Below, one piece after another: positions 1-64,000 of a DNA stretch of 64,000 bases (its first letter is position 1; each line of letters begins with the position of its first letter). The notes under the pieces are model-generated. The model worked only from the letters and a program-made list of their open reading frames with translations, did no database searches and had not been told where the DNA came from. The translations under genes and the position numbers were made by a program. This DNA comes from Hyphomicrobiales bacterium (GTDB lineage: Bacteria; Pseudomonadota; Alphaproteobacteria; Rhizobiales; Beijerinckiaceae). The DNA lies in assembly GCA_930633495.1 (NCBI GenBank), contig CAKNFJ010000001.1, positions 2,875,001 through 2,939,000 on the forward strand, read 5' to 3'.

Positions 1-293
1 ATCGGCGGCAGCAGCAGCAGGAGCAGGCCGGCCTCGAAGAGCAGCGCATGCAGGATGCGCGTCGGGAGGTTCTTGCGGCTGTGCCCGGCGAGGCGAAGCA
101 TCGCGTGGTCGAAGCCGAGGTTGAAGACGAAGTTCCAGAGCGTCGCGACCGTGGCGGAGCCGACGCCGATCACGCCCATATGCGTCGCCGGCACGCCGAA
201 GAGCTGGGCGCCGCCCGGAATCACCAGCGCCAGTCCGATCGCCTCGAAGAGGAGCGTATGGCGGACCCGGTCGGGAAAGGAGCGCAGCGACAT
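1..293 (-). CDS. PACE-family multidrug efflux transporter (5' part, runs off the left edge)
   Basis: This minus-strand gene starts at the ATG complementary to 291-293 and is open to the window edge, giving 97 codons of a protein that is usually about 140-150 residues. The predicted product starts MSLRSFPDRVRHTLLFEAIG and contains WNFVFNLGFD and a second LLFEAGLLLLL hydrophobic helix. The duplicated R-x-x-H-x-x-L-F-E-x-x motif is typical of the bacterial transmembrane pair (PF05232) fold of PACE exporters such as AceI, which extrude biocides like chlorhexidine at the inner membrane. The gene is divergent from a LysR gene 88 bp away, the same arrangement as aceI/aceR. The family call is strong from the motif pair; the substrate is not inferable. 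Confidence 0.8.
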   Translation of the reverse strand, partial: MSLRSFPDRVRHTLLFEAIGLALVIPGGAQLFGVPATHMGVIGVGSATVATLWNFVFNLGFDHAMLRLAGHSRKNLPTRILHALLFEAGLLLLLLPP

Positions 294-363
294 TCGAAAC
301 ACCTGATGATCTCGTTGACGCGCCGCTTTCTATCGCCAAATTCGAGTCTATCAAGTTAGGTCA

Positions 364-380
364 TATCTGGATTTGAGATA
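364..380. promoter_or_regulatory. Candidate LysR operator (TATCT-N7-AGATA) in the PACE/LysR divergent region
   Basis: A perfect inverted repeat TATCT (364-368) and AGATA (376-380), separated by seven bases, ends one base before the LysR start codon. It contains a T-N11-A core (T366 to A378) as LysR-type sites do. Its overlap with the ribosome-binding region fits autorepression, but that is inference. Confidence 0.45.
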
Positions 381-381
381 G

Positions 382-1275
382 ATGGGCGTCACATTCGAGC
401 AGCTCGAAGCCTTCGTCGCGGCAGCCGAGCACGGCTCGTTCTCGGCTGCCGGCCGGGCGCTGCGCAAGGCGCAGTCGGCGGTCAGCACGCAGGTCGCCAA
501 TCTGGAGGAGGATCTGGGGATCGCCCTGTTCAGCCGGGCTGGCCGCAACCCCGTGCCGACAGCGGCGGGCGAGCGGCTGCTGCGGGAGGCGCGGGTGATC
601 CTCGACCGGCGCGAGCATCTGGTCGGTGTCGCCAGCGGCTTCGAGGCGCATGTCGAGACCCGGCTGGTCGTGGCCATCGACGGGCTGTATCCCGAGCATC
701 TGCTGGGCGCGCTGTTCGCCGATTTCGCCACGCATTTTCCACATGTCGAGCTGGAGCTGCTGTTCCCCATGATGGAGGACGTCAGCCGGCTCGTCCTGGC
801 CGGGCAGGCCGATATCGGCGTGATGTGGCGCCAGGAGGTGCTGCCGCCCGAGCTCGGCTTCCAGACTGTCGGCTGGGTGCCGATCAAGCTCGTCTGCGGA
901 AAGGGGCATCCGCTGGCCGGTACCCGCGTCGACTGGGAAGATCTCAAGCGTCACCGCCAGATCCTCGTGGCGGCGCGCAGCGACGGGCCGGAGAAGCAGC
1001 GTCTGCGCGTCGCAGCCGAGGTCTGGTGGGTCGAAAGTCACTGGGTGATCCTGCAACTGGTCAAGCAGGGCATCGGTTGGGCCTTCGTTTCGAACTACGT
1101 CATCGAGAATTCGCCGGTGGCGGCCGATCTCGTCACGCCCGATCTGCAGTTCGACAATTTCGATCTGCCCGTGGCGCTGGAGATGGTCTGGCACAAGCAG
1201 CGCCCCAGCGGGCCGGCGGCGAACTGGCTGCGCGACCGTTTCGCGGCCATGCGCATCGATGCCGCGCAATCTTGA
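382..1275 (+). CDS. LysR-family transcriptional regulator, divergent from the PACE exporter
   Basis: The 297-residue length is normal for the family. The N-terminal winged helix-turn-helix is clear (FEQLEAFVAAAEHGSFSAAG, then KAQSAVSTQVANLEEDLG, residues about 5-62), followed by a periplasmic-binding-like effector domain (about residues 90-290) with the usual DIGVMW strand. The protein is probably a cytoplasmic DNA-binding activator/repressor. Its head-to-head position with a PACE gene suggests it controls that exporter, as AceR controls aceI. A 240-bp gap with its own inverted repeats separates it from the importer genes downstream, so it is probably not part of that operon. The inducer is unknown. 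Confidence 0.9.
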   Translation: MGVTFEQLEAFVAAAEHGSFSAAGRALRKAQSAVSTQVANLEEDLGIALFSRAGRNPVPTAAGERLLREARVILDRREHLVGVASGFEAHVETRLVVAIDGLYPEHLLGALFADFATHFPHVELELLFPMMEDVSRLVLAGQADIGVMWRQEVLPPELGFQTVGWVPIKLVCGKGHPLAGTRVDWEDLKRHRQILVAARSDGPEKQRLRVAAEVWWVESHWVILQLVKQGIGWAFVSNYVIENSPVAADLVTPDLQFDNFDLPVALEMVWHKQRPSGPAANWLRDRFAAMRIDAAQS

Positions 1276-1416
1276 CCGCCGCGCGGGTTCCGACAGACTG
1301 ACGGCTGCTGTGCGTCCCTTCGATAAGAGAGGGAATTAAATTACATGTCGATTTTCTCGACGCGTGCCGCCGGGCGAAGATCCTTGAGGTCGAGGCCGAT
1401 TTCGGTGGTTTTTGGC

Positions 1417-1511
1417 GAAATTATGATTCAATGGCTTGCCACTCTGCGGGTGGCATGATATCAAGCGGGTAATAAAATTTCATAGCGCCGCAATAGCGGT
1501 TATCTAGGGAG
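1417..1511 (+). promoter_or_regulatory. Leader of the first oligopeptide-type importer: inverted repeats and RBS
   Basis: The 240-bp region before the binding-protein gene holds a perfect hairpin TGCCAC-N7-GTGGCA (1437-1455). Two AT-rich half-matches to a GAAAT/ATTTC-type RpiR palindrome flank it: GAAATTATGATTC at 1417-1429 and TAATAAAATTTCA at 1470-1482. A good RBS, AGGGAG, lies at 1506-1511. An RpiR gene ends the downstream operon, so it is a plausible ligand for these sites; this is inference. Confidence 0.35.
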
Positions 1512-1516
1512 CGGTT

Positions 1517-3082
1517 ATGCACAACGACACATTCTCGCGCGCAGCCCTGACGCGACGTGGCCTTGCCGGCCTTGCGGCCGGTCTCGCCGCCTCGACCATG
1601 CTGGCTCCGTCGGCCGGCCAGGCCCAGGCGACGTCGAGCGCGAACCTCGCCATGGTCGGCGAGCCGCAGTCGCTCGACCCGATGGCGTCGACCGCCGACC
1701 TCGTCGGCACGATCATGCAGCATGTCTACGAGCCGCTGTTCACCTTCGACGCCAACTGGGCGACCCAGCCGATGCTGGCTGCCGCGCTGCCCACCATCTC
1801 GGCCGACGGCAAGACCTACACGATCGAGCTGCGCAAGGGCGTGAAGCTGCATAATGGCCGCGACCTCGATGCCGAGGACGTCGTCGCCTCGCTGAAGCGC
1901 TGGTTCGACATGACGCCGCGCGGCAAGGGCCTGGCCAAGAGCCTCACCGGCATCACCGCCAAGGGCCCGTCCACGGTCGAGATCGTGCTGAACAAGGTCG
2001 AGCCGTCGCTGCTCGCGCATCTGGCCCTGCCGTCAGGCTTCGCCGCGATCATGGCTAAGGAATCGATTGCCAATCCGCTGACCGAGTTCGTCGGCACCGG
2101 CCCCTATAAGTTCCGCGAGCGCAAGCCCGATCAGTTCGTCGTTCTGGTCAAGCACGAGGGTTACGCCTCGCGCAGCGAGCCTGCCTCCGGCTATGCCGGC
2201 AAGCGCGAGGCCAAGATCGACGAGCTGCGCTTCATCCCGGTCCCCAACGCCAATACCCGCCTCGAGGGCGTGATCGCGGGCCAGTATCAGTTCTCGGACC
2301 AGCTTCCGGTCGAGAGCTTCAAGAAGCTGTCGGCGGCGAGCGCCGCGCGGGCCGTGCTGACCATGCCCTTCGGCTTCCCCTATTTCCCGACCAACACCAA
2401 GCAGGGGCCGATGGCCGATCTGAAGGTCCGCCAGGCCTTCCAGATGGCGCTCGATCTCGAAGAGGTGCTGATGGCCGGCTTCGGCGAGCCGAAATTCTTC
2501 GCGCTGGCGCCGGAGCATTTCCCGAAGGGCTCGCCCTTCTTCTCGGAGGCGGGCAAGGACAAGTACAGCAAGGCCGATGCCGCCGGCGCCAAGAAGCTCC
2601 TGGCCGAGGCCAAGTATGATGGCACGCCGATCCGCATCCTGAACTCCAAGCAGTACGACTTCCATCATCGCATGGCGCTGGTCATGGCCGAGCAGATGAA
2701 GGCGGCCGGCTTCAAGGTGCAGCTCGACGTCGTCGACTGGGCGACGCTGATCCAGCGCCGCGGCGACCCGGCGCTGTGGGACATCTACATCACCCACTCC
2801 GCCTTCCTGCCCGAGCCGATGCTCTCGCCGCCGCAGCTCGGCGACGGCGCACCCGGCTGGTGGTCGACCCCCGCCAAGGAAGCGGCGCTCACCGCCTTCA
2901 ACGCCGAGCCCGATCCGGCCAAGCGCGGCGCGCTCTGGGGCAAGGTCCAGCAGGTGGTCTATGACGAGGTGCCCTATATCCGCGCCGGCAATTTCGGCGC
3001 GCTCTCCGGCGCTTCCGCCAAGATGACCGACTACGCCGCGATGCCGTGGCCGTCCTTCTGGAACGTCGGCCTGGGCAAGTAA
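1517..3082 (+). CDS. Oligopeptide/dipeptide-type ABC transporter substrate-binding protein
   Basis: The product has 521 residues, normal for solute-binding protein family 5 (DppA/OppA). The N-terminus carries a likely Tat signal (LTRRGLAGLAAG followed by a hydrophobic stretch and a cut near SAGQAQA), so a folded lipid-free periplasmic protein is expected. Family hallmarks are the EPQSLDP opening, YEPLFTFD, the LRKGVKLHNGRDLDAEDVV block and a GTGPYKF segment. It delivers peptides or similar ligands to the two permeases that follow. A strong 12-bp stem-loop lies directly after it, which commonly stabilises the binding-protein mRNA. The ligand is unknown and no ATPase gene accompanies the set. 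Confidence 0.92.
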   Translation: MHNDTFSRAALTRRGLAGLAAGLAASTMLAPSAGQAQATSSANLAMVGEPQSLDPMASTADLVGTIMQHVYEPLFTFDANWATQPMLAAALPTISADGKTYTIELRKGVKLHNGRDLDAEDVVASLKRWFDMTPRGKGLAKSLTGITAKGPSTVEIVLNKVEPSLLAHLALPSGFAAIMAKESIANPLTEFVGTGPYKFRERKPDQFVVLVKHEGYASRSEPASGYAGKREAKIDELRFIPVPNANTRLEGVIAGQYQFSDQLPVESFKKLSAASAARAVLTMPFGFPYFPTNTKQGPMADLKVRQAFQMALDLEEVLMAGFGEPKFFALAPEHFPKGSPFFSEAGKDKYSKADAAGAKKLLAEAKYDGTPIRILNSKQYDFHHRMALVMAEQMKAAGFKVQLDVVDWATLIQRRGDPALWDIYITHSAFLPEPMLSPPQLGDGAPGWWSTPAKEAALTAFNAEPDPAKRGALWGKVQQVVYDEVPYIRAGNFGALSGASAKMTDYAAMPWPSFWNVGLGK

Positions 3083-3107
3083 TCCCCCGATGACCGATCG
3101 CATAGCC

Positions 3108-3137
3108 GGCCCGGCGCGGTTCGATCCGCGCCGGGCC
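3108..3137 (+). terminator. Strong intercistronic stem-loop after the binding protein gene
   Basis: A perfect 12-bp stem, GGCCCGGCGCGG (3108-3119) pairing with 3126-3137 around a 6-base loop, lies 26 bp after the stop codon. There is no long T tract, so it more likely protects the upstream mRNA or partly terminates transcription than ending the operon. Confidence 0.6.
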
Positions 3138-3221
3138 GTTCCCGAACCAGCCTGCCTTCCGCCCGGATAGCCGCGCGCCCTGCCGGGCGCGACGATGGCG
3201 GCCCTGCATTTGTTGTCGAAC

Positions 3222-3262
3222 CGGATCTTTCCGAAAGGCGGACGCCGCTTTTCGGCCCGACG
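3222..3262. repeat. Dispersed palindromic intergenic repeat, type 2 (copy 1)
   Basis: The block carries CCGAAAGGCGGACGCCGCTT and a closing TCGGCCCGACG. It reads as a diverged inverse copy of the element at 8551-8592 (shared core CCGAAAAGCGG...CGCTTT). Self-complementary halves and an intergenic position mark it as a REP-like element. Confidence 0.5.
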
Positions 3263-3280
3263 CCAGAGGGAGCGTATCGG

Positions 3281-4222
3281 ATGCTTGCGCATATAGGACG
3301 CCGGCTCGCCGGCCTGTTGCTCGTGCTGTTCATCGTCGCCGCGATGGTCTTCTTCCTGACGCGGCTGGCGCCCGGCGATCCGGCCGCGCTGATGCTGGGC
3401 GATCAGGCCACGGCCGAGGACATCGCCAAGCTGCGCACCGCCTACGGCCTCGACAAGCCTTTGGTGGTGCAGTTCGTCCTCTGGCTGAAGGAGGTCGCCG
3501 GAGGCAATCTCGGGCAGTCGATCTTCCTGCAGCGGCCGGTGACGCAGGCGCTGGCGGAGCGGGCCGAGCCGACCTTCTTTCTGGCGATGTTCTCGCTCGC
3601 CATCGCGGCGGCGATCGGCGTGCCGGCTGGCATCGCCTCGGCGGTCTGGCGCGGGCGCCCGATCGACCAGGCCGTCAGCGGGCTCGCCATGCTGGCCGCC
3701 AACATCCCGAGTTTCTGGCTCGGCCTGATCTTCATCCAGCTTTTCGCGGTCAAGCTCGGCTGGTTCCCGGTCGCCGGCTACGGCTCGCCGCAGGCGGGGC
3801 TCGGCGAGCGCTTGCAGCATCTGCTGCTGCCTTCCGCCGTGCTCGGCGTCGTCAATTCGGCGCTGATCACGCGCTTCACCCGCGCGAGCATGCTCGACAT
3901 CCTCAATGCCGATTTCCTGCGGACCGCACGGGCGAAGGGGCTGTCGGAACGGCGCGTCCTGCTAGGGCACGCCTTCCGCAACGTGCTCGTGCCGGTCATC
4001 ACGGTGCTGGGCCTGACGCTGGCGCTGCTGATCGGCGGTGCGATCGTGACCGAGACGGTGTTCGGGCTGCCGGGCATCGGCAATCTCGTCGTCTCCGCCG
4101 TGCTGCGCCGCGACTATCCGGTGATCCAGGGCGCGCTGCTCGCGGTCGCTGCGATCTATGTCCTGATCAACCTGCTCATCGACGTGATCTACACGCTCGT
4201 CGATCCGCGTGTCCGTTACTGA
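3281..4222 (+). CDS. Oligopeptide-type ABC transporter permease (DppB-like)
   Basis: The 313-residue inner-membrane protein has the N-terminal helix and PGDPAALMLG motif of DppB/OppB permeases, about six hydrophobic segments, and the EAA coupling loop with RTARAKGLSERRVLLGHAFR near residues 211-230. The EAA loop contacts the ATPase. It pairs with the next permease to form the translocation channel for the ligand bound by the product at 1517-3082. The gene lies 198 bp after the binding-protein gene, behind a stem-loop and a REP-like element, so it may be expressed at a lower level. Confidence 0.92.
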   Translation: MLAHIGRRLAGLLLVLFIVAAMVFFLTRLAPGDPAALMLGDQATAEDIAKLRTAYGLDKPLVVQFVLWLKEVAGGNLGQSIFLQRPVTQALAERAEPTFFLAMFSLAIAAAIGVPAGIASAVWRGRPIDQAVSGLAMLAANIPSFWLGLIFIQLFAVKLGWFPVAGYGSPQAGLGERLQHLLLPSAVLGVVNSALITRFTRASMLDILNADFLRTARAKGLSERRVLLGHAFRNVLVPVITVLGLTLALLIGGAIVTETVFGLPGIGNLVVSAVLRRDYPVIQGALLAVAAIYVLINLLIDVIYTLVDPRVRY

Positions 4223-4232
4223 GGGGGCGACG

Positions 4233-5078
4233 ATGAACTCACCTGTCCTCGCCTTCTTCCGCAGCCTGTTCCGGCGCAAGCTCGTGCTCGTCGCCACGGT
4301 CGTTCTCGCGGTGGTCTTCGTCCTCGCGGTGCTCGCACCCTGGCTCGCGCCCTATGATCCGGGCGCGATGCGTGTCGCACGGCGCCTGCGCCCGCCGAGC
4401 GAGGTCAACTGGTTCGGCACCGACGAACTCGGCCGCGACATCTTCTCGCGCATCGTCTGGGGCGCGCGCGCCTCGCTCGGCATCGGCTTTTCCGTGGTGG
4501 TGATCTCGGTGGCGCTCGGCACGGCGCTCGGGCTGCTCGCCGGCTACTACAAGCGCCTCGACGGGCCGATCATGCGCTTCGTCGATGCACTGATGTCACT
4601 GCCCGACATCCTGCTCGCGATCTTCCTCGTCGCGGTGCTGGGTGCTTCCGCCGGCAACGTCATCCTGGCCCTGTCGATCGTCTATACGCCGCGCGTCGTG
4701 CGTGTCATCCGGGCCTCGACGCTGGTGGTGCGCGAGATGCCTTTCGTCGAATCGGCGCGCTCGATCGGTGCCTCGACGGCCCGCATCCTGTCGGTGCATC
4801 TGTTGCCGAACATCGCCTCGCCGGTCCTGGTCCAGGCGACCTTCATCTTCGCCTATGCGGTGCTGGCGGAGGCGGGCCTTTCGTTCCTCGGCGCCGGCGT
4901 GCCGCCGGAGACCCCGACCTGGGGCACGATGATCGCGTCCGGCCAGCAGTATGCCGACGATGCCTTCTGGCTCGTCGCCTTCCCGGGCCTCGCCATCGTG
5001 TTCGTGGCATTGTCCTTGCAGATTCTCGGCGACGGGCTGCGCGACATGCTCGATCCGCGGCTCAGGAAGGCCCTGTGA
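4233..5078 (+). CDS. Oligopeptide-type ABC transporter permease (DppC-like)
   Basis: The product has 281 residues with an N-terminal transmembrane helix, then the DppC/OppC block WFGTDELGRDIFSRIVWGAR, five further membrane helices, and an EAA loop with ESARSIGASTARILSVHLLP. I prefer the ATG at 4233 because GAGGGGG (4221-4227) sits at the right distance; an upstream in-frame ATG at 4209 lies inside the preceding gene. It is the partner of the DppB-like permease. An RpiR gene follows in place of the usual DppD/DppF ATPases. Confidence 0.92.
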   Translation: MNSPVLAFFRSLFRRKLVLVATVVLAVVFVLAVLAPWLAPYDPGAMRVARRLRPPSEVNWFGTDELGRDIFSRIVWGARASLGIGFSVVVISVALGTALGLLAGYYKRLDGPIMRFVDALMSLPDILLAIFLVAVLGASAGNVILALSIVYTPRVVRVIRASTLVVREMPFVESARSIGASTARILSVHLLPNIASPVLVQATFIFAYAVLAEAGLSFLGAGVPPETPTWGTMIASGQQYADDAFWLVAFPGLAIVFVALSLQILGDGLRDMLDPRLRKAL

Positions 5079-5121
5079 TGGTTCCGGCCCGCGGGCGCGG
5101 TTTCGAGGGAGCTTCCCCGGC

Positions 5122-6105
5122 ATGAGCAGTGCGTTCGATATCGTGGCGGCGGGCCGACAGGGCGGGTCCGAGGAGGCTGTCGGCGCGTCCGACATCCTCA
5201 GCACGATCCGCTCCGGCCTCGACGCCATGTCCGAGAGCCAGCGGCGTGTCGGGGCCCTCTTCCTCGACGATCCCGACTGGGCCGTGAAGGCCAATGTCGA
5301 GGAGATCGCCGCGCGCGCCGGCGTCAGCGCGCCGACGATCGTGCGCTTCGCCCGGGCGATCGGCTGCGAGGGACTCAAGGACCTCAAGCTCAAGCTCGCC
5401 GGGGCTCTGGCGCTCGGGGCCCCGTTCCTGCACCGCTCGGTGCATGTCGGCGAGACGGCGGCCGATGTCGTGCGCAACGTCACCGGCAGCATAACGACGG
5501 TGATCGCCGAGTGGCAGCGCCGCCTCGACCCGGCCGACCTCGACCGGGCCGCGGCGGCGATCAAGAACGCCCGCCGGGTCGACTGCCTCGGCACCGGCGC
5601 GACCTCGCATTTCCTGGCGCAGGACCTGCAGGCGCGGCTCTTCCGACTCGGCCTGACGGCGAACGCCTTCTCGGACGCGCATTTCCAGCTCGTCGCGGCC
5701 GCGACCCTGACATCGGCCGATGTCCTCGTCGCGATTTCCTTCGTGGGTCGCATGCCGTCGCTGCTGCGGGCGGTCGAGGTCGGCCGGGCGCGGGGCGCGA
5801 CGGTGATCGCCTTGACGCAGGCGCGCACGCCGCTGGCCGAACTCAGCCATATCGTGCTGCCGATGGATGTGCCGAGCGATGCGACGATGCTCGTCGGAAC
5901 CGACGCCTATGTCGTCCAGCTCATCGCGATCGAAGTGCTGATGATCATGGTCGGGCTGCGCCAGGGCCCCGAGCTGATCGCCCGCATGAACGACCTCCAC
6001 CATGTGCTGAACACCTATGGCGTCGACCGCGAGGACCCTTCCGTCCTGCACGCCGGCTGGCGCCAGATGCTCGAAGCCGAGCGAAGCCCCCCCGAGATGG
6101 ATTGA
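5122..6105 (+). CDS. RpiR/MurR-family regulator (HTH plus SIS domain)
   Basis: The 327-residue product has an N-terminal HTH_6 domain (residues about 18-95, with ANVEEIAARAGVSAPTIVRF) and a C-terminal SIS phosphosugar-binding domain (about 135-265, with CLGTGATSHFLAQDLQARLF). RpiR proteins repress or activate catabolic genes in response to a small, often phosphorylated ligand. The start at 5122 has GAGGGA 11 bp upstream. The gene lies 43 bp after the DppC-like permease on the same strand, so it is probably the local regulator of the importer operon. Confidence 0.88.
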   Translation: MSSAFDIVAAGRQGGSEEAVGASDILSTIRSGLDAMSESQRRVGALFLDDPDWAVKANVEEIAARAGVSAPTIVRFARAIGCEGLKDLKLKLAGALALGAPFLHRSVHVGETAADVVRNVTGSITTVIAEWQRRLDPADLDRAAAAIKNARRVDCLGTGATSHFLAQDLQARLFRLGLTANAFSDAHFQLVAAATLTSADVLVAISFVGRMPSLLRAVEVGRARGATVIALTQARTPLAELSHIVLPMDVPSDATMLVGTDAYVVQLIAIEVLMIMVGLRQGPELIARMNDLHHVLNTYGVDREDPSVLHAGWRQMLEAERSPPEMD

Positions 6106-6129
6106 GCTTGCGGGGCGGGCGAGGCCGCC

Positions 6130-7248
6130 TCAGGCCCCCCGGCTATGGTCCGTTCTCAGGCGCCGTTCGATGAAGCGGCTGTAGGAGCCCATGCCGTAGC
6201 TGAACACGGCATAGACCAGCGCCGCGAAAACATAGCCCTCGAGCACGGCGATGCCTTGCCAGATCGGATCGCGCATCGCCGAGCGCACGGTATCGAGGAA
6301 ATCGAGCAGGCCGATGATCGTGACCAGGGTCGTGTCCTGGAAGAAGCCGATGAAGATGTTGACCAGCGGCGGAATGACGATCTTGAGCGCCTGCGGCAGC
6401 ACGATCTTGCGCATCGACAGCCAGTAGCCGAGGCCGAGCGAGGCGGCCGCCTCGTGCTGGCCCTTGGGCACGGCCTGCAGCCCGCCGCGGACCGTCTCGG
6501 CGATATAGGCGCCGGCGAAGATGATGATTGCGACCTGGGCGCGCAGCAATTTGTCGATGGTCACGCCGTCGGGCATGAACAGCGGCAGCATCACCGAGGC
6601 CATGAACAGGATCGAGACCAGCGGCACGCCGCGCACCATCTCGATGAAGACGACGGCGATGACCTGGATCGCCGGCAGCTTCGACGAGCGCGCCAGCGCC
6701 AGCAGCACGCCCAGCACGAAGCCGAAGGCGAGCCCGATCGAGGAGAGCATGAAGGAGAGCGGCAGGCCGCCCCAATTGGTGGTGTTGACGATGCGCAGCC
6801 CGAAGACGCCGCCATACATCAGGGTGCCGCAGATAACGACGACGGCCAGCCAGAGCCAGAGCAAACGGCGCGACCAGAAGCGCGGGATCATCGAATAGAT
6901 CATCGCGCCCAGGAAGAGCAGCACCGCCAGTGCCGGCCGCCAGTGCTCTTCGTATGGGTAGAAGCCGAAGATCATGAAGCGCAGCTTCGCCGCTAGGAAC
7001 GGCCAGCAGGCGCCCGCGCCTGCCGCCGCCTTGCAGGTCTGCGGCCCGCCCTCGACGATGGCGCGGGTGACGAGCCAGCCCCAGGCGCCAGTGATCAGCC
7101 GGTAGATCAGCCACAGGCAGGCGAAGGTGACGACCGCGTTGAGCGGCGACCCGACATAGGGCTTCAGCACGGCGAACCAGCCGCCGCCCTGGGGCGGCCG
7201 CTCCCTGGGCGCCGCATCGAGCATGGCTGTATCGGTCAGATTGGCCAT
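6130..7248 (-). CDS. aapM: General L-amino acid ABC transporter permease AapM
   Basis: The 372-residue polytopic protein has the architecture of AapM/BztC: an N-terminal extra membrane region, then a HisM-type core ending in ETVRGGLQAVPKGQHEAAAS (EAA loop) and ALKIVIPPLVNIFIGFFQDT. It forms the channel with AapQ and imports a broad range of L-amino acids delivered by AapJ. Its ATG lies one base after the aapQ stop, so the two are translationally coupled. The usual fourth gene, aapP (ATPase), is absent: the next gene is the convergent RpiR gene. Confidence 0.92.
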   Translation of the reverse strand: MANLTDTAMLDAAPRERPPQGGGWFAVLKPYVGSPLNAVVTFACLWLIYRLITGAWGWLVTRAIVEGGPQTCKAAAGAGACWPFLAAKLRFMIFGFYPYEEHWRPALAVLLFLGAMIYSMIPRFWSRRLLWLWLAVVVICGTLMYGGVFGLRIVNTTNWGGLPLSFMLSSIGLAFGFVLGVLLALARSSKLPAIQVIAVVFIEMVRGVPLVSILFMASVMLPLFMPDGVTIDKLLRAQVAIIIFAGAYIAETVRGGLQAVPKGQHEAAASLGLGYWLSMRKIVLPQALKIVIPPLVNIFIGFFQDTTLVTIIGLLDFLDTVRSAMRDPIWQGIAVLEGYVFAALVYAVFSYGMGSYSRFIERRLRTDHSRGA

Positions 7249-7249
7249 C

Positions 7250-8422
7250 TCAGCGCTCCACCAGCGCGACGCGCCTGTTGTACCAGTTCATGAACAGCGA
7301 GATCGCGATGGACATCCCGAGATAGACCAGCATGAAGATCGCGATGCCCTCGATGGCCTGCCCGGTTTGGTTCATCGTCGTGTTGGAGACCATCACCAGA
7401 TCCGGGTAGCCGATGGCGATGGCGAGCGACGAGTTCTTGAAGGTCGAGAGATAAGAGCTGGTCAGCGGTGGGATGATCACGCGCAGCGCCTGCGGCAGTA
7501 CGACGAGCCGCATCGTCTGGCGGTCGTGCAGGCCGACCGAGCGCGCGGCCTCCCATTGCCCCCGGCCGACCGACAGGATGCCGGCGCGCACGATCTCGGC
7601 GATGCCGGCAGAGGCCGAGAGGCCGAGTCCGACCAGCAATGCGGTGAATTCCGGCGTGACCTGCACGCCGCCGGTAATCCGGAAACGGCCCTTTTCCGGC
7701 CAGTTCACCACGAAATCCGGCTGGAAAATCAGGAAGGCGAGGAGTGTCGGCGTGGCCAGGGCGAGCAGGACGAACGGCCAGGCGGCGCGGCTGTGGCCGG
7801 AGACGACCCGCCGGCGGTGGAAGTGCGAGGCGACGATGCAGGCGAGCAGGATGCCGAGAGCCAGGCCCGCCAGCACGCCGGTATGCGCGAGCGACCAGCG
7901 CAGCGAGGGAATGATTAGGCCGCCATTGCTGAGAAAGACGTCCGGCAGGATCTGCCAGGCCTCCCGCACCGGCGGGAAGACCGAGACGATGAGCGCGTAC
8001 CAGAGGAACAGATAGAGCAGCAGGGGCACGTTGCGCAGCGCCTCGACATAGACGAGCGCCATCGCCGAGAGCAGCGGGTTGCGCGACAGCCGCGCGATGC
8101 CGACGACAAGGCCGAGCACCGTCGACAGGGCAACGGCGAAGACCGAGACCCAGACGGTGTTCAGCAGTCCGACGAGGATGGCGCGGCCATAGGTGTCGCC
8201 GGAATCGTAGGAAATGAAGGACTGGCTGATGACGAAGCCGGCCGGGCGGGAAAGATAGGCGAAGCCGGTTGCGATGTTCTGTTCGGCCAGCTTCCGGGAC
8301 ACCGTGTTGAACAGATAGAAGCCGATGCCGACGACGAGGGCGACCGCCACGACCTGATAGAGCACGGCGCGGACGCGCACGTCATAGAGCAGCCGCACCG
8401 GGCTGGAGGCTGAAGAGGCCAT
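7250..8422 (-). CDS. aapQ: General L-amino acid ABC transporter permease AapQ
   Basis: The product has 390 residues from the ATG complementary to 8420-8422, which begins MASSASSPVRLLYDVRVRAV as AapQ proteins do. A longer in-frame start at 8539 would add 39 non-conserved residues. The long periplasmic insert between early helices and the distal EAA loop (GILSVGRGQWEAARSVGLHD) are typical of AapQ/BztB. It is an inner-membrane partner of AapM in amino-acid uptake. A stem-loop and a repeat separate it from aapJ. Confidence 0.9.
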   Translation of the reverse strand: MASSASSPVRLLYDVRVRAVLYQVVAVALVVGIGFYLFNTVSRKLAEQNIATGFAYLSRPAGFVISQSFISYDSGDTYGRAILVGLLNTVWVSVFAVALSTVLGLVVGIARLSRNPLLSAMALVYVEALRNVPLLLYLFLWYALIVSVFPPVREAWQILPDVFLSNGGLIIPSLRWSLAHTGVLAGLALGILLACIVASHFHRRRVVSGHSRAAWPFVLLALATPTLLAFLIFQPDFVVNWPEKGRFRITGGVQVTPEFTALLVGLGLSASAGIAEIVRAGILSVGRGQWEAARSVGLHDRQTMRLVVLPQALRVIIPPLTSSYLSTFKNSSLAIAIGYPDLVMVSNTTMNQTGQAIEGIAIFMLVYLGMSIAISLFMNWYNRRVALVER

Positions 8423-8497
8423 CGGGCTGTTCCGGGCTGGAGACACGACCGGCCGCGCATGGCGGCCGGTGGCCTCAGGTCGATCGAGGGAACGCCA

Positions 8498-8535
8498 GAT
8501 CGCCGCGCGCCCCGTCAGGCGCGGCAGCGGCGATC
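8498..8535 (-). terminator. Stem-loop between aapJ and aapQ
   Basis: GATCGCCG (8498-8505) pairs with CGGCGATC (8528-8535), and CGCGCC (8506-8511) pairs with GGCGCG (8518-8523), leaving a small bulge. It follows the binding-protein gene in the transcribed direction and probably gives partial termination or mRNA protection. Confidence 0.45.
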
Positions 8536-8550
8536 TCATGATGTGTCACC

Positions 8551-8592
8551 GCATCGGACCGAAAAGCGGAATGCGCTTTGCGGCCTGATGCG
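8551..8592. repeat. Dispersed palindromic intergenic repeat, type 2 (copy 2)
   Basis: The block starts GCATCGGACCGAAAAGCGGA and ends in GCGGCCTGATGC. The two ends are partly complementary (GCATC/GATGC) and the core matches the inverse copy at 3222-3262. It lies just 3' of aapJ. Confidence 0.5.
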
Positions 8593-8603
8593 AACAGCTG
8601 GGA

Positions 8604-9635
8604 TCAGCGGAAGGGCGGGGAGTAGATCAGGCCGCCCTTGTTCCAGAGCTGGTTCGGGCCGCGGGTGAGACCGAGAGGCGTCTTCTCGCCGAGATGGCGC
8701 TCGAAGAGCTCGCCGTAATTGCCGTGCTGCTTGATGGCGTTGTAGGCCCATTTGTTGTCGAGGTTCAGCATCTTGCCGAGATCACCATTGACGCCGAGCA
8801 GGCGCTGGATCTCGGGATCCTTGCTCTTGAGCTGCTCGTCGATATTGGCCTTGGTGATACCGTATTCCTCGGCCGCGATCAGGGCGTTGACCGTCCAGGA
8901 GACGATGTCGCGCCAGTTGCTGTCGTTCTGGCGGACGACGGGAGCGAGCGGCTCCTTCGAGATCGTCTCAGGCAGGATGACGTATTGCTTGGGATCGTTG
9001 GCGATGGCGCGCACCGAGGCGAGGTCCGAGCGGTCGGTGGTGATGACGTCGCAGCGACCGGAGAAGAAGGCGTTGCGCCACTCGTCGGGATTCTCGAAAA
9101 CGACCGCCTCGTACTTGATGTTGCGCGGCTTGAAGTAGTCCTCGAGGTTCTGCAGCGTGGTCGTGCCGGGCAGGATGCAGACCGCCGACTGCGACAGCTC
9201 GGCCGCGCTCTTCACGCCGAGCTTGGTCGACACCATCAGCCCTTGGCCGTCATAGAAGACGACCGGCGCGAAATCGAGCCCGAGTGAGGTGTCGCGCGAG
9301 AAGGTCATCGTCGTCTGACGCGAGAGCAGGTCGACCTCGCCGGACTGGAGGCCCTGGAAGCGCACATTGGTGTTGAGCGGAACGAAATCGACCTTGTCCG
9401 GCGCGCCGAAGACGGCGGAGGAGACGGCGCGGCAGACATCGCTGTCGAAGCCCTGGCGCACGCCCTTATCATCGGCATAGGAGAAGCCCGGAGCCGTCGG
9501 GGAGACGCCGCAGAGAACCTTGCCGCGCTTCCTCACGGCATCGAGCGTGGCTTGCGCCGAGGCCGGCGCGGCATAGACGGAAAAGGCCGCAGCGGCGAGG
9601 CCGAATGCGACCAATTTGCTGAACATCTTTGGCAT
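8604..9635 (-). CDS. aapJ: General L-amino acid ABC transporter substrate-binding protein AapJ
   Basis: The 343-residue periplasmic protein starts with a Sec signal peptide (MPKMFSKLVAFGLAAAAFSV, cut after ASAQA). AapJ hallmarks follow: VRKRGKVLCGVSPTAPGFSY, DSDVCRAVSSAVFG, SRQTTMTFSRDTSLG and the C-terminal NYGELFERHLG. It captures L-amino acids for AapQ-AapM. It is first in the operon and divergent from a histidine kinase gene, so the intergenic region at 9636-9793 must hold the aap promoter. Confidence 0.94.
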   Translation of the reverse strand: MPKMFSKLVAFGLAAAAFSVYAAPASAQATLDAVRKRGKVLCGVSPTAPGFSYADDKGVRQGFDSDVCRAVSSAVFGAPDKVDFVPLNTNVRFQGLQSGEVDLLSRQTTMTFSRDTSLGLDFAPVVFYDGQGLMVSTKLGVKSAAELSQSAVCILPGTTTLQNLEDYFKPRNIKYEAVVFENPDEWRNAFFSGRCDVITTDRSDLASVRAIANDPKQYVILPETISKEPLAPVVRQNDSNWRDIVSWTVNALIAAEEYGITKANIDEQLKSKDPEIQRLLGVNGDLGKMLNLDNKWAYNAIKQHGNYGELFERHLGEKTPLGLTRGPNQLWNKGGLIYSPPFR

Positions 9636-9793
9636 AGGCGTTCCCCCTTGTGCGCGCCTGTCGGCGGCGCGTCGGCGCAGAGCCTATTGAGCCCGGATCG
9701 CGGCGGCAAGAACCTTCGGCATTGCCGCCCGCATCGCGCCCGGTGACGACGACGGGCCGGCGCGGTAGGGTTGGCGCGAACCGGACCGCGCCC

Positions 9794-11347
9794 TTGAAGT
9801 CTCGACCCGTCACATTCCTGCTGCTGTGGATTCCGCTCGTGCTCGCCGGCCTCGGGCTGGGGGCCGTCGTCGAGACCATTCGTGCGCGGGACGCGCTTCA
9901 GCGCGACGGCACGACGCTCCACCGGGTGATTTCGCAGCGTGCCGAGCAGCATGACGCGCATTTGACCAGTCTCGCGGCCGTGCTGGCGAGCTCGACGGCC
10001 GAATCGGCCACCTTCCGCGCGGTGATCGAGGCGATGCAGCGCTTCTATCCGCGCATCGCGGCGGTCGAGCTGATCGGGCCGGACGGAGCCTCGGACAAGG
10101 CCGACGGGCTGGCCGCGGCGAGTCTCCGGGATTTCGAACCGGCAGCGCTCGGGGCCCGGATGCGGGAGCTTGCGCCGGGTCAGGCCAGCACGCTTCCCAG
10201 CCGGGCGGAAACCCCGTTCTATGCCCTGGTCAAGCGCGTGCCGGACGACGGGTCCGTCCCACGCGCGCTGGTTCTCGTCATCGATGCCACGCGCCTGGTG
10301 GAGCCGGAGAGCGGGTTGCCGGACGCGGCGGCTCTCGCTTTGCGCGATGCCTCCGGAACGCTGCTCGTCGTGCAGGGACAAGAGCAGCCGCCGGGATGGG
10401 CGATGCCGGAACTGTCCTTCGAGAGGGCGCTCGGCAGCCGCTCGCAGCCGCTCGTCCTGACATTGTCGCGGCGACCCGCCGTCTCGGAGATCCTGCCGCC
10501 GGCCCTGGTGGTCGGCTGGCCGCTGGCGTCCGGGCTTGCCGTGCTGCTGCTGCTCACGGTGCTGCGGGAGCGGCGGGCCAGCCAGAAGGCGCGCGAGGCG
10601 ATGCGCCTGCATCAGCAGGATGCCCGACTCGCCCATGCGATGCGGGTCAACACGGTCGGCGAGATGGCCTCCGGCATCGCCCATGAGATCACCCAGCCGC
10701 TGACCGCCATTCTGAGCCAGAGCCAGGCGGGCCTGCGCCTTGCGCGCTCGGGAGCGGCGACCCCGGAGGAGCTGACCGGCGTCCTCGAAGCCAATGTCCG
10801 GCACGCAAGGCGCGCCGGCGAGATTCTCGAGCGGCTGCGGGCTTATGTGACGCGCCGCGAGCCGCAACCACGGCCGAACGACCTCAACCGGATCGTCAGC
10901 AATGTCGTAGCCCTGACGCAGCGCGATCTGCAGGAACGCGGGATCGGGCTCCGGCTGGAACTCAGCCCGGTTCCGGTGCCGGCGCGAGTCGACCGGGTCG
11001 CGGTGGAACAGGTGGTTCACAACCTCGTCCGCAACGCGGCGGAGGCGATCGAGAGCGGGCCGGACGGCCGGCGCGAGATCACGCTCGCGACCCGCGCCAC
11101 TGGAGGCGAAGTCGAGATCGCCGTCAGCGACACGGGCCCGGGTATCGCGGAAGCGGATCTGGCGCGGTTGTTCGAGCCGTTCTTCACCACCAAGAGCGAA
11201 GGCATGGGCCTTGGCCTGCCGCTTTGCGAGCGTCTGGTCGAGTCGGCGGGAGGGCGCATCGCGGCGCAGAGCGAAGCGGGGCAGGGCGCGACCTTCACCG
11301 TCCGCTTTCCGGTTCGCGCCGGCGAGCAGGGGATCGCGGCCGAATGA
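9794..11347 (+). CDS. Membrane sensor histidine kinase
   Basis: The product is about 517 residues from a TTG at 9794 that directly precedes the first membrane helix; an in-frame GTG at 9743 is the alternative, and neither has a clear RBS. The order is: TM1 (about residues 6-28), a periplasmic sensor of about 205 residues, TM2 (about 238-257), a dimerisation/phosphoacceptor helix with GIAHEITQPL (His near 297), and a HATPase domain with NLVRNAAEAIE, DTGPGIAEADL and GLGLPLCERL. It autophosphorylates and passes the phosphate to the response regulator that overlaps its stop codon. It is divergent from aapJ, so control of amino-acid uptake is plausible but not shown. Confidence 0.88.
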   Translation: MKSRPVTFLLLWIPLVLAGLGLGAVVETIRARDALQRDGTTLHRVISQRAEQHDAHLTSLAAVLASSTAESATFRAVIEAMQRFYPRIAAVELIGPDGASDKADGLAAASLRDFEPAALGARMRELAPGQASTLPSRAETPFYALVKRVPDDGSVPRALVLVIDATRLVEPESGLPDAAALALRDASGTLLVVQGQEQPPGWAMPELSFERALGSRSQPLVLTLSRRPAVSEILPPALVVGWPLASGLAVLLLLTVLRERRASQKAREAMRLHQQDARLAHAMRVNTVGEMASGIAHEITQPLTAILSQSQAGLRLARSGAATPEELTGVLEANVRHARRAGEILERLRAYVTRREPQPRPNDLNRIVSNVVALTQRDLQERGIGLRLELSPVPVPARVDRVAVEQVVHNLVRNAAEAIESGPDGRREITLATRATGGEVEIAVSDTGPGIAEADLARLFEPFFTTKSEGMGLGLPLCERLVESAGGRIAAQSEAGQGATFTVRFPVRAGEQGIAAE

Positions 11348-11949
11348 AGCCTGCCGCCCGCTGCGTCTATCTGATCGACGACGACGTTGATGTGCGCGAT
11401 GCGCTCACGCTGCTGCTGCGCACCATGGGCTTCGCTGTGAAGCCTTTTGCCGGCGTCCAGGTGTTTCTGGATCGCCCCGAGCCGCGTCAGGATGGCTGTC
11501 TCGTCGCCGATATCCGCATGCCGGGAACCTCCGGCCTGCAACTGCTGGAACGCATGGCGGGCGAGGCGGAGCGGATGCCGACCGTGATCATCACCGGCCA
11601 TGGCGATGTCGCCGCCTGCCGGCGGGCCTTCAAGGCCGGGGCGGTCGACTTCCTGACCAAGCCGATCGACGAGCAGGTGTTGCTCGAAGCGATCGAGGCC
11701 GGCTTCGCCGCGCTTGACGCGCAGAGCCGGACGCAGGCCGCCCGCGCCGGACGCGATGCGCTTCTGGCGAAGCTGACCCAGCGCGAGCGGGAAATCCTCG
11801 ATCTCGTCGCCGAAGGGCTTTCGACCAAGGAGATCGCGCGGGCGCTCGACGTCTCGCCGCGTACCGTCGAGACCCATCGCGCCAACATCGCCGAGAAGCT
11901 CGGTGCGGGCTCCGTGGCGGAGATGGTCCGCTTCGCCCTCGACGGGTAA
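11344..11949 (+). CDS. FixJ/NarL-type two-component response regulator
   Basis: The 201-residue product has an N-terminal receiver domain (YLIDDDVDVRDA; phospho-acceptor Asp56 in VADIRMPG; Lys in FLTKPID) and a C-terminal LuxR-type HTH (LTQREREILDLVAEGLSTKE, residues about 140-200). Its ATG overlaps the kinase stop as ATGA, so the pair is co-translated. It is expected to bind DNA when phosphorylated. The target is unknown; the divergent aap operon is the nearest candidate. Confidence 0.92.
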   Translation: MKPAARCVYLIDDDVDVRDALTLLLRTMGFAVKPFAGVQVFLDRPEPRQDGCLVADIRMPGTSGLQLLERMAGEAERMPTVIITGHGDVAACRRAFKAGAVDFLTKPIDEQVLLEAIEAGFAALDAQSRTQAARAGRDALLAKLTQREREILDLVAEGLSTKEIARALDVSPRTVETHRANIAEKLGAGSVAEMVRFALDG

Positions 11950-12095
11950 GACCGTTCTGACCTCCGGCTGGCCCGTGTCGCCTCCGTAGGATTACGGAGA
12001 TGCCTCCGGCGCCGCACCGATCCATTTTTGCTCTGCGGTTCAGTAGCTTGGCCCTCGTCGAACTCAGGGCTCGCCTGCCCCGCATCGGAGAGATC

Positions 12096-12584
12096 ATGTC
12101 CAAGATCGTTTTTGCCGCCGCCGCGGCGCTCGCCCTTCTTCCGGCCGTCGCCGGCGCCCAGGTCCTGCAGGAGCGCAACATCCCGCTCGCCATCGCGCAG
12201 GAGATCGCCCAAGCGACTGTGGAGGCTTGCGCCGCCAAGAACTTCAACGTCACCGCGACGGTCGTCGATCGTGCCGGCGTTGTCCGCGCCGTGCTCCGCG
12301 CCGACAAGGCCGGCCCGCATACGGTCGCCGCCAGCCGTGACAAGGCCTTCACCTCGGCCTCGGCCCGCAACGCCACCAGCGCGATGGCCGAAGGCGTCGA
12401 GAAGAACCCGGCCGCGCGTAACATGGCCGCGATCGAGGGCTTCCTGCTGCTCGGCGGCGGCGTGCCGGTCAAGGTTGGCGACGAGGTGATCGGCGCGGTC
12501 GGCGTCGGCGGTGCCCCGGGCGGCCATCTCGACGAGGAATGCGCCAATGCCGGCATCGAGAAGGTGAAGGCCAAGCTCCGCTGA
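12096..12584 (+). CDS. Secreted HbpS/GlcG-family (DUF336) protein
   Basis: The product has 162 residues with a Sec signal peptide (MSKIVFAAAAALALLPAVAG, cut before QVLQE). A single heme-degrading/HbpS-like domain follows (IAQEIAQATVEACAAKNFNV, VVDRAGVVRAVLRAD, GVPVKVGDEVIGAVGVGGAP). The start at 12096 has GGAGAG at 12087-12092. Family members bind haem, cobalamin-like or small organic ligands in the periplasm, and some partner two-component systems (HbpS with SenSR). Adjacency to the kinase/regulator pair is therefore suggestive, though the gap is about 145 bp. The function here is not established. Confidence 0.8.
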   Translation: MSKIVFAAAAALALLPAVAGAQVLQERNIPLAIAQEIAQATVEACAAKNFNVTATVVDRAGVVRAVLRADKAGPHTVAASRDKAFTSASARNATSAMAEGVEKNPAARNMAAIEGFLLLGGGVPVKVGDEVIGAVGVGGAPGGHLDEECANAGIEKVKAKLR

Positions 12585-12587
12585 GCC

Positions 12588-12688
12588 TAAGGAATTCCGT
12601 GATTCTCTGAATCGCGGAATTCCTCTAAGGTTTTGTTTTATCGCATTTTCTTCACGCGAACCGGTATCCACTTCGCTCGAAAATGCTC
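12588..12688 (-). repeat. Dispersed palindromic repeat, type 1 (copy a) with terminator-like hairpin
   Basis: Read on the minus strand it starts GAGCATTTTCGAGCGAAGTG and continues with ACCGGTTCGCGTGAAGAAAA, matching the copies at 26955, 61191 and 63126. Its inner end holds a near-perfect 15-bp hairpin (GGAATTCCGTGATTC at 12591-12605 with 12609-12623), which may also terminate the upstream gene. Confidence 0.75.
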
Positions 12689-12762
12689 TAGCCTTTCATT
12701 CATCCTGCGGGGCAGGCGGCCGTTCGCGCGGCCGCCTGCCTCGCCATTTGGAGAGGATCGCC

Positions 12763-13452
12763 ATGTCGAGGATGTTGCTGGGCGTTTGCGCGCTCCTTGC
12801 CGCCATCTGGTCCGGTGCAGCGACGGCGCAGACGCCGCCGAGCGCTGCCGAGCTTGCCGCCTATCGCGGATTGCATGCGGCGGCAGCGGCAGGGGATGCT
12901 GCGACCATCCGACAGCTCGCCGCGAGCGGAGCAGACCTCGATGCCCGCGACGGCAATGGCCGCACGCCTCTGCATGTCGCTGCCTTTCAGGGCCGGGCGG
13001 AAACGGTGCGCATCCTCATCGCAGCCGGGGCGAAGCCCGGGTTGCTCGATGACCAGCGCTACGACGCCGTGACGATCGCCGCGGTGCGCGACGACGTGCC
13101 GGTGGTGAAGGCCCTGCTGTCGGCCGGTGCCTCGGCCAAGCTGATCACCAGCCGCTATGACGGCACGGCGCTGATCGCCGCGGCGCATCTCGGCCATGAC
13201 GGCGTCGTCCGGGAATTGATCGGGGCCGGGGCACCGCTCGACCATGTCAACAATCTCGGCTGGACCGCGTTGATGGAGTCGGTGGTGCTCGGCGATGGCG
13301 GGCCGCGCCATGTCGAGACGGCGCGCGCGCTGCTCGTTGCGGGGGCGGATCGCAACATCGCCGACAGGCAGGGCATCACGCCATTGCAGCATGCCAAGGC
13401 GCGCGGCTACCGCGCCATGGTCGAGTTGCTGGAGACCGCGTCCAAGCGGTAG
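12763..13452 (+). CDS. Secreted ankyrin-repeat protein
   Basis: The product has 229 residues. An N-terminal signal peptide (MSRMLLGVCALLAAIWSGAA, cut near ATAQT) is followed by about five ankyrin repeats, with clear units such as DGNGRTPLHVAAFQGRAETV and a last one at RQGITPLQHAKARGYRAM. The ATG at 12763 has GGAGAGG at 12750-12756. Periplasmic ankyrin proteins bind other proteins, and some support catalase or stress functions. Nothing nearby fixes the partner. The gene stands alone between a type 1 repeat and a GC-rich hairpin. Confidence 0.85.
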   Translation: MSRMLLGVCALLAAIWSGAATAQTPPSAAELAAYRGLHAAAAAGDAATIRQLAASGADLDARDGNGRTPLHVAAFQGRAETVRILIAAGAKPGLLDDQRYDAVTIAAVRDDVPVVKALLSAGASAKLITSRYDGTALIAAAHLGHDGVVRELIGAGAPLDHVNNLGWTALMESVVLGDGGPRHVETARALLVAGADRNIADRQGITPLQHAKARGYRAMVELLETASKR

Positions 13453-13466
13453 GGCGAGTCCCCCCC

Positions 13467-13489
13467 CTCCGGCAGGGTGACTGCCGGAG
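13467..13489 (+). terminator. Hairpin after the ankyrin gene
   Basis: A perfect 8-bp stem CTCCGGCA/TGCCGGAG with a 7-base loop lies 15 bp after the stop codon. There is no T tract, so termination strength is uncertain. Confidence 0.5.
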
Positions 13490-13603
13490 CGCCACGAAGG
13501 GAAGCCATCGCTCGCCCTGCTTGCCGTCCTTGCATGGGCCTGGAGTATCGGACTGAATCTCGTAGCCAGCCCGATACTCTTGGCTCCCATCGGGCAGGCG
13601 CAT

Positions 13604-13831
13604 TCATTGAGCCGCTGGCGCAACCGCTTCCGGGACCTCGTGGCCTTCGGCCTGATAGAGGTTGATCTTGTTGCGCAGCGTGCGGATCGCGATGCCGAGG
13701 AGATTGGCGGCCTGCGTCCGGTTTCCGCCCGTTTCCCGCAGGGTCGCCAGGATCAGGTCTCGCTCGACATCGGCGACAGGCAGGCCGACGAGTTGCTCGA
13801 CGGCCTCATGGTCGGGGTTGAGATCATACAT
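13604..13831 (-). CDS. Stand-alone Fis-type (FlbD C-terminus-like) DNA-binding protein
   Basis: The product has 75 residues from the ATG complementary to 13829-13831, which has AGAGAGGA just upstream. A longer in-frame ATG at 13888 lacks an RBS. The body is a single HTH_8 Fis domain (VERDLILATLRETGGNRTQA followed by LLGIAIRTLRNKINLY). This closely resembles the DNA-binding tail of sigma-54 activators such as FlbD, but no receiver or AAA+ domain is present. It could act as a small nucleoid-type regulator or modulate an FlbD/NtrC-class activator encoded elsewhere. No flagellar gene is in the window. Confidence 0.75.
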   Translation of the reverse strand: MYDLNPDHEAVEQLVGLPVADVERDLILATLRETGGNRTQAANLLGIAIRTLRNKINLYQAEGHEVPEAVAPAAQ

Positions 13832-14275
13832 GATCGCGGTCCTCTCTGAGCCCCCACGCCCGGATGGACAGCCATAATTGAAATCCATGATGGTTAATAA
13901 TTCGTAACCGGAGGCTATCTGGTTTGATGCGCGCCGAAAATGAGAGATTTGCTTAGCATTCGTGATTGTATTGGCGTCGCTTCGTTGTCGACGCGGTCAT
14001 ATTTATCTTTCAATACGATTCGTTTTGCCTTTTCGGGCGGCGGGTCGATCTGGGGCGTTCTGTTTTCGTGGAACGATTCCGTCGTTCCGGCGCTTCGCAG
14101 TTGCGGAGAAGTGGGCCGCATGAACAGGACGCCGATCCAGCTTTCGTCATGCCGGCCCTTGCGACGGGCGTCGACGTCCTGAACACGGCCTGGGGCCAGC
14201 GAAAACGCGAATGGTCGGGACAAGCCCGACCATGACCGAAACATTGCACTCATGGGCGAGGCCCGGAAGCGGCCC
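13832..14275. other. Gene-poor spacer between the Fis-type gene and minE
   Basis: About 440 bp hold no convincing gene. The left third is relatively AT-rich and should contain the promoter of the Fis-type gene. The right end carries a perfect 9-bp hairpin ATGGTCGGG (14211-14219)/CCCGACCAT (14225-14233), placed as a terminator or REP-like structure 3' of the min operon. Confidence 0.5.
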
Positions 14276-14539
14276 TCAGGCCGCCTTCTTGCCCGCGTCG
14301 AACGGAATCTCGATGTCGACCGCCAGGGTGGAAACCTTGGCGCCGCGCTCCATGCGGACGCTGACCTTCTCGTCGTCGACCTGCATGTGCTTCGAGATGG
14401 CGCGCAGGATTTCGTCGCGCAGCTTGGCAACGAGGTCGGAATCGCCGACCGCGGCGCGCTCATGGGCGAGGAGGACCTGCAGCCGCTCGCGTGCGGCGGG
14501 AGCCGACTGGGTGCGGGAGAAAAGACGAAGCAGGTTCAT
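14276..14539 (-). CDS. minE: Cell division topological specificity factor MinE
   Basis: The 87-residue length is typical of MinE. The N-terminal amphipathic/anti-MinCD segment (LLRLFSRTQSAPAARERLQV, then LLAHERAAV) is followed by the topological specificity domain (LVAKLRDEILRAISKHMQVD). MinE displaces MinC and stimulates MinD ATPase so that the inhibitor oscillates and the division site stays at mid-cell. Its ATG overlaps the minD stop by four bases. It is the last gene of the minCDE operon. Confidence 0.96.
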   Translation of the reverse strand: MNLLRLFSRTQSAPAARERLQVLLAHERAAVGDSDLVAKLRDEILRAISKHMQVDDEKVSVRMERGAKVSTLAVDIEIPFDAGKKAA

Positions 14540-15351
14540 GCCGCTTTCCTTCCGAAGAACTTGCCGAAGAAGCTGCGCTTCTCGCCGGGGACGGCGACCG
14601 GTAGGGTCTCGCCCCGGAGCCGGCGGGCCGCGTCGAAATAGGCGACGGCCGGGGCGCTGCGTTCATCGGTCAGCGTGACCGGCGAGCCGACATTGGAGGC
14701 GCGCAGCACGTCCATGCTTTCCGGCACGATGCCGAGCAGCGGGATCGACAGGATCTCGAGGACGTCGTCGACCTTGAGCATGTCGCCGCGCTCGGCGCGG
14801 GCGGGGTCGTAGCGGGTGAGCAGCAGGTGCTTCTCCATCCGCTCGCCATTCTCGGCCTTGAGCGTCTTGGAATCGAGCAAGCCGATGATGCGGTCGGAGT
14901 CGCGCACCGAGGACACTTCCGGATTGGTCACGACGATGGCCACGTCGGCATGGCGCATGGCGAGGGTGGCGCCGCGCTCGATGCCGGCCGGGCTGTCGCA
15001 GATGACCCAGTCGAAGGTCTGCTTGAGGGCTGCGATGACCTTCTCGACGCCTTCGGCGGTGAGATTGTCCTTGTCGCGGGTCTGCGAGGCCGGGAGCAGA
15101 TAGAGCGTCTCGAGCCGCTTGTCGCGGATCAGCGCCTGCGCCAGCTTGGCTTCGCCCTGGATGACGTTGACGAGGTCGTAGACCACCCGCCGCTCGGCGC
15201 CCATGACGAGATCGAGATTGCGCAGGCCGACGTCGAAATCGACGACCACGACCTTCTCGCCGTTGCGGGCGAGCGCGGCGCCCAGCGCCGCCGAGGAGGT
15301 CGTCTTGCCGACGCCGCCTTTGCCCGAAGTGACCACGATGACCTTGCCCAT
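14536..15351 (-). CDS. minD: Septum site-determining ATPase MinD
   Basis: The 271-residue ParA/MinD-family ATPase starts MGKVIVVTSGKGGVGKTTSS with the deviant Walker A at residues 10-17. DFDVGLRNLDLVMG, CDSPAGIERGA (Walker B-type) and the C-terminal amphipathic membrane-targeting tail (SFFGKFFGRKAA) are visible. The ATG at 15351 has GGAGG upstream. It binds the membrane in its ATP form, recruits MinC and is cycled by MinE. Confidence 0.97.
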   Translation of the reverse strand: MGKVIVVTSGKGGVGKTTSSAALGAALARNGEKVVVVDFDVGLRNLDLVMGAERRVVYDLVNVIQGEAKLAQALIRDKRLETLYLLPASQTRDKDNLTAEGVEKVIAALKQTFDWVICDSPAGIERGATLAMRHADVAIVVTNPEVSSVRDSDRIIGLLDSKTLKAENGERMEKHLLLTRYDPARAERGDMLKVDDVLEILSIPLLGIVPESMDVLRASNVGSPVTLTDERSAPAVAYFDAARRLRGETLPVAVPGEKRSFFGKFFGRKAA

Positions 15352-15385
15352 TGAGCCCTCCTGTTTGTGTGGACGCGCCGTCGGT

Positions 15386-16123
15386 TCAGGCGAGTGAGCC
15401 AACCTTGAATGTGTCGCCTTCGAGCCAGAGCTGGACGGCCTTGCCGCGCAGATCGGAGCCGAGGTCTTCCGCCGTCTTGTAGTAGCCGTCGATGGCGACA
15501 AGCTCCGCTTCGAGCTTCCTGCAGAAGATGCGAGCGGAGGCGTTGCCCATCGTGCCGGCCATGGCACGCCCTCTGAGCGTGCCGTAGACATGGATCGAAC
15601 CGCCGGCGACGACCTCGGCGCCCGAGGCGACCGAGCCGATGATCGTGACGTCGCCCTCGGTGAAGATCAGCGACTGCCCCGAACGGACGGGCTCCGTCAC
15701 CACGATCGACGGCGCGGTCCGGGGCGCCACGGGCAGCGGCGGCGGGGCCGTGCTCTCGGGCGCCCTGGCCTTGCCGCCCTCGTCCGGGGCGGGCTCCTCG
15801 AAATCCGCGGTCGGCCGTCCGTCTGCCATGGCCGGCGGCATGTCGGGGCCGAGCAGGGACGGGCGGGCGCCCTCGATGCCCATGATCCGGACGTTACGGG
15901 CTGCGAGCCTGTCGATGAGGTCGCGCAGTTGCGGCCGGTCGATGTCCAGTCCGTTGACGTCCAGAACCACCGGGCGGCGCATGAAGAAGCCGGTCGAGCG
16001 CGAGGCCAGATCGTCCAGCCGCACCAGCCAGTCCTCGAAGGGAAGCTCTGGTGTCAGGGCCATCGCAAGGAAGCTGCGCCCCTTGAGGCGAATAGGCCGG
16101 GGTTTGGTTAACACGTCGGTCAT
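15386..16123 (-). CDS. minC: Septum formation inhibitor MinC
   Basis: The 245-residue product has an N-terminal MinC_N domain (about residues 10-95, with RLKGRSFLAMALTPELPFED), a Pro/Ala-rich linker (about 95-140) and a C-terminal beta-helix domain (about 140-245) with the RSGQ motif and GSIHVYGTLRGRAMAG. It blocks FtsZ polymerisation at the poles when bound to MinD. It is first in the operon, and its promoter must lie in 16124-16479. Confidence 0.96.
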   Translation of the reverse strand: MTDVLTKPRPIRLKGRSFLAMALTPELPFEDWLVRLDDLASRSTGFFMRRPVVLDVNGLDIDRPQLRDLIDRLAARNVRIMGIEGARPSLLGPDMPPAMADGRPTADFEEPAPDEGGKARAPESTAPPPLPVAPRTAPSIVVTEPVRSGQSLIFTEGDVTIIGSVASGAEVVAGGSIHVYGTLRGRAMAGTMGNASARIFCRKLEAELVAIDGYYKTAEDLGSDLRGKAVQLWLEGDTFKVGSLA

Positions 16124-16479
16124 CTTGGTAAATTTTCAGTTGCCCCGATCTAGGCAGCGAATGGTTAACGAGATGTAAATGGAGGCGCCTAGGGAACCTG
16201 TTCACGCGGGTTTCACTGCGAGGAATTGAGAAATAGTGTAATATTATCAGTATTTTATATGGTTGATTGAAGATTAATGACTTGCTGTGGAGAGTCTTCC
16301 CGCCACGCTGGCGGCAGCCTGCCGACCGGCGTGCGGAACCGCCCGCTCATCCATCTGAAAGTACGGCCTTTCCGGCACTATCTGCGGTCCCGCCAGGCTT
16401 CCGCGCGGCCATTGCTGCAGCTCGTCGCGGATGATGTGCAGCCGAATCGGCCTTGTGGATCGACAGGCGTCCTGAAGCG
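16124..16479. other. Spacer upstream of minC, probable min promoter region
   Basis: This 356-bp stretch holds no gene I can support. A short AT-rich patch (about 16225-16280) and TTAAC-N6-TAAA at 16164-16177, a partial match to the CtrA half-site pattern, lie upstream of minC. The remainder up to the MocR gene shows no clear feature. Confidence 0.35.
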
Positions 16480-17811
16480 TCAGTCGAGGCGGCGGGCGGC
16501 GCGAGCCACAGCTGCGGCGACCCGTTCGTGGTCCTGCGCCAGTATCGCCGTCGCCAGCCTGACGTGCTCGGTCGGCCGCAGCGAGCATTTGCTGCCCGGC
16601 AGGACGGCGATGCCGTGGGCGGCCAGGGTTACCAGTGCGTATTGCTCGGATTCGACCGGTATCCAGATGCAGAGCCCGTCGGTTTCCGGCATCGCGATGC
16701 CTTGCTCCGCCAGGCAGCGGAGGAGGGCGCGCCGGCGTTCGGCATAGATCCGGCGGGCTTCGGCGACGCTGCGCGCGGTTGCCGCGTCATCGAGCAGCCA
16801 GGCGGTTGCCGCCTGCAGCAGCCGGCTCGTCCAGCCGGACGAGAAGCTGCGATAGGATTGGATCTGCCGGATGACCTTGTCCGGCGCCGAGAGCACGGCG
16901 ATTCGCAGGTCCGGTCCGAGCGACTTGGAGAAGGAGCGGATATGGACGACCCGTTCCGGCAGGGCCGCGCCCAGGCTGACCGGAGGATGGATCGAGACAT
17001 CGCCGACTCCGTCATCCTCGATCACCAGAGTGTCGTTGCCGGCCAGCACCGCCGCCAGCTCCTGCAGGCGTCGCGTGCTGACATGGCGCCCGGTGACGGA
17101 ATGCGTGCGGGGCTGGAACAGGAAGGCGGCCGGGCGCCGGGTCAGCGCCGCCGCGAGCTGGTCGGGCAGGGGGCCTTCGGCATCGCAGCCGACCGGGAGC
17201 AGCTCGGCGCCGAGATCCTCGATGATGTCGAGGAGACGCATCGCCGTGGGGTCCTCGATCGCGATGCAGGAGCCGGGCAGGACGGTCGCGTGCAGCACCG
17301 AATAGACGGCGTTGTAGCCGCCATTGGTGGCGAGGAAGGCGTCCGGCGCATAGGGCCACTGCGGCAGCACTGCCTGGCGCAGGGCCGGCAGGATCGGCGT
17401 GCGCTCATAGCTGTTGAGCTTTTCGGCTCTGGCCGCGCGAGCCAACGCGGCATCCAGCGGCGGCAGCAGCGCGGCATCGGGGATGGCGAAGGACAGGTCG
17501 AGCACGTCCGGCGCGAAATGCGCGACGCTGCCCATGCGCGCGGGGCGCGGGGTGGCGCTGTCGCCGCTGACCCAGGCACCGCCGCGCCCACGCCCCGAAA
17601 CGATCTTCTGGCGCTTCAGCTCGCTCCAGGCTTCCGAGATCGTGCCGGGGCTGACGCCGAGGCGGAAGGCGAGGTCGCGGACGGTCGGCATCCGCGTGCC
17701 GATCGGCAGCGCGCCGGCGCGTATTAGGCCGCTGACCTCCAACGCGATGCCGCGGGCGGTGCGTTGGGTCAGGCGGTCCGCCAGCCAGGTTGCGTCGGGT
17801 TCGGTGCTCAT
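16480..17811 (-). CDS. MocR-family regulator (GntR HTH plus aminotransferase domain)
   Basis: The 443-residue product begins with a GntR-type winged helix (residues about 15-80, with TRMPTVRDLAFRLGVSPGTI). A class I aminotransferase-like domain follows, with the PLP-binding lysine in RSFSKSLGPDLR (about residue 296). MocR proteins use PLP to sense amino compounds and usually control a divergent operon. Here the divergent operon encodes an amino-acid-type importer, so the ligand is probably the transported amine or amino acid. It has the normal length and all key motifs. Confidence 0.9.
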   Translation of the reverse strand: MSTEPDATWLADRLTQRTARGIALEVSGLIRAGALPIGTRMPTVRDLAFRLGVSPGTISEAWSELKRQKIVSGRGRGGAWVSGDSATPRPARMGSVAHFAPDVLDLSFAIPDAALLPPLDAALARAARAEKLNSYERTPILPALRQAVLPQWPYAPDAFLATNGGYNAVYSVLHATVLPGSCIAIEDPTAMRLLDIIEDLGAELLPVGCDAEGPLPDQLAAALTRRPAAFLFQPRTHSVTGRHVSTRRLQELAAVLAGNDTLVIEDDGVGDVSIHPPVSLGAALPERVVHIRSFSKSLGPDLRIAVLSAPDKVIRQIQSYRSFSSGWTSRLLQAATAWLLDDAATARSVAEARRIYAERRRALLRCLAEQGIAMPETDGLCIWIPVESEQYALVTLAAHGIAVLPGSKCSLRPTEHVRLATAILAQDHERVAAAVARAARRLD

Positions 17812-17826
17812 CGAATCGGAAATTAT

Positions 17827-17867
17827 TGTTCAGGAACGTAATATCGATTGATCAGATGGAGTGAACA
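17827..17867. promoter_or_regulatory. Candidate MocR control region
   Basis: Between the divergent genes, TGTTCA (17827-17832) and TGAACA (17862-17867) form an inverted pair 29 bp apart, flanking AT-rich sequence that includes GTAATATCGATTGATCAGAT. The position fits control of both promoters. Spacing and protein assignment are inference. Confidence 0.35.
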
Positions 17868-17908
17868 TTTATTCTTCGTCCTGTTCAAGGCTTGGAACGA
17901 GGTATCCG

Positions 17909-18883
17909 TTGAAACCTGTCATCCGGCTGGCCCTGCGCGACTGGGACTTCATCACGCCGCTTCTGCTCGGCGACGTCGCTACCGACCAATTCGAACTGAA
18001 GATCGAGCGGCTCGCTGCCCTGCCGGACGATTTTTCGACCGATCCGCGCTTCGACGCCTCGGAAATCTCGTTCAGCCGCTACACCACCGGAAAGGCGCGC
18101 GGCGAGACCGGCGTCTTCGGCATTCCAAACTTCATCATGCGCGGCTTCCGGCATCGCTGCGTGGTCGCGGCCGCGAACAGCTCGCTGACCCGCTTCGAGG
18201 ATCTGCGCGGCAAGCGCATCGGTATCGCCGGCTGGCAGGATTCGGGCAACACCTGGACCCGCGCCGCCCTGGCCGAATCCGGGATCGGCATCGAGGATGC
18301 CTTCTGGGCCGTCAGCCGCCTCGCCGCCGACCATCCGGTCAGCGATCGCGTCGGCCGCTACGGGCGGCCCGGCCGGATCGAGGCGCTGCCCGGCCAGCCG
18401 CCGCTGCTCGATCTGCTCGCCGCCGGCGAGATCGACGCCGTGCTGATGCCGTTCATGCCGAAGGGCTTCTTCACGCCGGGCTCGGCGTTCCGCGCCCTGC
18501 TGCCGGACGTGCGGGCGGCGGAGGTCGGCTATTTCCGCAAGGTCGGTTTCGTGCCGGGCATGCACATCATCGGCCTCAAGCCCGAGATCGTGGTGCGGGA
18601 TCCGTGGCTGCCGCAGGCGCTCAGCGACCTGCTCGACGAGAGCCAGCGCGTCTGGCTGGAGAAGCGGCGCCGCTATGCCGACACCACGCCCTGGCTGATC
18701 GACGAGCTGGTGCGCAGCGGGCATGATCTCCCGGAAGACTGGAATGCGAGCGGCTTCGGCCCGAACCGACCGATGATCGCCGCGTTCCTGGAGCAGCTGC
18801 GGATTCAGGAGCTGGCCGAGACGGATCTGACGCCGGAGACGCTGTTCCCGGCCGCTGGCGCCGGGGCCGAGCGGGCGGCCTGA
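17909..18883 (+). CDS. 4,5-dihydroxyphthalate decarboxylase-like protein (periplasmic-binding fold)
   Basis: The product is about 324 residues and has no signal peptide. I chose the TTG at 17909 because ACGAGG lies 6 bp before it; a GTG at 17861 would add 16 unrelated residues. Segments such as IRLALRDWDFITPLLLGDV, FGIPNFIMRGFRHRCVV, DLRGKRIGIAGWQDSGNTW and LLAAGEIDAVLMPFMPKGFF match the family annotated as 4,5-dihydroxyphthalate decarboxylase, a type II periplasmic-binding fold working in the cytoplasm. It is first in an operon with an amino-acid-type importer. It could decarboxylate an imported aromatic or amino acid; the substrate is unknown. Confidence 0.75.
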   Translation: MKPVIRLALRDWDFITPLLLGDVATDQFELKIERLAALPDDFSTDPRFDASEISFSRYTTGKARGETGVFGIPNFIMRGFRHRCVVAAANSSLTRFEDLRGKRIGIAGWQDSGNTWTRAALAESGIGIEDAFWAVSRLAADHPVSDRVGRYGRPGRIEALPGQPPLLDLLAAGEIDAVLMPFMPKGFFTPGSAFRALLPDVRAAEVGYFRKVGFVPGMHIIGLKPEIVVRDPWLPQALSDLLDESQRVWLEKRRRYADTTPWLIDELVRSGHDLPEDWNASGFGPNRPMIAAFLEQLRIQELAETDLTPETLFPAAGAGAERAA

Positions 18884-18930
18884 GCGCGCCCTTCGATTTG
18901 AGAGACATCACGACATAGGGGAATGTCGCC

Positions 18931-19827
18931 ATGAAGACGATCGTGAAGCTGGCCGGTGCCGTCGCGTTTTCCGTCGCGCTCCTGCAGGGCGCGGCCCAAG
19001 CACAGGATCAATCGATCCAAATCCCGAAGCAGAAGGTCGACGAGGCCCTGCGCGCCAAGCTGCCGGAGGCGATCCGCAGCGCCGGCAAGATGATCTCGGT
19101 CAACAACGGCTCCTTCCCTCCCTACGAGATCGTCACGGATACCAACAAGATGATCGGCGCCAGCGCCGATCTGTCTGATGCGCTCGGCGAGCTGCTCGGC
19201 GTCAAGATCGAGCACGCCACGGTCAACGGCCTCGCCTCGTCGCTGAGCGGCATCGCCGCTGGCCGCTTCCAGTTCGCGATGGGGCCGATCGGCGATTTCA
19301 AGTCGCGTCAGGAGCAGAACGATTTCGTCGACTATGTCCGCGAGTTCGTGATCTTCGCCGTGCAGAAGGGCAATCCGAAGGCCATCAACAGCCTGGAGGA
19401 CAGCTGCGGCAAGAAGATCGCGGTGATGTCCGCCGGCTCGGCCGAGAAGGTCATCAAGGCGCAGGCCGAGAAATGTGCCGCCGAGGGCAAGCCAACTCTG
19501 GAGGTGATGTCCTTCACCGATCAGCCGACCTCGATCCTCTCCGTGCGCTCGCGCCGCGCCGATGCGTTCTTCTCGTCGCAGGCGCCGCTCACCTATTTCG
19601 TCCAGCAGGCGAAGGGCGACCTCGAGCTCGCCGCAATCGGCAAGGCCAACGGCTTCCAGGATCTGTTCCAGGGCGCGGTCGTGCCGAAGGGGTCGCCGCT
19701 CGGCCCGGTCCTGCTCGACGGCATCAAGGCTCTCAAGGCCAACGGCACCTACGCGGCGATCTTCAAGAAATGGGGCCTCGACAACAACATGATCGACGAG
19801 CCCGGCATCAACCGGTCGACGAACTGA
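18931..19827 (+). CDS. Polar amino acid-type ABC transporter substrate-binding protein
   Basis: The 298-residue periplasmic protein has a signal peptide (cut after AAQAQ). It shows the SBP family 3 pattern: SVNNGSFPPYEIVTDTNKMI, DLSDALGELLGVKIEH, FQFAMGPIGDFKSRQEQNDF and a C-terminal IFKKWGLDNNMI. It feeds the permease and ATPase that follow at 13 bp and then with overlap. Divergent MocR control suggests an amino compound as ligand. Confidence 0.92.
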   Translation: MKTIVKLAGAVAFSVALLQGAAQAQDQSIQIPKQKVDEALRAKLPEAIRSAGKMISVNNGSFPPYEIVTDTNKMIGASADLSDALGELLGVKIEHATVNGLASSLSGIAAGRFQFAMGPIGDFKSRQEQNDFVDYVREFVIFAVQKGNPKAINSLEDSCGKKIAVMSAGSAEKVIKAQAEKCAAEGKPTLEVMSFTDQPTSILSVRSRRADAFFSSQAPLTYFVQQAKGDLELAAIGKANGFQDLFQGAVVPKGSPLGPVLLDGIKALKANGTYAAIFKKWGLDNNMIDEPGINRSTN

Positions 19828-19840
19828 GCGCGAGCGGGGA

Positions 19841-20752
19841 ATGAGCATCGCAACGCAGGCGACGGGCGAGCGCGAGCTGGCGCTGCGCGACGTCGCGGCC
19901 GCGCATCGCCCGGTCGAATGGGGGCGCTGGCTGCTCTGGGCCTTCGTGCTCGCCGTCGCAGCCAACTTCGCCTGGATCGTCGCCTGGAACCCGAATTTCG
20001 GCTGGCCGGTGGTGGCGCAGTGGTTCACCGCCGACTCCATCCTGCGCGGTCTTTGGGTGACGCTCGGGCTGACGGTCGTCGCCATGGTGATCGGCGTCGC
20101 CATCGGCCTGGCCCTCGCCATCGCGCGGCTCTCCGACGATCGGTTGTTCAGTGGTCTCGCGGGCCTCTACATCTGGTTCTTCCGGGGCACCCCGCTGCTG
20201 GTGCAGTTGATCTTCTGGTACAATCTTTCGACACTGTTCCCCGAGATCTCGATTGCCATTCCCTTCGGGCCGACCCTGGCGAGCTGGCACACCAACGACC
20301 TGATCACGCCGATGACGGCGGCGATCGCCGGCCTGTCGCTGAACGAAGCTGCCTATATGGCGGAGATCATCCGCGGCGGCCTGCTCTCGGTCGACAAGGG
20401 CCAGGTCGAGGCGACCGACGCCTTCGGCATGACGCGGTCGCGGGCGCTGCGCCGGGTCATCATTCCGCAGGCGATGCGCTCGATCGTGCCGCCGACCGGC
20501 AACCAGCTGATCAGCATGATCAAGGCGACCTCGCTGGTCAGCGTCATCGCCATGGCGGATCTGCTCTATTCGGTGCAGGCGGTCTACAACCGCACCTTCG
20601 AGGTCATCCCGATGCTGATGGTGGCGGTGATCTGGTATCTCGCGATCACCTCGATCCTGAATATCGGCCAGGGCTTCATCGAGCGCTACTATGCGCGCGG
20701 CGAGCGTGGCGCGACGCAAGTTCGGCCCGTCATCGCGGAGGCGACGCCATGA
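19841..20752 (+). CDS. Polar amino acid-type ABC transporter permease (HisM/HisQ family)
   Basis: The 303-residue permease has a long N-terminal cytoplasmic segment, about five membrane helices, WFFRGTPLLVQLIFWY, and the EAA loop EIIRGGLLSVDKGQVEATDA. It probably works as a homodimer because only one permease gene is present. It overlaps the ATPase start (ATGA at 20749). Confidence 0.92.
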   Translation: MSIATQATGERELALRDVAAAHRPVEWGRWLLWAFVLAVAANFAWIVAWNPNFGWPVVAQWFTADSILRGLWVTLGLTVVAMVIGVAIGLALAIARLSDDRLFSGLAGLYIWFFRGTPLLVQLIFWYNLSTLFPEISIAIPFGPTLASWHTNDLITPMTAAIAGLSLNEAAYMAEIIRGGLLSVDKGQVEATDAFGMTRSRALRRVIIPQAMRSIVPPTGNQLISMIKATSLVSVIAMADLLYSVQAVYNRTFEVIPMLMVAVIWYLAITSILNIGQGFIERYYARGERGATQVRPVIAEATP

Positions 20753-21549
20753 GCCGCGACGCCATCAAGGCCGGGGCGCCAGCGCTGGTCAGCGCCCGCA
20801 ACGTCCACAAATCCTTCGGCGCCAACGAGGTGCTGAAGGGCATCGATCTCGACGTCGCGCCGGGCGAGGTGGTGGTGATCCTCGGGCCTTCGGGCTCGGG
20901 CAAGTCGACCTTCCTGCGCTGCATCAACCATCTGGAGGCGATCGACCGCGGCTCGATCATGGTGGCCGGCGAGCAGATCGGCTACCGGCTTTCCGGCGAG
21001 CGGCTGGTGAAGCTGTCGGAGCGGGCGATCGCGGCGCAACGCCGCCAGATCGGCATGGTCTTCCAGCAATTCAACCTCTACCCGCACATGACGGCGCTGG
21101 AGAACATCGTCGAGGCGCCCATCGGCGTGCATGGCCACAGCCGCAGGGAAGCGACCGATTACGCCATGGAGCTGCTCGGCCGCATCGGCCTGACCGAGAA
21201 GGCGCATGCCTATCCGCGCCAGCTTTCGGGCGGCCAGCAGCAGCGCGTCGCCATCGCCCGCGCGCTCGCCATCCGGCCGAAGCTGATGCTGTTCGACGAG
21301 CCGACTTCGGCGCTCGATCCCGAACTCGTCGGCGAGGTGCTGGCGACGATGCGCGATCTTGCGGAGCAGGGGCTGACGATGATCGTCGTCACTCACGAGA
21401 TCGGCTTCGCGCGCGAGGCGGCCGATCGCGTCGTCTTCATGGATGGCGGCATCGTGGTGGAGCAGGGGCCGCCCGGCGAGGTGCTGGCCGATCCGAAGCA
21501 CCCCCGCACGCGCCTCTTCCTCAGCCGCTTCATCCGCGAGGCCGCCTGA
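20749..21549 (+). CDS. Polar amino acid-type ABC transporter ATPase
   Basis: The 266-residue GlnQ/HisP-type ATPase has Walker [11 protein letters not shown]-loop [11 protein letters not shown], signature [15 protein letters not shown], Walker [13 protein letters not shown] and switch His in VVTHEIGF. It powers the importer encoded just upstream. It is the only amino-acid-type ATPase gene in the window, so it might also serve the ATPase-less aap system, although that is speculative. Confidence 0.94.
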
Positions 21550-21730
21550 GGCAGGGTGGCAGGGCGCTTCGGCGCCCGATCGCAGGCAAGCTGCGGCCAT
21601 GGAAACGAGCGGCGAGAGGCCGCTCGCCTTGCCTAATGCCGGGACCGCCTTGAGCGTCGACAGCGCCCGCATTGAACGTTACCTCATCCTGAAACGACAA
21701 CATCCTGAGACGGCAACGGGGAACGGGCGG

Positions 21731-22369
21731 ATGCGGGGGGCTGGGGCAGGCTTGGCTGGTGCGCTCATTCTGCTTTTCGCCCGCTTCATCACCGCGGTTC
21801 GTGGCCGGTGGGACGGCGTCGCGCCGATCGACGAACAGCGCATCTACTTCGCCAACCATGCCAGTCACGGCGATTTCGTGCTGGTCTGGACGGTATTGCC
21901 GCGCCGCATGCGGCTGGCGGCCCGGCCGGTCGCGGGAAGCGACTACTGGCTGAAGGGCCGGCTGCGGCGCTTCATCGGCCGCGACGTCTTCAATGCCGTT
22001 CTGATCGACCGCGACAGCGCCAGCCGGACAACCGATCCGGTCGCGCAGATGACGGATGCGCTCGATGCCGGCGCTTCGCTGATCGTCTTTCCCGAAGGCA
22101 CGCGCAACACCACCGAGGCGGCGTTGCTGCCGTTCAAGAGCGGGTTGTTCCATCTGGCGCAGGCGCGTCCCGACATCGCCCTCGTGCCGGTGTGGATCGA
22201 CAATCTCAACCGCGTCATGCCGAAGGGCGAGTTCGTGCCGGTTCCCCTGATCTGCACCGTCACCTTCGGCGCCGCGCTGTATCTTTCCGGCACCGAGACG
22301 AAACAGGATTTCCTGGCCAGGGCGGAGGCGGCGCTGTTCGCCCTGTCCCCGAAGACGAGCGCGCCATGA
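21731..22369 (+). CDS. PlsC-type 1-acyl-glycerol-3-phosphate acyltransferase-like protein
   Basis: The product is about 212 residues from the ATG at 21731, directly before the membrane helix; ATG 21599 is a longer in-frame alternative. The acyltransferase motif NHASHGD (HxxxxD type) and motif III FPEGTRN are both present. The family acylates lysophosphatidate to phosphatidate at the inner membrane. It overlaps the next gene, a CDP-DAG synthase homologue, so its product probably feeds that enzyme. It is short for PlsC (usually about 240 residues). Confidence 0.82.
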   Translation: MRGAGAGLAGALILLFARFITAVRGRWDGVAPIDEQRIYFANHASHGDFVLVWTVLPRRMRLAARPVAGSDYWLKGRLRRFIGRDVFNAVLIDRDSASRTTDPVAQMTDALDAGASLIVFPEGTRNTTEAALLPFKSGLFHLAQARPDIALVPVWIDNLNRVMPKGEFVPVPLICTVTFGAALYLSGTETKQDFLARAEAALFALSPKTSAP

Positions 22370-23316
22370 CGATGCCGCATCCCGATCTGCTGGCCGTTCT
22401 CGCCGGCCTGTTCGCCGTCCTGATCGTCGCCTCGGCGATCGGCTACGGGCTGCAACGCAGGCTTTCGCCCGATGGCTCGCATGCCGTGGTCGAGAACCTG
22501 AACGATCGCATCCGGGCCTGGTGGGTCATGGTCGTGCTGATGGGGCTGGCGCTGGCTGGCGGCAAGACCGGCGTGACGCTGCTCTTCGCCTTCTGCTCCT
22601 TCGCCGCCCTGCGGGAGTTCATCACCCTGACCAATACGCGCCGCGCCGACCACTGGGCGCTGGCGGCCGGCTTCTTCGTGGTGCTGCCGCTGCAGTACTA
22701 TCTCATCTGGATCAGCTGGTACGGCCTCTATTCGATCTTCATCCCGGTCTATGCCTTCCTGCTGATGCCGATCATCGCGGCGCTGCGCGGCGACACCGAC
22801 CATTTTCTCATGCGGATCGCCGAAGTGCAGTGGGCGCTGATGATCTGCGTCTTCTGCACCTCGCATGTGCCGGCGCTGCTGAGCCTGGAGATTCCCGGCT
22901 TCGAGGGACGCAACGTGCTGCTGATCGCGTTCCTCGTCATCGTCGTGCAGATCAGCGACGTTCTGCAATATGTCTGGGGCAAGCTCCTCGGCCGCACCAA
23001 GATCGCTCCCAGGCTGTCGCCTTCCAAGACCGTCGAAGGCTTTGTCGGCGGCGCGCTGAGCGCGACGGCCGTCGGTGCCGGCCTGTCCTGGATCACGCCG
23101 TTCACCCCGCTGCAGGCCGCTTTCCTGTCGCTCGTCATTGTCCTGATGGGCTTTGCCGGCGGCCTCGTCATGTCCGCGATCAAGCGGGACCGGGGCGTCA
23201 AGGATTGGGGGCATCTGATCGCCGGCCATGGCGGTTTCATCGACAGGCTCGATTCGGTGGTGTTCTCGGCGCCGATCTTCTTCCACCTCGTCCGCTATGG
23301 CTGGTCCAGCACATGA
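22366..23316 (+). CDS. Phosphatidate cytidylyltransferase (CdsA-like) paralogue
   Basis: The 316-residue multi-pass membrane protein carries the C-terminal CTP_transf_1 signature: SPSKTVEGFVGGALSATAVG, then SAIKRDRGVKDWGHLIAGHG and GGFIDRLDSVVFSAPIFF. It should convert phosphatidate and CTP to CDP-diacylglycerol. The order acyltransferase, CDP-DAG synthase, membrane protein, CDP-alcohol transferase (with overlaps at 22366 and 23313) differs from the housekeeping cdsA context next to uppS/dxr. This is likely a dedicated second copy for a particular lipid. Confidence 0.88.
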   Translation: MTMPHPDLLAVLAGLFAVLIVASAIGYGLQRRLSPDGSHAVVENLNDRIRAWWVMVVLMGLALAGGKTGVTLLFAFCSFAALREFITLTNTRRADHWALAAGFFVVLPLQYYLIWISWYGLYSIFIPVYAFLLMPIIAALRGDTDHFLMRIAEVQWALMICVFCTSHVPALLSLEIPGFEGRNVLLIAFLVIVVQISDVLQYVWGKLLGRTKIAPRLSPSKTVEGFVGGALSATAVGAGLSWITPFTPLQAAFLSLVIVLMGFAGGLVMSAIKRDRGVKDWGHLIAGHGGFIDRLDSVVFSAPIFFHLVRYGWSST

Positions 23317-23699
23317 TCCGGCCGGCTCACCTGATGCGAAGCAGCCTCGTGCATGTCGCCTTCGCCTTCATCGCCATGGGGAGCTGGGCGGCGTTCGCCA
23401 ACCGGGCGCATCCGATGCCGGCTCCGCTTCAGGCCGGGTTGATCCAGGGCGCGCTTTCGGCCGCGATCACGCTCTTCCTGAAGCGGGGGATCGAGGCATT
23501 GTCCAGCCGCTTCGCCGGCCTTGCCGCCCTGCTGGTGCCGCCGCTGGTCGCCGGGCTGGTGTCGGCCACGCTGCTGACGGTGATCCATACTATCGGCGGC
23601 ACGCCGGAAATCGGCAGGACGATCGCCGTCCCGCTGACCGTCGCGACCAGCTATGCGGCGCTTTACAATTTCACGCTCTGGCGGACCAGGAAGGCCTGA
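23313..23699 (+). CDS. Small membrane protein of the phospholipid operon, function unknown
   Basis: The 128-residue product starts at an ATG overlapping the CDP-DAG synthase stop. It shows about four hydrophobic segments (VHVAFAFIAMGSWAAFANRA, AGLIQGALSAAITLFL, AALLVPPLVAGLVSATLLTV and a C-terminal one ending YNFTLWRTRKA). I do not recognise a family. The tight coupling on both sides implies a role in the same lipid pathway, for example as a transporter subunit or enzyme partner. Confidence 0.75.
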   Translation: MIRPAHLMRSSLVHVAFAFIAMGSWAAFANRAHPMPAPLQAGLIQGALSAAITLFLKRGIEALSSRFAGLAALLVPPLVAGLVSATLLTVIHTIGGTPEIGRTIAVPLTVATSYAALYNFTLWRTRKA

Positions 23700-23702
23700 A
23701 CC

Positions 23703-24362
23703 GTGGTGCAGGACGACAATCGACGCCCGCTCGCAAGCCGCGACACCGGCTGGGCCCGCTCCATCGCGCGCCGGTTGAGCGACGCCGCCATCACGCCGAA
23801 CCAGATTTCGATGGCGAGCATGGCGATGGCGGCCGTCGCCGGCGCGGCCTTCTGGCTCGCCGGCATGGCGGAGGCCGGGCCGCGCGCCGCCTTGCTGCTG
23901 ACCGCGGCGCTGTTCTGCCAGTTCAGGCTGCTCTGCAATCTCTTCGACGGCATGGTGGCGATCGAGGGCGGCAAGCAGACCCCTGACGGGCCGTTCTGGA
24001 ACGAGTTCCCCGACCGCGTCGCCGATATCCTCATTCTCGCCGGCGCGGGCTATGGAGCTGGCGTGCCGGCCTTGGGCTGGGCCGCCGCCGGCTTGGCCGT
24101 GCTGACGGCCTATACGCGCGAACTCGGCCGCGCTTGCGGGCTGCCGGCCGATTTTTCCGGCCCGATGGCCAAGCAGCATCGCATGGCGACGATCACGGCA
24201 GCGGCGGTGCTTTCGCTGCTGGAGCCGCTCTGGCGCGGCGACGGGACCGTGATGGTGGTCGCGCTGTGGATGATCGCCATCGGCGCCGCCGCAACCACTT
24301 TCCGGCGCGCAAGCCGGATCGTGCGCGCCTTGCGCGCGCAGCGGGACGTTTCCGGGCGGTGA
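23703..24362 (+). CDS. CDP-alcohol phosphatidyltransferase-family protein with non-canonical motif
   Basis: The 219-residue integral membrane protein starts at GTG 23703 with AGGAAGG upstream. The CDP-alcohol transferase signature D-x2-DG-x2-AR-x8-9-G-x3-D-x3-D is recognisable in NLFDGMVAIEGGKQTPDGPF and the following WNEFPDRVAD, but the first and third Asp positions are Asn and the Arg is Ile. It would transfer a phosphatidyl group from CDP-DAG to an alcohol. The changed metal ligands mean the activity may be altered. It closes the four-gene operon. Confidence 0.75.
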   Translation: MVQDDNRRPLASRDTGWARSIARRLSDAAITPNQISMASMAMAAVAGAAFWLAGMAEAGPRAALLLTAALFCQFRLLCNLFDGMVAIEGGKQTPDGPFWNEFPDRVADILILAGAGYGAGVPALGWAAAGLAVLTAYTRELGRACGLPADFSGPMAKQHRMATITAAAVLSLLEPLWRGDGTVMVVALWMIAIGAAATTFRRASRIVRALRAQRDVSGR

Positions 24363-24388
24363 CCCACGCGCCGCTTCCTGGCTCGACG

Positions 24389-24840
24389 CTATAGACCGGC
24401 CAGCTCGCGCGTCAGCGCCGCTGCGGCCATCGGCCTGGCGAGCGGAAAGGACTGCCCCGCCCAGAGCAGGGTGAAGTCGTCGCGGTCGGCGGCCTCGGCG
24501 GCGCTGCGCAGCGGCCCCAGGGCGGTGCCAGCGGTGGGGAAGGGGGGGCGAGCTCGGAGAGCGGACCGAGTTCCGCCATGGCGCGGTTGACGATGCCGCG
24601 TGCCGGCCGGCCCGTGAACAGGTTGGTGATCGCGGTCGGGCGCTCGCCCATGCCGAGCGCCTTGCGGCAGATCGGCGAGATGCCCGTTTCGGGGGTGAAG
24701 AGATAGGCGGTGCCGACCTGGACGGCGCTGGCGCCGAGCGCGAAGGCCGCCAGGACCCCGCGCCGGTCCGAAGCGACGGCCTCCGCCGCGCCCGCCAAAT
24801 CCGTCAGGGTCCCGGCGGCCTCGGCGTGACCTTCGTCAAG
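24389..24840 (-). pseudogene. Nitronate monooxygenase remnant, 5'-truncated and frameshifted
   Basis: The minus strand encodes AAFALGASAVQVGTAYLF, TAITNLFTGRPARGIVNRAM and, in another frame, LGPLRSAAEAADRDDFTLLW through to a stop at 24389-24391. These are the C-terminal blocks of NMO/2-nitropropane dioxygenase flavoenzymes. The frame breaks in a C7 run (24542-24548 on the plus strand as G7) where eight would restore it. The N-terminal FMN-binding half is missing beyond about 24840. One homopolymer break alone could be a sequencing error, but the lost 5' half is not. Confidence 0.7.
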
Positions 24841-25060
24841 CAGTGGCGTCAGGGAGGCATCACCCTGCGGATGCTGTCGGCGCACACCATCGACGAGACG
24901 AACCTGCCGGCACTGCGGCAGGCCGCGGTGGGCGCCTCGGCCGTGACCAACTGGTCGCCTGCGCTGGGCGTTCCTGCGAGCCGCAACTTCGTCGATCGAG
25001 GACAAGATCGTCGAGGGGCTGCCTGACGCGTACGGCAAGGACTGCAAGATGCCGTTCTGA
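24826..25060 (+). pseudogene. Remnant of a periplasmic-binding (branched-chain amino acid type) protein gene
   Basis: A plus-strand reading gives FVKQWRQGGITLRMLSAHTI, DETNLPALRQAAVGASAVTN and WSPALGVPASRNFV. This resembles the second lobe of Leu/Ile/Val-type binding proteins (AHTIDETNLPA...NWSP...). After a frame change the reading continues as IEDKIVEGLPDAYGKDCKMP and stops at about 25060. No signal peptide or first lobe exists upstream. It abuts the NMO remnant head to head, suggesting a deletion junction near 24830. Confidence 0.45.
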
Positions 25061-25310
25061 CGGGCCGGGACGGGGACCGTCGCCCGCGCGCGGATGCAAG
25101 CTCCTGCCCGACCTTTTCGAGCTCCCAGGCATTGGGTCCGCCAGCTGTCCCGTGGCGCATGGGGCAATCTCGCGATGCCCATGGCCCATATCGCTGGGCC
25201 TGGGCGCCGATTTGGCCGCTGGCGTTGGCGGTCGCCGGCGCGCCAGCGATTTGGCGCGGAACGCCTGCCTCATCCGCTCGTTCCTTATGTTCAAACATGA
25301 GGAACAGATC

Positions 25311-25610
25311 ATGGATCATTCGAAGCATATGCGTCTTTCCAGCCCAGAATTGACGGCCAACATTCTCGATGGCGCGACGATTTACGGGCCCGGCGATGAA
25401 AAGATCGGCTCGGTTTCCCATATCCATGGGACAGGGGCGGCGAGCATGATCGTTGTCGATGTCGGCGGGTTCCTTGGCATCGGCGCCAAAGCCGTAGCCA
25501 TACCGCTCAATCAACTTGAGTTCATGCGGGGCGAAGACGGCGATGTTCACGCCGTCACGAACTGGACGAAGGACGAATTGAAGGAAATGCCGGAGCATCG
25601 CGATCCATAG
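25311..25610 (+). CDS. PRC-barrel domain protein
   Basis: The 99-residue product starts at ATG 25311 with GAGGAAC upstream. The single PRC-barrel fold is clear: ILDGATIYGPGDEKIGSVSH, a MIVVDVGGFLGIGAKAVAIP core and PLNQLEFMRGEDG. Such small soluble proteins are common in rhizobial relatives, often linked to stress or envelope adaptation, and their exact role is unknown. It is the only intact gene in the surrounding decayed 2.7 kb. Confidence 0.85.
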   Translation: MDHSKHMRLSSPELTANILDGATIYGPGDEKIGSVSHIHGTGAASMIVVDVGGFLGIGAKAVAIPLNQLEFMRGEDGDVHAVTNWTKDELKEMPEHRDP

Positions 25611-26954
25611 GCGGCAGTTCGCCCATGAAGCACCGGCGCGAGCGCGATCTTCGCAGAGAGCAGTCTCTCGGCTCTCTGCGCATCACGAACGATCTCTGAT
25701 CGCGCGCTTTGTCCTCGGCCAGCGCCAGGGGGACGATGCAGGCCACGCTGTCAGGCGTCGCCACGGTCCGGCTATGCAGCCGAGTGGGATTGGGCGATTC
25801 TTCCGCGCAGGCCCACTTGCTTTATGCGGAGGGCTCGTCGCTGGCCGCCCCGAGAGGAGGCGGAAGCGGAGCCGTCGTTTCGAACTGGTTGGCCGCCTTG
25901 GCGGGAATGTCGCGCTGCTCTCCCTGGCGCCACAGCGCCGCGACGATGTAGGCGAGCCGCTCCCTCTCGGCGGGGGCCTTCAGCGGGTCGTGCCCGTGTC
26001 CGCTTCGACGATCGCTCAGGCTAGTTCGAGCGTGCTCACCAGACGAGCCAAATCCTCGGGATGCGAAACTGAACGGCTTGGACTTTCCTATGACCGTGCC
26101 GAGGGGGGCGTTATCATATGTTAGTGATTGTGTTCGCCACCCTTCCAGTATCCTGGCAAAGCCTTGATGCTGGGCCATATCCACCCTCTCCACAGGTTGC
26201 TCTCCGGCTTACCGGAGAATCTTGGACTGAGGTTTGGGGAAGACCGGCATCCGTGTCGGCCATTGAATCAACGAGTGGGGCCGCAGCCCGTTCCGAAAAA
26301 ACTGACCCAGGGCGTTTCGCCGACGCCCGCTGCTGGCTTTCCGGATTTGCCAGAACCCCGACGGCGCCGAGCCTGGCTACGAGCCAACTCCCGATATCCC
26401 GATGCCGAAATGGATTGCGCCTCGACGATCGGCGCCGCTAAACCCAGCGTCCCGCCGCTTTTCGACGAGAGCGACCGGGTCGACCCGACTGCGCTACGAG
26501 GCTCAAACAACGCGGCGACGGCGATGTGAGGTTCGCCGCCTGAGACCGGCCGCTCGAGGAACCGGCATTGATGAGCAACCGCGCCGAACTGATTGATAGA
26601 GCCGTCGCCGGTTGACGCGGGGCCTGTCGCATTGCGGCTGAAGCGGTTTCGGAAGCCGGCGGGATGAAGATATTGGGTCGGTCTCGGTCTGTCGCCTGCT
26701 CCGTCCTCATCGTGAGGGGGCGTCAGAAGCGATCGTTTGCCGCTGAGCCGGGCGGAATTTGGCGGCGCGTCATCCAGGAAAAGCAGGAAGAATACGAACA
26801 TTTGCGCAATCGAAATCGCATCTGAAAACCTAGACCTTCGAGGGCCGCCAGCAAGTGCCGATCCGCGCCCCCCGCCTGTTCGATAGGAACACGCGGTTGC
26901 ACAACCCGGACCAGCCACGCCTCCCGCGTTGGCGTCGAGGCCAATCGTCCACAC
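25611..26954. other. Gene-poor, probably decayed region
   Basis: About 1.3 kb show several overlapping short open frames on both strands, none with a recognisable domain, a good RBS and sustained codon bias together. I see no transposase ends or terminal inverted repeats. With the two remnants to the left and a type 1 repeat to the right, the stretch looks like eroded DNA, not coding sequence. Confidence 0.45.
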
Positions 26955-27055
26955 GAGCATTTGCGAGCGAAGCGGGCACCGGGTCGCGCGAAGAAAATGC
27001 GATCAACCAAAAAACCCTTAGCAGCTCAGCGATTCGGAGAACCAAGGCATTGCTC
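26955..27055 (+). repeat. Dispersed palindromic repeat, type 1 (copy b)
   Basis: It begins GAGCATTTGCGAGCGAAGCG, continues with the shared CGCGAAGAAAATGCGATCAA block, and ends GCATTGCTCC, complementary to the consensus GGAGCAtt start. It matches copies a, c and d with scattered substitutions and lies at the edge of the decayed region. Confidence 0.75.
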
Positions 27056-27164
27056 CAGCGGCGACCCTCGGAATTTACAGGAGGTTTCGACACCGCCGCC
27101 GAATATCGGCCGCTTGCGCAGGGCTGAGCGCCGAGAGCGGCCGCAGCCGCTCTCGTGCCGAAGG

Positions 27165-28115
27165 TCAGTGGGCCGCAGTCCCCGCCTTGTACTTGGTCTC
27201 GTAGTGGTCGGTGGTGAGAAGCTGCTTCTCCAGCGCCTGCATGGCCGGGAAGCCCATCAGATTCCAGATCTCGTCGATGCCGACGAGCAGGTCGGAGCGG
27301 TCGGCCGGTACGCCGGTCTCCATGACGCCGCGCATCACCGAGAGCGCCTCGCGCATCGCCCTGATCGCGGCGGCGGGCAACATGCGCGGCAGGCTGATGC
27401 GGCGCACGCCGAGTTCCTTCAGGCGCGGCAGCGGGATCAGCGGCGTGGTCGGGCGCGGGCGGATGCCGAAGCCCATATTGATCGAGACCGGCTTGCCGCC
27501 GGCCGCCTCGACGACGCGGGCGATCTGGTCCTCGCCCTTCACCGCGTCGGGGAAGATCGCGTCGGCACCGGCCGCGACATAGGCGCGGATCCGCTCCAGC
27601 GTTGCGTCGAGTCCCTCCACCGCGAGAGCGTCGGTGCGGGCGATGATGACGAAATCGTCGTCACGGCGGGCGAGGCAGGCGGCCTCGATCTTCTTAACCA
27701 TCTCCTCCTTGGAGACGACTTCCTTGCCGGGCATGTGGCCGCAGCGCTTCGGGCTGACCTGATCCTCGAGATTGACGCCGGCGACGCCGGCCTCTTCGAA
27801 CATCTGCACCGTGTAATGCACGTTCATCGGATTGCCGTAGCCGTTGTCGGCGTCGCAGGTCAGCGGGATCGCGATCGAGCGGGCAAGCTGGCGGCAGTGA
27901 TTGACGTTCTCGTTCAGGCCCAGCATGCCGAGATCCTCGACGCCGAGGATCGCGTTTGCGATGGCCGCGCCGCTCGTGCAGGCGCTCTTGAACCCGGCCG
28001 CCTCGACCAGGCGGGCGCTGTAACCGTCATAGACGCCGGGCGAGACGATGAATTCGCCGGAATTGAGCAGGGCCCGGAAGGCGGCGGGAGCGGAAATCTC
28101 GCGTTTGGCGATCAT
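27165..28115 (-). CDS. Isocitrate lyase/PEP mutase-superfamily lyase (methylisocitrate/dimethylmalate lyase type)
   Basis: The 316-residue TIM-barrel enzyme has the superfamily active-site loop SPKRCGH with catalytic Cys125, metal ligands in LTCDADNGYGNP (Asp88/Asp90), and NLEDQ. Relatives cleave 2-methylisocitrate, 2,3-dimethylmalate or oxaloacetate, releasing pyruvate. The length is normal. Its ATG overlaps the stop of the upstream GntR gene (28112-28115), so the two are co-translated. The divergent operon starts with an aconitase-family gene; a dehydratase/lyase pair acting on a branched hydroxy-acid is plausible. The exact substrate cannot be read from sequence. Confidence 0.82.
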   Translation of the reverse strand: MIAKREISAPAAFRALLNSGEFIVSPGVYDGYSARLVEAAGFKSACTSGAAIANAILGVEDLGMLGLNENVNHCRQLARSIAIPLTCDADNGYGNPMNVHYTVQMFEEAGVAGVNLEDQVSPKRCGHMPGKEVVSKEEMVKKIEAACLARRDDDFVIIARTDALAVEGLDATLERIRAYVAAGADAIFPDAVKGEDQIARVVEAAGGKPVSINMGFGIRPRPTTPLIPLPRLKELGVRRISLPRMLPAAAIRAMREALSVMRGVMETGVPADRSDLLVGIDEIWNLMGFPAMQALEKQLLTTDHYETKYKAGTAAH

Positions 28116-28810
28116 GATGCTCGTTTCTCCGCATCGGCGGCGTCGATGATTGAGGCTTCGGGAACCTGAGCCAGGACATGGCGGCCGGCGCGCTCGACAT
28201 GCGAGCGCATCAGGGATTCGGCGAGGCTGGGATCGCGCATCCTGATCGCGCGCAGGATCTGCCAGTGCTCGGTGAAGGCGAGCTCCTTGCGCGCGGGCAC
28301 GGCGCCGGAGATGCGCCGGTAGATGCGCAGCAGGTGGTAGAGGTCGCCGCAGAGGCTGTCGATGATCCGGCTGTTGCCGCTGCCGCGCACGATCCGCTCA
28401 TGGAAATCGAAGTGCGGATCATCCGGCTGCTGACCGGCATGGGCCGCCTCGAGATCGGCGATCAACGCATCGATCTCGGCATCGCCCATCCGCTGGGAGG
28501 CCAGCCGGCAGGCATAGCCTTCGAGCGCCTCGCGCATCTGGAACAGTTCGAGGATCGCCTGCGCGGAAAGCGAGACGACGCGGGCCCGCATGAAGGGCTC
28601 GCGCGAGACGAGCTGGATGCCCTGGAGGCGCCGGATGGCCTCACGGACCGGGCCGCGGCTGACGCCGAAACGCGCCGCCAGCACGGATTCGTTGACGACC
28701 ATGCCCGGAGCGAGCTCGCACGCGTAGATGAGGTCTAGGATGCGGCCGAAGACCTCGTCGCCGAGTGTCTCGGCACGCCTGTCCCCGCTGGCTGCGATCT
28801 GCAATTCCAT
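28112..28810 (-). CDS. GntR-family (FCD/FadR-type) regulator
   Basis: The 232-residue product has an N-terminal winged helix (residues about 15-80, ESVLAARFGVSRGPVREAIR) and a C-terminal all-helical FCD ligand domain with metal-binding residues in DFHERIVRGSGN and EHWQILRAI...SHVERAGRH. FCD regulators sense carboxylates. It is divergent from the aconitase operon, and two inverted copies of one 13-bp sequence lie in the gap, one overlapping the promoter of this gene. It is likely an autoregulated repressor of both arms. Confidence 0.9.
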   Translation of the reverse strand: MELQIAASGDRRAETLGDEVFGRILDLIYACELAPGMVVNESVLAARFGVSRGPVREAIRRLQGIQLVSREPFMRARVVSLSAQAILELFQMREALEGYACRLASQRMGDAEIDALIADLEAAHAGQQPDDPHFDFHERIVRGSGNSRIIDSLCGDLYHLLRIYRRISGAVPARKELAFTEHWQILRAIRMRDPSLAESLMRSHVERAGRHVLAQVPEASIIDAADAEKRAS

Positions 28811-28839
28811 GGCGCGATGTTAGGAAGGAATGGAAAATG

Positions 28840-28974
28840 TGTCAACACTTTTGCGAAGACGTTCGTTTCTGAAGGACCTTCGGCGTAAGGGCTGCGGCGC
28901 CAATCGGAATTTGACTTGAAAATGCCGGCGAGTTAAAAAGTCTGACCTAAGATACTTTTGAAAAAGTGTTGACA
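28840..28974. promoter_or_regulatory. Paired GntR operators and sigma-70 promoter in the lyase/aconitase divergent region
   Basis: TGTCAACACTTTT at 28840-28852 and its exact reverse complement AAAAGTGTTGACA at 28962-28974 face each other 109 bp apart. On the minus strand the first copy supplies a consensus -35 (TTGACA) followed by 17 bases and TAACAT, a good promoter for the GntR gene. The second copy places TTGACA before the aconitase gene. FadR-type sites are short palindromes, so operator function overlapping both -35 elements is likely. Confidence 0.65.
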
Positions 28975-29007
28975 TTAGATGGCTCACTTTCATGAGGTTC
29001 AGGCTTG

Positions 29008-31746
29008 GTGCACGATGCGGGCGCTGAAATGCCCGACATCGTGACGACCGACGAGCCATTGGCGGTCGATGCCGCAGCGGGTGCTCACGTCTCCGTCGCC
29101 GCGGCGGCGGCGCGGGCCGGGGTGGGCCTCGCCGGTCTGCCCTATGCCTGCCGCGTCTTCGTCGAGAATCTCGAACGGGGCCGGCTCTGCGATCCGAATA
29201 TCGGCGCGGATGCGGTCGCGGCGATGCTGCGCTGGCGCGAAAATCAGGGTGTCGGCGTGCCGCTCAGCGTCGGGCGCGTCATCCTGCCGGATTCCTCCGG
29301 CCTGCCGGTGCTGCTCGATCTCGCCTCGCTGCGCGATGCCGTGGCGGCGGCGGGCTGCGATCCCGCCAGCGTCGAGCCGCGCATTCCCGTCGACGTCATC
29401 GTCGACCATTCGCTGCAGGTCGACGTCTCGGCCGCGCCGGATGCGATGGCGCGCAATATGGCGCGGGAATTCGAGCGCAACGGCGAGCGCTACAGCTTCC
29501 TGAAATGGGCGCAGCAGGCGTTCAAATCCGTTCGCGTCTATCCGCCGGGCACGGGCATCATCCATCAGGTCAATCTCGAGCATATCGCTTCGGTCGTGAC
29601 GCGGGTCGAGACGCCGCATGGCCCGGTTTCCTGCCCGGACTTCGTCATCGGCGGCGATTCCCACACGCCGATGATCAATGGCATCGGCGTGCTCGGCTGG
29701 GGTGTCGGCGGCATCGAGGCGCAAGCCGCGATGCTGGGCCAGCCCTATGTCTTTCCGGTGCCGGAATTCGTCGGCGTCCGTCTCGTCGGTGCGCTGCCGG
29801 CGGGCGCGACCACGACCGATCTCGTCCTTGCCGTCACGGAACGGCTGCGGCGCGAGCGCGTGGTGTCGACCGTGGTCGAGTATTTCGGGCCGGGTGCGGC
29901 GACGCTTTCGGTGCCATCGCGGGCGACCCTGGCCAATATGGCGCCGGAATATGGCGCGACCGCCGGCTTCTTTCCGATCGATGCCGAGACCATCGGCTAT
30001 CTTGCTCGCACGCGCTCGCCCGAGCACGCCGCCTTTGTCGAGGCCTATGCCCGGGCGAATGCGCTGTTCCGCGCGCCCGGCCTGCCCGAGCCGTCCTATT
30101 CCCGCATCGTCGAGATCGATCTCGCCAGGGTCGGGCGCAGCGTCGCCGGGCCGCGCCGGCCGCAGGACCGGCTCGATCTCGCGGCGGTCTCCGCCGATTT
30201 CGCTGCCAAGCTGCCGCAGCCTCTGGCGGAGGGCGGTTTCGCGGTCGATCCCGCTGCGGCCGTCGCGATCACGATCGGCCAAGGGGAAGCGATGTTGCGG
30301 CATGGCGCGCTGGCGATCGCCGCCATCACCGCCTGCACCAACACCTCGAATCCGGCGGTGATGATCGCGGCCGGGCTGCTGGCGCGCAATGCAATCGCGG
30401 CCGGGCTCTCGGTGCCGGCTTGGGTCAAGACCTCGCTCGCGCCCGGCTCGCGCGTGGTGACGCGCTATCTCGACGAGCTCGGCCTGCTTTCGGCGTTGGA
30501 GCAGCTCGGCTTCGGCGTCGTCGGCTATGGCTGCACTACCTGCGGCGGCAAGTCGGGCCCATTACTGCCGACAATGGCCGGGGCGATCGACAAGGGCGGG
30601 CTGGTCGCGGCGGCCGCGCTCTCGGGCAACCGCAATTTCGAAGGCCGCATCCACCGCCAGGTGCGGGCCAACTACATCATGTCGCCGCCGCTGGTCGTCG
30701 CCTTCGCGCTGGCCGGGCGCATCGACATCGATTTGGAGAACGAGCCGCTCAACGGGCCGGATGCCGAGACGCCGATCCACCTCGCCGATCTTTGGCCGGA
30801 CGAGGCCGAGATCGCGACGCTCACGGCCCGCGCCGGCGATGCGCGCCTGTTCCGCGAGGTCTATGGCGACACGCCGTCCGATCTGCTCTGGAACGAGCTC
30901 GACGCGCCGAGCGGCCTGCGCTTCGGCTGGAATCCGCAATCGAGCTATCTGGTCGAGCCGCCCTTCCTGGAGCTCGCCCGCGAGCGGGCACGCGAGGGCG
31001 TACCGGAGCGTCTGACCGGCGCACGCGTGCTCGGCGCCTATGGCGACTCGCTGACCACCGACCACATCTCGCCGAGCGGCGAGATACCCGTCGACAGTCC
31101 GGCGGGACGCTATCTGATTGGCCTCGGCATCGAACCGAAGGCGTTCAACACCTATGTCGGGCGGCGCTGTAATCACGAGGTGATGGCGCGCGCGACCTTC
31201 GCCAATCTCCGCATCAAGAACCAGATGGTGCCCGGCCGAGAGGGAGGCTGGACCCGGCTTCTGCCCGAAGGCGAGGTCGTTTCGGTCCATGAGGCGGCAA
31301 CGGCTTACGTCGATCGCGGCGTGCCGCTGATCGTGCTCGGGAGCAAGGATTACGGCATGGGTTCGAGCCGTGACTGGGCGGCGAAGGGTTCGGCTTTGCT
31401 CGGCGTGCGCGCCGTGATCGCCGAGAGCTATGAGCGCATCCACCGCTCCAACCTGATCGGCATGGGCGTGGTGCCGCTGCGCTTCGCCGATGGCGAGGGC
31501 TGGCGCCAGCTCGGCCTCGACGGCAGCGAGCGTTTCGACATCGAGGGGCTGGGGGCTGCCATCGACGGTACGGCACCTGCCATCGTTACCGCAACCGGCG
31601 CTGCCGGGCCGATCCGGTTCGCAGTCACCGCTGATATCTCGACGACGAGCGAGCGCGCCTGCCTGCGCGCCGGCGGCGTCATGGCCGAGGTTCTCGCCTT
31701 CTTCACCCGGCGCGCTGCGCCGGCCAGCGTCATGGAGCATTCATGA
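29008..31746 (+). CDS. Aconitase-family hydratase (AcnA/IRP type)
   Basis: The product is about 912 residues. I chose the GTG at 29008 (GAGG 10 bp upstream); TTG 29005 and ATG 29029 are close alternatives. The [4Fe-4S] ligands are present: Cys443 in ACTNTSNP, Cys509 and Cys512 in GCTTCGG. The swivel domain (GSKDYGMGSSRDWAAKGSAL) is intact. It catalyses citrate/isocitrate-type dehydration and rehydration. Its location, coupled by ATGA to a cyclic amidohydrolase and divergent from an isocitrate-lyase-family gene, argues for a pathway-specific isozyme acting on a hydroxy-tricarboxylate or methylated analogue, not the TCA enzyme. Confidence 0.88.
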   Translation: MHDAGAEMPDIVTTDEPLAVDAAAGAHVSVAAAAARAGVGLAGLPYACRVFVENLERGRLCDPNIGADAVAAMLRWRENQGVGVPLSVGRVILPDSSGLPVLLDLASLRDAVAAAGCDPASVEPRIPVDVIVDHSLQVDVSAAPDAMARNMAREFERNGERYSFLKWAQQAFKSVRVYPPGTGIIHQVNLEHIASVVTRVETPHGPVSCPDFVIGGDSHTPMINGIGVLGWGVGGIEAQAAMLGQPYVFPVPEFVGVRLVGALPAGATTTDLVLAVTERLRRERVVSTVVEYFGPGAATLSVPSRATLANMAPEYGATAGFFPIDAETIGYLARTRSPEHAAFVEAYARANALFRAPGLPEPSYSRIVEIDLARVGRSVAGPRRPQDRLDLAAVSADFAAKLPQPLAEGGFAVDPAAAVAITIGQGEAMLRHGALAIAAITACTNTSNPAVMIAAGLLARNAIAAGLSVPAWVKTSLAPGSRVVTRYLDELGLLSALEQLGFGVVGYGCTTCGGKSGPLLPTMAGAIDKGGLVAAAALSGNRNFEGRIHRQVRANYIMSPPLVVAFALAGRIDIDLENEPLNGPDAETPIHLADLWPDEAEIATLTARAGDARLFREVYGDTPSDLLWNELDAPSGLRFGWNPQSSYLVEPPFLELARERAREGVPERLTGARVLGAYGDSLTTDHISPSGEIPVDSPAGRYLIGLGIEPKAFNTYVGRRCNHEVMARATFANLRIKNQMVPGREGGWTRLLPEGEVVSVHEAATAYVDRGVPLIVLGSKDYGMGSSRDWAAKGSALLGVRAVIAESYERIHRSNLIGMGVVPLRFADGEGWRQLGLDGSERFDIEGLGAAIDGTAPAIVTATGAAGPIRFAVTADISTTSERACLRAGGVMAEVLAFFTRRAAPASVMEHS

Positions 31747-33104
31747 GTTTCGATCTGCTGCTGGCGGGAGGCGAGATCGTCTTCCCGGGTGTCGGGGTCC
31801 GCACCGGCTCGGTCGCGGTCAAGGATGGGCGCATCGCCGCGCTGCTGGCACCGGGCGAGCAGGCCAGTGCCGGCGAGGTCGTCGATTGTCGCGGCAAATG
31901 GGTGATGCCGGGCCTGATCGACCCGCATACCCATATAGGTTTCGGCTCGAACGAGACCGATTTCGAGACGGAGTCACGCTCGGCCGCCATCGGCGGCGTC
32001 ACCGGCATGATGACCTTCCATCGCTCCAACGATCTGCGCCAGTCGACCGGGCCGTGGAAGGAGCGTGGCGAGAGCCAGTCGCTGATCGATTTCGGCTTCC
32101 ATTTCGGCGTCACCAGCAAGCTGCATATCGAGACGTTGCCGGAATGCGCCGAACGCTTCGGCGTGACCTCGATCAAAGTCTATCTGATGTACAAAGGCGC
32201 CTCGGGCGCCGCGAAGGGCTTCACCGAGATCGATGACGGGTTGCTCTACCGGGCGCTCCTGCAAGGCGCGCGGATCAAGGGCGGTGTCGTCGGCGTTCAC
32301 TGCGAGAATGTCGAGGTCATCCCCGTCTTCCGCGAGCCGCTGAAGGAAGCCGGCCGCAACGACCTGCCCGTCTGGGACGAGCAGAGCCCCGGCTTCCTCG
32401 AAGCCGAGAACGTCTTCCGCGTGATCTATTTCGGCGAGAAAGCCGAGTGCCCGGTCAATATCGTGCACATGTCCAGCGCCGAGAGCCTGGAGATCGTGCG
32501 CCGGGCGAAGAAGCCCGGCCGTGCGCCGATCCATGTCGAGACCTGCAGCCATTATCTCGCTCTGACTCGGGATGCTCCGATCGGCTTTCTCGGCAAGGTC
32601 AACCCGCCGCTGCGCCCGGCCGCCGATGTCGAGGCTTTGTGGGAAGGCGTGCGCGACGGCACGATCTCGACCGTCGGCTCCGACCATGTGCCGCGCAAGC
32701 GCGAGACCAAGGGGCCGGACATCTGGAAGGCGACCGCCGGTTTCCCCGGCATCGGCACGCTGCTGCCGGTCTTGATCCATGAGGGCGTGCACAAGCGCGG
32801 CCTGCCGATCGAGCGGATCGCCGCCGTCACCAGCGCCAATGTCGCGAAGCTCTATTCGATCCCGAACAAGGGCGGCATGGCGGTCGGGATGGATGCCGAT
32901 CTCGTCGTCGTCGACCCCGACAGGGAGGTCACGATCGACCCGGCGACGCAGGAATCCTTCTCCGACTATTCGCCCTATGAGGGCATGACCTTCAAGGGCG
33001 CGCCCGTCCGCACCATCCTGCGCGGCCGCACCATCGCCCGCGACGGCATCGTCGACCGCCAGGCCCGCGCGACCCCCGCCGGCCGCTATCTGCACCGCTC
33101 CTGA
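31743..33104 (+). CDS. Cyclic amidohydrolase (dihydropyrimidinase/hydantoinase/imidase superfamily)
   Basis: The 453-residue product has the binuclear metal site of the superfamily: His62/His64 in DPHTHIGF, carbamylated Lys145 in TSIKVYLMYKG, His186 in GVHCEN, His242 in VHMSSAE and Asp314 in GSDHVP. It opens cyclic amides such as dihydrouracil, hydantoins, allantoin or imides. Its ATG overlaps the aconitase stop, and an amidase gene follows 18 bp later. That order fits ring opening followed by hydrolysis of the resulting half-amide or carbamoyl acid. The substrate is unresolved. Confidence 0.88.
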   Translation: MSFDLLLAGGEIVFPGVGVRTGSVAVKDGRIAALLAPGEQASAGEVVDCRGKWVMPGLIDPHTHIGFGSNETDFETESRSAAIGGVTGMMTFHRSNDLRQSTGPWKERGESQSLIDFGFHFGVTSKLHIETLPECAERFGVTSIKVYLMYKGASGAAKGFTEIDDGLLYRALLQGARIKGGVVGVHCENVEVIPVFREPLKEAGRNDLPVWDEQSPGFLEAENVFRVIYFGEKAECPVNIVHMSSAESLEIVRRAKKPGRAPIHVETCSHYLALTRDAPIGFLGKVNPPLRPAADVEALWEGVRDGTISTVGSDHVPRKRETKGPDIWKATAGFPGIGTLLPVLIHEGVHKRGLPIERIAAVTSANVAKLYSIPNKGGMAVGMDADLVVVDPDREVTIDPATQESFSDYSPYEGMTFKGAPVRTILRGRTIARDGIVDRQARATPAGRYLHRS

Positions 33105-33122
33105 GACCCGAGGCTGACAACC

Positions 33123-33854
33123 ATGACCAAACGTATCTGGGACGATTTCCTGACCGAGCGCGACAAGCAGGTCTATGCGCAGGCCGGCTACGGCAAGCGT
33201 GGCGGCTTCGGCAAGCGGCCGGCGCTGTTCATCATCGACGTGCAGTACAATTTCTGCGGCGACAAGCCGGAGGACATCCTCGAAGGCCTGAAGCAGTACC
33301 GCACCCATTGCGGCCCCGAGGCCTGGGCCGCGGTCGAGCACATCGTGCCGCTGCTGGAGCTGGCGCACGAGAAGAACATCCCGGTCTTCTACACCGAGAG
33401 CGCCCGCCGCCCGGACATGATCGATTCCGGCGTGCAGGTCGGCAAGAACCATCGCGGCGCCGAGAAGACCTCGACCGAGGGCACGCATGCGACCCAGACG
33501 GTCGCCCCGCTGGCGCCGCGCACGCAGGACATCCGCATCGGCAAGCGCAAGCCGTCCTGCTTCTTCGGCACGATCTTCATGAGCCATCTCAACTTCTTCG
33601 ACGTGGACACACTGATCCTGACCGGCTGCACCACTTCGGGCTGCCTGCGCGCCACGGCGGTCGACGCCTATTCCTACAATTTCAAGGTGGTGATCCCGGA
33701 GGAGACGGCCTTCGACCGTTTCCAGGCGAGCCACGCCATCAATCTCTTCGATCTCAACTGCAAATATGCCGACGTCATCCCCTCTACCGAGGTGAAGGAC
33801 TATCTCGGTGGTCTTGCCGTTCGCGACGACCTGCCTACCGGCGTGCAGGGCTGA
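33123..33854 (+). CDS. Isochorismatase-fold amidohydrolase (N-carbamoylsarcosine/maleamate amidase-like)
   Basis: The 243-residue cysteine hydrolase has the family triad Asp39 (FIIDVQYNF), Lys143 (IGKRKPSCFFGT) and Cys174 (GCTTSGCLRATAVDA). Relatives release ammonia from N-carbamoylsarcosine, maleamate or nicotinamide. Being third in the operon after a cyclic amidohydrolase, it probably cleaves the ring-opened product. It is about 30 residues longer than minimal family members because of an N-terminal extension (WDDFLTERDKQVYAQAGYGK). Confidence 0.88.
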   Translation: MTKRIWDDFLTERDKQVYAQAGYGKRGGFGKRPALFIIDVQYNFCGDKPEDILEGLKQYRTHCGPEAWAAVEHIVPLLELAHEKNIPVFYTESARRPDMIDSGVQVGKNHRGAEKTSTEGTHATQTVAPLAPRTQDIRIGKRKPSCFFGTIFMSHLNFFDVDTLILTGCTTSGCLRATAVDAYSYNFKVVIPEETAFDRFQASHAINLFDLNCKYADVIPSTEVKDYLGGLAVRDDLPTGVQG

Positions 33855-33873
33855 GGCAAGTCAGTCTACGCGG

Positions 33874-33978
33874 GTCATCCCGGGCGACCGCAGGGAGACC
33901 CGGGATCCATGCCTGAACCTCCGTTGGATGGGCTCAGGCATGGATCCCGGATCTCCGCTTCGCTCCGTCCGGGATGAC
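33874..33978. repeat. Large palindromic intergenic repeat, type 3
   Basis: Outer arms GTCATCCCGG (33874-33883) and CCGGGATGAC (33969-33978) and inner arms GGGATCCATGCCTGA (33902-33916) and TCAGGCATGGATCCC (33934-33948) are perfectly complementary. This is the familiar alphaproteobacterial intergenic element. It sits between the amidase and RidA genes and may attenuate or process the transcript. Confidence 0.8.
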
Positions 33979-34016
33979 GCAGGGTTTTATCGAAGCCGGC
34001 AGAGGGACGAAACTTC

Positions 34017-34412
34017 ATGGCTGACCGCGAGATCATCGTTCCGGAGTCGATGCGCGCCATCGTCGAGCGCGCCGGCTATGCGCCGGCCGTGCGCGTCGGC
34101 GAGATCGTCTACGTCGTCGGGCAGGTCGGCCGCACGCCCGACCTTCAGGTGATCGAGGACCCGGCGGAGCAGTTCGCCGCCGCCTGGGAGAACGTCCGGA
34201 TCGTGCTGGAGGCGGCGGGCTGCGGTTTCGGCGACATGGTCGACGTCACGACTTATCATGTCGGGATGGCGCGCCACATGGATGTGTTTCGCGAGGTGAA
34301 GAACCGCCTTGTCCCGCGCGAAGGCTACGCCTGGACGCGCATCGGCGTCTCGGAGCTCGCCCATCCCGGCCTACTGGTCGAGATCAAATGCGTCGCGCAT
34401 CGCCCGGCATGA
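34017..34412 (+). CDS. RidA-family (YjgF/RutC-like) protein
   Basis: The 131-residue product fits the RidA trimer fold. GEIVYVVGQVGRTPD, DPAEQFAAAWENVRIVLEAA and a C-terminal GLLVEIKCVAHR are family blocks. RidA proteins hydrolyse reactive enamines/imines, and RutC-type members clean up intermediates of pyrimidine ring degradation. Its position behind a ring-opening enzyme and an amidase suits that role. The canonical catalytic arginine near the C-terminus is not at the usual R-x-x-x-E-IEA context, since the tail reads LLVEIKCVAHRPA, so its exact activity is unsure. Confidence 0.85.
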   Translation: MADREIIVPESMRAIVERAGYAPAVRVGEIVYVVGQVGRTPDLQVIEDPAEQFAAAWENVRIVLEAAGCGFGDMVDVTTYHVGMARHMDVFREVKNRLVPREGYAWTRIGVSELAHPGLLVEIKCVAHRPA

Positions 34413-34452
34413 GCGAGCCGGCGCAGCGCTGAAGCGACGGCTCCAGCTCGCT

Positions 34453-35181
34453 TCAGCCGAGCGTCGCCGCGAGAGCCGGGCAGGCCTGCCGGAAGACCGC
34501 GTTCGGCGCGACGCCGGTGCGCTTCATCATCCACCAGGCGCAGCACAAATTCGACGAGAGCAGCGGCGGCCCGGCGCGATCCTGCCGCGCGAGCATCGCG
34601 GGCAGGGTGATCATGCCGGTGCCGCTCATGACGATCGCGTCGATGCCGGCGGTTTCGACCTGGCGCAGAGCCTCTTCAACCTCTTCGACCGTCAGCTCAT
34701 AGGCGCGGAAGGTCTCGGAGACCTTGACCACCTGCGCTACGGTGAAGCCGGCGCCGGTCCAGTAGCCGGCGGCCTCCTCGGTCAGCCAGGCCGGATAGGG
34801 CGAGAACAGGCAGATGCGCCTGGCGTCGATGGCCTTGAGTGCATGGCGGATCGCGCCGCTCGCGGTCTCGACAGGGATGTCCGCTATCGCCGAGAGCCGG
34901 GCTGCCAGCGCATCGTCCTCGGCGGCGCCGAGCCGGTAGCTCGGCCCGGTGAGCGCGACGGTCGCGGCATTGAGCTTCAGCGTGCCGAAGCTCTCCAGCG
35001 CCGGCTCGTAGGAGGCGATATAGGCGCGGTTGCGCTGTTCCAGCGTGGTGTCCGGCATCACCGGCAGCCTTGTCGCGTAGACGCGGGCTCCCGCGGAGAT
35101 CAGGCGGTTCATTTCCGGCTCGACCGTCGGATTGGCCGGCGGGACGAGCACGCCCAGGGCGGGCTGCGTGGCGAGATCCAT
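34453..35181 (-). CDS. Asp/Glu racemase-superfamily protein (arylmalonate decarboxylase/maleate isomerase-like)
   Basis: The product has 242 residues and opens LGVLVPPANPTVEPEMNRLI, which is typical of maleate isomerase and AMDase. Maleate isomerases use two cysteines. Here the first position reads ALTGPSY (no Cys) and only the second region keeps Cys (LLSSNLCCAWW, Cys213/214). That is the one-cysteine state seen in arylmalonate decarboxylase, so decarboxylation of a malonate-type acid is at least as likely as isomerisation. It lies 14 bp downstream of an FAD monooxygenase gene on the same strand, as a two-gene operon. Confidence 0.78.
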   Translation of the reverse strand: MDLATQPALGVLVPPANPTVEPEMNRLISAGARVYATRLPVMPDTTLEQRNRAYIASYEPALESFGTLKLNAATVALTGPSYRLGAAEDDALAARLSAIADIPVETASGAIRHALKAIDARRICLFSPYPAWLTEEAAGYWTGAGFTVAQVVKVSETFRAYELTVEEVEEALRQVETAGIDAIVMSGTGMITLPAMLARQDRAGPPLLSSNLCCAWWMMKRTGVAPNAVFRQACPALAATLG

Positions 35182-35195
35182 GGCATCCGGTCTCC

Positions 35196-36374
35196 TCAGG
35201 CGGCGCGGGCGGGGCGCTCGAGCATGTCGAGCATCGCGGCGGCGGCGAGATAGTCGATGGCGCTGGTGCGGGAGGCTGCGAGCTCGCGGACGGTCTGCAG
35301 CCAGTCCTGCCCGCCGGCGACGTTGCGGTCCGTGCGCGGGATCAGCATCTCCTCGGCGATGCGCTTGCGTTCGGCGGCGGCAGCGACGACGAGCTCCGGT
35401 CGGCGCTCGCGCAGGGCGCGGATCATGGCCTGAGTGATGGCTTGGGCATCGTGGATGCCGCAGTTCATGTTCATGCCGCCGCGGGTATTGGTCACATGGG
35501 CGCCGTCGCCGGCCAGGAAGGCGCGGCCGACATGGTATTCGGACGCGACCCGGCGGCTGGCCCCGTAGACGTCGCGGCCGAGCACGGTCGGCGGCGTGGT
35601 CCAGTTCGGCATCACCTCGCGGATGCGGTCGGCGAACCAGCCATCCTGCAAAGCGGTCTCGTCCGACACGTCGCCGGGGACACGGATGATGATGCGCCAG
35701 CAATCCGGCATCTTCAGGAAGCTCAGCGATTTCGGGCCGTTGTGCAGATAGGTGATCGAGGCGATGCCGGGCATCACCGCGTCGAGATCGTCCGAGGTCA
35801 TCACCCGCAGCACCTTGTGCGGATAGACCATGCCGTCGAAGGCGATGCCGAGCGCTTCCCGCACGGCGCTGCGGGCACCGTCCGTGCCGAGAAGATAGTC
35901 GGCCGCGATCGTCAGCTTGCGGCCTTCCCGGTTGGCGGTGACGGTGACGCCGTCCTTGTCCTGCGTCAGGGATTCGAAGCCGGTGTCGAACAGCACGCGA
36001 GCATTGGGATGATCCTCGATCTGCGCCAGCAGCAGCGGGGTCAGCCGGGCCTGTTCGAGATGCAGCCGGAACGGGAAGCGCGTCCGCTCGGCGAGGTCGG
36101 CCAGGACGAACTCGGCGAAGGGGCCGTCCGGCGTGCGGTACTGGATGCGCTCGACGACCTCGCCTTCGGCCAGCATCGGCGTCAGCACGCCCAGATCGTC
36201 GAGGATTTCCAGCGTCGCCGGATGGAAGGTCGAGGCCTTGGAGGCGGCGGTGAGACTGGCGCGCTTTTCGAGCACGACGACGTCGACACCGGCTTTGGCA
36301 AGGATCAGGGCGGCGACGAGCCCGACCGGCCCGGCACCGGCGACGATCACTTGCGTTGTCAGGCTGGCGGTCAT
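35196..36374 (-). CDS. FAD-dependent aromatic-type monooxygenase (PHBH fold)
   Basis: The product has 392 residues from the ATG at 36374, chosen because GGAGG sits 6 bp upstream; the ATG at 36380 touches the RBS. The dinucleotide-binding motif VIVAGAGPVGLVAALILAKA, the DG-type motif LLGTDGARSAVREALG and the FAD motif RAFLAGDGAHVTNTRGGMNM are all present. These enzymes hydroxylate activated aromatic or heteroaromatic rings with NAD(P)H and O2. The gene is first of a two-gene unit behind the palindrome at 36417-36437. A role in ring hydroxylation ahead of ring opening is inferred from context. Confidence 0.88.
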   Translation of the reverse strand: MTASLTTQVIVAGAGPVGLVAALILAKAGVDVVVLEKRASLTAASKASTFHPATLEILDDLGVLTPMLAEGEVVERIQYRTPDGPFAEFVLADLAERTRFPFRLHLEQARLTPLLLAQIEDHPNARVLFDTGFESLTQDKDGVTVTANREGRKLTIAADYLLGTDGARSAVREALGIAFDGMVYPHKVLRVMTSDDLDAVMPGIASITYLHNGPKSLSFLKMPDCWRIIIRVPGDVSDETALQDGWFADRIREVMPNWTTPPTVLGRDVYGASRRVASEYHVGRAFLAGDGAHVTNTRGGMNMNCGIHDAQAITQAMIRALRERRPELVVAAAAERKRIAEEMLIPRTDRNVAGGQDWLQTVRELAASRTSAIDYLAAAAMLDMLERPARAA

Positions 36375-36416
36375 GGGCATCCTCCGCAGCAGCGTCGGGC
36401 GCTGCGCATTTATTTG

Positions 36417-36437
36417 TATTAAGTATGCTACTTAATA
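36417..36437. promoter_or_regulatory. Perfect palindromic operator upstream of the FAD monooxygenase
   Basis: TATTAAGTA (36417-36425) and TACTTAATA (36429-36437), separated by TGC, form a perfect 9-bp inverted repeat 43 bp before the monooxygenase start. The ATTAAGTA-N3-TACTTAAT form resembles MarR-type sites. No MarR gene is in the window, so the regulator is probably encoded elsewhere. Confidence 0.65.
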
Positions 36438-36467
36438 TGTTTTAGCAAGCGTTGGAGAGGTCGTCGG

Positions 36468-37568
36468 TCAGGTCTCTTCCGGGCCAAGCGCGAGGCAGTT
36501 CGCCTCGGCCCAGCCGACAGGAATGCGCTCTCCGCGCTGCAGGGGCGGCAGTCCGTCCCTGAAGGTCAGGCGCGCGGTGAAGCTGTCGGAACCGCCGAGG
36601 CTGAGCCGCAGGCGGGTGTGATCGCCGTAATAGACCAGCTCCTCGATCACGGCGTCGAAGCGGTTTTCGCCGGCCGCAGCCGGGCCGATCAGGACCTTTT
36701 CGGGCCGCAGGGCCAGCACGGCGGCGGCGCCGACCGGCAGATCGGTGCCCGCGACGGCGCGGACTTCGCTGCCATCGGCGAGGCGCAGGCGGCAATGGGC
36801 GCCGTCGCGGGCCGCGATGGTGCCGTCCAGCCGGTTGTTCTCGCCGATGAAGGAGGCGACGAAGGCGTTGGCCGGCTTCTCGTAGATCTCCGTCGGCGGC
36901 GCGAGCTGCTGGATGCGCCCGTGATGGAAGACCGCGACGCGGTTCGACATGGTCAGCGCCTCGCCCTGGTCGTGGGTGACGTAGACGACGGTGACGCCGA
37001 GCTTCTCGTGGATGTGCTTGATCTCGAGCTGCATGTGCTCGCGCAGCTGCTTGTCGAGGGCACCGAGCGGCTCGTCCATCAGCACGAGCTTCGGCCGAAA
37101 CACCAGCGCGCGAGCCAGCGCCACGCGCTGCTGCTGGCCGCCGGAGAGCTGGGTCGGTCGCCGGTCGGCGAGATGGCCGAGCTTGACCATATCGAGCGCT
37201 CCGCGCACCCGCTCCTCGCGCTCGGCGCGGCCGACGCCCTGCATCTCCATCGGGAAGGAGAGGTTGGCGGCGACGCTCATATGCGGAAAGAGGGCGTAGT
37301 TCTGGAAGACCACACCGATGCCGCGCCGATGGGCGGGCACGTTGTTGAGCGGGCGCCCGTCGAAGGTGATGGTGCCGCCGGACGGATCCTCGAAGCCGGC
37401 CAGCATCATCAGCGTCGTGGTCTTGCCCGAGCCCGAAGGCCCCAGCAGCGTGACGAACTCGCCGCGCTCGACCGCAAAATCGAGTGACTTCACGACCTGC
37501 GTCGCGCCGTCATAGCTCTTGGTGACCTTGTCGAAGACGATGATCGGGTCGCTCATGGTCGCACTCAT
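36468..37568 (-). CDS. Polyamine-type ABC transporter ATPase (PotA-like)
   Basis: The 366-residue protein has an ABC domain with Walker [11 protein letters not shown], signature [15 protein letters not shown] and Walker [13 protein letters not shown], plus a C-terminal TOBE domain (about residues 285-360), typical of the PotA/FbpC group. Its ATG overlaps the PotC-like stop (37565-37568). It energises the import system encoded upstream. It is last in a complete four-gene operon on the minus strand. Confidence 0.93.
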
Positions 37569-38410
37569 GGGGTGGGGCCGGCGGGCGAGGCGCCACGGGC
37601 CTGGGCGCGCTTGCGGATGAATTCGTTCAGGGCCAGCAGCAGCACCGAGAACAGGATCAGCAGCACGGCTGCCGCCGCGATGGTCGGGCTCAGGAATTCG
37701 CGCAGGCCCGCATACATCTGGCGCGGCAGGGTGAACTGGCCGGGGCTGGCGATGAACAGCGCCACGATCAGCTCGTCGAAGGAGGTGGCGAAGGCGAAGA
37801 GCGCTCCCGTCGCGACGCCGGGCGCGATCAGCGGCAGCACGACGCGGCGGAAGGCGATGGCCGGGTTGGCGCCGAGGCTGGCGGCGGCCCGCAGCAGGTT
37901 CTGGTCGAAGGTCTGGAGCGAGGCGAGCACGGTCAGCAGCACGAAGGGCACCGACAGCACCGTATGCGCCAGGATGAGGCCGGTGAGCGTCGAGCCGAGG
38001 CCGACCAGCGAGAGCGCGAAATACATGGCGATGGCGGTGACGATGACGGGCGTGACCATCGGCAGCGACAGGATGGCGAGCAGCAGCGCCTTGCCGCGGA
38101 AGCGGCCGAGGAAGATGCCGAAGGCGGCGAGCGTGCCGAGCAGCGTCGCCAGAACCATGGTGGCGATGCCGACGACGAAGCTGTTCCAGGTCGCGTCGAG
38201 CCAGCGGTTGGAGGAGAAGAAATCGGCGTACCAGCGCAGCGAGTAGCCGGGCGTCGGCAGCACCAGCAATTCGCCCGAGGAAAGCGAAAGCGGGAAGACG
38301 ACGATGATCGGCGCCACGAGGAAGAGCAGGATCAGGCTCGTGACCAAAGCGAGCGCGAGGCGCCCAGCCGAGGCCTTCCTGCGCGGGGCGGGGGCGGAGG
38401 GACTGGCCAT
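37565..38410 (-). CDS. Polyamine-type ABC transporter permease (PotC-like)
   Basis: The 281-residue permease has six predicted membrane helices and the EAA loop AAASLGANPAIAFRRVVLPL. The N-terminal LILLFLVAPIIVVFPLSLSS and GELLVLPTPGYSLRWYADFF segments are typical of PotC-like proteins. It pairs with the PotB-like permease two bases upstream to form the channel. Confidence 0.92.
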   Translation of the reverse strand: MASPSAPAPRRKASAGRLALALVTSLILLFLVAPIIVVFPLSLSSGELLVLPTPGYSLRWYADFFSSNRWLDATWNSFVVGIATMVLATLLGTLAAFGIFLGRFRGKALLLAILSLPMVTPVIVTAIAMYFALSLVGLGSTLTGLILAHTVLSVPFVLLTVLASLQTFDQNLLRAAASLGANPAIAFRRVVLPLIAPGVATGALFAFATSFDELIVALFIASPGQFTLPRQMYAGLREFLSPTIAAAAVLLILFSVLLLALNEFIRKRAQARGASPAGPTP

Positions 38411-38412
38411 CG

Positions 38413-39591
38413 TCAGACCCTCACGCCGCCGGAGCGGAAGCCGGGCACGACGAGGCGCGCGACGATGACAAGCAGCCCGGTCATGACCATCAGCAGCGTC
38501 GCCAGCGCGGCAGCCATGCCCCAGTTCACCGAGGTGTTGGTGAAGAAGGCGATGAAGTAGCTGACCATCTGGTCGCCGGAGCCGCCGACGAGGGCAGGCG
38601 TGATGTAGAAGCCGACCGAGAGCATGAATACCATCAGCGAGCCGGCGGCGACGCCCGGCATGGTCAGCGGCAGGTAGATGCGCAGGAAGCGGCGCCAGCC
38701 CGGCGCGCCGAGCGAGGCGGCGGCGCGCATATAGTCAGGCTTGATGCCTTTCATCACGCCGTAGAGCGGCAGGATGGCGAACGGCAGCAGCACATGGACC
38801 ATGGCGAGATAGACCGCGAAGCGGGTGAAGATCATCGTCAGGGGCTGGTTGACGATGTCGAAGGCGAGCAGCAGCGCGTTGATCGGCCCTTCCCGCTGCA
38901 GGATGATGAACCAGGCCGTCGTCCGCACCAGGATCGAGGTCCAGAACGGGATCAGGACGAGCATCATCCCGGCATTGGCCCAGCCCTGCGGCAGGATCGA
39001 GAGGGTGTAGGCGACGGGATAGGCCAGCAGCGCGCAGATCAGCGTCACCACCAGGCTGATCTCGAAGGTGCGCCAGAACAGCGGCAGGAAGACGGCATCC
39101 TCGGAGGGCGCGCGCACGATGCCCTGATCGGTGGGCCGCATGTCGAGCGAGCGCAGCAGGTAGAGCGAGGTCCAGGGCCCGGTGGCGCGCTTGAACAGGC
39201 GCCAGAGGGCAGGGTCGCCCCAGCGCGGATTGAGCGCGATGAGCGAGTCCTTGAACGGATCCGCGAGGCGGGCCGAGGCCCGGCCGGCTTGCAGCAGCAG
39301 GCTGCGCAGGCCGGTTTCCTCGAAGTTGAGCCGGGAGAGCACGGCCCCGGCCGCCTGATCCTGCTGCGCGGCGCGCAACTCTTCGATCAGCGAGCGGAAG
39401 GCTTCTTCCGGCGGCAGCTCCTTGCCGTCCCAGGTCCTGAGCAGGGCGGCGGTACGGGGCAGGGCGGTCGAGAATTCCGAATCGTCGACCGCCCGGTAGA
39501 GCGTCGCGCCGAGCGGCACGAGGAAGCTCAGCGTGACCAGGAGCAGGAGGGGCGCGATCAGCGCCGCCGCCAACAGGTTCCGTCGTGACAT
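38413..39591 (-). CDS. Polyamine-type ABC transporter permease (PotB-like) with large periplasmic insert
   Basis: The 392-residue protein is about 100 longer than classic PotB. The extra length is a hydrophilic segment of about 135 residues between TM1 and TM2, containing LRTWDGKELPPEEAFRSLIE and SALNPRWGDPALWRLF-type blocks, as in a known subgroup of putative spermidine/putrescine permeases. The EAA loop (RAAASLGAPGWRRFLRIYLP) is intact. It forms the channel with the PotC-like protein. Confidence 0.9.
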   Translation of the reverse strand: MSRRNLLAAALIAPLLLLVTLSFLVPLGATLYRAVDDSEFSTALPRTAALLRTWDGKELPPEEAFRSLIEELRAAQQDQAAGAVLSRLNFEETGLRSLLLQAGRASARLADPFKDSLIALNPRWGDPALWRLFKRATGPWTSLYLLRSLDMRPTDQGIVRAPSEDAVFLPLFWRTFEISLVVTLICALLAYPVAYTLSILPQGWANAGMMLVLIPFWTSILVRTTAWFIILQREGPINALLLAFDIVNQPLTMIFTRFAVYLAMVHVLLPFAILPLYGVMKGIKPDYMRAAASLGAPGWRRFLRIYLPLTMPGVAAGSLMVFMLSVGFYITPALVGGSGDQMVSYFIAFFTNTSVNWGMAAALATLLMVMTGLLVIVARLVVPGFRSGGVRV

Positions 39592-39618
39592 GCCGAGCCC
39601 TCGCGCCGGGTGGGAGGC

Positions 39619-40656
39619 TTACTTCGCCAGCCAGGCGTTGAAGCGGGCCTCGAGATCCTCGCCGTGCTCGACCCAGAACTCGGTGTTGATGAAGAGGCCT
39701 TCCTTGGCGTGGTTGGCGACCATGCCCGGGTTCTTCTTGATGATCTCCGGATTGTTGGCGACGGCCGTGTTGGCGGGCGAGACGGCCCAGTCCTGCGCCA
39801 GGTTGGTCAACGGCTTCTCGTCGGTCATGTAGCTGATGAGCTTCATGCCGTCGGCCTTGTTCGGCGAGTTGCGCACCACGGCCCAGTAGTCGAAGGAGAA
39901 CAGCAGCGTGTTCCACTGCACCGGATACTTGGCGCCACCCTCATTGGCGCGGATCGTGCGCCCAACATAGCCGACCGCATAGGCGGCCTCGCCGGAGCCG
40001 ACGAGCTGCAGTGGCTGCGTGCCCGACTTCCACCAGACGACATGGGGCTTGATCTGATCGAGCTTGGCGAAGGCGCGCTTCTGGCCTTCCGGCGTGGCCA
40101 GCACCTTGTAGACATCGGCGGCGGGCACGCCGTCGGCAAGCAGGGCGATCTCGAGCGTCATCTTGGCGCCGGAGCGCAGCGAGCGCTTGCCGGGGAACTT
40201 CTGCACGTCCCAGAGTTCGGCGTAGCTCGCCGGGCCGGTCGGGGTGCGGGCCTGGTCGTAGAACAGGCTGACGCCCCAGCCGACGGCGCCGGCGCCGCAG
40301 GCGGTGGTGCCGCCGGGGATGAATTTCTTCTGGTCGATGACGTTCCAGTCGAGCTTCTCGAAGACGCCGTCCTCGCAGCCGCGGGCGAGCTCCGGAGCTT
40401 CGACCATGATGACGTCGTAGGTGATGTCGTTCGACTTCACCATCGAATAGATCTTGGCCATCTCGCCGTTATAGACGTCGTCGGCGACCTTCACGCCCTT
40501 CTCGGCGGCATAGCCCTGGAACAGGTGCTTGCGGGCATTGTCCTGGAAGCCGCCGCCGAAGCCGACGACCATCAGGTCGCGCGCCAAGGCCGGGCCTGCG
40601 ATCGTCATGCAGCCGAGCGCGAAGAGGCCCGCCCGGGCCAGATTCGTCATCTTCAT
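39619..40656 (-). CDS. Polyamine-type ABC transporter substrate-binding protein (PotD/F-like)
   Basis: The 345-residue periplasmic protein has a signal peptide (MKMTNLARAGLFALGCMTIA, cut after PALA). The SBP family 8 pattern follows: LMVVGFGGGFQDNARKHLFQ, YDVIMVEAPELARGC, VVWWKSGTQPLQLVGSGEAA and DYWAVVRNSPNKADGMKLIS. The ATG at 40656 has GAGGGGAT upstream. It is first in its operon, behind a sigma-70-like promoter, and divergent from an aldehyde dehydrogenase gene. The ligand is probably an amine or small organic ion. Confidence 0.9.
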   Translation of the reverse strand: MKMTNLARAGLFALGCMTIAGPALARDLMVVGFGGGFQDNARKHLFQGYAAEKGVKVADDVYNGEMAKIYSMVKSNDITYDVIMVEAPELARGCEDGVFEKLDWNVIDQKKFIPGGTTACGAGAVGWGVSLFYDQARTPTGPASYAELWDVQKFPGKRSLRSGAKMTLEIALLADGVPAADVYKVLATPEGQKRAFAKLDQIKPHVVWWKSGTQPLQLVGSGEAAYAVGYVGRTIRANEGGAKYPVQWNTLLFSFDYWAVVRNSPNKADGMKLISYMTDEKPLTNLAQDWAVSPANTAVANNPEIIKKNPGMVANHAKEGLFINTEFWVEHGEDLEARFNAWLAK

Positions 40657-40757
40657 CGTGATCCCCTCGTTTTTGCGGATACCAGACGGGGCCGGGCATG
40701 ATCTCGTCGACAGTTTGCGCTGCCGCAAAGAAGGGCTCGCCCCCTTGTGATAAGCGT

Positions 40758-40796
40758 ATTGGTATTTTTGATATGATGATGATACATATCTGTCAA
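40758..40796 (-). promoter_or_regulatory. Promoter of the PotF-like operon with overlapping HutC-type operator
   Basis: On the minus strand TTGACA (40791-40796), a 17-base spacer and TATCAA (40768-40773) form a near-consensus promoter. ATTGGTATT (40758-40766) lies just past the -10, where RNA polymerase starts. The same 9-mer occurs inverted before the GntR gene at 43264-43272. Confidence 0.55.
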
Positions 40797-40831
40797 CGGC
40801 AACCCGCCGCCGTGATCTCCAGGGACCTCCG

Positions 40832-42382
40832 ATGACAGCCGCCACGCTTTCGCTCGATCCGATCTCGCCCGCGATCCGCCCGACCAAGCAGGACTCGGAC
40901 CAGCGCTATCGCTACCAGCACTACATCGACGGGGCCTTCGTCGATCCGGCGGGGGGAAACTGGCTGGAGACATCCGATCCTGTGACGGGTGAAGATTGGG
41001 CCTGGGTGCCGCGCGGCAACGGGGCGGATGTCGAATCCGCCGTGCAGGCGGCGCATCGCGCCTTCTCGGAAGGCGCCTGGCCGGCGCTGTCGGCCTCGGC
41101 CCGCGGCGCGCTGATGCGCAAGCTCGGCGATCTCATCACCGAGAACGCCGAATGGCTGGCGCGGGTCGAGATGCGCGACAACGGCAAGCTCCTGGCCGAG
41201 CTGTCCATGCAGATGCGCTACATGGCCAATTATTACTACTACTACGGCGGCCTCGCCGATAAGATCGAAGGCACGGTGATCCCGACCGACAAGCCCGGCG
41301 TGTTCAACTACACGAAGCCGGAGCCGATCGGGGTCGTCGCCTGCATCATGCCGTGGAACTCGCCGCTGCCGCTGACGAGCCTCAAGCTCGCCCCGGCGCT
41401 CGCCGCCGGCTGCACCGTGGTGCTGAAGCCGTCCGAATTCACCTCGGCCTCGCTGCTCGAATTCGCCAAGCTGGTCGAGGCGGCGGGCTTCCCGAAGGGC
41501 GTCGTCAACGTCATCACCGGCTATGGCGCCGAGGTCGGCGATGCGCTGATCAGCCATCCCCTGGTCGAGCGCATTGCCTTCACCGGCGGGCCGGAAGCCG
41601 GGCGCATGATCAACGAGAAGGCGGCCCGCCACATGAAGCGGGTGACGCTGGAGCTCGGCGGCAAGTCGCCGAACATCATCTTCGACGACGCCGATCTCGA
41701 TCAGGCCGTGAAGGGCGCCGTCGCCGGCATCTTCGCGGCCTCGGGCCAGACCTGCGTGGCGGGCTCGCGGCTGCTGGTGCAGGAGACGATCCACGATGCC
41801 TTCGTCGAGCGGCTGAAGGCCTTCATCGCCGATGTGAAGTTCGGCCACCCTTCCGATCCGGGCACGCAGGTCGCGCCGATCTCGACCAGGCCGCAGCTGG
41901 AGAAGATCAAGTCCTATGTCGAGATCGCCAAGTCGGAAGGCGCGCGGCTCGTCGCCGGCGGCGAGCCGGCGCAGGTCGAGGGCTATCCGAAGGGGCTGTT
42001 CTACAAGCCGACCATCTTCGTCGACGTGAAGAACGAGATGCGTATCGCGCAGGAGGAGGTCTTCGGGCCGGTGCTCTCGGTGATCCGCTTCAAGGATGAG
42101 GACGATGCGGTCCGCATCGCCAACGACACGCAGTTCGGGCTGGCGGCCGGCATCTGGACGCAGTCGATGCGCCGGGCGCTGACCATGGCGAACCGCGTAC
42201 GGGCCGGAACGGTGTGGGTCAACAACTACCGCTCGACCAGCACGACCTCGCCCTTCGGCGGCTTCAAGATGAGCGGCGTCGGCCGCGAGGGCGGCATCGC
42301 CGGCATCCGGGAATATATGGAGACCAAGAGCGTCTGGATCTCGACGGCGACGGATATCCCGAACCCGTTTATCCGCCGCTGA
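40832..42382 (+). CDS. NAD(P)-dependent aldehyde dehydrogenase
   Basis: The 516-residue ALDH-superfamily enzyme has the general-base Glu in LELGGKSPN, the catalytic Cys in GQTCVAGSR, and the cofactor-site segments MPWNSPLPL and FTGGPEAGRM. It oxidises an aldehyde to the acid, probably in the cytoplasm. It is divergent from the polyamine-type importer, consistent with oxidation of an aminoaldehyde or other aldehyde derived from the imported compound. The N-terminal 25 residues before YQHYIDGAF are an uncommon extension. Confidence 0.92.
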   Translation: MTAATLSLDPISPAIRPTKQDSDQRYRYQHYIDGAFVDPAGGNWLETSDPVTGEDWAWVPRGNGADVESAVQAAHRAFSEGAWPALSASARGALMRKLGDLITENAEWLARVEMRDNGKLLAELSMQMRYMANYYYYYGGLADKIEGTVIPTDKPGVFNYTKPEPIGVVACIMPWNSPLPLTSLKLAPALAAGCTVVLKPSEFTSASLLEFAKLVEAAGFPKGVVNVITGYGAEVGDALISHPLVERIAFTGGPEAGRMINEKAARHMKRVTLELGGKSPNIIFDDADLDQAVKGAVAGIFAASGQTCVAGSRLLVQETIHDAFVERLKAFIADVKFGHPSDPGTQVAPISTRPQLEKIKSYVEIAKSEGARLVAGGEPAQVEGYPKGLFYKPTIFVDVKNEMRIAQEEVFGPVLSVIRFKDEDDAVRIANDTQFGLAAGIWTQSMRRALTMANRVRAGTVWVNNYRSTSTTSPFGGFKMSGVGREGGIAGIREYMETKSVWISTATDIPNPFIRR

Positions 42383-42403
42383 TGCCAATCTGGCAGCGGC
42401 GTC

Positions 42404-43213
42404 CTAAGCGGCGCCGCTGTCGGTGATCATCGCCTTCCAGGGCGTGCCGAGATTCTGGCCGTCGATCGAGTACTGCACGCGATACTCGTAGCGGTCGGGC
42501 CGGTAGAGCGCCTGCAACAATTCGATCAGGCGCCCGTCCTCGTCGCGGACATGGCGCGTCATCGCCACCAGCGGCGTGCCGATCGCGATGTCGAGATGCG
42601 GCGACACGTCGGAATCGGCGAGCACCGCCGTGATCTTCTCCTCGAAGCGGGCAAGTTTGACGCCCGCAGCGGCGAGCGTGGCCGAGATGGGCAGCGACGA
42701 GATCGCGGTGCGCGGCACCAGCGGGGCGAGGTCGGCGGGCAGGTAGCAGAGCGTGTGCGAGATCGGTGAGCGCTCGTCGCCGCGCACGCGCTCGATCCGC
42801 AAGAGCTCCGTGCCTTCGGCGATGTCGAAGGTCTGGGCGAGCAAGGGCGAAGGCCGGACGAAATCATAGGCAAGCAGGACGATCTTCGTCTTGCGAGCAA
42901 GGGAGATCTGGTTGTTGAGGAGCTGGCTCGCGTGTTCGCCCGCCTCGTTGGCCGGCGTCAGCGGGAATGTCCCGCGCCCGCGCTGGCGCAGGACGCGTCC
43001 CTCGCGCTCCAGCCTTTCCATCGCCTTGCGGATCGTGACCCGCGACACGCTGAAGGTCTCGGCGAGGTCGTCCTCGCTCGGGATCGGCAGGCCGACGGGA
43101 TAGGAGCCGTCCATGATCTTCTGGAGCAGGATGACATAGACCCGGTGATAGAGCGGGATGACGTCTCGCTCCGACGAGGGCCGTTCCGCCGTCGCCGCTT
43201 GCGCTTTTGCCAT
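42404..43213 (-). CDS. GntR/HutC-family regulator
   Basis: The product is about 269 residues from the ATG at 43213 (GAAGGGCG upstream); ATGs at 43234 and 43252 are longer alternatives. The N-terminal winged helix (PIPSEDDLAETFSVSRVTIR) is followed by a UTRA ligand domain (about residues 110-260, with AEGTELLRIERVRGDE and GTPLVAMTRHVRDEDG). HutC-type proteins repress catabolic operons until a pathway metabolite binds. It is convergent with the aldehyde dehydrogenase and divergent from the aminotransferase. A shared 9-mer suggests it controls the importer/ALDH promoters and itself. Confidence 0.9.
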   Translation of the reverse strand: MAKAQAATAERPSSERDVIPLYHRVYVILLQKIMDGSYPVGLPIPSEDDLAETFSVSRVTIRKAMERLEREGRVLRQRGRGTFPLTPANEAGEHASQLLNNQISLARKTKIVLLAYDFVRPSPLLAQTFDIAEGTELLRIERVRGDERSPISHTLCYLPADLAPLVPRTAISSLPISATLAAAGVKLARFEEKITAVLADSDVSPHLDIAIGTPLVAMTRHVRDEDGRLIELLQALYRPDRYEYRVQYSIDGQNLGTPWKAMITDSGAA

Positions 43214-43263
43214 GAGTCGCCCTTCTCGGTTCATTCCTGGAATCGCTAGCATGTATGGTCTGG

Positions 43264-43272
43264 AATACCAAT
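43264..43272. promoter_or_regulatory. Candidate HutC-type operator (AATACCAAT)
   Basis: AATACCAAT lies 50 bp upstream of the GntR start and is the exact reverse complement of ATTGGTATT at 40758-40766 in the importer promoter. The 100-bp gap also holds AT-rich sequence (about 43296-43330) suited to the divergent aminotransferase promoter. Confidence 0.45.
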
Positions 43273-43358
43273 GCGGCGGCAGCCCGCGATGGCATATTGT
43301 ATTATATTTATATCATTGATACCTATAGAGCGATTTCTGAACCGATGAGAGACGGGTA

Positions 43359-44663
43359 ATGAGAGAGAGCCTTGACGCCGCAGACCGCCAGCGCTTCGCC
43401 GGTTCGTACGCGCACCGCGAGAAGGCGCTGTCGCATCTCGCCTTCGGCGTCTCCTCCACGCCGCGCGCGACGCAGCGCCCCGTGGCGATCGCGATCGAGC
43501 GGGGCGAGGGCGCCCATGTCGTCGATGTCGACGGCAATCGCTTCATCGACTACGCGCTCGGTTACGGGCCGCTGATCCTGGGGCATACGCCTCCTGCCGT
43601 CCTCGCCGCCGTCCGGGACGAGATGAGCAACGGGCTGCGAACCGCGAGCGTCCATCGCGGCGAGGCGCGGCTGGCGGAGCTGATCGCCGATTGTGTGCCC
43701 TCGGCCGAGCAGACGAGTTTCGTCAGCACCGGGACCGAGGCGATCCAGCTCGCCTTGCGCGTGGCGCGCGCCGCGACCGGCCGGGTCAAGATCATCAAGT
43801 TCCGCGCGAATTACCACGGCTGGTTCGACAGCCTGCATATCGGCAGCGCCATCGGGCAGGACGGCCCGTCGGCGCTGGGGCAGGACCCGCAGGCATCCGG
43901 CTCGGTGACGCTGGCCGATTGGGGCGATGCGGACGGGGTGGAGGCTCTGCTCGACAGCAGCTATGCGGCGGTGATCGTCGAGCCGGCGGCCATCAACGGC
44001 GGCTGTTTCGTGCCGCCCGCCGGTTTCCTCGAACGGCTGCGCGCCGCGACCGCGCGCTGCGGTGCGCTGCTCATCTTCGACGAGGTGATCACCGGCTTTC
44101 GCCTCGGTCTCGGCGGCGCCCAGGAGCGCTATGGCGTGACGCCCGATCTCAGCGTGCTCGGCAAGGCGCTGGGCGCCGGCCTGCCGATCAGCGCGGTCTC
44201 GGGCAGTCGGGCTGCCATGGAGGTTCTTTCAAGCGGGCGCCTGATGCACCGCGGCACCTTCAACGGCAACCCGCTCTCCGTCGCAGCGGCCATCGCCTGT
44301 CTCACGGAGCTGCGGGACAAGCGCCAGGAGATCTATCCGCGAATGGACGCGTTCGCCGGCCGGCTGAGCCGTTTCCTCAATGAGCGTGCTGCTTCCGGGG
44401 GCGTCCCTGTGCGGGCGCGTCATGTCGGGGCCGCCCTGCAGATTTTCGCGGCCGAGGCGCCGATCGAGACGCTGCGCGATACGGCCAAGGTCGATAAGGA
44501 AAGGACGCTGTCCTTCACCGGCGCCCTTCTCAGGGAAGGGGTGCAGACCTTGCCTCGCGGTCTCTGCTACCTCTCCTCCGCCCACAGCCTGGCCGATATC
44601 GAGGCGACCGAAGCGGCGATCGCCGCGGCGGTGGACGCCATGGCGCAAACAGCGGCGGCGTGA
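43359..44663 (+). CDS. Class III aminotransferase, glutamate-1-semialdehyde aminomutase-like
   Basis: The 434-residue PLP enzyme shows FVSTGTEAIQLALRVARAAT, IIKFRANYHGW, the Asp-containing LIFDEVITGFR and the Schiff-base lysine in LSVLGKALGAGLP. The closest named family is HemL/GSA aminomutase. The NSGTEA of true HemL reads STGTEA here, and alphaproteobacteria normally make aminolevulinate by HemA (glycine plus succinyl-CoA), so a catabolic amine/amino-acid transaminase is more likely. It lies within the importer/ALDH/GntR group and is convergent with a hemC homologue 15 bp away. Confidence 0.85.
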   Translation: MRESLDAADRQRFAGSYAHREKALSHLAFGVSSTPRATQRPVAIAIERGEGAHVVDVDGNRFIDYALGYGPLILGHTPPAVLAAVRDEMSNGLRTASVHRGEARLAELIADCVPSAEQTSFVSTGTEAIQLALRVARAATGRVKIIKFRANYHGWFDSLHIGSAIGQDGPSALGQDPQASGSVTLADWGDADGVEALLDSSYAAVIVEPAAINGGCFVPPAGFLERLRAATARCGALLIFDEVITGFRLGLGGAQERYGVTPDLSVLGKALGAGLPISAVSGSRAAMEVLSSGRLMHRGTFNGNPLSVAAAIACLTELRDKRQEIYPRMDAFAGRLSRFLNERAASGGVPVRARHVGAALQIFAAEAPIETLRDTAKVDKERTLSFTGALLREGVQTLPRGLCYLSSAHSLADIEATEAAIAAAVDAMAQTAAA

Positions 44664-44678
44664 GCCGAAGAGGCGTTG

Positions 44679-45623
44679 TCAGGATTGCAGCATCTTGAAG
44701 TGGCTGCAGAATTCCCGGTAGCTCGATTGCAGGATCTTCTCGCCGCCACGGACCTTCAGGGCTTCGGCGGCGGCCAGTCCGAGCTCCCGCGCCCGATCCG
44801 CAGGCGCGTCTTCGACGGCGACGATCCGTTCTTGGCCATCGAGCGAGGTGATCTGGGCCAGCAGGCTCAGGCGCTCCTCGTTCCAGTTGCAGAAGGCGCC
44901 CACGGGCAGGCTGCAGCCGGCGCCCAGCGTGTGCATCATCTCGCGTTCGGCATCGACCTCGGCCCTGGTCGTCCTGCATTCGATCGAGCGCAGAATCTCG
45001 ACGATCTCGCTGTCCTCGCTGCGCGCCTCGATGCCCAGCGCGCCCTGGCCGACGGCATAGGGAAAGGATCGGGGATCGAGGAATTCCGACGTCCGTTCAC
45101 CCAGGCCGAGGCGCTCCAGGCCGGCATGGGCGAGGATCACGGCATCGAGCGCATCGTCGCCTTCGATCTTCGCCAACCGGGGGCCGATATTGCCGCGGAT
45201 GGGAACGACGGTCACATCCGGCCGCAGGCTCAGGATCTGGGCACGGCGGCGCAGCGACCCGGTGCCGACGCGCGCGCCCGGCCGCAATCCCTCGAGCGTC
45301 GATCCGCACAGGACATCGCGAGGGTCCTCGCGCTTGGGCACCGATGCCAGCACGAGCCCGTCCTTCAGAACGGTGGGCAGATCCTTGAGGGAATGGACGA
45401 CGAAATCGACGTCCCGGCGGAGCAACTGCTCCTCGTGCTCCGTCGTGAAGACGCCGATCATGCCGAACTGATGGAATTCGGAGACCCTGTCACGATCCGC
45501 AACCGTCGAAATGGGCCGGATCTCGAATTCGATATGTGGGTGCAGGGCTTGAATTGAACCAATTACAAAATTGGTTTGGGTCATGGCGAGAGGGCTACGG
45601 CGGGTGCCAACGCGAAGAAGCAT
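44679..45623 (-). CDS. hemC: Hydroxymethylbilane synthase homologue (HemC), divergent sequence
   Basis: The 314-residue product starts MLLRVGTRRSPLAMTQTNFV. The dipyrromethane cofactor cysteine is kept (LGAGCSLPVG), as are the catalytic Asp in VVHSLKDLP and the substrate arginines in GSLRRR and IRGNIGPRLAK. The flexible loop normally reading KGLFVKELE is replaced by MIGVFTTEHEEQLL. HMBS polymerises four porphobilinogen units in tetrapyrrole synthesis. The isolated location beside an aminotransferase, not with hemD, and the altered loop raise the possibility of a second, specialised copy; whether another hemC exists lies outside this window. Confidence 0.85.
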   Translation of the reverse strand: MLLRVGTRRSPLAMTQTNFVIGSIQALHPHIEFEIRPISTVADRDRVSEFHQFGMIGVFTTEHEEQLLRRDVDFVVHSLKDLPTVLKDGLVLASVPKREDPRDVLCGSTLEGLRPGARVGTGSLRRRAQILSLRPDVTVVPIRGNIGPRLAKIEGDDALDAVILAHAGLERLGLGERTSEFLDPRSFPYAVGQGALGIEARSEDSEIVEILRSIECRTTRAEVDAEREMMHTLGAGCSLPVGAFCNWNEERLSLLAQITSLDGQERIVAVEDAPADRARELGLAAAEALKVRGGEKILQSSYREFCSHFKMLQS

Positions 45624-45963
45624 AATGTGAAACCTGTTTGCGCCGTGCACGCGCGATCCGCATCCGTCTAGCAGGTGCCCGGTCGGAGCGTAAGTGCGGC
45701 AGATTGGCCGTAGCAGGCCGGTCATCGCCGATCGAAACGCCTTCGGCGCGACATGGCCCGTCGTCGCGATGTGCCGTGTCTGGTGACGCCAATCGGCGCC
45801 GAGACCCTCTGCCGGCACAGCCGATGGCAAGCATAGGCAATATCTATTTGCCTGCGCCGCCCCCGGCCTGAAATCCTGCGGTGGATGGTTCGCTCGCCCT
45901 GGCAGAGCGGACATCTTCGCCCCGCAGCAGCCCCCGCCCGATCCGGCGGAGAGGAGACCCGTC
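45624..45963. promoter_or_regulatory. Divergent spacer with LysR-type motif at 45830-45848
   Basis: No gene is visible in these 340 bp. AGCATAGG-N6-CTATT at 45830-45848, 115 bp before the hydrolase start, recurs as AGCATAGG-N6-CTATT at 48234-48252 beside the LysR gene at 47186-48166, implying shared control. The hydrolase RBS (GGAGAGGAG) is at 45949-45957. Confidence 0.5.
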
Positions 45964-47208
45964 ATGCCCAGCCTCGACACGGCCCGTATCGACATCGAGC
46001 GGTTCTGGACCACGATCGAGCGCTCGGCCGAGATCGGCCCGGGCCGGCCGGGCGGCCTCTCGCGCCTCGCCCTCTCCGATGCCGACAAGGAGGTGCGCGA
46101 CACCTTCGTCGCCTGGTGCCGCGAGGCCGGGCTCACCGTGCGCGTCGACGGCATCGGCAACATCTTCGCCCGCCGCACCGGCACCGATGACAGCCTGCCG
46201 CCGGTGGTGATGGGCAGCCATCTCGACACGCAGATCAATGGCGGCCGCTTCGACGGCATCGCCGGCGTGCTCGGCGGGCTCGAAGTCTGCCGCACGCTCG
46301 ACGCGCTCGGCCATCGCACGCGCCGGCCGATCGAGATCGTCAACTGGACCAATGAGGAAGGCGCGCGCTTCTCGCCGCCGATGGTCGGCTCCGGCTGTTT
46401 CGTCGGCGCCTATACGCTTGAATGGGCGCAGGGGCGCACCGACGAGGAAGGCCGCACGATCGGCCAGGAGCTGGAGCGGATCGGCTATCGCGGCGAGATG
46501 GAAGCCGCCCCCCACGCCTTCGACGCCTATGTCGAATTCCATATCGAGCAGGGCTATTATCTCGACCGAGACGGCATGCAGGTCGGCGTCGTCACCGGCG
46601 GCTTCCCGAGCACGGGCATGCTCGTCGAGTTCAAGGGCGAGACCGCCCATACCGGCCCCTGGCCGATGGAGCGCCGCCGCAACGCCCTGCTCGCCGGCGC
46701 CCGCCTGCTGGTCGAGACCGACGAGATCGGCTGGGCCTATGCCGCCGGCGGCGGCAAGGCGACGGCCGCGCGCCTCGCGGCCTGGCCGAACAAGCCGGGC
46801 ATCCTCTCCGACTGGGCGCAGGCTGTCTGCGATGTCCGCCACCCCGATCCGGAAACCTCCGAGGTCATGGCCGAGCGCGTGCGCCGCGCCGTCGGCGAAT
46901 CCGCCGCCCGCGCCAGCTGCACCGCCGAGATCCTCGATGTCTGGAAATGGGGCGGCAGGATCTTCGCGCAGGAGCTGATCGACAGCGTGCGTGAGACCTC
47001 GCTGGCGTTGGGCTACCGCACGCAGGACATTCTCAGCCAGGCCGGGCATGACGCCTATTTCGTCGCGCGTCATGCGCCCACGACGATGATCTTCGCGCCC
47101 TGCAAGGGCGGCATCACCCACAACAACGCGGAACTCTGCACGAAGGACGATCTCGAACCCGGCCTCAACGTGCTGCTTCACGCGGTCATGGCACGGGCGG
47201 ATCGCTGA
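45964..47208 (+). CDS. Zn-dependent N-carbamoyl-L-amino acid hydrolase/allantoate amidohydrolase (M20 fold)
   Basis: The 414-residue product has the dinuclear metal motif GSHLDTQINGGRFDGIAGVL (His, Asp) and NEEGARFSPPM (Glu), with a C-terminal His in SQAGHDA. The dimerisation domain carries FKGETAHTG. The family hydrolyses N-carbamoyl amino acids, ureidopropionate or allantoate. The gene overlaps the convergent LysR gene by 23 bp. Together with the RraA-like protein and importer downstream, it may use an imported carbamoylated compound. The choice of substrate cannot be made from sequence. Confidence 0.9.
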   Translation: MPSLDTARIDIERFWTTIERSAEIGPGRPGGLSRLALSDADKEVRDTFVAWCREAGLTVRVDGIGNIFARRTGTDDSLPPVVMGSHLDTQINGGRFDGIAGVLGGLEVCRTLDALGHRTRRPIEIVNWTNEEGARFSPPMVGSGCFVGAYTLEWAQGRTDEEGRTIGQELERIGYRGEMEAAPHAFDAYVEFHIEQGYYLDRDGMQVGVVTGGFPSTGMLVEFKGETAHTGPWPMERRRNALLAGARLLVETDEIGWAYAAGGGKATAARLAAWPNKPGILSDWAQAVCDVRHPDPETSEVMAERVRRAVGESAARASCTAEILDVWKWGGRIFAQELIDSVRETSLALGYRTQDILSQAGHDAYFVARHAPTTMIFAPCKGGITHNNAELCTKDDLEPGLNVLLHAVMARADR

Positions 47209-48166
47209 GAAGCGCCTCGGCGGCCTCGGCCGCCGGCTCCTCCTCGGCCGCGCTGAGCCGCTGCTCGAACATCCGCAGGAAGGCCTCTTCCGCGGCATTG
47301 AGCTGCATCGCCGGGTTGGAGATGAAATAGAGATCGGCGCCGAGCAAATCCTCTGGCCGCGCGAGGTTCCACAAGGAGCGGTTCTCCAGCGCCTCGGCCA
47401 CCGAGGCGAGCGGCAGGATGCCGATGCCGAGCCCGGCAACGATCATCCGGGTGACCTCTTCGAGATTGGGGCTGGAGCCGACGACGCGGCTGCCGAGCCC
47501 TGCTCCTTCCCTGACCGAGACCATCGGCTCCAGTGCTCCGTCCTGCCCGCAGGCGAGCGCGACGAAGGGCTCGTCGCGAAGCTCCGCCAGCGGCACGTCC
47601 GCGAGCCCGAAGAGCGGATGCCCGCGCCCGCACAGGATGCCGAATTCCTCGCGCAGCAGCGGCCGGCAATCGAGCCCGGCCAAGGGCTTGGCGAGCAGGC
47701 AGAAGCCGAAGGGGCTGAGCTTCTGCGAGACCGCGCGGACGATGTCCTGGCTATTGGCGACGTCGATCCGCACGCTGACGCCGGGATGCTTGCGGTTGAG
47801 CAGCGTCAGCGTCCGGTCGAGCGGCGGCAGCACGACATGGGTCACGACGAGCAGCCGCACCAGCCCGGTCAGGTCGTCATGGTCCTCCGAGAGCCGGTCG
47901 CCGATGCGCGCGACGCTGCGGTAAATGTCGACGCATTCCTTGTAGAGCAGTTCGCCGCGCTTGGTCAGGACGAAGCGGCGGCTGTCGCGCTGGATGAGCT
48001 GGCCACCCAGCGTCTCCTCCAGCCGCTGCAGTGCCGCGCTGACCGTCGGCTGGCGCACGAGCAAGCGGTCGGCCGCTCGCGTGATGCTGCGCTCCTCGAC
48101 GATGACGAGGAAGGTGTGCAGCAGGTTCCAGTTGAGATGGTGCAGCTTCGGCTTCGTCCCGCTCAA
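47186..48166 (-). CDS. LysR-family regulator of the hydrolase/RraA/importer region
   Basis: The product is about 326 residues from a TTG at 48166 with GGGAGAGG 5 bp upstream. The upstream ATG at 48238 falls inside a perfect palindrome, so it is unlikely. The winged helix (LHTFLVIVEERSITRAADRL, then VRQPTVSAALQRLEETLGG) and effector domain are intact. A Glu/Ala-rich tail (AAEEEPAAEAAEALL) is unusual. The LysR-type site at 48225-48241 and the related motif before the hydrolase suggest control of both flanking units. Confidence 0.9.
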   Translation of the reverse strand: MSGTKPKLHHLNWNLLHTFLVIVEERSITRAADRLLVRQPTVSAALQRLEETLGGQLIQRDSRRFVLTKRGELLYKECVDIYRSVARIGDRLSEDHDDLTGLVRLLVVTHVVLPPLDRTLTLLNRKHPGVSVRIDVANSQDIVRAVSQKLSPFGFCLLAKPLAGLDCRPLLREEFGILCGRGHPLFGLADVPLAELRDEPFVALACGQDGALEPMVSVREGAGLGSRVVGSSPNLEEVTRMIVAGLGIGILPLASVAEALENRSLWNLARPEDLLGADLYFISNPAMQLNAAEEAFLRMFEQRLSAAEEEPAAEAAEALLSDPPVP

Positions 48167-48224
48167 GCGAGCCTCTCCCCTTTTTTCGTCCCTGCCCCTT
48201 ATGCAAACCCGCTGCCGTGGCAAG

Positions 48225-48252
48225 CCTATGCTTAGCATAGGAACTGTCTATT
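48225..48252. promoter_or_regulatory. LysR-type operator palindrome and repeated motif
   Basis: CCTATGC (48225-48231), TTA, GCATAGG (48235-48241) form a perfect palindrome with a T-N11-A core. The right half extends into AGCATAGG-N6-CTATT (48234-48252), identical in pattern to 45830-45848. The site lies between the LysR and RraA-like genes. Confidence 0.65.
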
Positions 48253-48315
48253 GGACCCGGTTTCGCGGCTTCCGTAGGTTCGCCAGAACGGAAATTCTCC
48301 AGCGCAAGGGCGACC

Positions 48316-48981
48316 ATGACCGCGACCGGATCATCGGCCGAAGCCTCGATCGCACGGCGTGCCGCGCTCTTCCGCGAGATCGAGACCGCGACACTCGGCC
48401 ATATCCTGACCGAGGGCTTTATGGTCCCGACCATCCAGTGCGTCATAGAGGGGCCGCGCGTCTGCGGCCCGGCCTTCACCGTCAGCGTCCCGCCCGATGA
48501 CGGCGCGGTGCTGTCCTGCGCCCTGGTGCAGGCGAGGCCCGGCGACATCCTCGTCATCGACCGCCAGGGCGACGATCGCCATGCCTGCTGGGGCGCGGTG
48601 ATGACCGCCGCCGCGCAAGCCGCCGGCATCGTCGGCGTCGTCATCGACGGCTTCGTTACCGATGTCGCGGCGATCCGGGCTTCCGGCTTGCCGGTCTGGT
48701 GCCGCGGCCGCTCGCCCTTGACGACCAAGCTCCTCGGCAAGGGCGGCACGATCGGCGAGACCGTGAATTGCGGCGGCGCGACGGTGCGTCCCGGCGACCT
48801 CGTCCTCGCCGACGAGAACGGCGTCTGCGTCATCGATCCCACCGAGGCCGAGGCTCTCGCCCGGACCTGCGCCGCCATGCAGGCGGCCGAGCCCGGCGTC
48901 ATCGAGCGCGTCCTCAAGGGCGAGCGCATCGACGAGATCAACGGCGCGCGGAAGCTCTTCGAAAAATCGCAAGCCTCCTAG
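48316..48981 (+). CDS. RraA-like family protein
   Basis: The 221-residue product matches the RraA/HMG-aldolase fold: CVIEGPRVCGPAFTVSVPPD, ARPGDILVIDRQGD, WGAVMTAAAQAAGIVGVVIDG and NCGGATVRPGDLVLADENGV. In class II HMG/CHA aldolases the conserved Arg-Asp pair follows this last helix (DGxxRD); here it reads DGFVTD, with Thr replacing Arg. Pyruvate-aldolase activity is therefore doubtful and another role is likely. It precedes the second oligopeptide-type importer by 73 bp and may share its transcript. Confidence 0.85.
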   Translation: MTATGSSAEASIARRAALFREIETATLGHILTEGFMVPTIQCVIEGPRVCGPAFTVSVPPDDGAVLSCALVQARPGDILVIDRQGDDRHACWGAVMTAAAQAAGIVGVVIDGFVTDVAAIRASGLPVWCRGRSPLTTKLLGKGGTIGETVNCGGATVRPGDLVLADENGVCVIDPTEAEALARTCAAMQAAEPGVIERVLKGERIDEINGARKLFEKSQAS

Positions 48982-49054
48982 GCCGGTCATGGCACCGCCC
49001 GCAGAGGCGGGCCTCGATCGGATCACGATCCAGAAAACACAGGGGAACAGACCG

Positions 49055-50578
49055 ATGAAGATTGTGGGAACGACCGCGTTGGCTGGCGCGCTGCTGGCCG
49101 CCTCCTTCGCGCTGGCACCGGCTCCGGCCTTAGCCGGCAAGGCCGACGACACGCTCAACGCCGCCTTCGCGCTCGAGCCTGAAGCGCTCGACACCTACAA
49201 GATCGCCGGCCGCGAGGGCCTGATCCTCGCGCGGCACATCTATGACGGCCTGCTCTACAAAGATCTCGACACCGGCGAGATCAAGCCCGCGCTCGCCAAG
49301 GCCTGGCGCTTCGTCGATCCCACGACAATGGAATTCGACCTGCGCGAGGGCGTGACCTTCCATAACGGCGCCAAGTTCACCGCCGACGATGTCGTCTATA
49401 CTCTGACGACCGTGCTCGACCCCGCCTATGGCACGCGCTTCCGTATCGCCGTGGACTGGATCGACAAGGTCGAGAAGGTTTCGGACTTCCAGGTCCGGAT
49501 CAAGATGGCCAAGCCGTTCGCCGGCGCCGTCGAGATGCTGGCCGATGCGCTGCCGATCTATCCGGCCGCCTATTTCAAGGAGGTCGGCTCGGCCGGCATG
49601 GCCGCCAAGCCCGTCGGCACCGGCCCCTACAAGCTCACTGAGATGACGCCCGGCATTCGTTATGCCTTCGAGCGCTTCGACGGTCACTATGCCGGCAGCC
49701 CGAAGGGCAAGCCCGCCATCGGCAAGATCGTTGTGCGCACCATCCCCGAGCTCAACACCCAGTACGCCGAGCTGATGGCCGGCAAGCTCGACTGGACCTG
49801 GCGCATCCCGCCGGACCAGGCCGCGCGCCTCGCCAGCCGCGTGCAGATCGTCAACGGCCCGATCATGCGCATCTCCTATGTCGGCATGACCGTGACGGGG
49901 AAGGGCAAGGACTATCCGACCAAGAACCTGAAGGTCCGCCAGGCGATCAACCACGCCGTCAACCGCGAGGCCATCGTCAAGGCCTTCGCCGGCGGCGCCT
50001 CGCAGGTCCTCAACGCCGCCTGCAACCCCAAGCAGTTCGGCTGCGCGCAGGACGTGACGAAATATGCCTATGACCCGGCCAAGGCCAAGGCGCTGCTGAC
50101 CGAGGCCGGCTTCGCCAATGGCGTCGATATCGAGATGGTCTTCGCCGCCATGCCGCGCCCGGTCGCCGAGGCGATCGCCTCCGATCTCGGCAAGGCCGGC
50201 ATCCGCGTCACGCTGAACGAACAGCAATATGCCGCCGGCGTGCAGAAATGGCGCGCGGGCGAACTGCCCACCTTCTTCACCAACTGGGGCAGCTACGGCA
50301 CCGGCGACGTCGCCTTCATCATCTCCAACTTCTTCGGCGGCGGCGCCGACGACCTCGTCCAGGACAAGGAAGTCATCGAGCTGGTCAACGCGGCCGACAC
50401 TTCGCAGGATCGCGCACTGCGCGAGGCGAACTACGCCAAGGCGCTGAAGAAGATCGCCGATCAGGCCTATTGGCTGCCGATGTACGACTTCAACATCAAT
50501 TACGGCCTGTCGCAGCAGCTCACCTTCAAGCCCCATCCGGACGAGTTCGCCCGCTGGTGGCTGTCGAGCTGGAAGTAA
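49055..50578 (+). CDS. Oligopeptide/dipeptide-type ABC transporter substrate-binding protein (second system)
   Basis: The product has 507 residues from the ATG at 49055 (AGGGGAACAG upstream). A Sec signal peptide ends near PALAG. SBP family 5 blocks are present: LNAAFALEPEALDTYKIAGR, LREGVTFHNGAKFTADDVVY, GTGPYKLTEM and KNLKVRQAINHAVNREAIV. It binds a peptide-like or carbamoylated ligand for the permeases downstream. A type 3 palindromic repeat separates it from them. Confidence 0.93.
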   Translation: MKIVGTTALAGALLAASFALAPAPALAGKADDTLNAAFALEPEALDTYKIAGREGLILARHIYDGLLYKDLDTGEIKPALAKAWRFVDPTTMEFDLREGVTFHNGAKFTADDVVYTLTTVLDPAYGTRFRIAVDWIDKVEKVSDFQVRIKMAKPFAGAVEMLADALPIYPAAYFKEVGSAGMAAKPVGTGPYKLTEMTPGIRYAFERFDGHYAGSPKGKPAIGKIVVRTIPELNTQYAELMAGKLDWTWRIPPDQAARLASRVQIVNGPIMRISYVGMTVTGKGKDYPTKNLKVRQAINHAVNREAIVKAFAGGASQVLNAACNPKQFGCAQDVTKYAYDPAKAKALLTEAGFANGVDIEMVFAAMPRPVAEAIASDLGKAGIRVTLNEQQYAAGVQKWRAGELPTFFTNWGSYGTGDVAFIISNFFGGGADDLVQDKEVIELVNAADTSQDRALREANYAKALKKIADQAYWLPMYDFNINYGLSQQLTFKPHPDEFARWWLSSWK

Positions 50579-50644
50579 GGCTGTATTCCGCATCGCCCCG
50601 GCTCACACCGGAAGGGATTGGACCGTTGTCCGATCGGGCGGATA

Positions 50645-50734
50645 CGTCATTGCGAGCGTCAGCGCAGTAATCCAGGGGCGGCAGCGCTCTACGTCCCCCT
50701 GGATTGCTTCGTCGCTTCGCTCCTCGCAATGACG
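50645..50734. repeat. Large palindromic intergenic repeat, type 3 relative
   Basis: Outer arms CGTCATTGCGAG (50645-50656) and CTCGCAATGACG (50723-50734) are perfect complements, with inner CCAGGGG/CCCCCTGG pairing. This CATTGCGAG...CTGGATTGCTTCG type is widespread between genes in alphaproteobacteria. It lies between the binding-protein and permease genes of one operon. Confidence 0.8.
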
Positions 50735-50817
50735 GGCCCGTTTCTCCCTGCGATCCCGCCTGAACGGCCAACGCTCTTGTTCCACAGGCAAACCGCCCCG
50801 CTATCCACGGAGCCGTC

Positions 50818-51735
50818 ATGCTGCCCTTTCTTGCGCGCCGCCTGATCGTCGCCGCCCTCGTGGCGCTCGCCGTTTCCGCCGTCGCCTTCGGACTGATGTT
50901 CGTCTCCGGCGATCCCGCCGTCGTCCTCGCCGGGCAGGCTGGCCGGGCGCAGGATGTCGAACTGATCCGGCAGGCCTATGGCCTCGACCGGCCGATCCCG
51001 CTCCAGTTCCTGAGCTGGATCGGCAATGCCGTCGCCGGCAATTTCGGCACGAGCCTCTATTTCAACCTGCCGGTGGCGCCGATCATCGCCGAGCGGCTTT
51101 CGGTGACGCTCGTGCTCGGTTCGGCCGCCTTCCTGCTCGCGCTGGTGGTCGCCGTCCCGCTCGGCATCCTCGCCTCGCTCAAGCCCGGCGGCACGATCGA
51201 CCGCATCGCCCTGATGCTCGCCGTGCTCGGCCAGGCAATCCCGAGCTTCTGGCTCGGCCTGATCCTGATCGTGATCTTCGGCGTCTGGTACGGGCTCGTG
51301 CCGATCTCGGGCACGGAGAGCTGGCAGGGCTACATCCTGCCCGTCGTGGTGCTGAGCTACTACGCCATGCCGGCCCTGATGCGCCTGACCCGTGCCGGCA
51401 TGATCGACGTGCTCACCGCCGACTATATCCGCACCGCCCGCGCCAAGGGCGCCTCGCAAGGGCGCGTCCTGCTCGTCCATGCCTTGCGCAATGCCGTGCT
51501 GCCGCTGGTCTCGCTCGCCGCCGTGCAGTTCGGCCTGATGCTTTCCGGTTCGATCGTCATCGAGAGCGTCTTCGCCATCAACGGGCTCGGGCGTCTCGCC
51601 TGGGAATCGCTGCTGCGCAGCGACCTGCCGGTGGTGCAGGCGATCATCCTGATCCTCTCGCTGATCTACGTCACGCTGACGACCGTGGCTGACCTGATCA
51701 ATGCCTGGCTCGATCCCCGCCTAAGGAGCGCCTGA
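50818..51735 (+). CDS. Oligopeptide-type ABC transporter permease (DppB-like, second system)
   Basis: The 305-residue permease has the SGDPAVVLAGQAG motif after TM1, five further helices and the EAA loop RTARAKGASQGRVLLVHALR. Its stop overlaps the next ATG (TGATG at 51733-51737). It is a channel subunit for the second peptide-type importer. Confidence 0.93.
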   Translation: MLPFLARRLIVAALVALAVSAVAFGLMFVSGDPAVVLAGQAGRAQDVELIRQAYGLDRPIPLQFLSWIGNAVAGNFGTSLYFNLPVAPIIAERLSVTLVLGSAAFLLALVVAVPLGILASLKPGGTIDRIALMLAVLGQAIPSFWLGLILIVIFGVWYGLVPISGTESWQGYILPVVVLSYYAMPALMRLTRAGMIDVLTADYIRTARAKGASQGRVLLVHALRNAVLPLVSLAAVQFGLMLSGSIVIESVFAINGLGRLAWESLLRSDLPVVQAIILILSLIYVTLTTVADLINAWLDPRLRSA

Positions 51736-52607
51736 TGTCGATCGCCGACAGCCCTGCCATCCGCCGGCGCAAGCTCTTCAAGGGCCTGAGCGCCAGCAGC
51801 GCCATCCGCATCGGCGGTGGCCTGCTCGCCATCATCGTCTTAGTCGCGATCTTCGCGCCCTGGCTGTCGAGCCATGACCCGATCGCGCAGGATCTCGGGA
51901 AGCGCATGGTGCCGCCCTTCTGGTATCCGGGCGCGGATCCGGCCCACCTCCTCGGCACCGACCATCTCGGCCGCGACTACCTTGCCCGGTTGCTCCACGG
52001 CGCCCGTGTCTCGCTGCTTATCGGGCTCGGCGTCACGCTTTGCGCCGGGTTGATCGGCACGATGCTCGGCCTCACAGCCGGCTATTTCGGCGGCCGCGTC
52101 GACATGTTCGTCAGTTTCATCGTGACGACGCGGCTCTCGCTGCCGATCGTCTTGGTCGCGCTCGCGGCGGTGGCGCTGGGCGGCGCCTCGCTGAAGACGC
52201 TCGCGATCGTGCTCAGCCTCCTGCTCTGGGACCGTTTCGCCGTGGTCGTGCGCGCCGCGGCGCAGAGCCTGCGCAACCGCGAATTCGTGCAGGCGACCCA
52301 GTCCTTCGGCGCCTCGCATCTCTACATCATGCTGCACGGCATCCTGCCGAACCTGCGCAACACGCTGATCGTGGTCGCGACGCTGGAGATCGCCAACGTC
52401 ATCCTGCTCGAGGCGGCCCTGTCCTTCCTTGGCCTCGGCGCCCAGCCACCGACGCCCTCCTGGGGCCTGATGATCGCGGAAGGACGCGAGCACATCCTCT
52501 TCGATCCCTGGCTGATCGCGTTGCCCGGCGCCGGGCTCTGCCTGCTGATCCTGGCGGTGAACCTGCTCGGCGACGGCGTGCGCGACGCGCTCGACGAACG
52601 GCGCTGA
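51735..52607 (+). CDS. Oligopeptide-type ABC transporter permease (DppC-like, second system)
   Basis: The 290-residue permease has the DppC block LLGTDHLGRDYLARLLHGAR, multiple helices, and the EAA-like loop QATQSFGASHLYIMLHGILP. It is translationally coupled to the DppB-like gene. As at the first locus, no DppD/DppF ATPase genes follow: the plus-strand unit ends at the hairpin 52626-52642. Confidence 0.93.
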   Translation: MSIADSPAIRRRKLFKGLSASSAIRIGGGLLAIIVLVAIFAPWLSSHDPIAQDLGKRMVPPFWYPGADPAHLLGTDHLGRDYLARLLHGARVSLLIGLGVTLCAGLIGTMLGLTAGYFGGRVDMFVSFIVTTRLSLPIVLVALAAVALGGASLKTLAIVLSLLLWDRFAVVVRAAAQSLRNREFVQATQSFGASHLYIMLHGILPNLRNTLIVVATLEIANVILLEAALSFLGLGAQPPTPSWGLMIAEGREHILFDPWLIALPGAGLCLLILAVNLLGDGVRDALDERR

Positions 52608-52625
52608 GCGACAATCGAACGGTGG

Positions 52626-52642
52626 CGGCCCTTCTCGGGCCG
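52626..52642 (+). terminator. Hairpin ending the second peptide-type importer operon
   Basis: CGGCCC (52626-52631), TTCTC, GGGCCG (52637-52642) form a perfect 6-bp stem 19 bp after the stop codon. No T-run follows. Confidence 0.45.
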
Positions 52643-53042
52643 TCATGTGCTTGAACGCTACTTCAAATGGAGGATGACGAAGCGACGAGGCTGTGCGAAC
52701 AGACACACGCGGCGCCAGGGCTTGCGCTATGAAACGTCCGATCAGTCTGTCGTTCACCCAGCAGGCGCCGGGTTCGAAGCGTATCGATGCGGCTATGGCG
52801 CTTGTGCGAGAGGCACGGGCCGCAAGGCTGGATCAGGTTTCCAGCAGCTTTGATCCCGCCGAGCGAAAGATTTCGCCGCAGGCGACGGGCGAAGCGAAGG
52901 ACGGCCGCGAGATATCGCATTTGCCAGGTTGAGCGATACCGAATGGGCCTGTGCCGCGACATGGGCATGTGACCTTGCCTGCCATCGATGTTTCGGTGCG
53001 TCATGCCGCGTGTCGGGATCGAGACGTCACATCGATCCGCGC
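52643..53042. other. Spacer without a supported gene before the subtilase 3' end
   Basis: About 400 bp contain only short overlapping frames. One plus-strand frame (from ATG 52729, 67 codons) has no RBS and no recognisable motif. Nothing else is seen. Confidence 0.35.
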
Positions 53043-55202
53043 CTATCCGTCGCTTGCAAGCAAAGCACCCCCAAGCTTGGCTTGACTGATCGGGTCCTGC
53101 GGCGCGGGGTGCAATCGCCCTTCGAGAAGCCGCATGATCTCCTCTCCCGCATTGCAAGGATCCGGCCCCTGAGCGGGTCCTGTTCCTGTCAGATATGCGA
53201 TCGCGGCCGCGCGGGCGACCTGTGGCGCGGCCATGCTCGTCCCCGACATTCGGACCACAGCGCCGCTCCGGGTTCCTCCGGCAAGCACGCCTTCGAGTGC
53301 CGAAGACGCGTCGGCGGGAGCGGACACATGCACCCGCCCGGCACCTGAGGGGAGCGTCGGGTATTTGCCGGCCGCGCTATACAAGGCGGGGGTCCGGCTG
53401 TCCGCCACGAAACCTCCGACCACCGCTACCGCATCGTGGGTCGCGAGACCGTTGAGAGTTCCGAACCGCCGAACGAATACGCCCGCGGGATTATCTCCAA
53501 GCGGCCGATGCCCCGATGCCTCGAACGCTTCATCGCCCGGATCATCGAAATAGCTTTGCCGCGCACCAAGAGCATAGCCGAACGGATTGATGTCGCGCTG
53601 GATGCGGCAGGTGATCGGGCCGTGTCGTGCGACGCCGTGCAGATGCCCGAGCCTCACCGTCCAGGTACCAGACGACGTGGACGGCAAGGTCGGATTGTCC
53701 GGCGTCGTCGGCGCCAACGCCATGACGAAACGCCACAAGGCCCTGTCATCGCCGGTCCGGTAACGCTCGACGCTCGCTTGACCGATCGGATGCTGGCAGA
53801 GCGATCCGGGCGGCATGAGGTCTATATGTCGGATGCTCGATCCCGCGCGGTCGATCGAGCCGTCGTAGATCGCATGACCCTTGGGGTCGGTGATGGTGAT
53901 GGAAACGCCATCGGGAATCGCTCCCTGCGGCAGCCAGATCTCCAGATAGTTCGATGTCCGATCGTTAGGCTGCAAGCGCCAGGGGATATCGAAACCGCGG
54001 TCGTGGCCCGAGAGCAGATCGGGTGTGATCTCGCCATGGAGGCTGCTCAGGAAGTCATTGCCCGCGGGCATGATCAGGTGGGTCACGCCACCCCGCGCAA
54101 TGCGCCGGCGGATAAGCGACCGCAAAGCCCGCTCCAGCCGCTCGCCGCCTTGGTGCGGCCCGCCATTGAAACCGTAGCTGAAGTTGATGATGAGGGGCAG
54201 CATGGCCCCTTTCCCGAGATAGCGCTCGGCAACCCGGTCCGCCCGATCGAAAATATAGTGGAAGGCGCTCAGGATGAAGGCGTCCTTACCGAAACTGGCC
54301 GTTTCGATGGTTGCCGGGGCAGGCAATTGCACGGCGATCACCCGCAGCGCGTCGAAATTGCCCGCCGGCGGAACGGGACGGGCTGGGTTGTGCTTGCCGC
54401 CATAACGGTGACCTGCGGCGGCATCCAGCACATGGGCGCCGTGCGTCGCCAATCGGTCGATCGTGGCGCCGGCGTAGACGCCGCGATCGGGGGAGGCGCG
54501 TCGGTAGAGCGTTTCCTCATCGTGCCCATGGGTCTGGACAAGCTCGTCGATTGCATCGCTCAGATATTCACGCCCGAACAGGACTGTCGGCTCCGCAACG
54601 CCATCTGCCGCCGCCCCTTGCAGCCAGCAGAACTCCATCCGGGTCGCACCGGTGGCACCCCGCACATTCTCATGAGCAAAGGCTATGCCGTCGTCGATCA
54701 CGGCCATCATCGCCGCCGGCGGAACAGGTGCGAAGGGGCAAGCCGCATAGCGTTCAGCGATGTTGTCCGGATGGAAGCCGGGGTTGAGAGCCGATCGCGG
54801 AATCCGGGAGTTGAAGCGGATGCCCGTTTCCTGCTTTCCCCGCTGCTCCGTTTCTCCAGACCGCAATTGCGCGCAAGCCTCCGCGAGATCGCGCAGCCGA
54901 TCCTCTGCCTTGTCGGTCCTTGGCTCGGCAACACGGAGCACGACCGGACAGAACACTCGCTCCGGTCCGTCGAAGGCAGCGGGCCAAAGCGTGGGCAAGA
55001 GCACTGCCGGCTTCTTCCCCGGAGAACCGCTGTCTTTCAGCCCAGTGGCGATCGCATATGGGTCCGTTCCGGCAGGCCACTCCGCAGTCGCCGCGATGAA
55101 CGGACTATCCGTAACGGTGGCTCCCGTGAACGCATAGGCCGCGCCGGTTCCGTGCGCCCAACGCTCATAGGGACCGATCAATTCTGCTAGGTCAGCGGAC
55201 AT
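53043..55202 (-). CDS. S8 (subtilisin-like) serine peptidase without signal peptide
   Basis: The 719-residue product has the complete catalytic set: Asp170 in MAVIDDGIAFAHEN, His254 in ATHGAHVLDAAAG, oxyanion-type Asn in NFSYG/MPAGND, and Ser about 656 in SGTSMAAPQVARA. A large insert of about 250 residues between His and Ser contains a beta-rich region (NYLEIWLPQGAIPDGVSITI, WTVRLGHLHGVARHGPITC). No export signal or transmembrane helix is seen, so it may act in the cytoplasm. About 140 residues precede the domain. It is last in an operon with PAP2-like and SARP-like genes. The target is unknown. Confidence 0.85.
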   Translation of the reverse strand: MSADLAELIGPYERWAHGTGAAYAFTGATVTDSPFIAATAEWPAGTDPYAIATGLKDSGSPGKKPAVLLPTLWPAAFDGPERVFCPVVLRVAEPRTDKAEDRLRDLAEACAQLRSGETEQRGKQETGIRFNSRIPRSALNPGFHPDNIAERYAACPFAPVPPAAMMAVIDDGIAFAHENVRGATGATRMEFCWLQGAAADGVAEPTVLFGREYLSDAIDELVQTHGHDEETLYRRASPDRGVYAGATIDRLATHGAHVLDAAAGHRYGGKHNPARPVPPAGNFDALRVIAVQLPAPATIETASFGKDAFILSAFHYIFDRADRVAERYLGKGAMLPLIINFSYGFNGGPHQGGERLERALRSLIRRRIARGGVTHLIMPAGNDFLSSLHGEITPDLLSGHDRGFDIPWRLQPNDRTSNYLEIWLPQGAIPDGVSITITDPKGHAIYDGSIDRAGSSIRHIDLMPPGSLCQHPIGQASVERYRTGDDRALWRFVMALAPTTPDNPTLPSTSSGTWTVRLGHLHGVARHGPITCRIQRDINPFGYALGARQSYFDDPGDEAFEASGHRPLGDNPAGVFVRRFGTLNGLATHDAVAVVGGFVADSRTPALYSAAGKYPTLPSGAGRVHVSAPADASSALEGVLAGGTRSGAVVRMSGTSMAAPQVARAAAIAYLTGTGPAQGPDPCNAGEEIMRLLEGRLHPAPQDPISQAKLGGALLASDG

Positions 55203-55237
55203 TGGAAAACCCCGTGCGGGTCAGCATCGCGCGCGCT

Positions 55238-56374
55238 TCAGGAGAGCCGAAACTCGTCGAGGCTCTTCTGCCACAGCCAGTCGAAGAGACTGCTTCTGCG
55301 CACGGGGATTCCATGCCCGTTAGTATCCCGCGAGAGACCCGTGCTGTTGGGATCCGCCTGTTCCGCCGGGATGCCAGGCCACAGGTCCGGCCGGAAAGCA
55401 CTCACGGTAAAGTCGATATTCCGGGCGACATAGGTTCGTGGCGTCACTTTGGCCGCTTGTGCGCCGCAGAGGGCCAGGACAACCTGGCCCACGGCCTCGC
55501 CCAGAGCGGCTCCCGCCCAGCTATCGATCGGAAAATGCACGCCGGCCACGGTGCGGTTCACGGCGACCCGTTCGGCCTGCTTGAACACTAGCCTCACCAG
55601 CTTTTCGGTGGACGGATAGTGCTGCATCGGCTTCACCGCCTTGAGCAGCCCTTCGATGACGGTTGCGACTGCAAAGGCTTCGGCGGCATGCGCGCTCGGG
55701 AAAGTCGCATGGCCGGGCGTCGAGATCATCGGCATCACCGTCGTTCCGAGCCGATCCGGTCGCCGGCACGCAAGATGGTGCTTGGCGATCATCGCAACGT
55801 GGGAGGTGAGGACCTGCGTGGCTGCGACCAACTCGAAAGTGAATCGATTGCGCGCGGCGTTGAGGCCGAGGATCATCGCGAAATAATCGATCGGATAGCC
55901 GAGCTGGGTCAGGATTTCAGCTGACCGTTCGCCGCGCAGATCCATATAGTCTCGCATCAGCGCGACCTGCTCGAGGAAGAGCGCCATCGGCGGCCTGTGC
56001 AGCGTGAGGAAGGTCGGCCTCCGCCATGAGAAAGAAACAGCCTCCGATCCGCTGCCTGTGTCCGCCTTCCAATCGAGATGACGCAGGAACTCGCTGAGAT
56101 AGAGCGATGAGCGCACCCATCCCTCGAAACCCATGAGATTGGCCGGGTTCGACATCTTCAAGGAGGCTGGCGCCTCGACCTCGCCAGTGCCTGCCGCGTG
56201 CATAATGGCCTGGCTGCTGATCAGGAGGCCCTGAGCTTCCAGAGGATCGACCGGGGTCCCGCCGATGAATGCGCCTAGTCCGGTGAGGTTTGTTCCTCCC
56301 GTCCCGCCGGTACCTCCTGTCCCACCAGTCCCGCCTGTGCCACCTGTTCCGCCTGTGCCCCCAAGTACCGACAT
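55238..56374 (-). CDS. PAP2/vanadium haloperoxidase-fold protein with N-terminal Gly-Gly-Thr repeats
   Basis: The 378-residue product opens with MSVL and eight tandem Gly-Gly-Thr units (residues 5-28). The PAP2 phosphate/vanadate site is recognisable: K-x6-RP in KHHLACRRPDR (about residues 198-208), PSAHA (about 227) and R-x5-H-x3-D in RTVAGVHFPIDSWAG (about 272). The fold suits acid phosphatases and vanadium-dependent haloperoxidases. The lack of clear membrane helices and the long N-terminal domain favour the soluble haloperoxidase-like branch. The gene lies 12 bp after the SARP-like regulator and 35 bp before the peptidase. Confidence 0.75.
   Translation of the reverse strand: MSVLGGTGGTGGTGGTGGTGGTGGTGGTNLTGLGAFIGGTPVDPLEAQGLLISSQAIMHAAGTGEVEAPASLKMSNPANLMGFEGWVRSSLYLSEFLRHLDWKADTGSGSEAVSFSWRRPTFLTLHRPPMALFLEQVALMRDYMDLRGERSAEILTQLGYPIDYFAMILGLNAARNRFTFELVAATQVLTSHVAMIAKHHLACRRPDRLGTTVMPMISTPGHATFPSAHAAEAFAVATVIEGLLKAVKPMQHYPSTEKLVRLVFKQAERVAVNRTVAGVHFPIDSWAGAALGEAVGQVVLALCGAQAAKVTPRTYVARNIDFTVSAFRPDLWPGIPAEQADPNSTGLSRDTNGHGIPVRRSSLFDWLWQKSLDEFRLS
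56291..56362 (-). repeat. Nine-bp tandem coding repeat (eight Gly-Gly-Thr units)
   Basis: Eight consecutive 9-bp units encode Gly-Gly-Thr with third-base variation between units, so the protein repeat is kept while the DNA has drifted. Copy-number change by slippage would alter the N-terminal length in frame. Confidence 0.85.
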
Positions 56375-56386
56375 ATCCCTGCCTCC

Positions 56387-58042
56387 TCACGGAATCCCTG
56401 CGGCGCGAAGCGCCGCTGCGGCGCTTCGACCGAATTCGTATTCTGCCGCCGGATGACTGCGCTGGTATCCCGCGACCGTGAAATCCGGCTGCCGGCGCAG
56501 AAGCTCCTGGCCGGCAAGAGCCGCATCCTGCCCCCGCCCCAGATGATGCAGAGCGACGATCTTCGTGCGCAGCGTCGACAAATGCCGATCGTTTTGACTG
56601 AGGGAGCGATCCGCCAAGGCGAGCGCACGCTGATGATCGCCCATCGCCAGATGCGCGGTCGCATTCAACGAGTCGTAGAAATAGCCGAAGGGATCGAGGG
56701 GCGAGAGCCTGCGGGCACGCTCCGTCGCCTTGACCGCCGAGGTCCCCTCATCACGGAAAGCATGCAGGGCGCCCTTGAGAAGCCAGGACAAGCCGGCGTT
56801 CGGGTTCCGCTCCAGCGCGGCCGAGTAGCGGACATCGGCAATATCGAGGCGACGCAAAAGATTATTCTGGGCAAAGCCGTCGATCGTCAGGCTGAAAGCG
56901 TTGTCGGGCTCGATGTCCAGCGCGCGCGCCGTGCAGTCGAGTGCGTGCCGCGTCTCCTGCGCGACATCTGAACTCCAGCCGTTGAAGACGCTGAGAACAT
57001 ACCATTTTCCGAGCCAGGCATGGAGTTCGGGCGTATAGGGCGCTCGGCGCGCGGCCTCTTCGAGGAGTTCGCGGGCGCGAGCAAAATCCCGCAAGACCGC
57101 ACGGTGCATCAGTGCGATCCCGGCGATCAGGAGGTTGTGATCGTCGATGGCGGCCGGCACCTTGCTCCGAACATGGACGAGCGCCTGCTCGGCGACCGCA
57201 GCGCCAACTGCCGCGACGATGGCCGCAATGCCCTCCGCCGATGCGTCAAGAAAGCGCTCGGCTCCATAGGCGAGCTGACGCGTCCACAGGATGCGTCCCG
57301 AGCGGGTATCGACGAAATCGCTATCCAGAACCAGATTGCCGCCCGATCGCCGCAACGTCCCGGTGACGCAGAAATCAGCCTGCAAGAGGTTTCGCACAGC
57401 CGTGATGTCGACCTGCGCCGATGCCATGGCCCGGCAGGACAGATGCGAGATCACCGCGAGCAGATGAGAGCGGCTGAGCGACCGGCAGATTTCCTCCGCG
57501 ACCCAGTCTCCCAGGACACCCGTCGGATGCTCGCCGTCCAGGGCCCGGAACGGGAGGACCGCCACGACCGGAAGCAAAGGAGAGAAGAGCTCCTGGCTGC
57601 CTCTGAACAATCCCGCCAATTGTCCGGGGTTCTGTCGAATGGCAGCCGCCCATGCAACGAAACCCGGCTCACGGATGTCGAGCCCCTCGAGGAATGGGCC
57701 GGACGAGACATGCCCGAGAAACCGCACCCGCGAGAGGTCCAGGGAGAGATCGGCATTGCTGCCTGCGATCAACTCCTCATAGGTGTTCCCCATGATGCGG
57801 CGGAGATCGGAAAGCGCCCGGCGAAGGCTCTGCCGCCCGGTGTCGTAGCAGGTGGCCCCCCAGAGCGTTTCCTGAAGGAACGCGCGCGTGCGGCGCCCGA
57901 AAGGCGCCGTTGCAAGCAACGCCAGCAAGGCTCGGTGCTTTGCGCCGGTCACGACGAAGCCGCCGGCTTCCGTCGATGATACCGCGCACGCCCCGAACAG
58001 GCTGATCTGGAGTAATTCCCCGGTCATGACGTAATGCCCCAT
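56387..58042 (-). CDS. SARP-type winged-helix regulator with TolB-like and TPR regions
   Basis: The product has 551 residues (start ATG 58042; ATG 58027 is an alternative). Residues about 10-105 form an OmpR/SARP-like DNA-binding domain (GAKHRALLALLATAPFGRRT, then RQSLRRALSDLRRIMG). Residues about 155-280 resemble the TolB/adenylate-cyclase-associated segment (VVAVLPFRALDGEH, GDWVAEEICRSLSRSHLLAV). The C-terminal half carries TPR-like helices (ALDIEPDNAFSLTIDGFAQN, ERNPNAGLSWLLKGALHAF). It is the first gene of the unit that encodes the PAP2-like protein and peptidase and is probably their activator. Confidence 0.82.
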   Translation of the reverse strand: MGHYVMTGELLQISLFGACAVSSTEAGGFVVTGAKHRALLALLATAPFGRRTRAFLQETLWGATCYDTGRQSLRRALSDLRRIMGNTYEELIAGSNADLSLDLSRVRFLGHVSSGPFLEGLDIREPGFVAWAAAIRQNPGQLAGLFRGSQELFSPLLPVVAVLPFRALDGEHPTGVLGDWVAEEICRSLSRSHLLAVISHLSCRAMASAQVDITAVRNLLQADFCVTGTLRRSGGNLVLDSDFVDTRSGRILWTRQLAYGAERFLDASAEGIAAIVAAVGAAVAEQALVHVRSKVPAAIDDHNLLIAGIALMHRAVLRDFARARELLEEAARRAPYTPELHAWLGKWYVLSVFNGWSSDVAQETRHALDCTARALDIEPDNAFSLTIDGFAQNNLLRRLDIADVRYSAALERNPNAGLSWLLKGALHAFRDEGTSAVKATERARRLSPLDPFGYFYDSLNATAHLAMGDHQRALALADRSLSQNDRHLSTLRTKIVALHHLGRGQDAALAGQELLRRQPDFTVAGYQRSHPAAEYEFGRSAAAALRAAGIP

Positions 58043-58141
58043 ACGCCTAAACCCAATTTATTGTAGTGAGCCGATCGAAGCCAATCCGTTTCACGGTTTT
58101 TTCACGCGCCGGCTGCCTCCGGAGCCGTTAGCCTGACCGTC

Positions 58142-58354
58142 ATGCCAAACCCGATCAAAACGACCGACTCTTGCGACGCTCGCATCACTCTGGCTCCGCC
58201 GCGCGATCTCGCCGATTTCTACCTGCGATGGCCGGAATTCCGGATCGTCGCCAGCGAAATCGCGGAACGCGAAACCCTCAGCAGGACCGAGCGAGAGGTC
58301 ATGACGTGGTTGCTGCGGCTCGCGGATCGGGTCGGGCCGCGAGACCTCGCCTAG
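58142..58354 (+). CDS. Small hypothetical protein upstream of the PAS-LuxR gene
   Basis: The 70-residue product starts at ATG 58142, is acidic/basic mixed, and contains DLADFYLRWPEFRIVASEIA and REVMTWLLRLADRVGPRDL. I do not recognise a family. It is divergent from the SARP-like gene and 50 bp before the LuxR-type gene on the same strand, so it probably belongs to the regulatory part of the cluster. Real-gene status rests on the amphipathic, coding-like composition. Confidence 0.55.
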   Translation: MPNPIKTTDSCDARITLAPPRDLADFYLRWPEFRIVASEIAERETLSRTEREVMTWLLRLADRVGPRDLA

Positions 58355-58404
58355 CCATGTGCCCTGAGCACGGGCCCTCGCACCTAGCAAAGGAGACCTA
58401 AAAA

Positions 58405-59151
58405 GTGGGCCTGACGCTGATCCGGTTCCCTCTCAGGGAAGAGAGAGACGATCCGCTGCAGCAGCGGATCGTCGAACTGCAACGCGAGGTCGGTCGGCTT
58501 ACAACCGAACGAGACGAGGCACTAGGTACACTGGATCGGCTTGCCCTGGGCATCATGATCCTTGATCGGAACATGCACGTCACCTTCGCCAATGCGAGCG
58601 CCAGGTGCCTTCTGGAGGAAAGCAACGGCCCGGCTGGCCAGAAATTGGGACGGTTCTTTGCGCGTGATCCGCGCGATCAGCAGCGCCTCAAGCAACTGGT
58701 CAAGAGCGTCTTGCAGGCCGAATGCATCTCGTCAGAACTTCACCAGACAAACATGATTTTGCATGGCGCCGATGGCACCCCGATACTGTCAGCTTGCGTA
58801 ATGCCTGCTTCATCCTCATGCGACGAGCGCTCGAATGACAAGGTCTTGCTCGCATTGGGCCGGCTTGAAACAGCACCGGATTTGCCTGACTGCGTGCGGC
58901 AAATGTTCAGCCTGACCGATGCGGAAACCAAATACGCCATCGCTCTCGTGAGGGGGCTTTCCTTGGCGGAAGAGGCTGAAGCCCAGGGCGTCCGGGTGTC
59001 GACGGCACGCACTCACCTGGCGCACATATTCCAGAAGACAAACACCCACCAACAGAGTCAGCTTGTCGCGCTGCTGAGCGCCACGACACCTGCGTTTCGA
59101 TCAGCCCGGCTTTCCGGCGGGCGAGCGTCAGGGACTTCAGGTCACGCGTAG
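58405..59151 (+). CDS. PAS domain plus LuxR-type HTH regulator
   Basis: The 248-residue product starts at GTG 58405 with AAGGAGA upstream. A short coiled coil (LQQRIVELQREVGRLTTERD, residues about 18-42) leads into a PAS-like domain (DRLALGIMILDRNMHVTFAN, about 45-160) and a C-terminal LuxR-type HTH (FSLTDAETKYAIALVRGLSL, EEAEAQGVRVSTARTHLAHI). No receiver domain is present, so it probably senses a ligand or redox state directly. It is transcribed away from the SARP/PAP2/peptidase operon and may cross-regulate it. Confidence 0.85.
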   Translation: MGLTLIRFPLREERDDPLQQRIVELQREVGRLTTERDEALGTLDRLALGIMILDRNMHVTFANASARCLLEESNGPAGQKLGRFFARDPRDQQRLKQLVKSVLQAECISSELHQTNMILHGADGTPILSACVMPASSSCDERSNDKVLLALGRLETAPDLPDCVRQMFSLTDAETKYAIALVRGLSLAEEAEAQGVRVSTARTHLAHIFQKTNTHQQSQLVALLSATTPAFRSARLSGGRASGTSGHA

Positions 59152-59350
59152 TGCAGCCAAAGGCGAGCTCGGGTTGAGAGAAAAAGCTCCGCGCCCAGGC
59201 GGACTGGCTTTTTGCCGCGGGGCTGTCGATGGTGCGGTAGATCGTTGAGCGCCGTGAGCAACTCCTGCCCGGTTCGTGGCCGCAGCAGTTGTCCTCTGGC
59301 GGCAAATGCGATGCCAGCGCGGGCTGGACTGAAAACCGCATCGTGCCGCG
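59142..59350 (-). pseudogene. Open coding-like fragment lacking a start
   Basis: The minus strand reads without stop as RHDAVFSPARAGIAFAARGQ, then LLRPRTGQELLTALNDLPHH and KKPVRLGAELFLSTRARLWL, ending HYA at 59142-59144. There is no start codon or RBS. It looks like the 3' end of a lost gene; the family is not recognised. Confidence 0.3.
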
Positions 59351-59364
59351 TAAGGCAATGCCGA

Positions 59365-59760
59365 TTACCCTGCCGATGTAATGACCTTGCAGTGCCAGAC
59401 GAAATAGGTGGTTCTGCCCTTTCCGAAGTTCCCGTCGAGCAGTCTAATCGTGTCGTCGTGCCGGAACCAGGGGCGATATTCCTCTGCGTGCACCCAGCGA
59501 GAATTCGTCAGAATTAGAGAGTATTGCAGGAAGACTGCGGGCTCCAACAAAAAATACGCCCCGTTGTCCGTCTTCCAGAGTCCTCGGCCGTTTTGAGGCC
59601 CAAGTGCTCCCCCTTGCCACTTCCATTCAATCAAGGGCGGTCGCCAGTTGCCTTGTGCGTCCTTTTCATAGGTCGTTGCAAGCTCCAGCGTCCCGGCGTG
59701 CTTGCCGGTGTTTGGATGAAAGACGCTGAGCTTGTCGGTCTTGACCAGCACCACGCCCAT
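59365..59760 (-). CDS. Hypothetical protein, unrecognised
   Basis: The product has 131 residues from ATG 59760, with GGAGG 5 bp upstream. It is soluble, rich in Trp/Tyr/Phe, and beta-like in pattern (VLVKTDKLSVFHPNTGKHAG, LIEWKWQGGALGPQNGRGLW, YFLLEPAVFLQYSLILTNSR, TTYFVWHCKVITSAG). I recognise no family or catalytic motif. The higher aromatic content and AT-rich surroundings set it apart from its neighbours, in keeping with horizontal origin. Confidence 0.6.
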   Translation of the reverse strand: MGVVLVKTDKLSVFHPNTGKHAGTLELATTYEKDAQGNWRPPLIEWKWQGGALGPQNGRGLWKTDNGAYFLLEPAVFLQYSLILTNSRWVHAEEYRPWFRHDDTIRLLDGNFGKGRTTYFVWHCKVITSAG

Positions 59761-60288
59761 GGGCCCCTCCAAGAGTGTCCGTCGTCAGGAGTCTGTAGAC
59801 AGAAGGCCCGTCTATTTTGGAGCGTCTCCGGACGTCTGGGATGACGTTATGCGACCTGTGCTGTGCCTCCAGGTGTCATCGTGCTAGGGGTGGCCTATTT
59901 ATCAATGAACCAATCCATAAATCATGAATAAATTATGAGTCTTGTAGACATTAATTAAATAAACTATAATATTATCTTATTATAATTTCGCATATTAAAT
60001 TTTATATATTAGGAAATATCAATTGGTTTGCGAGTTTAAGCAGGTATTTTATTTCAAATCAGAGTCGTTCGACCATAGGACGAGTCCCGTTTCAATATCC
60101 ATCCATGTTTATTCGGCATTGCGACCCTGCTGTCTGCCAAAAGACATATTTCAGGGTGGGCCAATTCAGTGGGCACTTCGCTCGCCGGGCCGAAAAGGCG
60201 GCCTAGACCGATGAATGCGTGACGACGCTGTAGCGTGAGCCGATTGAAACACACTCAATCCGGAGAGTTTAGACCCTCGGCAAGGGGC
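59761..60288. other. AT-rich gene-free island
   Basis: These 530 bp hold no convincing gene. Counting bases, 59901-60060 has about 34 G/C in 160 (about 21%), against a clearly G+C-rich background. It includes runs such as TTAATTAAATAAACTATAAT. It sits between an orphan gene and a transposase remnant, as expected for acquired DNA. It may also hold a promoter. Confidence 0.7.
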
Positions 60289-60469
60289 TCATTTAAGCTG
60301 CTGGGTTGCAAGAGCGACGAGAGCGAGGACCTTGACGGCGAGCCTGTCGTATCGCGTCGCGATGCGCTTCCAGTTTTTTGAGCTTGCCGAACATGCGCCC
60401 GATGATATTTCGGCGCCGATAGGCTGTGCGGTCGCCCGTGTCACGCCTTCCCAGCCTTTCTGGGATGTC
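60289..60469 (-). mobile_element. IS5-family transposase 3' remnant, frameshifted
   Basis: Minus-strand frames give DRTAYRRRNIIGRMFGKLK and then, after a +1 shift in an A6 run (T6 at 60374-60379), NWKRIATRYDRLAVKVLALV ending ALATQQLK at 60289-60291. This is the C-terminal YRRRNxxxRMFxxLKxWRRIATRYDR block of IS5/IS427-type transposases. An in-frame stop precedes the block, so about 60 codons remain and it is not active. Confidence 0.75.
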
Positions 60470-60686
60470 TCACCTTGCTCTCGGCGTTGCTTCGACTGCG
60501 AGGGCAGCAATCCTGAGCCGACAATCCACCTCTCTCGGAGATGGGTTGTCGGTTCAGGGAAACGTCAGCCTGCCTTGAATTGGTTGGCTATGGCCTCGGT
60601 GCCTCGTGCCAGGACGCCGACGTCTTTGGCTATGGCGGTGAAGAGGGTTCCGATCTCGATGCGGCGTGGTTGCACAGCCCCGTCGT

Positions 60687-60929
60687 TCAGGCCGTCTCGC
60701 CGACCGCCTGCAGATAGAGGTCGAGGATCGCCTCTTCTTCCTTGCGCTCGTCGAGATCGCGCTTGCGCAGCGCCACGACCTTGCGCAGCACCTTGACGTC
60801 GTAGCCGTTGCCCTTGGCCTCGGCATAGACCTCCTTGATGTCGTCGGCGATCGTCTTCTTCTCTTCCTCGAGGCGCTCGATGCGCTCCACGATGCTCTTG
60901 AGCTGATCGCCCTGAACCGGATCGTCCAT
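60687..60929 (-). CDS. gapR: GapR-family (DUF2312) nucleoid-associated protein
   Basis: The 80-residue product is a near-canonical DUF2312 domain: [40 protein letters not shown] and a tail [15 protein letters not shown]. In Caulobacter, GapR binds overtwisted AT-rich DNA, supports topoisomerase action and is essential for replication. The ATG at 60929 has AAGGATAT upstream. It lies close to DUF1036 and pyk genes, a neighbourhood I recall as common in rhizobial relatives. Confidence 0.93.
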
Positions 60930-61160
60930 CTGATATCCTTCCGGGGTATGGAAATTCGCCGGCAGCGTTCGCGCGGATCGGGGCCGGGCGTCAAGCCACA
61001 AACGTCCCGCTCTCAACAGGTCCGATGCCGCATCCCCAAGCCCGCACCGCGGCGAAAACGGCGGCGCGCTGCCTGCCGAACCCGCCGAATCCATACGCCA
61101 AACGTCTGATACGATATCGAGAAGAGAGATGACGCGACGCCTCGCTCCACCTAAAAGAAG

Positions 61161-61183
61161 CCACGGGCGCACGGCGCCCGTGG
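61161..61183. terminator. Strong hairpin upstream of gapR
   Basis: CCACGGGCGC (61161-61170) and GCGCCCGTGG (61174-61183) make a perfect 10-bp stem with a 3-base loop. Read on the minus strand it is followed by CTTCTTTTAG, a terminator-like tail, though no minus-strand gene lies immediately upstream of it in the window. Confidence 0.45.
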
Positions 61184-61190
61184 CGATCCA

Positions 61191-61312
61191 GAGCATTTTC
61201 GAGCGAGGTGGACACCGGTTCGCGTGAAGAACCAAAGGTCCGCGTCAGCGAATATGCGACAAAACAACGAGATGGCTCAGGTCCGCGATTCGGAGAATTG
61301 TGGAACTGCTCC
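61191..61312 (+). repeat. Dispersed palindromic repeat, type 1 (copy c)
   Basis: It starts GAGCATTTTCGAGCGAGGTG, contains ACCGGTTCGCGTGAAGAA and GCGATTCGGAGAATTG, and ends AACTGCTCC. It has a small internal insertion relative to copies b and d. It lies directly before the glycerate kinase RBS. Confidence 0.75.
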
Positions 61313-61328
61313 AGGGGGAAGAAGCGGC

Positions 61329-62633
61329 GTGCAGGATTCCATCACGGCAACGGCCAGAATGCGCGCGACGGCGCGCAGGATCTACGAGGCCGCCGTCGCC
61401 CGCGCCCACCCCGCCGGATGCCTGCCGCAGCATCTCCCACCTGCTCCCGCAACCGGGCGGCTGATCCTGCTTGCCGCCGGCAAGGCCGCGGGCAGCATGA
61501 TGGCGCTGGCGGAGGCCCACTATCTCGACGGCGGCTTGCCGCCGGAGCGGCTTCTCGGCCATGCCGTCGCCCGTCACGGCTATACCGCGCCGACCCGCCA
61601 GATTCCGATGGTCGCCGCCGGCCATCCGGTTCCCGACCAGGGCAGCATAGACAGTGCCGAACAGGCCCTTGCCCTCGCCGCCTCCGCCACTGCGGATGAT
61701 CTCGTCCTCGTGCTGCTCTCCGGCGGCGGCTCTGCCAATTGGGTGGCGCCGGCCGGCGCCCTCGCACTGGCCGAGAAGCAGGCCGTCAACAAGGCACTGC
61801 TGCGCTCCGGCGCGCCGATCGGCGAGATGAACATCGTCCGCAAGCGCCTCTCGCGCATCAAGGGCGGCCGGCTCGCGCTCGCCGCCGCACCGGCGCAGCT
61901 GCTGACCCTTGCGATCTCCGACGTGCCCGGCGACGAGTCGACGGCCATCGCCTCCGGGCCGACCGTCGCCGATCCCTCGACCACGGCGCAGGCTCGCGAC
62001 ATCGTCGCACGCTATGGGCTCGCGCTTCCTCCCGCTGCCCGCACCCTGCTCGACGACCCGGCGAACGAGACGCCGAAGCCCGGCCAACCCGCCTTCGCCA
62101 ACAGCACGTTCCGCATCATCGCGCGCCCTGCCGATGCCCTTCTCGCGGCACGCACCACCGCCGAAGCCGCCGGCTACGAGGTCCATGACCTCGGCGCCGA
62201 TGTCGAGGGCGAGGCCCGCGAGGTCGCTTCCGCCCATGCCGAACTGGCGCGACGGCTGAAGCGCGAGGGCCGCCGCGCCGCCATCCTGTCAGGCGGCGAA
62301 CTCACCGTGACGCTGCGCGGCTCCGGCCGCGGCGGCCCCAATCAGGAATACGCCCTGGCGCTCGCTATCGCCCTTGCCGGTGAATCCGGCATCATCGCGC
62401 TCGCCGGCGATACCGACGGTACCGATGGCGGCGGCGGCGAGGCCACGGATCCCGCCGGCGCGCTGATCGACCCGGAAACTTTGACACGCGCCGCCGCAAT
62501 CGGCCTTGATCCTGCCCGATGCCTCGCCGACAACGATTCGACCGGCTTCTTCGAAGCGCTCGGCGATTTGCTGCAGCCGGGACCGACGCTCACCAATGTC
62601 AATGACTGCCGCGTGATCCTGATCGAGCCGTGA
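61329..62633 (+). CDS. Glycerate 2-kinase (GckA/MOFRL family)
   Basis: The product has 434 residues from GTG 61329 (GGGGGAAG upstream); longer readings run into the repeat. The N-terminal DUF4147 domain (LILLAAGKAAGSMMALAEAH, VLLSGGGSANWVAPAGALAL) is followed by a C-terminal MOFRL domain (LRGSGRGGPNQEYALALAIA, AGDTDGTDGGG). It phosphorylates D-glycerate to 2-phosphoglycerate in the serine cycle, glyoxylate and photorespiration-type routes. The pyruvate kinase gene downstream works two steps later in the same direction. Confidence 0.92.
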   Translation: MQDSITATARMRATARRIYEAAVARAHPAGCLPQHLPPAPATGRLILLAAGKAAGSMMALAEAHYLDGGLPPERLLGHAVARHGYTAPTRQIPMVAAGHPVPDQGSIDSAEQALALAASATADDLVLVLLSGGGSANWVAPAGALALAEKQAVNKALLRSGAPIGEMNIVRKRLSRIKGGRLALAAAPAQLLTLAISDVPGDESTAIASGPTVADPSTTAQARDIVARYGLALPPAARTLLDDPANETPKPGQPAFANSTFRIIARPADALLAARTTAEAAGYEVHDLGADVEGEAREVASAHAELARRLKREGRRAAILSGGELTVTLRGSGRGGPNQEYALALAIALAGESGIIALAGDTDGTDGGGGEATDPAGALIDPETLTRAAAIGLDPARCLADNDSTGFFEALGDLLQPGPTLTNVNDCRVILIEP

Positions 62634-63079
62634 GATTTTCCCTGACCCAGCGAGCAGGCCTTCTCGCCGCCTGCTGCATCGCCGCCTTCGCGGCCAGCGC
62701 CCGGCCGGCAAAAGCGGACCTGCGCATGTGCAACACGACCTCGAGCCGCATCGGCGTCGCGATCGGCTATCGCGACGCGCAGGGCTGGACGACGGAAGGC
62801 TGGTGGAACATCAGCCCGCGCGGCTGCGAGACGCTGCTGCGCGGCACGCTGGCGGCACGTTTCTACTATGTCCACGCTGTCGATTACGACAAGGGTGGCG
62901 AGTGGACCGGCAAATCGGTCATGTGCGTCCGCAACAAGGAATTCACGATTCGCGGCATCGAGGACTGCCTGGCGCGCGGCTATGATCGCGCCGGCTTCTT
63001 CGAGGTCGACACCGGCGAGCAGAAGAGCTGGACCATCCAGCTCACCGACACCGGCGGAGCCGCATCGCCGCGGCCCTGA
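62630..63079 (+). CDS. DUF1036 periplasmic protein
   Basis: The 149-residue product starts at a GTG overlapping the glycerate kinase stop. A signal peptide (cut after ARPAKA) precedes a single DUF1036 domain (LRMCNTTSSRIGVAIGYRDA, WWNISPRGCETLLRG, DYDKGGEWTGKSVMCV). The conserved Cys pairs suggest disulfides in the periplasm. The molecular role is unknown, but the family is commonly found next to pyk in alphaproteobacteria. Confidence 0.9.
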   Translation: MRFSLTQRAGLLAACCIAAFAASARPAKADLRMCNTTSSRIGVAIGYRDAQGWTTEGWWNISPRGCETLLRGTLAARFYYVHAVDYDKGGEWTGKSVMCVRNKEFTIRGIEDCLARGYDRAGFFEVDTGEQKSWTIQLTDTGGAASPRP

Positions 63080-63125
63080 CCGGGCGTATATGACGACGAC
63101 GAGGGCTGGCCGAAGCCGGCCCGCT

Positions 63126-63227
63126 GGAGCATTTTCGAGCAAGGCGGACACCGGTTCGCGCCGAGGAAATGCGACAAGACAAGGAGACGGACCATTCGCG
63201 CGCTTCAGAGAAAGGCGGGAATGCTCC
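63126..63227 (+). repeat. Dispersed palindromic repeat, type 1 (copy d) with terminal inverted repeats
   Basis: The element runs from GGAGCATT (63126-63133) to its exact complement AATGCTCC (63220-63227) and has the family core GACACCGGTTCGCG. It shows the element's boundaries best. It lies between DUF1036 and pyk. Confidence 0.8.
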
Positions 63228-63289
63228 GGATGCATTCAAGGGGCTGACAGGCCGGGACCGGAAGCGGTTCGGCCTCATGGGGACAGACA

Positions 63290-64000
63290 ATGAAGCGTGA
63301 ACGCCGGATCAAGATCATCGCCACCCTCGGCCCAGCCTCTTCGACCGAGGAGATGTGCGCGAAGCTGTTCGAGGCCGGCGTCGATGTCTTCCGCATCAAC
63401 ATGAGCCATACCCAGCGCGAAACGCTGGCCGACAAGGTCGCGATGCTGCGCGGGCTGGAGGGCAGGTTCCATCGCCCCGTCGGCATCCTGGCCGACCTGC
63501 AGGGGCCGAAGCTGCGCGTCGGTCAATTCGGCGGCGACGGCGGCGCGATGCTGGAGAAGGGCGCGCGCTTCATCCTGGATTCCAATCCCGCTCCCGGCGA
63601 CGCCAAGCGCGTCCACCTGCCCCATCCGGAGATCCTGAGCGCGCTGGAACCGGGCCATAACCTCATCCTCGACGACGGCAAGCTGCGCCTCGTCGTCGAG
63701 AAGGCGTCGCCCAAGGAGGCCGTGACCAAGGTGCTGGTCGGCGGCCGCCTCTCCTCGCGCAAGGGCGTCAGCCTGCCCGACACCACCATCGCCGTCTCGG
63801 CCATGACCGAGAAGGACCGCGCCGATGCCGAAGTCGCGGCCGAGGTCGGCGTCGACTGGATCGCGCTGTCCTTCGTGCAGCGGCCGGAGGACATGGCCGA
63901 ATTGCGCAAGATCGTGCAGGGCCGGGCGCTGGCGCTCGCCAAGATCGAGAAGCCGCAGGCCGTCACCCGGCTCGCGGAGATCATCGATGCCTCCGACGCG
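63290..64000 (+). CDS. pyk: Pyruvate kinase (5' part, runs off the right edge)
   Basis: The first 237 codons are present, of about 475 usual. The N-terminus MKRERRIKIIATLGPASSTE and FRINMSHT, ILADLQGPKLRVG, WIALSFVQRPEDM and the active-site lysine in LALAKIEKPQAV identify the barrel and B domain. It converts phosphoenolpyruvate and ADP to pyruvate and ATP. It follows glycerate kinase and DUF1036 on the same strand, with a type 1 repeat in the 210-bp gap. Confidence 0.95.
   Translation, partial: MKRERRIKIIATLGPASSTEEMCAKLFEAGVDVFRINMSHTQRETLADKVAMLRGLEGRFHRPVGILADLQGPKLRVGQFGGDGGAMLEKGARFILDSNPAPGDAKRVHLPHPEILSALEPGHNLILDDGKLRLVVEKASPKEAVTKVLVGGRLSSRKGVSLPDTTIAVSAMTEKDRADAEVAAEVGVDWIALSFVQRPEDMAELRKIVQGRALALAKIEKPQAVTRLAEIIDASDA

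Follow-up and report, generated by a model that had tools for sequence, protein, structure and literature searches.

A TPR regulator that may read the repeat tail of a neighbouring PAP2-superfamily enzyme in a conserved proteobacterial operon

Introduction

In RRNPP systems (Rap, NprR, PlcR and PrgX), the gene of a TPR regulator adjoins that of its peptide ligand, a communication propeptide in Firmicutes (PMC10075063). The locus described here likewise has a TPR regulator beside the gene of a putative peptide ligand, and as in RRNPP systems this putative ligand and the receptor diversify together. Other described systems resemble further parts of the locus. CadC/SARP-like one-component regulators share its N-terminal winged helix, and they typically use direct-repeat operators with an 11-bp spacing. 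In trigger-enzyme systems such as MalY–MalT, an enzyme reports to a regulator by binding it. The PAP2 superfamily, which includes PhoN/PhoC and the vanadium haloperoxidases, has the same fold and the same complete K-R-H-R-H-D site as the second protein of the locus.

The locus lies in a 64,000-nucleotide stretch of a Hyphomicrobiales genome (hereafter the window; contig CAKNFJ010000001.1). We propose, with a probability of roughly 65% and from sequence comparison, that it encodes a self-regulating signalling module in which the groove of a TPR regulator would read the repeat tail of the adjacent enzyme. No description of such a module came up in searches of an open-access library for the system, its parts, Gram-negative RRNPP or TPR ligand positions, and the database names of the component proteins do not betray it.

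Results

A conserved regulator–enzyme–protease operon

The minus-strand trio forms a conserved operon (Table 1). Their ORFs, listed in a preliminary description of the sequence with gaps of 12 and 35 bp, are all present as given there, and Pfam assigns TPR repeats to the first, PAP2 (PF01569, 3.7e-10) to the second and Peptidase_S8 (PF00082, 6.9e-7) to the third. That description regarded the three as an unrecognised unit and proposed looking for their co-occurrence elsewhere; among 80 loci found with the subtilase profile, 76 carry regulator, PAP2 enzyme and protease in this order on one strand, so the unit holds and the order is far from unique to the window. The 76 include L045 and L047, which have broken ORFs; of the other four, three are truncated at contig ends and one has a divergent regulator. 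Around the tail and TPR core, the output domain swaps between a winged helix and a class III cyclase, and the protease family swaps among two S8 types and A4 while tail and TPR persist. No conserved downstream gene was found across the loci, extra genes being lineage-specific, and none of six window proteins matched a PADLOC model at E≤0.1 (2023 library, which a new system could escape).

Table 1. Coordinates of the features within the window
Feature	Position	Strand	Remark
Subtilase (S8)	53043..55202	-	Complete D/H/N/S; among solved structures, Csp germination proteases match best
PAP2-superfamily enzyme, 378 aa	55238..56374	-	Fold of class A acid phosphatases and vanadium haloperoxidases; all active-site residues present
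Repeat tail (Gly-Gly-Thr)x8	56291..56362	-	PAP2 residues 5-28, after MSVL; eight different 9-mers
Regulator, 551 aa	56387..58042	-	N-terminal winged helix, middle alpha/beta domain, C-terminal TPR array
TPR-C half, residues 410-551	56387..56815	-	Coevolves with repeat unit
T493 codon	56564..56566	-	Ala goes with I/V units, mostly Thr/Ser/Val/Ile with F/L/T units
Operator-like direct repeat GCGTGAA-N4-CCGTGAA	58090..58107	-	11-bp spacing; between small gene and regulator gene
Small protein, 70 aa	58142..58354	+	Divergent; conserved fourth part of winged-helix type
PAS-LuxR regulator	58405..59151	+	Local neighbour, not conserved part

The operator-like pattern has its sole perfect genome match at the operon's own promoter, and it occurs in 51 of 60 winged-helix loci and in none of 15 cyclase loci. 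The PAS-LuxR gene, initially counted as a cluster member, drops out: it has three matches among 81 sequences, one being the window itself and one weak, and among the loci searched only Bosea thiooxidans (L001) clearly shares it. At locus L054 an animal-haem-peroxidase-domain gene follows the operon, and blastp relatives of this gene occur close to the operon at five further loci.

The regulator type is widespread but patchy. At E≤1e-100 it was detected in Bosea, the genus of the window (12 of 67 genomes), in Roseibium/Labrenzia, the genus of G666 (18 of 45), in Bradyrhizobium, the genus of G633 (35 of 252), and in the Rhodobacteraceae-type family of G331 (33 of 325). These names were assigned from regulator ends identical to those of named loci, and some of the matches lack an adjoining tailed enzyme. 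In 11 of 95 loci no PAP2 lies within the regulator's 1.5-kb flank, and the wider context of all 11 held neither a PAP2 nor a repeat-bearing gene close to the regulator; one of them, L338, has a broken regulator ORF. At L343 a tail-less PAP2 is separated from the regulator by another ORF, which resembles an IS200 transposase.

Component proteins

The TPR array of the regulator is supported by both Pfam and AF2. Its winged helix gives a weak Pfam match (0.032) with compatible secondary structure, its middle alpha/beta domain is the part previously labelled TolB-like, and no transmembrane segment is evident by eye. The label SARP is not supported in its strict sense, as no BTAD domain was matched in the window regulator at E≤0.1 or listed in the family at E≤1e-3 (54 members).

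As proposed earlier, the PAP2 protein has a complete site. K198, R205, H229, R274, H280 and D284 are identical in all 148 aligned PAP2s, in the motif KX6RP ... PS(G/A)H ... RX5HX3D, and PF01569 was matched in 33 of 33; position 227, which precedes the histidine motif, holds S in 137 of the 148 (S227 in the window), M in 7 and A in 4. Haloperoxidase activity is not supported, the nearest solved folds being class A acid phosphatases. By eye, no signal peptide is evident at the N-terminus (MSVLGGT).

For the protease, the complete triad described at the outset stands. D171, H254 and S656, together with N382, are invariant in 32 aligned sequences including that of the window, and inspection by eye reveals no evident signal peptide. 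In a wider set of 111 aligned S8 sequences, the non-gap residues are D in 91 of 92 (one E), H in 92 of 92, the oxyanion N in 92 of 92 and S in 88 of 88.

A homogeneous repeat tail of variable sequence

The repeat tail is the module's central feature. The preliminary description did record a repeat tail but treated it as an oddity; it is present, N-terminal, and far more than a curiosity. With PAP2s de-duplicated on their final 120 residues, 127 of 132 regulator-adjacent proteins carry a 2-5 residue unit in perfect tandem repetition, mostly at the N-terminus, as does 1 of 25 other PAP2 homologues, that one cut by a contig end. No such tail occurs among 135 regulators, 121 S8 subtilases, 6 A4 and 5 other S8 proteases, and of the loci's 5795 other mechanical ORFs with a length of 100 aa or more, only 3 carry a repeat. 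In the window's genome, the (GGT)3 DNA pattern has no match outside the tail of this PAP2 gene.

Across lineages 49 different units occur, yet each protein has one homogeneous unit. Glycine-rich GGX units are common, charged ones (GGE, AGR, GAR, NAE, NK and NR) also occur, and the tail is predicted to be disordered. In 152 arrays the tail codons are at least as mixed as own codon usage predicts while the amino acids are homogeneous, which indicates that the peptide, not the DNA, is under selection. DNA slippage was rejected as the source of the repeats because codons are mixed in most arrays. The arrays of L020, L026 and L089 look young by their 9-mers.

Coevolution of the tail unit with the TPR-C half

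Coevolution was examined in 148 of 159 tailed loci (regulator score at least 370, PAP2 score at least 200), with regulators de-duplicated by their last 200 residues, a step at which loci with a regulator score of at least 250 were kept. In 44 disjoint close pairs, TPR-C identity falls only when the unit differs (median -0.11 vs +0.01, p=6e-5); the same test on the PAP2 core gave p=0.30. The affected stretch covers about 200 regulator residues but mainly the first 30 PAP2 residues beyond the tail, with a slight fall also at PAP2 columns 120-150 (-0.04, p=0.015). In pairs with a subtilase, the PAP2 core and the subtilase dip too (p about 0.02 each), by about -0.03 vs -0.13.

A single regulator position follows the chemistry of the unit. 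Among 93 loci whose unit combines a single F, I, V, L or T with no residues other than G, A or S, column 483 (T493 in the window) sorts I/V from F/L/T units in 89 (96%); the best of the other regulator and PAP2 columns reaches 82%. Loci whose regulator and PAP2 genes are divergent or separated, such as L199, L204, L212, L230 and L232, carry units outside this set. The rule holds in both winged-helix and cyclase types, and independent contrasts run in one direction in 11.3 of 12 on average. The I/V vs F/L/T split was first spotted in these data; a later scan of all one- or two-residue splits ranked the T493 column best of 20,430 column-by-partition tests in the three proteins, with columns of PAP2 and subtilase as runners-up, for T units (0.91 and 0.89). 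The scan's far-relative filter (TolB-part identity <0.60) controls relatedness only weakly, since it removes on average about 3 of 92 loci. All-column mutual information was set aside as confounded by relatedness and sparse columns (its top five held three TPR-C columns, then became mixed), and independent contrasts and prediction from other loci were adopted for this reason. Fitch parsimony, too coarse a measure here, counts 65 unit changes on the TPR-C tree vs 70-71, which is little difference.

T462, T493 and V496 lie in TPR A-helices, the latter two in one helix and T462 in the preceding one, and F537 lies in the C-terminal helix of the regulator. In the register assigned in this analysis, the three occupy A-helix positions 9, 6 and 9, respectively; peptide contacts in HOP are at positions 2, 5, 6, 9, 12 and 13 (PMC1261162). 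Across unit-different pairs, changed residues show no clear enrichment at canonical TPR ligand positions (ratio 2.8 vs 2.4 at other A-helix positions). Taken as sequence covariation, these results suggest that the TPR regulator recognises the repeat of the neighbouring enzyme. As tail and TPR-C are adjacent in the DNA, linked recombination could yield part of the coevolution; third-position identity drops across TPR-C and the tail and recovers in the PAP2 core in L032/L033 and, less clearly, in L051/L060. The scant coevolution of the S8 protease with the unit speaks against unit-specific cleavage.

Discussion

In the module that we propose, the C-terminal TPR groove would bind the short-peptide repeat at the PAP2 N-terminus, as coevolution suggests. 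The repeat sequence would be arbitrary between lineages but bound to fit the groove, so that tail and groove would change jointly and be swapped as a cassette. Groove occupancy would govern the output domain, either a winged helix that probably acts at its own promoter through the 11-bp-spaced direct repeat or, among sister systems, a class III nucleotide cyclase. The protease most likely alters occupancy by cutting the tail or a partner, which is the weakest step of the scheme, and a protease-activated system, an early guess for this locus, is possible. The module would thus signal the intact tailed enzyme or its loss.

Of the rivals, we take most seriously, though as an unlikely one, the idea that inheritance is simply linked, the regulator 3' end and PAP2 5' end having been replaced together by recombination with no physical recognition. 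The third-position tracts of L032/L033 and, less clearly, L051/L060 fit such replacement, as do changes that spread over the helices and are not confined to ligand positions. However, the stretch is lopsided, reaching about 200 residues into the regulator and mainly 30 into PAP2, and hitch-hiking on a shared tract does not predict that one TPR residue tracks unit chemistry in independent contrasts. Signalling by freed peptides is likewise improbable. In its broader form, a proteobacterial peptide code, the protease would clip off units of 2-5 residues, and the TPR regulator, with winged helix or cyclase, would read them as self-specific signals through pherotype-like tail/receptor cassettes. 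Still a little less credible is an RRNPP-like multicopy precursor whose units, once released by the protease, would be sensed by the TPR receptor, perhaps from cell to cell. Multicopy, homogeneous units of arbitrary, lineage-specific sequence would suit a precursor, as would the adjacent protease and a TPR receptor of apparently matching specificity, and the loci show cassette exchange. This exchange of tail and TPR-C resembles pherotype exchange. Yet the protein has no evident signal peptide, units go down to 2-3 residues, the S8 protease coevolves little with the unit, and the repeat-bearing protein is a conserved enzyme whose active site is complete.

The remaining two explanations are far less probable. 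One is that the operon uses a vanadium haloperoxidase for an oxidative, antagonistic or specialised-metabolism function and that the tail is incidental. It would draw on the PAP2 fold with its complete site and on the animal-haem-peroxidase gene after the L054 operon, with relatives near the operon at five further loci; we consider it a very long shot, and the earlier guess of antagonism or specialised metabolism gained no positive support in the analysis. Least probable of all is a role of the tail as a motif for homotypic assembly or condensation of the enzyme, its homogeneity being needed for stacking. Common GGX units and predicted disorder are what such a motif would show, but the GGE, AGR, GAR, NAE, NK and NR units would cluster like charges, and the TPR-residue covariation would be left unexplained.

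If recognition of the tail by the TPR groove is confirmed, it would be a new way of pairing an enzyme with its regulator, and it would provide a natural peptide-TPR specificity code with 49 observed units and a candidate specificity residue. We know of no case in which a protein segment is kept repetitive and homogeneous by selection with free sequence and is matched to a coevolving receptor groove.

The subtilase shares the S8 triad with clostridial Csp germination subtilases (CspB), its best sequence matches among solved structures; the best matching stretch spans only about 70 residues, and hosts and context differ. The enzyme differs from other PAP2 proteins by its N-terminal tandem-repeat tail, its linked TPR regulator and protease, and the lack of an evident signal peptide (by eye). 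Fold matches of the regulator include the periplasmic domain of CadC; it differs from CadC/SARP-like regulators in that no BTAD was found, its TPR array is tied to a repeat-tailed enzyme, and no transmembrane segment is evident by eye. The proposal shares with trigger enzymes the idea of an enzyme that reports to a regulator; to our knowledge, no trigger enzyme has a repetitive arbitrary tail or a coevolving code. RRNPP ligands are small exported propeptides whose mature peptides are taken up again and sensed in the cytosol, whereas the repeat here makes up the N-terminal end of a 378-aa enzyme with no export signal evident by eye. The locus further departs from RRNPP in its proteobacterial hosts, the protease in its operon and its swappable wHTH or cyclase output.

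Conservation of the operon

The preliminary description had placed three minus-strand ORFs with gaps of 12 and 35 bp in the window, and they lie at exactly those positions. Pfam recognized TPR repeats, PAP2 and Peptidase_S8 on their products, whose nearest named relatives are from Bosea; the genome carrying the window measures 5.94 Mb. That description had also treated the three families as one unit, and their association recurs elsewhere. When the genome collection (84,980 species) was scanned with a subtilase profile, 121 relatives were returned; among the best 80, taken as loci, regulator, PAP2 and subtilase follow in this order on one strand in 76. The remaining four are cut by contig ends (L022, L042 and L068) or have a divergent regulator (L080). 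Hosts include Bosea, Bradyrhizobium, Roseibium, Microvirga, Kiloniella, Marivita, Loktanella and Paraburkholderia. A divergent protein of 70 residues beside the regulator is conserved in 60 of the 75 loci examined, the window counted. In the 59 of these other than the window the regulator is of the winged-helix type in 57, untyped in one and outside the typed set in one; the 15 loci without the small protein have a cyclase-type regulator in 14 cases and a winged helix in one (L074). Downstream of the operon, no additional gene was generally conserved in the loci searched.

Some flanking genes were recorded. Relatives of the genes that follow the operon in L054 were seen near it in L005, L009, L058, L060 and L061, and in L050 a further S8 protein with HYDIN-type Ig domains comes after the operon. 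Seven loci share a gene that has an EGDSWFQYP motif and looks SGNH-hydrolase-like by eye; it lies in the flank of L010 and other Roseibium-type loci, mostly as the second gene past the operon on the same strand. In the window, the permease-looking ORFs end about 435 bp from the subtilase; their RraA-like/solute-binding/permease group was not seen as a conserved operon neighbour among the loci compared.

Coordinates of the operon, its putative control site, related loci and flanking features
Feature	Sequence	Position	Strand	Remarks
Regulator	window	56387-58042	minus	
PAP2 enzyme	window	55238-56374	minus	
Subtilase	window	53043-55202	minus	
Small protein	window	58142-58354	plus	divergent from the operon
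Direct repeat, operon copy	window	58090-58107		the genome's only perfect match of SYGTGAAWNNNSYGTGAA
Direct repeat, one-mismatch copy	window	16201-16218	minus	away from the operon; 0.18 matches per window expected by chance
AT-rich DNA	window	59900-60600		apparent transposase remnant adjoining the cluster; GC drops to 0.55-0.59
135-aa ORF	window	59365-59772	minus	0 matches in Pfam, NCBIfam or PADLOC at E<=0.1
RraA-like gene, oligopeptide-type solute-binding protein, then two permease-looking ORFs	window	48316-52607		
Second system of the window's genome (L113)	G000:C1	~4777345-4781313		
A4-type peptidase	L113	7346-8599	minus	HMM
Tailed PAP2	L113	8379-9371	minus	TGN/GNT tail
Regulator	L113	9422-11314	minus	matches the regulator profile
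ORF between regulator and tail-less PAP2	L343	5711-6229		resembles an IS200 transposase
Animal-haem-peroxidase-family gene and LCAT-trypsin fusion	L054	12098-16538		after the operon; Pfam, L054 only

A repeat tail on the PAP2 protein

The PAP2 protein of the window begins MSVL(GGT)8. Among PAP2 proteins adjoining such a regulator, 127 of 132 carry a perfect short tandem repeat, which starts within 50 residues of the mechanically called ORF start in 119 of the 127 and further inside the protein in a few (e.g. the NK/NR repeats of L194, L201, L225 and L216). The other five have a compound repeat (L018), EGGG x3 (L120), a C-terminal SLSLSLSL (L187), or suffer from a wrongly called start or an interrupted ORF (L045 and L047). 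Of 25 PAP2 homologues with no such regulator as neighbour, a single one has a repeat: L042, situated at the end of a contig. No such repeat was found in 135 regulators, 121 subtilases, 6 A4 or 5 other S8 proteases, and among the 5795 remaining mechanically called ORFs of 100 aa or more in these loci it occurs in just 3. One PAP2, from the Bradyrhizobium-type genus of G633 (L324/L343), is repeat-less, with a transposase-like ORF inserted between it and the regulator.

The period is 3 in 116 tails, 2 in 6, 4 in 3 and 5 in 2 (n = 127), and the array has a median length of 9.7 units, or 29 residues, in 159 tailed loci. The 49 different units include GGF, GGI, GGV, GGL, GGA and GGT, as well as GGH, GGE, AGR, GNQ, NAE, NAD, GMD, ARD, GGNWF, GGGH, NK, NR and MT. 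Each of the window's eight GGT units is encoded by a different 9-mer. Across 152 arrays the units share codons at a median identity of 0.31, where each locus's own codon usage predicts a median of 0.35, and the identity falls below expectation in 106 (Wilcoxon p = 3e-7); the residues are therefore kept identical while the DNA is mixed as far as codon usage allows, or slightly more. Selection thus acts on the tail peptide, not on the DNA. The arrays of L020, L026 and L089 have few distinct 9-mers and look young.

Exchange of protease and output domain

PAP2-profile searches located sister systems in which the partner protease switches family, from the main S8 subtilase to another S8 type (by Pfam in L114 and L119, by HMM also in L182, L183 and L186) or to an A4 glutamic peptidase (by Pfam in L116-L118, by HMM also in L113, L115 and L121). 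The regulator output domain is a winged helix in 99 of 164 loci, a class III cyclase in 59 and untyped in 6, and Pfam found PF00211 in 8 of 54 regulators. What stays constant in the module is the pairing of a TPR part with a repeat-tailed PAP2. The second system in the window's genome, L113, combines an A4-type protease, a PAP2 with a TGN/GNT tail and a regulator that matches the regulator profile and whose start resembles a class III cyclase by eye; its GNT unit differs from GGT. In a raw tally of ten genomes noted with at least two repeat-bearing systems, the units differed within each.

Covariation of the repeat unit with the TPR domain

From 164 regulator-PAP2 loci, 148 were suitable for a coevolution test, and pairing these by sequence identity over the winged-helix and TolB-like part gave 44 disjoint close pairs (29 same-unit, 15 different-unit). 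Identity of the C-terminal TPR half relative to the rest had a median of +0.01 in same-unit and -0.11 in different-unit pairs (one-sided Mann-Whitney p = 6e-5). Over the same 44 pairs, unit difference had little effect on the N-terminal TPR half (p = 0.036), and the PAP2 core showed no drop (p = 0.30). In 30-column segments the regulator drop starts near column 330 and peaks between columns 480 and 540, with p = 7e-6 for 480-510. In PAP2, identity drops in the first 30 residues past the tail (-0.08, p = 0.05) and slightly at columns 120-150 (-0.04, p = 0.015). In the subset with subtilase sequences, the C-terminal TPR effect was again large (+0.01 versus -0.115, p = 3.5e-5), with small effects in the PAP2 core and subtilase (p~0.02).

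At the DNA level, L032 and L033 have low third-position identity across the C-terminal TPR half and the tail, recovering in the PAP2 core; L051 and L060 show a similar, less clear tract, which is absent from the four same-unit pairs shown. Pairwise identity and DNA tracts together indicate that tail and groove move together. Such joint movement could also come from linked inheritance, in which the adjacent ends of the regulator and PAP2 genes recombine as one piece and the groove need not recognize the tail; we consider this unlikely.

A candidate specificity residue for the proposed recognition of the tail by the TPR groove is T493 of the window's regulator (alignment column 483). Here Ala accompanies I/V units, and F/L/T units mostly come with Thr/Ser/Val/Ile; the rule holds in 89 of the 93 loci, all but L024, L210, L266 and L295. 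The column predicts unit class at 96%, against 82% for the next regulator or PAP2 column. Using a tree of the regulator's other half and 200 pairings, 12 independent contrasts gave means of 11.3 in the same direction, 0.7 without difference and 0.0 opposite (one opposite in a few pairings), with a median sign-test p of 0.001 (range 0.0005-0.012). Column 483 was also the best of 20,430 tests (right in 52/55 and 36/38) in a scan that tried every one- or two-residue split over 1,362 columns of the three proteins, with a weak far-relative filter. The next best columns lie in PAP2 and subtilase, for T units, and the C-terminal TPR half, with 130 of the 1,362 columns, holds 13 of the 50 best tests.

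Columns 452, 486 and 527 (T462, V496 and F537) show some size complementarity, e.g. F units with small residues. In the predicted regulator structure (pLDDT 88), T462, T493 and V496 sit on TPR A-helices, at TPR positions 9, 6 and 9 counted from the conserved glycine, and F537 in the C-terminal helix. In HOP, according to PMC1261162, the peptide is contacted by TPR positions 2, 5, 6, 9, 12 and 13. Changes in different-unit pairs are overall not concentrated at peptide-contact positions, which speaks against a simple picture.

An operator-like site and a proposed mechanism

The region upstream of the regulator contains a direct repeat spaced by 11 bp, GYGTGAA-N4-GYGTGAA. Allowing up to two mismatches, it occurs in 51 of 60 winged-helix loci, in none of 15 cyclase loci and in 1.1% of 375 shuffled sequences; besides its perfect copy, the window's genome has six further sites with one mismatch. 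The simplest reading is that the repeat would serve autoregulation of the operon together with the divergent small gene.

The sequences show that the module is conserved, that its repeat is under selection and that the unit covaries with the TPR half. They also reveal a candidate specificity residue, swaps of both the protease and the output domain, and an operator-like site whose perfect match is unique. We favour, at a probability of roughly 65%, the reading that the regulator's TPR groove reads the PAP2 repeat tail. The groove would physically bind the tail, its occupancy would control the operon, and the protease may be the switch, removing tails or partners. Searches of the open-access literature for the system and for its parts turned up no description of such a system, subscription journals being mostly outside this coverage. 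Although the small exported propeptide that defines the peptide-TPR systems of Firmicutes is theirs and not a feature of this module, the module is somewhat like those systems in its working.
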